This document shows, one piece after another, positions 1 to 20,523 of a stretch of DNA of 20,523 bases. The notes under the pieces are model-generated. The model did no database searches, was not told the origin of the DNA, and worked only from the letters and a program-made list of their open reading frames with translations. The DNA comes from a virus. Position 1 is the first letter of the stretch. Each line of letters begins with the position of its first letter. The DNA lies in IMG/VR virus record IMGVR_UViG_3300045973_000193, positions 1 to 20,523 of that record, one strand, 5' to 3'. The position numbers were made by a program, and so were the translations under genes.

Positions 1-1
1 G

Positions 2-349
2 CTGTTTGCCAAGGCCGTGGAAATCGACAACACCCTCACGGGCGATCCTCGCTACCCGGACATGGCCGTGCGCTTCAAGAAGGTCGCCGAGATCATGGAC
101 TCTACATTTGGCCCCTTCGATGGACTGAAGGCACCTCCACCAGTTGATAAAGAAGTAGCACGGAAGACCGTCGATCAGAAACTCGCCGCCACCAAGGCCA
201 CCCCGAAGTCACTCTCCGACATCCCCACCGGGGAAATGCCGGAGTCCGACGAAATGACCAGCCTGGAAAACCTCTCAGCCATTGAGATCAGCGACAAGCT
301 AATGAAGATGTCTTCCGACCAACGAACAGCTTACCTAAACCGTTTCTAG
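2..349 (+). CDS. Probable scaffolding/head morphogenesis protein, 3' part only (5' truncated by window)
   Basis: The frame is open from base 2 to the TAG at 347-349, so this is the C-terminal 115 residues of a longer protein; the internal GTG at 17 is not a convincing start. The visible part is charged and hydrophilic: an N-terminal helical stretch with a DPRYPDMAVRFKK segment, a proline/alanine/lysine linker, an acidic patch (GEMPESDEM), and a predicted amphipathic helix ending MSSDQRTAYLNRF. A soluble, low-complexity helical protein directly before the major capsid gene is the usual place and character of a phage scaffolding protein. The assignment rests on position and composition, not on a recognised motif. 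The stop codon overlaps the AGGAGG ribosome binding site of the capsid gene, so the two are probably translated together. Confidence 0.6.
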   Translation: MFAKAVEIDNTLTGDPRYPDMAVRFKKVAEIMDSTFGPFDGLKAPPPVDKEVARKTVDQKLAATKATPKSLSDIPTGEMPESDEMTSLENLSAIEISDKLMKMSSDQRTAYLNRF

Positions 350-361
350 GAGGACACTTAA

Positions 362-1630
362 ATGTCTGCTTTGAATATCCCGATTGGGCACCCACTAGCC
401 GCTAAGGTCTTTGGTGCCGCAGTCTTCGCCGCCGTTCAATCCGAACCCGGCTTTATGAATCTCTTGTCGGGCGGCGCCCCGGATCTGTCCGGCGCAATGT
501 CCAAGGTCAAGGGCCAAACATCTCCTGACTATCCGATCGTCAAGGTGACCGATCTGAGCAAGTCTGCCGGCGACACCGTCTCCGTCGACCTGTTCAACAT
601 CTTCACCGGCAAGCCGATCATGGGCGACAAACGCCTGGCCGGTCGTGGCATGAGCACCTCGTCCAGTTCCATGGACATCCGTATCGACCAGTCCCGTGGC
701 CTGGCTGAAAACGGTGGCAAGGTTACGCAAAAGCGTACCAAGCACAACCTGCGTCAGATCGTCCAATCTGGCCTGACCAACTGGGCCTCCCGCCTGGAAG
801 ATCAGCGCTGCCTGGTCGCCCTGGCCGGTGCCCGTGGTTCGCAAGCGACCGTCGATTGGGTCGTGCCGCTCCAGTCTGATCCGGAGTTCGGTGACGTTAT
901 GGTTAATGCCGTGCAGGCACCGACCAAGAATCGCCAGTTCTATGCGAACAACGCGACTCGTCCGAATGACATCGGTACCGACGACTGGCTCTCCCTGCGT
1001 GACATCGAGCGTATCTCTGCCCTGATGAAGGACAGCAACGTCCCGTTGCAGGCCGTCAAGATCAAGGACGACAAGTACGCATGGAACCAACCGCTGTACG
1101 TGCTGTTTGTCACTGAACGCCAGTGGGCCTACCTGAAGCGTTCTGCGCTTACGAATAACGCCTACAAGGAAGCACTAACCTACGCGACCAAGCGTTTCGA
1201 CGGCCAGAAGCACCCGTTGTTCATGGGCGATTCCATCATGTGGGCAGGCATCCTGATCAAGCCGATGGGCCGTTACGCCATCCGCTTCGATGCAAACGAT
1301 ACCATCACCTACGCAACGTCAGCCACTGACGCCACCGGCACCGCTGAGGCTTGTGCCGTCCCGGTCGACCGCGCCATCCTGGTGGGTGCCCAAGCACTGA
1401 TCAAGGCCTACGGCAACGAAGGTACCAGCGATTACTTCTACACCTGGAACGAAGAACTTGTTGACCACAAGAACTCCGTTGAAGTCTCCCTGGCCATGAT
1501 GGACGGGGTCGCCAAGACCCGCTTTACCATCAACGGCACGCTGACGGACCACGGTGTTGCGGTCATCGATTCCTACGCGCCGGATCTGGCGTTGCCGGCT
1601 GGCCAAGCGCTGTTGGCCCAAGCTAGCTAA
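362..1630 (+). CDS. Major capsid protein, N4 gp56-like (DUF4043-type) family
   Basis: A 422-residue protein with the composition and length of the N4 gp56/P22-type major capsid family, recognised by eye from its overall pattern. Supporting features are the N-terminal SALNIPIGHPLAAKVFGAAVFAAV segment (written here only to show its hydrophobic character), the SGRGM-like stretch near residue 93-98 (LAGRGMSTSSS), a conserved-looking helix around residues 120-155 (KRTKHNLRQIVQSG then LEDQRCLVALAGARG), and a C-terminal part with VDRAILVGAQALIKAYG. In this family the protein forms the HK97-fold icosahedral shell. The start is firm: AGGAGG at 348-353 lies 8 bases before the ATG. A perfect hairpin follows the stop, as expected for a very highly expressed gene. 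No sign of frameshift or truncation. Confidence 0.85.
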   Translation: MSALNIPIGHPLAAKVFGAAVFAAVQSEPGFMNLLSGGAPDLSGAMSKVKGQTSPDYPIVKVTDLSKSAGDTVSVDLFNIFTGKPIMGDKRLAGRGMSTSSSSMDIRIDQSRGLAENGGKVTQKRTKHNLRQIVQSGLTNWASRLEDQRCLVALAGARGSQATVDWVVPLQSDPEFGDVMVNAVQAPTKNRQFYANNATRPNDIGTDDWLSLRDIERISALMKDSNVPLQAVKIKDDKYAWNQPLYVLFVTERQWAYLKRSALTNNAYKEALTYATKRFDGQKHPLFMGDSIMWAGILIKPMGRYAIRFDANDTITYATSATDATGTAEACAVPVDRAILVGAQALIKAYGNEGTSDYFYTWNEELVDHKNSVEVSLAMMDGVAKTRFTINGTLTDHGVAVIDSYAPDLALPAGQALLAQAS

Positions 1631-1636
1631 TCGGCT

Positions 1637-1658
1637 CAGGACGGGTAACACCGTCCTG
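1637..1658 (+). terminator. Hairpin after the capsid gene, possible partial terminator
   Basis: CAGGACGG at 1637-1644 pairs perfectly with CCGTCCTG at 1651-1658 around a 6-base loop. The sequence downstream is pyrimidine-rich (TCATCCTTTTCTT) but has no clean U tract directly after the stem. It could be a leaky intrinsic terminator that lets the capsid message exceed downstream messages, or an RNA-stabilising 3' hairpin. It lies in the 54-base gap before the next gene, whose SD starts at 1673. Confidence 0.55.
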
Positions 1659-1684
1659 GTCATCCTTTTCTTAGGAGATTCAAA

Positions 1685-2158
1685 ATGACTGCAATTGTTT
1701 CTGGGGATCGTTACAAGACCCCATTTGCGGGTGAAGACGGTAATGCCTCCACCTGGTCTGGTTACTACAAGTTTCCAGCCCCCGGCGCGATTGGCGACAC
1801 CATCGATCTGTTCGAGATCCCAGCTGGCGCCAAGGTTGATGAAATTACTGAGGTGCATTCCGCCCATGGTGGCTCAGCAGCCTTGACGATCGGATTCAAG
1901 TACAAGGACGGTTCGACCGCCGGCGCAGCTGTTGCGCTGTCAGCTACCTCCCTGAAGGCTTCCTTCAGTACGGTAGCGGCAGGCAATAGCACCATCGGCC
2001 TCATGCCTTCGGCCTTGTTCGGCACGGACAATGGTAAGAATACCAACGGCATTGTTGATAAACCGATCCTCGTTTATCTCACCAATTCCGGTTCGGCCAT
2101 TCCGTCCGCGGGTGAAATCTATGTGAAGGCTTCCGGCGAGTTTGTCGGTACCAAGTAA
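1685..2158 (+). CDS. Probable capsid decoration/head structural protein
   Basis: A 157-residue protein of unrecognised family. It is rich in Gly, Ala, Ser, Thr and short alternating hydrophobic runs (IDLFEIPAGAKV, AALTIGFKYKDG, ILVYLTNSG, GEIYVKASGEFVG), so an all-beta sandwich is likely; there is no signal peptide or membrane segment. It sits directly after the major capsid gene, has a strong AGGAGATT SD 4 bases before the ATG, and is bracketed by two hairpins, as expected for an abundant virion component. Many phages place a capsid decoration protein or head fibre here. That role is inferred from context and fold character only. The repeated polar turns (KDGSTAGAA, TDNGKNTNG) resemble surface loops. 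Confidence 0.55.
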   Translation: MTAIVSGDRYKTPFAGEDGNASTWSGYYKFPAPGAIGDTIDLFEIPAGAKVDEITEVHSAHGGSAALTIGFKYKDGSTAGAAVALSATSLKASFSTVAAGNSTIGLMPSALFGTDNGKNTNGIVDKPILVYLTNSGSAIPSAGEIYVKASGEFVGTK

Positions 2159-2165
2159 CAGAACA

Positions 2166-2189
2166 AAGGCGGGACTTCGGTCCCGCCTT
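2166..2189 (+). terminator. Perfect 10-bp UUCG hairpin between two genes
   Basis: AAGGCGGGAC (2166-2175), loop TTCG, then GTCCCGCCTT (2180-2189) make a perfect 10-bp stem closed by the extra-stable C(UUCG)G tetraloop. No U tract follows, and the SD AGGAG of the next gene begins at 2191, directly after the stem. It may act as a weak terminator, as an mRNA 3'-end stabiliser for the upstream message, or as an insulator keeping the downstream SD single-stranded. Confidence 0.65.
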
Positions 2190-2201
2190 CAGGAGATTCA
2201 A

Positions 2202-2453
2202 ATGGCAGACGTTTTTCTTAAATATGTCGGGAAGAAGCCCTGGGCTTTCGACAGCCTGTCCGGTACCGGCGTGCAATGGAACGGTAACGGTGACATCCAA
2301 CCAATCGATGAAGCAGCCGCTGAAAAGCTGTTGCGCCACCCAGACCAGTGGGCGCTTGTCCCTCTGAAGGAAGCCCTGGCCCGTGTCCAGGAAGCTGAGC
2401 CCTTCGACGACGAGCTACCTGGCGCTAAACCCAAGGCCCGAGCCAAGAAATGA
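2202..2453 (+). CDS. Small virion-associated protein of unknown function
   Basis: An 83-residue protein. The ATG at 2202 is chosen over the upstream in-frame ATG at 2142 because the latter lies inside the preceding gene, while AGGAGATT at 2191-2198 sits right before 2202. The N-terminal half has a compact aromatic pattern (FLKYVGKKPWAF, GVQWNGNGD) followed by an alpha-helical segment around AAAEKLLRHPDQWAL. That resembles the short head-side proteins in which a residue-level 'L..HP.vW' helix is common. The tail is basic and proline/lysine-rich (PKARAKK). Its stop overlaps the next start by 4 bases (ATGA), so it is coupled to the adaptor genes. The exact role is not recognised; a head completion or connector accessory role is plausible from position. 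Confidence 0.7.
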   Translation: MADVFLKYVGKKPWAFDSLSGTGVQWNGNGDIQPIDEAAAEKLLRHPDQWALVPLKEALARVQEAEPFDDELPGAKPKARAKK

Positions 2454-3091
2454 GCGTTCTACTTTCCAAATTCCTGCCGGACGTATCCATCGAGCTACCC
2501 GGCTGCCCGGAGATGCTGATCGAGCACCATGCTATCCGCGTGCTGGCGGACTTCTGCATGCAGACCCGCATCCTCACGGAGACGCTTACGGCGATCAACG
2601 TGAAAGGCGGCGTCAGCGGCTATGAAGTTTTCCCGGAAGAATTTGGAAACCAGCTGGTCCGTATTGAGCACGTCGAGTACATGGGCGTTCCCCTAGACCC
2701 CGTTACGGTCGAAGAACTCGACTCAGAGGTCCAAGGATGGCGAACAAGCCAGGACGTGCCCCGCATCTACACAGAGGAAAACGGACTGCTGTTGCTGGTA
2801 CCCATCCCCAGTACCGATGCGGCGGGCGGTCTGTCCGTCCGGATCTCGTTCGCACCCGACCCAGTTTTCCCGCCGCGTAGTTTCCCCGACATCCTGTATC
2901 AACGGCATGCCGACGGTATCGCTGCGGGCATCAAGAGCCGGCTGATGATGCACCCCGGCCAGGCCTGGACTAACCCAGGGCGCGCTGAGACGCTGCGGCG
3001 CGAGTACCTGCTGGCGATCGCCACGGCGAAGACGTCTTCCCGCAAGAACAAGACGGCTGCCCGAAGCCGGTCGAAATCCCACTACAGGTGA
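2450..3091 (+). CDS. Head-tail adaptor-type protein (first of two)
   Basis: A 213-residue protein. The N-terminal pattern LPDVSIELPGCPEMLIEHHAIRVLADFCMQT, shown as its key residues P, GCP, AIR and FC, is the one I associate with the adaptor proteins that sit under the portal in T7-like and related podoviruses. A helical start (residues 20-45) is followed by beta-rich middle segments (IRIEHVEYMG-like, LLLLVPIPS, LSVRISFAPDP) and a C-terminal helix ending in a very basic tail (SRKNKTAARSRSKSH). The basic tail could contact packaged DNA or the negatively charged connector. It starts by ATGA overlap with the upstream gene, which implies translational coupling, and is followed 3 bases later by the second adaptor gene. 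Function is inferred from pattern and order. Confidence 0.65.
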   Translation: MSVLLSKFLPDVSIELPGCPEMLIEHHAIRVLADFCMQTRILTETLTAINVKGGVSGYEVFPEEFGNQLVRIEHVEYMGVPLDPVTVEELDSEVQGWRTSQDVPRIYTEENGLLLLVPIPSTDAAGGLSVRISFAPDPVFPPRSFPDILYQRHADGIAAGIKSRLMMHPGQAWTNPGRAETLRREYLLAIATAKTSSRKNKTAARSRSKSHYR

Positions 3092-3094
3092 TGT

Positions 3095-3775
3095 ATGGCA
3101 ACTATTCAAGTAAATAACCTGGTCGCACGCGCCGGCACCATTGCTCAGGATCAGACAGGCATCCGTTGGCCAAACACGGAATGGCTCGACTGGCTGAACG
3201 ATGGCCAGCGCGAGATCGTCCTGCTGAAACCCCAAGCCTCGGTTAAGAATGTCTCGGTCGCACTGGCCGCCAACGCGTCTAAACAGAGCCTACCCAGCGA
3301 CGGCGTGCTGCTGATCGATGTTGTCCGCAACCTTGGCTCAAGTGGCTCGACACCGGGCGACGCCATCCGGGTAGTGTCGCGGGAAGTGCTAGATGCACAG
3401 CGCCCCAGCTGGCATAGCGACGCGAACACCGATGGCAAGATCAAGCACTACTGCTTTGATCCGCGCGACCCGAAGAACTACTACGTCTACCCGAAAGCCC
3501 CTGCCTCGGCCTGGGCTGTCGAACTGATCTACTCGGCCTCGCCTACCGATGCGGTAATCGGCGGCGCGATCAGCATCGATGATATCTATGCCAATGCGCT
3601 ACTAAACTTGATGCTGTACCGCGCGTACAGCAAAGATGCTGAATACGCGGCCAACGCGCAGTTGGCTGCCGGCTATTACGCCGCTGCGATGAACTCGCTC
3701 GGCGTTAAGGGCCAGACCGAAGTTTCACAGAATCCGAACAATACGCTCGGTAATCGCAACGTCGTTAAATCGTAA
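3095..3775 (+). CDS. Phage adaptor protein, DUF6682-like
   Basis: A 226-residue protein whose pattern matches the phage adaptor family often labelled DUF6682. It has an N-terminal helical region with WPNTEWLDWLNDGQREIV (residues about 25-45) and a beta-rich centre (SDGVLLIDVVRN, GDAIRVVSREVLD). A W-H segment precedes YCFDPRDPKNYYVYP (around residues 120-135), and the C-terminal helices read DDIYANALLNLMLYRAYSKDAEYAANAQLAAGYY. In related phages this protein forms the ring that joins the portal to the tail. It follows the first adaptor with only 3 bases between. The next gene's SD (AAGGAG) overlaps this gene's stop, continuing the tight operon. The family call comes from memory of the pattern and needs a profile search to confirm. 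Confidence 0.72.
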   Translation: MATIQVNNLVARAGTIAQDQTGIRWPNTEWLDWLNDGQREIVLLKPQASVKNVSVALAANASKQSLPSDGVLLIDVVRNLGSSGSTPGDAIRVVSREVLDAQRPSWHSDANTDGKIKHYCFDPRDPKNYYVYPKAPASAWAVELIYSASPTDAVIGGAISIDDIYANALLNLMLYRAYSKDAEYAANAQLAAGYYAAAMNSLGVKGQTEVSQNPNNTLGNRNVVKS

Positions 3776-3787
3776 GGAGTATTAAAC

Positions 3788-4222
3788 ATGTCAGCAGCAT
3801 CCAATTACCTCGAAGCCGCGTTGCTTGAGCATTTCCGTGGCACCCAGCTTCCGCTTCCGTCTGGCCTCTATCTCGCCTTGCATACTAACGCAGATGATGG
3901 AACCGACAGCACGACGAACGAAGTGACCGTCGGCGCCTGGCCAGCCTACACCCGCATGACGGTTGGCTCCCCGTTGTCCTCGGCCTGGACTGCCTCGGCC
4001 GATGAAGCCACGGGTGGCGGCAAGCTGATCACCAATGCCAACACGATCAACTTCCCGGCAAACAACGGGGCATCATCGGTCATCGTCCGCCGTTTCTCTA
4101 TTTGGGACTCCGCGTCGGGTGGCAACATGTGGGCATCCGCCGCGCTGACCGCTGACAAGACGATCGACCCGACGGATATCTTCAGTGCTGTACCCGGTGC
4201 GCTCCGCTTGATCGCCCGCTAA
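3788..4222 (+). CDS. Tail/fibre-family structural protein, Gp80-like
   Basis: A 144-residue protein with the pattern of a widespread small phage tail/fibre family. An N-terminal helix (NYLEAALLEHFRG) precedes LPSGLYLALHTN and TNEVTVGAWPAYTRMTVG, then asparagine-rich NANTINFPANNG. FSIWDSASGGNMWASAALTADKTI follows and the end is beta-rich (FSAVPGALRLIAR). In other phages this family lies in the tail gene block and is annotated as a tail fibre or minor structural protein; its exact role is not settled. The SD AAGGAG at 3774-3779 overlaps the preceding stop codon and lies 8 bases from the ATG. The stop TAA shares a base with the next ATG (TAATG). Confidence 0.65.
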   Translation: MSAASNYLEAALLEHFRGTQLPLPSGLYLALHTNADDGTDSTTNEVTVGAWPAYTRMTVGSPLSSAWTASADEATGGGKLITNANTINFPANNGASSVIVRRFSIWDSASGGNMWASAALTADKTIDPTDIFSAVPGALRLIAR

Positions 4223-5490
4223 TGCGACTGAACGGCCAAAGCCTCGCGTCCTCACCCGCTAACGGGGTTTCCCGCCAGCGGGTGCTGGGCGCGGCCGATG
4301 CGCCGGTTGCCTTCACGGCAACAATCACACTGAGGCGTACCCGGTTTTTGGCCGCGACTGCACCAGTCGCACTAACCGGCAGTCTAAATCTCCAACGACT
4401 CCGACTAGGGGCTGCCAGCGGTGGGATCACCGTGGCTGGCAGCTTCACGCCGAGCTGCAGACGCATCGGTATGGGATCTGCCCCGCTAACCTTTGCTTCC
4501 TTGCTGGCGCCTAGCGTAGCAAGAGCTGGACGAGGTGCGGCCACAATCACCCTCGGGTCTGCGCTGTATTACTCCAGCACACGGTATGGATCAGGACAGG
4601 CACTGCTTCGTCTAGTCGCTGAGCTTGAAGCGGGTAGAGTCTTGTTTGCTGGGCAGGGGGCGATTACGCCCGCGCAAATCAGTCTTGCCTCGAATAGAAA
4701 ACGGCAAGGCACCGGCGATGCCGTAATCCGCGTCGTGGGCGCCCTGGCCGCCTCGGCCTACCGTCGCACGACAGCGAAAAACGAGGCAACGAACCTAAGC
4801 CTGAGCGCAATCTTGGAGCCCTCGCACAAGCATGGCGGGGTGACCTACAAAGGCGGCTTCGGTATTGCGGCGTTGAAGTTGTCAATGGTAGACAACGGGA
4901 TGCTAAGGCAGGCGAATATCGGGGCACTCCCTGTCGTCCTGGCAGGAACGGGCGCAGGACGGGTACTCCGGCCGACGCTGGCCGGTGTCGGCGCAATCCG
5001 CTTGTCGGCAGCAATTGCGACCAAAGTAACGCGGCCGGGTACCGGCTCAGCCTTATTCTCGATTGGGGCTAGCCTTGATGGGAAAGTCATCGTTCCAGGA
5101 ATCGGTACGGCGATCATCAGCAGTGGCGCAGCGCTTAACGGGCGCATCCTCTGCTATGGCCAAGGTACGGCGCCCATAGCGATCGGGGCTGGACTCGACC
5201 CGAACGTGATTAAACAAGCGACTGGTTCGGCCGAGCTACGTATCAGTACCGAGTTTTCAGGGTCGATAAACAAGGCAGTGTGGGGGGAAGGCGCCGCTGT
5301 ATTTTCGGTGGCTAGTAACCTTACACCGAATGCCAGCCGATTAGCTTCAGGTGACGCCATCATCGAAGTTGTAGGCCGATCATACATTTATTCCGTAACC
5401 CTGGAAAACCAAGACCAACTGTTCTACCGGGCAGCGGCTGAACGGGAGTTCAACCGCCCGGCAGGCACTAGAGAATGGATTAGGCTATGA
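4222..5490 (+). CDS. Repeat-built structural protein: about eighteen 20-residue repeats plus adaptor-like C terminus
   Basis: A 422-residue protein, almost entirely tandem degenerate repeats of about 20 residues. The consensus is G-x-G-[ST]-A-x-[IL]-x-[IV]-[AGS]-x-x-L followed by a variable polar stretch. The spacing is exact in places: repeats begin at residues 273, 293, 313 and 333 (GTGSALFSIGASL, GIGTAIISSGAAL, GQGTAPIAIGAGL, ATGSAELRISTEF). Such alternating small/hydrophobic positions suggest a beta-solenoid or stacked beta-hairpin shaft. The last 25 residues differ (EREFNRPAGTREWIRL) and resemble the R-x-F-x-R-P-x-x-R motif of short proteins found just before fibre-tail adaptor genes. 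No SD is evident, so translation probably depends on the TAATG coupling with the upstream gene. It ends with an ATGA overlap. A fibre shaft or tail-sheath-like role is inference. Confidence 0.7.
   Translation: MRLNGQSLASSPANGVSRQRVLGAADAPVAFTATITLRRTRFLAATAPVALTGSLNLQRLRLGAASGGITVAGSFTPSCRRIGMGSAPLTFASLLAPSVARAGRGAATITLGSALYYSSTRYGSGQALLRLVAELEAGRVLFAGQGAITPAQISLASNRKRQGTGDAVIRVVGALAASAYRRTTAKNEATNLSLSAILEPSHKHGGVTYKGGFGIAALKLSMVDNGMLRQANIGALPVVLAGTGAGRVLRPTLAGVGAIRLSAAIATKVTRPGTGSALFSIGASLDGKVIVPGIGTAIISSGAALNGRILCYGQGTAPIAIGAGLDPNVIKQATGSAELRISTEFSGSINKAVWGEGAAVFSVASNLTPNASRLASGDAIIEVVGRSYIYSVTLENQDQLFYRAAAEREFNRPAGTREWIRL
4253..4284 (+). promoter_or_regulatory. Long hairpin inside the 5' end of the repeat-protein gene
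   Basis: CACCCGCT (4253-4260) pairs perfectly with AGCGGGTG (4277-4284). Inside, CGGG (4263-4266) pairs with CCCG (4271-4274) around a GTTT loop, separated by an AA/CC internal loop. The structure starts 31 bases after the ATG and could slow ribosomes or attenuate transcription between the small tail gene and the repeat protein. No U tract follows, so a classic terminator is unlikely. Confidence 0.4.
4282..5382 (+). repeat. Region coding for tandem 20-residue (60-nt) protein repeats
   Basis: Repeat units of about 60 nt fill this region; four successive units begin exactly 60 nt apart at 5038, 5098, 5158 and 5218. Similarity is clear in the protein but weak in the DNA, so the duplication is old and the units have diverged under structural constraint. 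Two units near 4770-4950 are lengthened by insertions (for example around HGGVTYKGGF). Confidence 0.7.
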
Positions 5491-5768
5491 AAATTGGAGC
5501 ATTCAACAAGCAGCCAGCCGAGAGGCTTAGCCATACCATCGTCTATAGCAGTGCGTTGGATACAGCAGATTCAATCAGCTTAATCGCAAGCTGCGTAGCC
5601 GAGCCAGCTGGCCTTACGGTTACTGCCGGTTTGGCCGCCAGCGACCGCGTCCGGGTATGGACGGAAGGCGGTACAGACGGGGTGACCTACAAGATTACGG
5701 TAACTATAGAGACAGCCGGTGGAGAAGTCCTCCAAGATGAACTTACCTGCAAGGTGCGCGAATTATGA
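5487..5768 (+). CDS. Fibre-tail adaptor-like protein
   Basis: A 93-residue protein with the layout of the small phage fibre-tail adaptor family. It has a K-x-P-A-E-x-L-x-x-x-I/D start (FNKQPAERLSHTIVYSSAL), then a single immunoglobulin-like beta domain with DSISLIASCV, LTVTAGLAASDRVRVWTEGGTDGVTYKITVTIETAGG and a final strand CKVREL. The G-T-D-G-x-x-Y-x-I-x-V-x-I-x-T pattern is the strongest match. It overlaps both neighbours by 4 bases (ATGA at each end), so it is made in step with the repeat protein before it and the fibre protein after it. That suits a subunit linking a fibre to the tail. The family is recognised by pattern only. Confidence 0.62.
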   Translation: MKIGAFNKQPAERLSHTIVYSSALDTADSISLIASCVAEPAGLTVTAGLAASDRVRVWTEGGTDGVTYKITVTIETAGGEVLQDELTCKVREL

Positions 5769-6421
5769 TTCTGGTCAGCAACAACGCAGCCACCACCACG
5801 GTTGGCTCTACAGCGAGCGGGGCCACAACGATCAACGTCGCTGACGGCTCCAAGTTTCCTACGCCGACGGGTGGCGACTATGCCCTAGCCACACTCGCCG
5901 GGCTGGATGGCAACAGCAACGAAAACAGCTGGGAAATCGTTAAGATTACGGCCAGAGCAGGGAATGCCCTGACCGTGGTTCGAGCGCAGGAGAGCACCAC
6001 GGCGGCGACCTGGGCCGCAGGTACCCGGCTTGAGCTGAGGCTGACGGCGGGCTCAATCCAGCCTGCCCTGGTGGCGGGGAATAATACCCCCATCGGTGGC
6101 CTGAAGACAGCGACATTCAACAGCCAGCCCGTCATCGCCACGACGACGGGCGCAGTAACGATCGACTGGACTGCTGGTCAGAACCAGAAACAAACAGAAC
6201 CAACCGGGGCCATTACCTACACCTTTACCGCGCCACCTGGCCCTTGCCACCTCCAGCTGATCATTGATTCAGATGGGACCAGCACAGCACAGACCATCAC
6301 CTGGCCAGGTTCAGTTATCTGGATCGGGGCAACATGGACTGGCGTTGCGAACAAGAAGGCCATCGTCAATTTCTGGTATGACGGAACCTCCTACTGGGCG
6401 CAAGGCGCCAACCAGGTGTAA
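5765..6421 (+). CDS. Tail fibre/tail appendage protein with common phage N-terminal domain
   Basis: A 218-residue protein. The first 95 residues match a domain seen at the N terminus of many tail proteins: TTTVGSTASGATTINVADGSKFPTP by its key residues TTI-V-DGS-FP-P, then YALATL, a WEIVKITAR strand, LTVVRAQESTTAATW and GTRLELRLTAGSIQ. The C-terminal half is a separate beta-rich domain (ITYTFTAPPGPCHLQLIIDSDG, QTITWPGSVIWIGATWTG, KKAIVNFWYDGTSYWAQG). This style of half, ending in a 'fwydGtsyw' strand, is typical of fibre tips. No enzymatic motif is visible. It begins by ATGA overlap with the fibre-tail adaptor gene and is followed 3 bases later by a larger spike-like gene. It is probably a virion surface appendage. 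Confidence 0.65.
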   Translation: MILVSNNAATTTVGSTASGATTINVADGSKFPTPTGGDYALATLAGLDGNSNENSWEIVKITARAGNALTVVRAQESTTAATWAAGTRLELRLTAGSIQPALVAGNNTPIGGLKTATFNSQPVIATTTGAVTIDWTAGQNQKQTEPTGAITYTFTAPPGPCHLQLIIDSDGTSTAQTITWPGSVIWIGATWTGVANKKAIVNFWYDGTSYWAQGANQV

Positions 6422-6424
6422 GCC

Positions 6425-7519
6425 ATGGCCAACAGATACTGGGTCGGGGGCTCGGGTACCTGGGACGCTTCCAGCACTGCGAATTGGAGTGCGACATCGG
6501 GCGGGGCGGGGGGCGCGGCAGCACCAACCGCTAGCGACCAGGTGTATCTCGAGGGGACGGGGACCGTTACGGTTGCAACCGGTGCGGCCTGCGCTGGCAT
6601 CACCTGTATCAGCTTCACGGGTACGTTCACCGGTTCGGGCGGCCTAACTATCAGCGTAAACAGCTCTGCAGCCCTAACCTTCGTCGCGGGGATGACCTTT
6701 TCCTACACGGGAAACATCACGATCTATGGGGCAGCCAGCGTCTCGGGTTCGCCTCTCGTTAGTTTCACGGGGGCCGGCTTCTCCTTTCCGGCGCTGTCCT
6801 TTACCTCAAACAGCCACGGTATCCGGTTCAAGGTGCTTGACTCCGGAAACACGTTTGCCGCCATCAGTGCGCCCAGCAATGCATCACTGTCCGTTAATTT
6901 CGCGGGAACAACGACGGTGGGCAGCCTTAACTTCCCTGCTTCCGCCTCCTACCCGGGCTCGTTGAGTTGCGGGTCTTGGCTCCCATCGGTGGCACCTGTC
7001 GCTCAATCTGATAGCTGCACTATCGGCGGTACGGTTACCTCCCCTGGTGGATACACCTATAGCATCACAATCAACGGCATAACCAAGACCAAGGTGACGG
7101 CACCTAGCTCGACGGCCATATCCATAGCCAATAACCTGACGAGTCAGATCAATAACGATCCCGTCTTGGGCGCCTTCGTGACCGTAGTGCGGTCGGGTAA
7201 CAGCCTGCTCATCACTGCCGCCACGCCGGGGATTCCCTTTACCGTGTCCAGCACCACGACGGATGACCCGACGGGGACATTCACACACGCGACGCCCACC
7301 GCGAGCGATGTCGGCTCAGGCGGAACAGCAGGGTCGATCGTCTATTCAGGCGGCGGGATAGTCGCCTGCGACTACCTGTCCATTGTCAACAGCTCAGCTT
7401 CGCCGGGGGCTACCTTCTATGCTGGGTCGCACTCTACTGACGTCGGGAACAACACCGGCTGGACCTTCGGCAATCCACCTACAGCGAGTCGAAACCTTTT
7501 CTTCGGGAGTAACTTCTGA
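6425..7519 (+). CDS. Beta-helix-type tail spike/adhesin-like protein with an inserted domain
   Basis: A 364-residue protein. It starts with RYWVGGSGTWDASSTANWS, the 'WVGGsGtWd..s.nWS' signature of beta-helical phage and bacterial surface proteins. It continues with repeating short strands rich in Gly, Ser and Thr (residues 35-195) and ends with the matching closing motif AGSHSTDVGNNTGWTFG (around residues 330-347). Between residues about 200 and 305 lies a differently built segment (TCTIGG-like start, GYTYSITINGITKTKV, STAISIANNLTSQINN, VTVVRSGNSLLITAATPGIPFTV). That segment resembles a separate phage beta-sandwich module that has been inserted. No glycan hydrolase residues could be assigned. 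It shares one base with the next gene (TGATG). Likely a host-surface binding protein. Confidence 0.6.
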   Translation: MANRYWVGGSGTWDASSTANWSATSGGAGGAAAPTASDQVYLEGTGTVTVATGAACAGITCISFTGTFTGSGGLTISVNSSAALTFVAGMTFSYTGNITIYGAASVSGSPLVSFTGAGFSFPALSFTSNSHGIRFKVLDSGNTFAAISAPSNASLSVNFAGTTTVGSLNFPASASYPGSLSCGSWLPSVAPVAQSDSCTIGGTVTSPGGYTYSITINGITKTKVTAPSSTAISIANNLTSQINNDPVLGAFVTVVRSGNSLLITAATPGIPFTVSSTTTDDPTGTFTHATPTASDVGSGGTAGSIVYSGGGIVACDYLSIVNSSASPGATFYAGSHSTDVGNNTGWTFGNPPTASRNLFFGSNF

Positions 7520-7962
7520 TGTCCTACTATGTCCGTCAATCTGACAATGTCGTCATGCATATCAATGAAGTCCGCCTGGCCAACCCTCGGGTTTCCTTGC
7601 CCGACGGCGGCGATCTCCCCAGCTACGTTAAGCTCACCGAGACGGCCAGACCTGCAGCGCTCGAGTGGCACACCGTACAGCAGGCTGATCCGATCGATAA
7701 TGTGCAGCAGTGGGTACAGGTGCCACTGAGCGCAGCCGCCATCGAAGCAAATATCACCGCCGAGTTGGAACACTTCTTCGACAGCAAGGCGCAAGAGCGA
7801 CGCTACGATAACCGGATTACCTGTGCGATGCGTGCAGGATACCCGGGTCCGTTCCTGGCAGAGTGCCGCGCCTTCGCGATGTGGATGGACAGCTGCAACG
7901 TGTATGCCTACGCAAACCCAGGCAGCGACCTGGTCGCCAGGCTCCCAGCCTTGGAGTGGTGA
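7519..7962 (+). CDS. Small tail fibre assembly-like protein
   Basis: A 147-residue protein with two parts. Residues 1-75 follow a pattern common in fibre-associated proteins (YVRQSDNVVMHINEV, SLPDGGDLPSYVKL, WVQVPLS). Residues 80-147 are helical and match a family seen next to many fibre genes: EHFFDSKAQERRYDNRITCAMRAGYPGPFLAECRAFAMWMDSC by its conserved K-A-Q-E-R-x-Y-D, GYPGPF and AF-x-W-x-D-x-C positions. In other phages such proteins are labelled tail fibre assembly or chaperone-like. It starts one base inside the stop of the spike-like gene and is followed one base later by the nozzle/hub candidate, so it is probably a coupled helper for one of the fibres. Confidence 0.6.
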   Translation: MSYYVRQSDNVVMHINEVRLANPRVSLPDGGDLPSYVKLTETARPAALEWHTVQQADPIDNVQQWVQVPLSAAAIEANITAELEHFFDSKAQERRYDNRITCAMRAGYPGPFLAECRAFAMWMDSCNVYAYANPGSDLVARLPALEW

Positions 7963-7963
7963 C

Positions 7964-9568
7964 ATGCCGATCATCAACATCAACCAGTTCGGTGGTGTCT
8001 CTCCGCGAACGCCGCCCCGCTATCTGCCGGACACCGCCGCGCAACAGGCGCTGAACTGCCCGGCCTGGCTGGGTTCGCTCAGTGGGCTACCGGGGACAGT
8101 CAAGACCGGCAACACCACGCGAACTAATGTCCAGACGCTGTACCGGTACGGGGAAAGTGCCCGATTCTGGTTCGAGTTCACTACCGATGTCGATGTCGTG
8201 CGTAGCGCGATTGCGGGGGATGACTATGAGCGGACGTACTTCACGGACGGTGTGAAGCCGAAGAAAACAAACAACGTCCTGGCTATCGGGGCAGGGGGGC
8301 TGTATCCCTCAGCCGCCTATGACCTGGGCGTACCCGCCCCATCGCATGTTCCGGTTCTGGTCGTTTCCGGTACCAGCACAGCGGTACCTGAAGAACGAAT
8401 CTACACGGACACCTTCGTTACCGGCGACGGCTGGAAGGAAGAGTCGCAGCCGTCGGGCGCCTCGGCCCAAGTCTCGGTAGCCTTCGGCCAGGCCGTAACG
8501 CTCCAATCGTTTGCCAGCATCCCGACCGGTAATCACAACATCAAGTATCGGCGCATATATCGACTGGCGACGGGGACAAGCAGCAGTGAATACCTATTCG
8601 TCGCGGAGATCCCGATCACCCAGACCAGCTACGTAGACACCAAGCTGGCCGCCGACCTGGGTGAAGTCTGCCCGTCGATCGACTGGAACACGCCACCCGA
8701 TGACCTGAAAGGCCTTGTCTCCTTACCCGGTGGCGGGATGGCGGGATTCTCCGGTCGCGATGTCTATTTTTGTGATCCTTACCACCCTTTCGCTTTCCCC
8801 GCGAAGTATGTCCAGACCGTGGATTATCCGATCGTCGGCCTGGCCGTCATGGATACCACCCTGGCGGTGCTAACAACAGGTGTGCCGTACTTCATGCAGG
8901 GCGCGCACCCGGACTCCATCGCGGTCATCAAATCCGACATCCAGCAAGCCTGCGTGTCTAAGCGATCTATCGTCGCAATGAATGGCGCCGTGATCTATGC
9001 GTCACCCGACGGGCTGGTAAAGCTCGCCTCAAATGGGTCAGGGGTTGTTACTGAGGCAATGTTCCGGCGTGATCAGTGGCAGACAATTGGTCCCGCCGCT
9101 GTCCGTGGCTACCAGTGGGAAGGCAAGTATGTGGCCTTCTTCGATACCCTGGTCGGCAATGCGCGCGGATTCGTTTTTGACCCAAGCAGTAGCACCCTGG
9201 TCTGGCACGATATCCAAGCAACGGCAGGCTACAACGATCTGGTCAACGACACCCTGAGCCTCGTTATCGGCAACGAGATACACGAGTGGTACGCCGGGGC
9301 ACCGAAAGCCTACACCTGGCGAAGCAAGAAATTTATGCCGCCCTATCCGCTCCCACTAACCATCGGCCAGGTTAACGCCGAGGCTTACCCGGTGACGTTC
9401 AAGCTGTATCGAGATGGACTATTAGTCCAGACGAAGGTGGTTACTGAGCGTAATCCTTTCCGGCTTGTGCCGGGCCGCTACACGGACGTTGAGTTTGAGA
9501 TATCCGGCACCAACGAGGTCTTCGGTGCCTGTGTGGCAACTTCTGTTTCGGAGCTGAAAAATGGCTAG
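7964..9568 (+). CDS. Putative tail nozzle/hub protein (beta-propeller-like)
   Basis: A 534-residue protein starting at ATG 7964. A longer frame opens at 7823 but lies inside the preceding gene and is rejected. The N terminus (INQFGGVSPRTPPRYLPDTAAQQALNC by its key residues F-G-G, P-R, LPDTAAQ-A-NC) is the pattern of a podovirus protein family whose members occupy the T7 gp12/tail nozzle position. The body is rich in beta strands and repeated blade-like segments (GGMAGFSGRDVYFCDPYHPFAFPAKY, LAVMDTTLAVLTTGVPYFMQG, NGAVIYASPDGLVKL, WEGKYVAFFDTLVGNARGFVFD), as in a beta-propeller. It ends with an 8-base overlap with the fibre gene. I am confident it is a virion protein and less sure of the nozzle role. 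Confidence 0.55.
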   Translation: MPIININQFGGVSPRTPPRYLPDTAAQQALNCPAWLGSLSGLPGTVKTGNTTRTNVQTLYRYGESARFWFEFTTDVDVVRSAIAGDDYERTYFTDGVKPKKTNNVLAIGAGGLYPSAAYDLGVPAPSHVPVLVVSGTSTAVPEERIYTDTFVTGDGWKEESQPSGASAQVSVAFGQAVTLQSFASIPTGNHNIKYRRIYRLATGTSSSEYLFVAEIPITQTSYVDTKLAADLGEVCPSIDWNTPPDDLKGLVSLPGGGMAGFSGRDVYFCDPYHPFAFPAKYVQTVDYPIVGLAVMDTTLAVLTTGVPYFMQGAHPDSIAVIKSDIQQACVSKRSIVAMNGAVIYASPDGLVKLASNGSGVVTEAMFRRDQWQTIGPAAVRGYQWEGKYVAFFDTLVGNARGFVFDPSSSTLVWHDIQATAGYNDLVNDTLSLVIGNEIHEWYAGAPKAYTWRSKKFMPPYPLPLTIGQVNAEAYPVTFKLYRDGLLVQTKVVTERNPFRLVPGRYTDVEFEISGTNEVFGACVATSVSELKNG

Positions 9569-12500
9569 CCTGCCGACTATCGTTTCACAGATCCCAAACG
9601 ACCTGCGCCGGTTCCTGGACCGGCTACGTGAGATCGTCGATAAAGGGGATCTGGTCACACGGGCAGAGCTAGTTAGTGCCGGCATCGCCGAAAGGACAGG
9701 TAGCGGAGATCTCACAGCGGCGAACAGCACTCAGGCGGTCACCCCGCCCGCGCCCACCAACCTGAAAACAGCCGGCGCCATGACCAGCATCCTGATGTCG
9801 TGGGATGCCCCGAACTATGGCGGCCATGCCTACACGGAGGTATGGCGGTCAACAAGTAATGTGCTGGGCACAGCAGTGTTGATTGGCCAGGCGCCTGGCC
9901 ACCTGTTTCCAGACTCCGTTGGTTCGGAATACGAGGGCTACTACTGGGTCCGCTTCGTATCAATATCAAACACGCCGGGATCGTTTAGCGGCACGGCAGG
10001 GGTGAAGGGAACGACAGCACCTGATGCCACCTACCTGATCAAGCAGTTAGCGAAGGCGATCGGGGAGAGTGAGCTCGCCACCAATTTAAATACGCGGATA
10101 AACCTGATCGATGCGGACGTATCCGTTGTTGGATCAGTCGCGGCCAAGGTGAAGATAGAAACCGATATCCGAATCGCGGAAACCCGTGCGCTGGCGACCG
10201 GTCTGCTTAACGAAGCGGCCATCCGGGGTACGGCCATCTCAGCAGAAGAAACCGCTCGGATCACTGCAGACGCCGCGACGGCCAGTCAGCTATCTACCGT
10301 ATCCGCAACACTCAACACCGCAACGGCGGCCCTCGCCAGTGAAACACTAGCACGGGTGGGTAACGACGAAGCGCTGGCTAGGGAGCGCAATATCCTTGCA
10401 GTACAAATGCACGGGGGATACACCGGTACCGACCTGGGCGAGGTAACGACCGGGTTGCTCGCAGCGGAGAAATCTGCACGGATATCGGGGCTCGCCGGGG
10501 TCGTTACGCAGATCAGCCAGTTGGCGGTGGGTACCGCCCAAGGACTAGACCCGATCAAAACTTGGTATTTCGAGCCAGGACTTGAAGGGTGGTCTGGCCT
10601 CGGCGCAACGGTAGCGGTGACCAATGGCTGGCTAACCGAAACGGCAGTCGTGGCGGCTACACCGGCTTTCGTATCCCCCATCTTCGATGGTTTCGCTGGT
10701 GCGAAATACAATACCGTCCGGCTCCGGATTCGTCGCGTCACAGCGGGAGGCATCTGGAGTATGGCTAGCCGCTTTGTTGCGGGAGGGATTGAATACACCG
10801 GCCCTTCCGCAGTGGAACCCGTATTCTCAAGTGGCATGGCTACCGTCGATTTCGACCTGTCAGCAACGCCCAGCTGGTCCGGTGCCGCGAGCATTACGCA
10901 GATTAAGATATATCTGGGCGGGGCAGTATCGGATCGCTACGATATTGACTTTGTGTCGATCGGGCGGATCGGCCCGGCCGCAGCGACCGCTGCCGTCCAG
11001 GCAGAAGAAACCGCTCGGGCCACAGCGGACACCGCACTGGCCACCCGCGCTGCGATCCTCGAAGCAACGGTGAACAGTGCAACGGATGGGAACGTAGCGC
11101 TCAAGGCGCGTGTTGCGTCGGAAGAAACCGCTCGGGCCACAGCGGACACCGCACTGGCTAGCAGCATCACTGCGTTGCAGGCTAATGTAGCCACGAACCA
11201 AGCAACGGTAGTAAACAATTATGCCACCAGAGCCTACGCTGACACTGTCGTCGCCTCGGCCTCCTTAACCTTGTCTTCTTCGATTGGGCAGAATACTGCT
11301 GCGCTGCAAGTGCAGGGCCAGGCAATCAACGGTATCGGCGCGTTGCACAGCGTAAAGATAGATAACAACGGCGTAATGTCCGGTTATGCCTTGTCGTCCG
11401 AGCTGGCTGCCGGTGAAGTGCCAACCTCCAAGTTCCTCGTATCCGTCAATCAGTTCGCAATCATCGCCCCCGGCCAAGCCGTGGGATCTCCTCGGTCAGT
11501 ACCCATTGCGGTGCTCACAGAGGCCCAGACGATCAACGGTGTAGCTTTCAGTCCGGGCGTATACATCGACGGCGCCAGTATCAATAAGGGGACCATTACC
11601 GAGGCTCAGATTGGTAGCCTAAACGTCGATAACCTGGCCGTCACCGGCAAGCTCAAAGCGGACGTGATGTCGGCCAATGTCGTCGGTGCAATTCTCGCCT
11701 CAGCCGAACGCATCGACGCCGGCCACGTTGGGACAGGTACCTTGGAGGCGACCACAGAGATAAGAGCCGGTGGGAACTTGCTCATATCCGGGGAGGGCTG
11801 GATCGAATCGTATGCCGATACCGGCTACAGCCGAGGCGGTGACTACAGTCGTTTCGATGCTGGGAATCTAAAGCTCTACCGTAAGACCGTGGATGGCGTC
11901 GTCCTATACAACTACCTATCCCGCGCTGAGAACGGCGTAGCGACCAATGGCGACAGCGTAGCGATCCCAGGGTACTGGAAGCGGCAGCCGAAAGTGATCG
12001 TTACGCCGAATATACTCCAGCTTTACAAAGCGGCGTTTGCCAACCAGGATCAGGCCATCAGCTGCCGAGTGGCCGATCTGACCGAGGTGCCTGTGGCATC
12101 GGGTAAGTGGCGGTTCAAACCAACAGCAGAGCTGGTTCTTAGTGCCTACTCCTCGGCCACTATTATCGGCGGAGCACCCACTGCCTCCTCTGGAAACGTC
12201 ACCTCCGCTGTTCTCATGACGCTGGCCAACTGCGCGTCCATAAGCCCCTCGGTATCACTGCTCTCGGTGCACGGTAACGGGGCGAGTCAGTATTACTACC
12301 GGAAGATGAAATGGCGGGTAGAGTATTCGCCGAACAACTCAACCTGGACGCAGGGCGCATTACGCGAAGTTGTCATCGGGGCGAGTACCAGTGCAGCCGT
12401 AACCGATGTGGTGACGATCACCTTCCCGACAGCCGGCGTGTGGTATTGGCGCATCTATGCTGAGTCCATCGATGCGGATGGGTCTGTCTTCGGCAGCTTG

Positions 12501-13085
12501 GCTTACGACTATGCGGAAACTCAAACCGCCTTAGTTACTACCACCAGTTACCTCACTTATGTGGCAGCCAACCAAGACCAAGCGAACATGACCCTGCCTG
12601 CGTATACGCCACCAAGTGGGTGGTCGGTATATGAAGTCACGAAAACATATAAGCTGGCCTATAGCATATACTGCTCCAAGGCCAATTTCGGGCAGTCTCC
12701 TCCTGGGTACAGCATAGCTGGAGGAGGGTTCAACACGATAATGGTGGCCGGGCCATGGTCTGGCTCGCAGGACTATGCGCTGATGTCATCGTCGACAAAT
12801 CCATGGCTGATAACAAACCAGGTGGATAACAGCTGGCCTAGCCACTTCATAAACCTGACATACCAAGAGACTACCTACACGCCACTGATCCGGATCACCG
12901 GCACGAACATGGGTGGATCAGGACAAGCCCAGATCAAGGACGGGACCGCCTTGATCAAGATACGCAAACTGAAGAATGACACACAGGTTACGAATCAGCT
13001 CACGGTGAACAGCTACAACTACAACCTGAGCGCAGCAACCGTGCTCGCCCAGGGGTCCGTTAATTGGATGGCCACCGGTGATTAG
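9561..13085 (+). CDS. Large J-like tail fibre protein (FN3, jelly-roll, coiled coil, DUF1983-like)
   Basis: A 1174-residue protein. Residues 1-55 form an amphipathic helix (LRRFLDRLREIV). Residues about 62-154 form a fibronectin type III-like domain (PPAPTNLKTAGAM..SILMSWDAPNYGG). Residues 160-330 are helical, with EETARITADA-type stretches. Residues 335-470 look like a carbohydrate-binding jelly roll (WYFEPGLEGWSG, DFDLSATPSWSG). Residues 480-545 hold two more EETARATADTALA repeats. Residues about 570-730 resemble the DUF1983 region of lambda J-type fibres (DNNGVMSGYALSSE, FAIIAPG, INKGTITEAQIGSLN). The last 430 residues are a beta-rich distal part and probably contain the receptor-binding tip. 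It overlaps the upstream gene by 8 bases, and no tape-measure gene accompanies it. Confidence 0.75.
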   Translation: MASLPTIVSQIPNDLRRFLDRLREIVDKGDLVTRAELVSAGIAERTGSGDLTAANSTQAVTPPAPTNLKTAGAMTSILMSWDAPNYGGHAYTEVWRSTSNVLGTAVLIGQAPGHLFPDSVGSEYEGYYWVRFVSISNTPGSFSGTAGVKGTTAPDATYLIKQLAKAIGESELATNLNTRINLIDADVSVVGSVAAKVKIETDIRIAETRALATGLLNEAAIRGTAISAEETARITADAATASQLSTVSATLNTATAALASETLARVGNDEALARERNILAVQMHGGYTGTDLGEVTTGLLAAEKSARISGLAGVVTQISQLAVGTAQGLDPIKTWYFEPGLEGWSGLGATVAVTNGWLTETAVVAATPAFVSPIFDGFAGAKYNTVRLRIRRVTAGGIWSMASRFVAGGIEYTGPSAVEPVFSSGMATVDFDLSATPSWSGAASITQIKIYLGGAVSDRYDIDFVSIGRIGPAAATAAVQAEETARATADTALATRAAILEATVNSATDGNVALKARVASEETARATADTALASSITALQANVATNQATVVNNYATRAYADTVVASASLTLSSSIGQNTAALQVQGQAINGIGALHSVKIDNNGVMSGYALSSELAAGEVPTSKFLVSVNQFAIIAPGQAVGSPRSVPIAVLTEAQTINGVAFSPGVYIDGASINKGTITEAQIGSLNVDNLAVTGKLKADVMSANVVGAILASAERIDAGHVGTGTLEATTEIRAGGNLLISGEGWIESYADTGYSRGGDYSRFDAGNLKLYRKTVDGVVLYNYLSRAENGVATNGDSVAIPGYWKRQPKVIVTPNILQLYKAAFANQDQAISCRVADLTEVPVASGKWRFKPTAELVLSAYSSATIIGGAPTASSGNVTSAVLMTLANCASISPSVSLLSVHGNGASQYYYRKMKWRVEYSPNNSTWTQGALREVVIGASTSAAVTDVVTITFPTAGVWYWRIYAESIDADGSVFGSLAYDYAETQTALVTTTSYLTYVAANQDQANMTLPAYTPPSGWSVYEVTKTYKLAYSIYCSKANFGQSPPGYSIAGGGFNTIMVAGPWSGSQDYALMSSSTNPWLITNQVDNSWPSHFINLTYQETTYTPLIRITGTNMGGSGQAQIKDGTALIKIRKLKNDTQVTNQLTVNSYNYNLSAATVLAQGSVNWMATGD
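11004..11041 (+). repeat. 38-bp exact direct repeat, copy 1, in the fibre coiled coil
   Basis: These 38 bases recur without change at 11121-11158, 117 bases (39 codons) downstream and in frame. They encode EETARATADTALA. A shorter related copy at 10242-10259 shares 18 bases with 11001-11018. The identity at DNA level, in contrast to the diverged repeats in the 4222-5490 gene, points to a recent duplication or ongoing gene conversion. Confidence 0.9.
11121..11158 (+). repeat. 38-bp exact direct repeat, copy 2
   Basis: Second copy of the repeat at 11004-11041. Recombination between the two copies would delete exactly 39 codons and keep the reading frame, changing the length of the helical shaft without destroying the fibre. 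Confidence 0.9.
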
Positions 13086-13091
13086 GTTGCT

Positions 13092-13104
13092 GATCTTGGT
13101 GCAG
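13092..13104 (+). promoter_or_regulatory. Shared 13-nt motif, copy 1, before the ejection module
   Basis: GATCTTGGTGCAG begins 7 bases after the fibre stop codon and recurs exactly in the gap at 15422-15434. It is followed at once by a weak hairpin: GTGTTAC (13104-13110) pairs with GTAACGC (13124-13130), with one G-U pair and a 13-base loop. The SD AGGAG of the next gene starts at 13132. Stop, motif, hairpin, start is the same order as in the second gap. It may be a phage-specific promoter element, a processing site or a regulator binding site. Confidence 0.4.
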
Positions 13105-13142
13105 TGTTACTGTCCCTGAAAGCGTAACGCAAGGAGATTGAA

Positions 13143-14201
13143 ATGGGATTTTTTAGTGACCTCTTCGGCGGGGGTGATAGCCAACCCGCACCAGACTATA
13201 CCCCCCTGGCCAACGCCAGCAAGGAGTCTGCCGAGATCGCAGCGAAGCTAGGGCGCGAGCAACTGGCTGAAAACACGCGCCAGTACGATAAGAATATGGC
13301 GGTAGCCGCCCCTATTATCGAAAAGCAAGCTGGCCTGATGGACCAGCAGATCACCCAGGGCGACGATTATTTCAACTACAACAAGAACACTTTCCGGCCG
13401 ATCGAGCAGGGGCTAGCGGACGAAGCCCAGACCGGCGTCTCCCGCTATGCGACCAACGATGGCGTCAAGGCAGCCGTCGAAGAAGAAGCCACCCGGGCAG
13501 GGGCTGACCAGTCGCGTGCCACCGAGAACATGCGCGACCAGAACATGCGCGCCATGGAAGCGATGGGGGTCAATCCGAACTCAGGTAAGTTCGCCGCGAT
13601 GAAGACCAGCGAAGGCCTGGCCTCAGCTGCATCCCGTGCCGGTGCGGTGACCGGATCGCGGCAGAAGGGTGTCGCACTGGACTACGCCAAGCGGATGGAC
13701 GTGACAGGGCTGGGACGTAACCTGACCGGTGCGTCACAAGGCGCCTACGGCCTGGCCAACGCGGCAGGTAACAGTGCAGTGGCGAACCAGAACGCTACCT
13801 CGGGTCAGTACATAAACGGCATGACAGCAGGCAACGGCACGATCATGCAAGGGCAGGGCCTGCAATTGCAGGGGCTGAGCAATATCGCCAGTGGTCAAAC
13901 CTCGACATACAACGCCGGTCTTGCCGCAGCCGCCTCCCGCTCGAACGGTATGATGAGCATGGTTGGCGGGGCCGTCGGCCTGGTGGCATCCGACATCCGG
14001 CTAAAAGAGAATATCGTCAGGGTTGAGGGTGGCGAAATCCCGATGTACGAGTTCAACTATATCGGCCAGCCCGATACCCGCTTCCGTGGCGTCATGGCCC
14101 AGGATGTCCTAAACGTCAGGCCTGAAGCGGTCGGCGTTGCGCCAGATGGGTTCATGTACGTTAACTACGGCCTACTCGGCATTGAAATGGTGGAGGTTTA
14201 A
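13143..14201 (+). CDS. Internal virion-type protein with C-terminal peptidase S74 chaperone domain
   Basis: A 352-residue protein. It begins with a short amphipathic MGFFSDLFGGG and then a long Ala/Gln/Asn-rich helical body (residues 20-275) of the kind found in podovirus inner-core proteins (AEIAAKLGREQLAENTRQYD, NMRDQNMRAMEAMGVN). Residues 283-352 are a peptidase S74 intramolecular chaperone domain. S283 and K288 in SDIRLKENI form the Ser-Lys dyad, followed by YEFNYIG, FRGVMAQDV, P-E-A-V and the closing Y-V-N-Y-x-x-L. In fibres of other phages this domain trimerises, helps folding and cuts itself off just before the serine. The AGGAGATT SD (13132-13139) lies 3 bases before the ATG. It is followed 2 bases later by another internal-protein candidate. 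The body role is inferred; the S74 domain is seen. Confidence 0.75.
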   Translation: MGFFSDLFGGGDSQPAPDYTPLANASKESAEIAAKLGREQLAENTRQYDKNMAVAAPIIEKQAGLMDQQITQGDDYFNYNKNTFRPIEQGLADEAQTGVSRYATNDGVKAAVEEEATRAGADQSRATENMRDQNMRAMEAMGVNPNSGKFAAMKTSEGLASAASRAGAVTGSRQKGVALDYAKRMDVTGLGRNLTGASQGAYGLANAAGNSAVANQNATSGQYINGMTAGNGTIMQGQGLQLQGLSNIASGQTSTYNAGLAAAASRSNGMMSMVGGAVGLVASDIRLKENIVRVEGGEIPMYEFNYIGQPDTRFRGVMAQDVLNVRPEAVGVAPDGFMYVNYGLLGIEMVEV

Positions 14202-14203
14202 TC

Positions 14204-15418
14204 ATGGGATTCATGGATGGCTTGGCCTCTGGAATGGCTGCTCGCGACCACTGGGACAGTAAAAAGCGCGATGAGGATCTTCGCTCCGGCTTAGCCGATG
14301 CAAGCAACAACACCCGGATCGAGCAGGACACGAAGCTCACCCAGAAGAACGATAGCCCGAACATGGTCTATGACGACCAGTCAGGGGAGATGATCCCAAA
14401 AGGTGGGTATGTCCCGGCCGACGATCGCGCTACGGAGCCAGGGCGATACGACGGGCTATCCGACGCACGAAAGGCAGAACAGCTGGCCGCCAACGAGCGC
14501 GGAGATGTTGCTCTTACCAAACCGGAATTCGACAGCAAGACAACCTACCGAGTACGTGGCAGCGAGTTCGCGGACAAGGCAGCCGCTGAGTCGGCACTCC
14601 CTGGCCTGCGTGACGCCGCCATCACGGATGTCTACCGCAGCAAAGGACTTGTTGATAAGGCGAGGGATTATGAGACAGGGGCAGTACAACTGGATTCGGC
14701 CAAGCTCTCCTTGAAAGGGGCTAGGCGAACTGACGAACTAGGTGAAGCAAACCAGGGAACCAACATGGCCCTGGCCAAGCATGCCTTTGAGATACTCCCC
14801 GCTAAGTTACATACCGACATGATTAACGGTCTTGTTTCGCGGGAAGAAGCGGCCCGGAAGATGGCGGGGGCCATCGGGCTGGTCGCGGAGTACAACCCTG
14901 AGCGGCTAAATGACATGGTCAGTAGCGGGGATATCCAGAAAATATCACCCTTCATGGCGAACGTGGCTGACGTGTCGCGGGAAGGTAATCATCTCGTCTT
15001 CAAGAATAAGGACGGGGGGATAGCTGCGAAGTACACAACCAAGAGCCTGCATGAGTACAGCCAAGGCGGGCCTGCACCAATGAAGATCCGGGACGTTGCG
15101 CCGGGTGCCAAGGTTATCGGTATCGACCCGAGGACCAGCAAATCGACGACCATCGCCGAGGGCACGCCAGACCCGACGAAGAATGATGCGAGACAGGATG
15201 ACGCTGTCGCCGTCATGACAAGGCTGCTGGATGCGAACAAGACAATGATGACCCACTTCGGTGGGGACGAGCAGAGCATTAGGCAGGATTCCGTGCTCGA
15301 ACACGCTAAGGATGTCGGTGAATTTAAGCGGAAGATGGGCAGGGCACCGACCCTCGAAGAGGCAGCAGTCCTTGCGGACGGTGCTTTCAAACGAGCAACA
15401 GCGCGATATAAAAAGTAG
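14204..15418 (+). CDS. Putative internal virion (ejection) protein
   Basis: A 404-residue protein with no recognised domain. The start MGFMDGLASGMAARDHW resembles the MGFFSDLFGGG start of the preceding protein, and GGAGG at 14191-14196 supports this ATG. The sequence is strongly hydrophilic and largely helical: charged helices at about residues 40-60, 85-120 and 145-215 (AKHAFEILPAKLHTDMINGLVSREEAARKMAGAIGLVAEYNPERLNDMV by its helical pattern). A beta-rich segment follows (NHLVFKNKDGGIAAKYTT, KVIGIDPRTSKSTTIAEG), and the C-terminal helical part ends LEEAAVLADGAFKRATARYKK. Its place between the S74 protein and the giant transglycosylase protein matches the middle protein of three-protein ejection sets such as T7 gp14-gp15-gp16. 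No homology to gp15 is claimed. Confidence 0.6.
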   Translation: MGFMDGLASGMAARDHWDSKKRDEDLRSGLADASNNTRIEQDTKLTQKNDSPNMVYDDQSGEMIPKGGYVPADDRATEPGRYDGLSDARKAEQLAANERGDVALTKPEFDSKTTYRVRGSEFADKAAAESALPGLRDAAITDVYRSKGLVDKARDYETGAVQLDSAKLSLKGARRTDELGEANQGTNMALAKHAFEILPAKLHTDMINGLVSREEAARKMAGAIGLVAEYNPERLNDMVSSGDIQKISPFMANVADVSREGNHLVFKNKDGGIAAKYTTKSLHEYSQGGPAPMKIRDVAPGAKVIGIDPRTSKSTTIAEGTPDPTKNDARQDDAVAVMTRLLDANKTMMTHFGGDEQSIRQDSVLEHAKDVGEFKRKMGRAPTLEEAAVLADGAFKRATARYKK

Positions 15419-15421
15419 TCC

Positions 15422-15434
15422 GATCTTGGTGCAG
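15422..15434 (+). promoter_or_regulatory. Shared 13-nt motif, copy 2, before the giant gene
   Basis: An exact copy of GATCTTGGTGCAG found at 13092-13104. It begins 4 bases after the stop of the preceding gene and lies just upstream of the strong hairpin at 15438-15467. Two exact 13-base matches, both in the same position of the only two real gaps in the ejection module, are unlikely by chance. Its role is unknown: promoter, RNA-processing site or protein/sRNA binding site. Confidence 0.45.
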
Positions 15435-15437
15435 GGC

Positions 15438-15467
15438 GATACTCCGGGGCACTAGCCCTGGAGTATC
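15438..15467 (+). promoter_or_regulatory. 13-bp-stem hairpin burying the SD of the giant gene
   Basis: GATACTCCGGGGC (15438-15450) pairs with GCCCTGGAGTATC (15455-15467) around an ACTA loop, with a single G-U pair in the stem. The 3' arm contains GGAG (15460-15463), 7 bases before the ATG at 15471 and the only good SD for that gene. Folded, the hairpin would hide the SD and end 3 bases before the start codon. No U tract follows, so it is not an intrinsic terminator. A translational switch is the simplest reading. Confidence 0.65.
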
Positions 15468-15470
15468 AAG

Positions 15471-18400
15471 ATGCCACTTACCTACGAAGATTCCGCCTAT
15501 TTATCCGCTAACGCGGAGGATGTAGATAAACAAAAGAGCAAGGTAGCTACCAACCTGGATGCCATCCTTGAATCGGAAGGCGCCGGCCACCTAAAGCCTG
15601 TTGTCCAAGCAATCTACGGCCAAGAATCCGGGTCTGGCAGCAACAGCTCGACCAGTACGGATGGCGCCCGAGGCGGCATGCAGATCATGCCCGGAACCTT
15701 CAAACGCCTAGCTCGCGACGGTGAGAGCATAGACAACCCAGACGACAACATAAGAGTGGGCGCTCGGCTGATTAAGCAGCTCGGCGACAAGTTCGGCAAC
15801 GACCCAGCCCGTATTGCGGCCGGTTATTTCTCAGGTGAAGGTAACGTCAGCCCATCCGGTGACCTAGCCTATAAGCAAGACCACGCAGACGGCAACGGTA
15901 AGCGCGTCTCCAGCTATGTGCAGGATGTACTCGGTCGGCTCATCCCGTCCGCCCAGGCTAACGATGGCCTGGAGGTGGCCCGCCAAATCGCAGCGGGGGG
16001 AACCAGCAACGATAAAGGCCTCGACTTGGCTCGGCAAATCGCCAGCGCGGGCATGCCCGCGCCGGTCGCTGAGGCACCCAAGGAAGAGAGCCTCGGCAGC
16101 CGCCTGCTTGCTGAGCTCAAGCGCGCCACCACCGGCGCAGTGCAGAATCCCGCGCAGCTGCCCCGCCCGGAAGGCATGACCGAGAAGACATTCACCGCAG
16201 GCGACCCGGATGCAGCTGCTGCGCCCGGTACCCTGCTGGATGGGTACCAAGCCGACCCCAATGCCCCATCAAAGAACGTCAGCGGCCTACGTGCCGACGC
16301 CGAATCAAAGTTCCGTAACCTGCTCAAGGATCTGCCGCCAGCCCGCCTGGCGAAACGAGCGGAAGAGGGTGGCCTGATGGGTCAGGTTGCCGGGAAGATG
16401 TTGGTTGAACAGCAGGAATACCAGGCCAAGGTACAAGCAGGGCTCACCCCGACAATGGCTGAGGATGCACAGGCCGGGCGCCTACCCAAGGGGAACGAGA
16501 CTGACTACCTCGGTGACCGTGGGAAGGAACTACTGGCAGGTACGTATGGCCTCGGCCAGGCGGGTGCGTGGATCGCCCAAGATCCGATTAAACGAACGCC
16601 GTTGATGGTTGCCGGCGCGGTAGATGCCTTGGCTAAGAAGTACGGAGAACTGTCGGGTGACCTAATGACACCGGATAAGCAAACACTCCTTCACTCGTAC
16701 CTGGTCGACTGGGCAAAACAATCTGGCACCGATCCGGACAGTTTTCTAGCTGTGCTTGAGCAGGCTTACCAGAAGAAAGCTCAGGAAGTTCGTGACACGC
16801 TATCTGACGGGACCAAACAAGGACGTAAAAACATCACGGACGCACAAGGTGCAACAGCAACGATCAAGGCGATCTTTGACAATCCGAACGGTTTTCTCTC
16901 AACGCTTACCGAGTCGATCCCTGGTACCTACGCCGGCATGGGTGCGGCCCGCGCCGTTGGTGCTGGTGCTGCCAAGTTCAGCATGGGCTCGGTAGAAGAA
17001 GCTGGGCAGAAGGCCTTGCTCGAAGCAACAAAGAATGGTTCGGTGTGGAGCCAAGGGGCTCGCTCAATTGTCAACGAGGCACGTACTGCCGCTGCCGAGA
17101 AGTCAATCATGGGACCAGCTACGGCCGCCGCAGTTGGTACCGAAGCCGCGCAGTCCCTCGGCCAAACCGGCTCAGATATAAAGCAGTCGGTGCTCAGCGC
17201 GCCGCTCAGCGATCTCGGGAAGTCTCCGGAGTTCCGGGCGCTGGTTGATGGCGGGATGCCGGTCGATCAAGCACGCCAAGTTTTCGCGGAGGTACTGTCC
17301 GATTCTTACGCGCCGATCGCCGGGGTGGGCACCTTGGCCGGCAGCATCGCGTCAGGCGGCGGCAAAGCGACTGCCGAAGCCGCGCTTGGCAAGGTCGGGA
17401 CACTGAAGGATCTCGGCCGTATCGCGCACAGCGAGGGCAAGGAAGAGCTCTACCAGGGGCCAGGTGAAGGCATAGCCAACGTGGAAGCGACTCGCCGCCG
17501 GGGCGGGAAGGCCGACTATGATTTCCTCGGTAACGGTATAAAGAACTATCTGAGCGGTGCGGTGATGGGCCTGGTTGGTGAAGGCGCCCCTAGCTATGCT
17601 GCGAACAAAGCTGGCCAGATCAAACAGGGTCCGGCAATCACCCCGAATCAGGAACAAGCACGTACTGCTCCGACCGCCACCGGCCAAACGCCACAACCGC
17701 GACAGCAGCCGGCTGATGTCGCAGACCCACTGGCCGACGCCCCGTTGACCAGCCCCATCGCAGATGAACTTTTACAACTGGAAGGACTTACCAATGAACA
17801 AGAAGCAGGCAATGGCACAGGCGGGACTGGCGACGGTCCTGGAGGATCAACGGGAACTCAAGAAGCTGGGCAGCAGGGCAGCGCTGGCCCGGCACGAGAA
17901 GAAGGAGTCGCCCAAGGAAATGAAGCGGGAGGGGGAACGCTCGCCGGCACACCGCTAGCCAACCATAACCAAGCCAGCCTGAATCTGCTCGCCGCTGCTC
18001 ACCCGGACCCTGTTGTTCGGGAGCAGGCAGCGGTCGCGCTGCAGACGCCGAAGATCGAGACGCAGACGGTACAGACCAAGAACGGTCCGGTACAATATGA
18101 CATCTCAGCCGACTTGAAAGGAACGCTAGATGACAAGATCATTCGAGGACTACAACGCAATGATGGCCAACGAATCACCCTCGCCACGCCGCAAGCACTT
18201 CAGTCCTTCCTCACTAGAACCGGCCCCGTCTCCTCCGAACAGTTCGCCGAACTCGTCCGCGCAATCAGCGGACGCGAAACCGTCGTCGTTGGTAACGCCG
18301 GATTCGCCGGCGCCGTTGTCAAGTCAGACACCCAGCACGTCTTCCTGAGCCAAGAGCAGACTGGGCTGGCACTGGCCCAGACTGCTTTCCATGAAGTACA

Positions 18401-20523
18401 TCATGCGCTGGTCACCGACCACCCCGACCTTGCCCGGTTCTGGGGCGATGCGGTCGATATGCACCTGGATACCAGCGACACGGGCCTGTTGCATTTCCTG
18501 GCAACGACGTATGGCGACAGCCACTTCCAACTGAAGCTGATCAACGCCCGGCGCGCGGCCGGCGAGTCAGCCACCGAGATCCTCGACGATCTGCTCACCA
18601 CCCATGCCCGCGCCGCGCGCTATGAAGCAGAAGGCCACGGTACCCGCCGCGACTGGGCACATGAAGAGATGCGGTCCGACGCACTGGGCGATGCTGCCAA
18701 CCGTGATGGCGTGGTCCGCAAGGCACTGGACTACATGGCCAAGGTCGACATCGGCGTGGTCAAGCAGTTTGCCCAGTTCGTGCAGGGTATCCTGAAGAAG
18801 ATGGACGCCGCCTTCGGCAAGGGAAGCAACACCGATGCAGAGGTTCGCGCTCGCCTGGAAGCCCTGAACGCCGCCGCTTCCGAAGTGCTGGGCAAGTATG
18901 CTAGCCGCACCCAGAACCAGAAGCGTATGCAGTCGGCCACCGTGCCCGAGCTGCTGCTGATCCAGAAGTCGCACCCGGATGACGTGGTCCGCGACATGGC
19001 CGGGGCTCGTCTGAAGGAGGTCGAGAAGGAAGCCGCCTACACACAGAAGGAGCAGCAGAAGGCGGACGAGAAAGCCAAGTTTGCACAGGGTCAGAAAGAC
19101 AATAAGGTCGAGCAAGCCGAGGCTGAAGCCAAAGCGGCCGGTACCGACGACGGTACGCCGACGGCCATGCAGACCGCCCTGGCTGCCGCTAAAGCGAAGG
19201 CACGGGAGCGTGTCGCCAAGGACATGGCCAAGGCTGCAGCAACCGCTGAGCTCCGGAAGAAGATCCAGGACCGGGCGACCAAGCGCGCCGAGGAAAGCGC
19301 CAAGGTCCGGAAGGCGACACTCGACGACAACGAGGTCGGGATGTTCGCACCGAAACGCAAGGTGGGTGAGAAGCCGGGTGAGTCGACGCTGAAGACCGAG
19401 CTCGAAGGGGAGAAGGTCAAGGCCTTCGGTTTCGACGTGAGCCGAGGCACGATCGCCGGGGCACCCGGCTTTGCTCATTCCGTTGCCGACATCAAGAAGC
19501 AGATCAAGATGGCCGCAGATGACGCGATGTCCGACCGCGCCCACCCCGAGGATGCGGTGTGGTACCGGGAAGCCGGCCGTGCCATCCGTGAGTATTCTCA
19601 TGGGGATCTGGCCCTGCAGGAGAAGCTAGTCCGCTTGGTGGCCAAGGGGTCCCAAGCCTCCGGTGTCGATTCAAACGTGACCAGCGTGATCAAGGCTGCG
19701 TACCAGATTGCCAAGGGCGAGACGCCTGCCGTTGGCCGCTACCCGAACAAGTTTCGGGAGGGCTTCGCCCACTTGATGGACACCCCCGTCTTCGACAACA
19801 GCATGACCGGTATCGACAGCAAGCTGCAGAACTTCTACCGCAACCTGCATGACGAGGCCTTCCAGAAGAACGAATGGCCGAATGCAGCGGTTATTGACCG
19901 GCACGCCATCGGCTACCTCTGGAATAACAAGGCAAAGACGACCGTTGATTCGGATGCCCAGTACGCCTATGCCGAGACGATCATGCAGAAGGCAGCAGCG
20001 GAGTACAACAAGCGCAACGGAACCAAGCTAAAACCCCGCGATATGCAAGCCCTCCTGTGGGGCTGGTGGAAACGGATGGACGCAGCGGCCGAAGCGGAAG
20101 CAAGCGGCGAGGAGTACAAGGCTACCGGCACCGCATGGAATTACCCTGAGTTCTTCGAGCGCGCCACCGCGAACGTGACCGCCGAGGTGCTGCCTTCGAC
20201 CCAAGTATCCCAGCTTGACCTGAAGCTGTCTTCCGCTGACAAGTTGAAATTCCAGAAGGAAGCGCTCGACCTTATATACAACGAGGACGGCTTGAACGAG
20301 CTGGCCAAGCGTAGCGGCCTGGTGCTCTACACCGAGCAGGAGAGCACGGGCGGCTACGACAACAAGATCAACCCGAACCATGTTACCGGTGCCATCTCCC
20401 CGAAGATCGCCAAGGAGTCTGGGTCGGGAGAGCCGTACCACCGTTACACCTATGACGCCATCGACCGCTACGCCCTGGCCTGGCAGTACATCTACAAGCA
20501 GGACGGTGTGCCTTGGTTCCGCG
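15471..20523 (+). CDS. Giant polyvalent internal/ejection protein: lytic transglycosylase, HExxH metallopeptidase and C-terminal conserved phage domain (3' truncated)
   Basis: Open from ATG 15471 to the window end, at least 1684 residues without a stop. Residues 40-130 are a soluble lytic transglycosylase domain: catalytic E52 in GQESG, GGMQIMPGTF at 68-77 and AAGYFSGEGNV at 116-126. It would cut peptidoglycan for DNA entry. Two LARQIA-type repeats follow (about 169-174 and 184-190). Residues 480-705 hold Gly/Ala-rich helices (GTYAGMGAARAVGAGAAKF, NGIKNYLSGAVMGLVGEG), possibly membrane-inserting. A Gly/Gln/Pro-rich linker spans about 715-825. A metallopeptidase has HEVHH at 974-978 and EEMRSDALGD at 1065-1074, as in polyvalent phage proteins. 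A coiled coil covers about 1175-1300. Residues 1360-1520 form another conserved domain (SQ, GRYP, IDRHA). The GGAG SD is inside a hairpin. It is probably packaged and ejected as the third internal protein. Confidence 0.85.
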   Translation, partial: MPLTYEDSAYLSANAEDVDKQKSKVATNLDAILESEGAGHLKPVVQAIYGQESGSGSNSSTSTDGARGGMQIMPGTFKRLARDGESIDNPDDNIRVGARLIKQLGDKFGNDPARIAAGYFSGEGNVSPSGDLAYKQDHADGNGKRVSSYVQDVLGRLIPSAQANDGLEVARQIAAGGTSNDKGLDLARQIASAGMPAPVAEAPKEESLGSRLLAELKRATTGAVQNPAQLPRPEGMTEKTFTAGDPDAAAAPGTLLDGYQADPNAPSKNVSGLRADAESKFRNLLKDLPPARLAKRAEEGGLMGQVAGKMLVEQQEYQAKVQAGLTPTMAEDAQAGRLPKGNETDYLGDRGKELLAGTYGLGQAGAWIAQDPIKRTPLMVAGAVDALAKKYGELSGDLMTPDKQTLLHSYLVDWAKQSGTDPDSFLAVLEQAYQKKAQEVRDTLSDGTKQGRKNITDAQGATATIKAIFDNPNGFLSTLTESIPGTYAGMGAARAVGAGAAKFSMGSVEEAGQKALLEATKNGSVWSQGARSIVNEARTAAAEKSIMGPATAAAVGTEAAQSLGQTGSDIKQSVLSAPLSDLGKSPEFRALVDGGMPVDQARQVFAEVLSDSYAPIAGVGTLAGSIASGGGKATAEAALGKVGTLKDLGRIAHSEGKEELYQGPGEGIANVEATRRRGGKADYDFLGNGIKNYLSGAVMGLVGEGAPSYAANKAGQIKQGPAITPNQEQARTAPTATGQTPQPRQQPADVADPLADAPLTSPIADELLQLEGLTNEQEAGNGTGGTGDGPGGSTGTQEAGQQGSAGPAREEGVAQGNEAGGGTLAGTPLANHNQASLNLLAAAHPDPVVREQAAVALQTPKIETQTVQTKNGPVQYDISADLKGTLDDKIIRGLQRNDGQRITLATPQALQSFLTRTGPVSSEQFAELVRAISGRETVVVGNAGFAGAVVKSDTQHVFLSQEQTGLALAQTAFHEVHHALVTDHPDLARFWGDAVDMHLDTSDTGLLHFLATTYGDSHFQLKLINARRAAGESATEILDDLLTTHARAARYEAEGHGTRRDWAHEEMRSDALGDAANRDGVVRKALDYMAKVDIGVVKQFAQFVQGILKKMDAAFGKGSNTDAEVRARLEALNAAASEVLGKYASRTQNQKRMQSATVPELLLIQKSHPDDVVRDMAGARLKEVEKEAAYTQKEQQKADEKAKFAQGQKDNKVEQAEAEAKAAGTDDGTPTAMQTALAAAKAKARERVAKDMAKAAATAELRKKIQDRATKRAEESAKVRKATLDDNEVGMFAPKRKVGEKPGESTLKTELEGEKVKAFGFDVSRGTIAGAPGFAHSVADIKKQIKMAADDAMSDRAHPEDAVWYREAGRAIREYSHGDLALQEKLVRLVAKGSQASGVDSNVTSVIKAAYQIAKGETPAVGRYPNKFREGFAHLMDTPVFDNSMTGIDSKLQNFYRNLHDEAFQKNEWPNAAVIDRHAIGYLWNNKAKTTVDSDAQYAYAETIMQKAAAEYNKRNGTKLKPRDMQALLWGWWKRMDAAAEAEASGEEYKATGTAWNYPEFFERATANVTAEVLPSTQVSQLDLKLSSADKLKFQKEALDLIYNEDGLNELAKRSGLVLYTEQESTGGYDNKINPNHVTGAISPKIAKESGSGEPYHRYTYDAIDRYALAWQYIYKQDGVPWFR

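Follow-up and report, generated by a model that had tools for sequence, protein, structure and literature searches.

The stretch of DNA analysed here, hereafter the window, is a linear IMG/VR fragment of 20,523 bases that, by comparison with the record, constitutes the whole of it; the phage is known from a metagenome-type record. According to PHROG matches, the genes lying 5′ of the giant frame that closes the window encode the major head protein, virion structural proteins, the head-closure or internal virion protein, a tail fibre and a member of a DNA-ejection family, while the 404-aa gene that directly precedes the giant has neither a PHROG match nor relatives among the viral contigs searched (Table 1). 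No tRNA was found in the window, nor any Rfam family at gathering score. Just before the giant gene, a 70-base segment containing the hairpin listed in Table 1 folds at -33.7 kcal/mol (z -5.2).

The frame starts from an ATG and proceeds without a stop to the last base of the record. Because it is still open at that point, the C-terminus of the protein is missing. At the base composition of the gene (61% GC), 1684 codons would stay open by chance with a probability of about 1e-23. The coding pattern in GC by codon position is maintained throughout, so that the single open frame of at least 1684 codons described in the earlier note is borne out. When the whole 1684-aa protein was searched by tblastn against phage records, no match was obtained at 1e-5, and among genome contigs three loci were matched, in the SLT part only. 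None of the Pfam LPD domains was matched in aa 1-1684.

Table 1. Features of the window, with coordinates, strand and basis of each assignment.
Feature	Position	Strand	Basis
Major head protein	362..1630	+	phrog_334, E 3.1e-93
Internal virion / head-closure protein, used to locate syntenic relatives	7889..9568	+	phrog_511, E 1.3e-152
352-aa virion protein	13143..14201	+	PHROG "DNA ejection protein" phrog_4287, E 1.8e-11; virion structural protein phrog_8003, E 1.3e-33
404-aa gene immediately 5′ of the giant, candidate ejection partner	14204..15418	+	position
13-bp RNA hairpin enclosing GGAG, directly 5′ of the giant ATG	15438..15467	+	RNA fold
Probable giant virion/ejection protein gene, first 1684 codons, continuing past the record end	15471..20523	+	ORF, codon pattern
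SLT lytic transglycosylase domain, aa 39-137	15585..15881	+	PF01464, E 1.2e-13
Predicted catalytic E52 (YGQES)	15624-15626	+	alignment with solved Slt enzymes
Gly/Ala-rich helical segment, aa 465-674, homologous to the N4 vRNAP N-terminal domain	16863..17492	+	phrog_2206, hhalign, HMM
Gly/Thr/Gln/Pro-rich low-complexity linker, about aa 721-860	17631..18050	+	composition
Candidate zincin metallopeptidase region, about aa 903-1125	18177..18845	+	motif only
HEVHH, aa 974-978	18390-18404	+	motif
Candidate third ligand, E1065/E1066	18663-18668	+	motif EEMRSDALGD, aa 1065-1074
Charged Ala/Lys/Glu-rich stretch, about aa 1175-1290, possible coiled coil	18993..19340	+	composition only
DUF7178-type polyvalent domain, aa 1326-1684	19446..20522	+	32-36% identity to L013, L014 and L101 giants

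Giant genes at the same place in related phages

Relatives of the head protein and of the head-closure protein exist in 194 and 165 phage records, respectively, including Burkholderia, Klebsiella, Erwinia, Vibrio and Stx phages. In all four named phages that were opened, a giant gene comes after the shared virion genes, with products of 4658 aa in BcepMigl, 4914 in PEp14, 2684 in CF418P1 and 3190 in phiARM81mr. Pfam models above cut-off were SLT (79-178) and LPD38 in the BcepMigl giant, where Helicase_C, Eco57I and PBECR1 fell just below; InPase, LPD3 and LPD38 were matched in that of CF418P1, and LPD38, ddrB-ParB and a methyltransferase in the stop-to-stop frame of phiARM81mr. Furthermore, LPD38 was present in 14 of the 50 records examined, each time in a frame of 1097-4671 aa.

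In BcepMigl, PEp14 and CF418P1 the lysis genes lie 3′ of the giant, and SLT domains also belong to endolysin-labelled families; both facts would suit a late cytoplasmic or lysis protein that is not part of the virion. Against this stands gp69 of phage JC1, encoded at the same place, for which 51 unique peptides (15.6% coverage) were reported from CsCl-purified virions, ranking it second by score and first by unique peptides in the virion table (PMC9144972). Together with the homology to the N-terminal domain of an ejected polymerase described below, this makes a lysis protein very improbable.

Many more giants were collected by searching viral contigs with a head-closure profile and keeping the best 80 loci of at least 587 relative-encoding stretches (600 examined). 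From these 80, 32 were chosen by eye for a long forward frame downstream of the head-closure gene that reaches, or nearly reaches, the end of its stretch; loci ending too early, tail-fibre-like frames beside the match and a near-duplicate (L063) were left out. These 32 and the window give 33 N-terminal parts, which are hardly alike: across the alignment, 13-21% of residues are identical to those of the window. Nevertheless, a Gly/Ala-rich segment with the pattern EGxxExxQ followed by a Gly pattern lines up across them. Among the 33 (32 of them from the best 80 loci), Pfam SLT is found in the window alone and InPase in seven, and 12 match the DarB-like phrog_10089. Eight match phrog_2206, the virion RNA polymerase, some perhaps through its HExxH part, as in L021, since match positions were not given. 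These comparisons indicate that the position is held by a fast-changing giant with common themes.

Wall-cutting domain and N4-type entry segment

The best-defined part of the chain is its beginning. Pfam SLT scores 51.1 bits over aa 39-137, against a cut-off of 21.3, and the motifs GGMQIMP (from aa 68) and GYFSG (118) are present. E52 and GGMQIMP, on which the original reading as a lytic transglycosylase was founded, align with solved Slt enzymes, E52 falling on the Glu of their RQES motif. One of these structures, 6fcq, has Gln at the equivalent position, and we take it to be an inactive mutant that is probably not wild type. With a Pfam score above cut-off, a catalytic Glu and the GxMQxMP motif, the features of SLT family 1 are all found, and the predicted N-terminal lytic transglycosylase is a firm assignment. 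A 200-aa piece carrying it matches phrog_35577 (E 6.4e-19) and phrog_342, the internal virion protein with endolysin domain (E 6.9e-11). Large frames with SLT near the start also occur in L002, L003 (plus LPD39 and HExxxH), L004 and BcepMigl; in a BLAST comparison with the BcepMigl giant only the SLT end aligns, with 31% identity over 128 aa.

Downstream of this domain, aa 481-720 contain 28-37% Gly+Ala per 60 residues, with KSPEFRALVDGGMP at aa 584 and SEGKEELYQ at aa 654 as landmarks. A 413-aa piece (aa 331-743) matches phrog_2206 at E 5.1e-6 over positions 112-433, which correspond to the N-terminus of N4-type virion RNA polymerases (vRNAP), and its three controls against PHROG, one reversed and two shuffled copies, were all blank. 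Pieces of L034 and BcepMigl match the same region, and those of three further giants, L021, L092 and L101, do not, the L092 piece matching phrog_10089. In hhalign, a profile of three vRNAP N-termini aligned with the window at E 2.3e-5 (probability 76%), pairing N4 308-401 with the SPEFRALVDGGMPVDQAR and EGKEELYQG stretches, and the reversed profile gave E 0.37; with an 11-sequence vRNAP profile the values were E 8.5e-5 (probability 60%) for the window and E 0.31 for its reversed copy. The raw scores, 44.9 and 48.4, compare with shuffle maxima of 22.9 and 22.8 (0 of 100 reaching them in each case).

An HMM built from the 11 vRNAP N-termini spans aa 465-674 with 15.4 bits, the maximum among 1000 local shuffles being 6.3, and reports the window only as the 413-aa piece, not when all 1684 aa are the target. 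The same HMM was run on 39 giants, namely the 33 syntenic ones (window included, the other 32 from the best 80 loci) plus BcepMigl, PEp14, CF418P1, phiARM81mr, L013 and L101. Its domain E is under 0.01 for 15 of them, and for 13 of these the whole-sequence E is also under 1e-6; the window, as a whole protein, is absent from the 15. None of the 39 reversed proteins was detected (best E 0.95). The 15 are not a count of independent cases, since six (L068, L070, L076, L078, L089 and L093) seem, from the alignment, to belong to a single clade. Moreover, the profile of the 11 vRNAPs matches that of a core of the 32 syntenic giants at E 1e-7 (probability 94%), the core matching the window alone weakly (hhalign E 0.016). 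A core HMM from these 32, window excluded, gives the window 33 bits with composition correction off (0 of 1000 shuffles reaching it), whereas with correction on 114 of 1000 shuffles equal or beat its score. We relied on the N4-built HMM rather than on this one because reversed proteins also scored with correction off.

The N-terminal domain of N4 vRNAP has been described to insert into nanodiscs, with putative membrane-spanning helices at 224-278 (PMC12633501, a preprint), and from the range of the HMM match the segment in the window should include their counterpart. No clear transmembrane helix is seen in the giant, the highest 19-residue mean hydropathy being 1.05. Altogether, homology supports the view that aa 465-674 correspond to this membrane-binding domain, and the channel-like helices earlier proposed for the region find here a Gly/Ala-rich stretch homologous to part of an ejected protein.

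This link between the giant and the entry segment of the injected N4 polymerase appears to be new. As described by Iyer et al. 2017 (PMC5512222), the N-terminal region and polymerase domain of N4 vRNAP, used as queries, found only the T7-RNAP module of related phages and prophages, and the words DarB and polyvalent are absent from the N4 preprint (PMC12633501). Likewise, a full-text literature search, judged by titles and the openings of abstracts, returned no work connecting this domain with other giants.

The same features can be accommodated by a structural ejection protein resembling T7 gp16, which would build a wall-crossing channel and remain in the envelope without cytoplasmic effectors. 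The SLT domain does match phrog_342, which we take to be the T7 gp16-type family, it is followed by Gly/Ala-rich helices, and a DNA-ejection-family gene lies two places upstream. Yet the match, which covers positions 33-160 of 1235, is confined to the SLT part, the middle of the chain resembles N4 vRNAP instead, and domains of the DUF7178 type occur in polyvalent giants with enzymatic effector domains; a purely structural protein is thus improbable in our opinion.

Candidate zincin region and DUF7178-type domain

The earlier note had read a zincin into the chain from two motifs, HEVHH at aa 974-978 and EEMRSDALGD at aa 1065-1074. Both are present, but the similarity to zincin profiles is no better than that of shuffled sequences. 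Taken alone, HEVHH is weak because HExxH arises by chance in 2.8% of shuffles of the window protein, and it could be a fortuitous motif in another domain, in which case the chain would lack an internal protease and consist of the wall enzyme, the entry module and a domain related to DNA. Several results are in line with a fortuitous motif. Against profiles built from zincin-like segments that occur in syntenic giants and in N4-type vRNAPs, the score of the window was reached by 39 (broad profile) and 98 (narrow profile) of 1000 shuffles, and by 160 and 146 of 1000, respectively, when HEVHH was kept fixed. Comparisons by hhalign gave E 0.11 off the motif and E 0.14 at the motif. Neither a search of 50 related records, which had no positive control, nor peptide scans of contigs from viruses and genomes turned up a homologue of the region, and tblastn with a threshold of E 10 gave no support from 50,697 phage records. 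By all of these tests a zincin assigned through homology is unsupported. A fold model of the region (mean pLDDT 43.2) was too poor for a fold search; a second model made in this analysis was likewise poor (mean pLDDT 49.5), and its Foldseek search, which returned nothing at E 0.001, is given no weight. Among PDB sequences, the HExxxH profile of the neighbours had a single match (7bqq, E 0.0075).

On the other side of the balance, HExxH or HExxxH occurs in 16 of the 33 syntenic giants (window included; the other 32 from the best 80 loci), whereas 500 rounds of shuffling gave 0.55 on average and never more than 3. HEVHH at 974 and the EE pair at 1065-1066 fit the plan of the neighbours, in which HExxH or HExxxH is followed by a conserved Glu, and E1066 aligns with it; in L151, an HExxxH lies just before the DUF7178 domain. 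Among these neighbours, a segment of L021 matches the HExxH region of phrog_2206 (E 3.6e-9), therefore at least its domain would be N4-like. Finally, Reprolysin_3 of Pfam reaches E 0.0089 over aa 922-984, though its 17 bits lie below the cut-off of 22.4, so that the profile searches expected to give confident hits for both enzymes did so for the SLT domain and not for the zincin. Mostly from the motif and the neighbours, we incline to the view that the HEVHH region is a zincin; a chance motif seems rather unlikely, while still carrying some weight.

The further conserved domain that had been noticed towards the end of the chain proved real at aa 1326-1684, being common to the giants of L013, L014 and L101, and it bears the motifs TGIDSK at 1446 and VIDRHA at 1474. 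The L013 giant has 4442 aa, with InPase and LPD38 in addition; that of L101 is a 4111-aa stop-to-stop frame with InPase, RadC and ART (Pfam), and L014 ends with its record. DUF7178 (PF23802) of Pfam is not matched by the window sequence itself; it is matched by a piece of L013 at 28.8 bits (cut-off 27) and by L151 at 57.1 bits. In turn, a profile of the window, L101, L013 and L014 matches L151 at E 4e-24, just after its HExxxH motif. L151 is a 3606-aa frame in the one genome with DUF7178 among 249 from the phylum to which G048, the Thiotrichaceae MAG that contains L114, belongs. Sequence comparison thus links the C-terminal domain of the window to DUF7178 via L151. A literature search found no paper on DUF7178.

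This domain was tried against HhH-GPD DNA glycosylases on the basis of what we take to be the EndoIII motif pattern, where LPGxGxK would belong to the helix-hairpin-helix and VDTH would hold the catalytic Asp. The window alone gave E 0.31 in hhalign and the profile before the addition of L151 E 0.063 (probability 0.9%); with L151 added, the comparison with 31 EndoIII-like proteins reached E 0.0018 (probability 15%, 0 of 150 column shuffles), pairing LPGVGRK with MTGIDSK and VDTH with IDRH, in register. PF00730 (HhH-GPD) of Pfam was not matched by the domain, and a profile of the domain found nothing below E 0.3 among PDB sequences. A distant HhH-GPD DNA glycosylase is put forward as a lead, to which we give somewhat less than an even chance.

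Overall reading and relation to known systems

We consider it likely that the window protein represents the N-terminal portion of a giant virion protein from a Bcep22/933W-like podovirus, which would be produced late, packaged into the head and ejected together with the DNA. Its packing in the virion and delivery into the host with the DNA are probable by analogy; the entry role suggested at the outset gains support from giant virion proteins encoded at the same place, such as JC1 gp69, and from the homology to the N-terminus of N4 vRNAP. The reading that fits best places the giant among the polyvalent (ejected) proteins of phages, as a new member of mosaic make-up. Indeed, its gene lies in a virion-gene setting, and one chain combines SLT, the N4-type module and the DUF7178-type domain, unrelated to each other, the biochemistry of the last two being deduced, which upholds the polyvalent character proposed in the earlier note. 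That note had also suggested that the domain set may be new for a podovirus-like phage. This is less so, as the architecture is largely known from SLT-helicase-methyltransferase giants on record (Parlo, PMC6606913, and BcepMigl), from JC1 gp69 in virions and from the proteins described by Iyer et al. 2017 (PMC5512222). What would be new is an N4-type entry module common to giant virion proteins of another phage group.

As a mechanism, the SLT domain would, by homology, open the peptidoglycan, and the Gly/Ala-rich N4-type segment may engage the inner membrane or the ejection channel. The remaining chain could then pass as beads on a string by means of its flexible linkers, as in the model for N4, to act in the cytoplasm. 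There, the zincin-like domain, recognised by its motif, might process the giant into functional pieces or cleave proteins of the host, and DNA might be the target of the DUF7178 domain, which is possibly HhH-GPD-like. Further effectors, perhaps with LPD38 in last place, are probable past the end of the record.

More tentatively, and at less than even odds, the N-terminal domain of N4 vRNAP could be one instance of an entry module in general use, placed at the front of giants in several podovirus lineages, whatever the effectors that follow. The window would join this module to a wall-cutting enzyme of its own, bringing the peptidoglycan and membrane steps into one chain, together with a DNA-acting HhH-GPD-like cargo. 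How proteins of several thousand residues go through a narrow tail and two membranes is a question posed for N4, and an entry domain common to otherwise different giants would make it testable as a shared delivery module, of which an SLT-fused giant would be a natural case, with wall opening and membrane entry within one molecule. If true, the DUF7178 lead would mean that the effectors injected by phages also include an activity like that of DNA glycosylases.

Among known systems, the T7 gp16-type internal virion protein (phrog_342) is also large and has a lytic transglycosylase at its N-terminus, but the similarity ends at the SLT domain. N4 gp50 is likewise a giant that is ejected; its N-terminal module is of the type found here, and an HExxH domain lies farther along the chain (PMC12633501). 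The N-terminal domain notwithstanding, Pfam and PHROG show no T7-like RNA polymerase module in aa 1-1684, and the window protein was accordingly rejected as an N4-type vRNAP.

The DarB-like giants (BcepMigl gp69, JC1 gp69, PEp14 gene 27 and the 3764-aa protein of Parlo) resemble it in size and in position after head, tail and virion genes, with an N-terminal SLT in BcepMigl and Parlo, and HExxH and the N4-type module in BcepMigl and PEp14. The Parlo giant is DarB-like and combines SLT with domains for a helicase, a methyltransferase and an acyltransferase, which had been seen earlier in Bcep22-like phages (PMC6606913). The window differs by its DUF7178-type domain and by having no helicase or methylase match in aa 1-1684. 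Since it does not match phrog_10089 at E 0.01, it shares the setting of these giants and is not filed as a DarB homologue.

L013 and L101, from uncultured viruses, and L151, from a bacterial genome, share with it the 360-aa DUF7178-type domain, HExxH or HExxxH and a giant frame, L013 and L101 differing by the lack of an SLT match and by another domain order. The closest likeness in kind is to the phage polyvalent proteins, for which lysozyme and metallopeptidase domains were described by Iyer et al. 2017 (PMC5512222). In aa 1-1684 no LPD or zincin model reaches cut-off; as in those proteins, however, unrelated activities stand in one chain, with a lysozyme-type domain, a possible metallopeptidase and a virion gene setting (PMC5512222), and the C-terminal domain also occurs in giants bearing LPD38, InPase, ART and RadC.

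Hairpin ahead of the giant gene

The predicted hairpin ends 3 bases before the ATG of the giant virion/ejection protein gene and encloses a GGAG, and no T run was found 3' of it. Among the giants of 32 syntenic relatives, whose starts were taken as the first in-frame ATG, upstream folds with z < -3 by rough shuffles occur in two (loci L089 and L076); therefore, in certain lineages the hairpin may restrict how strongly the giant is expressed.

Features of the window
Feature	Position	Strand	Detail
Tail fibre	9561-13085		1174 aa; matches several tail fibre PHROGs
Virion/DNA-ejection-family protein	13143-14201	+	352 aa
RNA hairpin	15438-15467	+	13 bp; 70-base fold -33.7 kcal/mol, z -5.2

Tail fibre and 352-aa protein

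Stretches of the AEETARATADTALA type are repeated along the tail fibre. The 352-aa protein has at its C-terminal end a DIRLKENI-type segment resembling the chaperone end of tail spikes (S74). With E 0.00025, this end also matches a PHROG family of long tail fibre distal subunits.

Occurrences beyond the window

Across the 249 genomes of the phylum of a Thiotrichaceae MAG, the sole DUF7178 match falls within a 3606-aa frame (L151), immediately preceded by an HExxxH motif; this frame is possibly a prophage giant. In the named phage phiARM81mr, the structural module houses genes annotated as 23S-intervening-sequence-type and retron-type reverse transcriptase (L017, 3972-5605).
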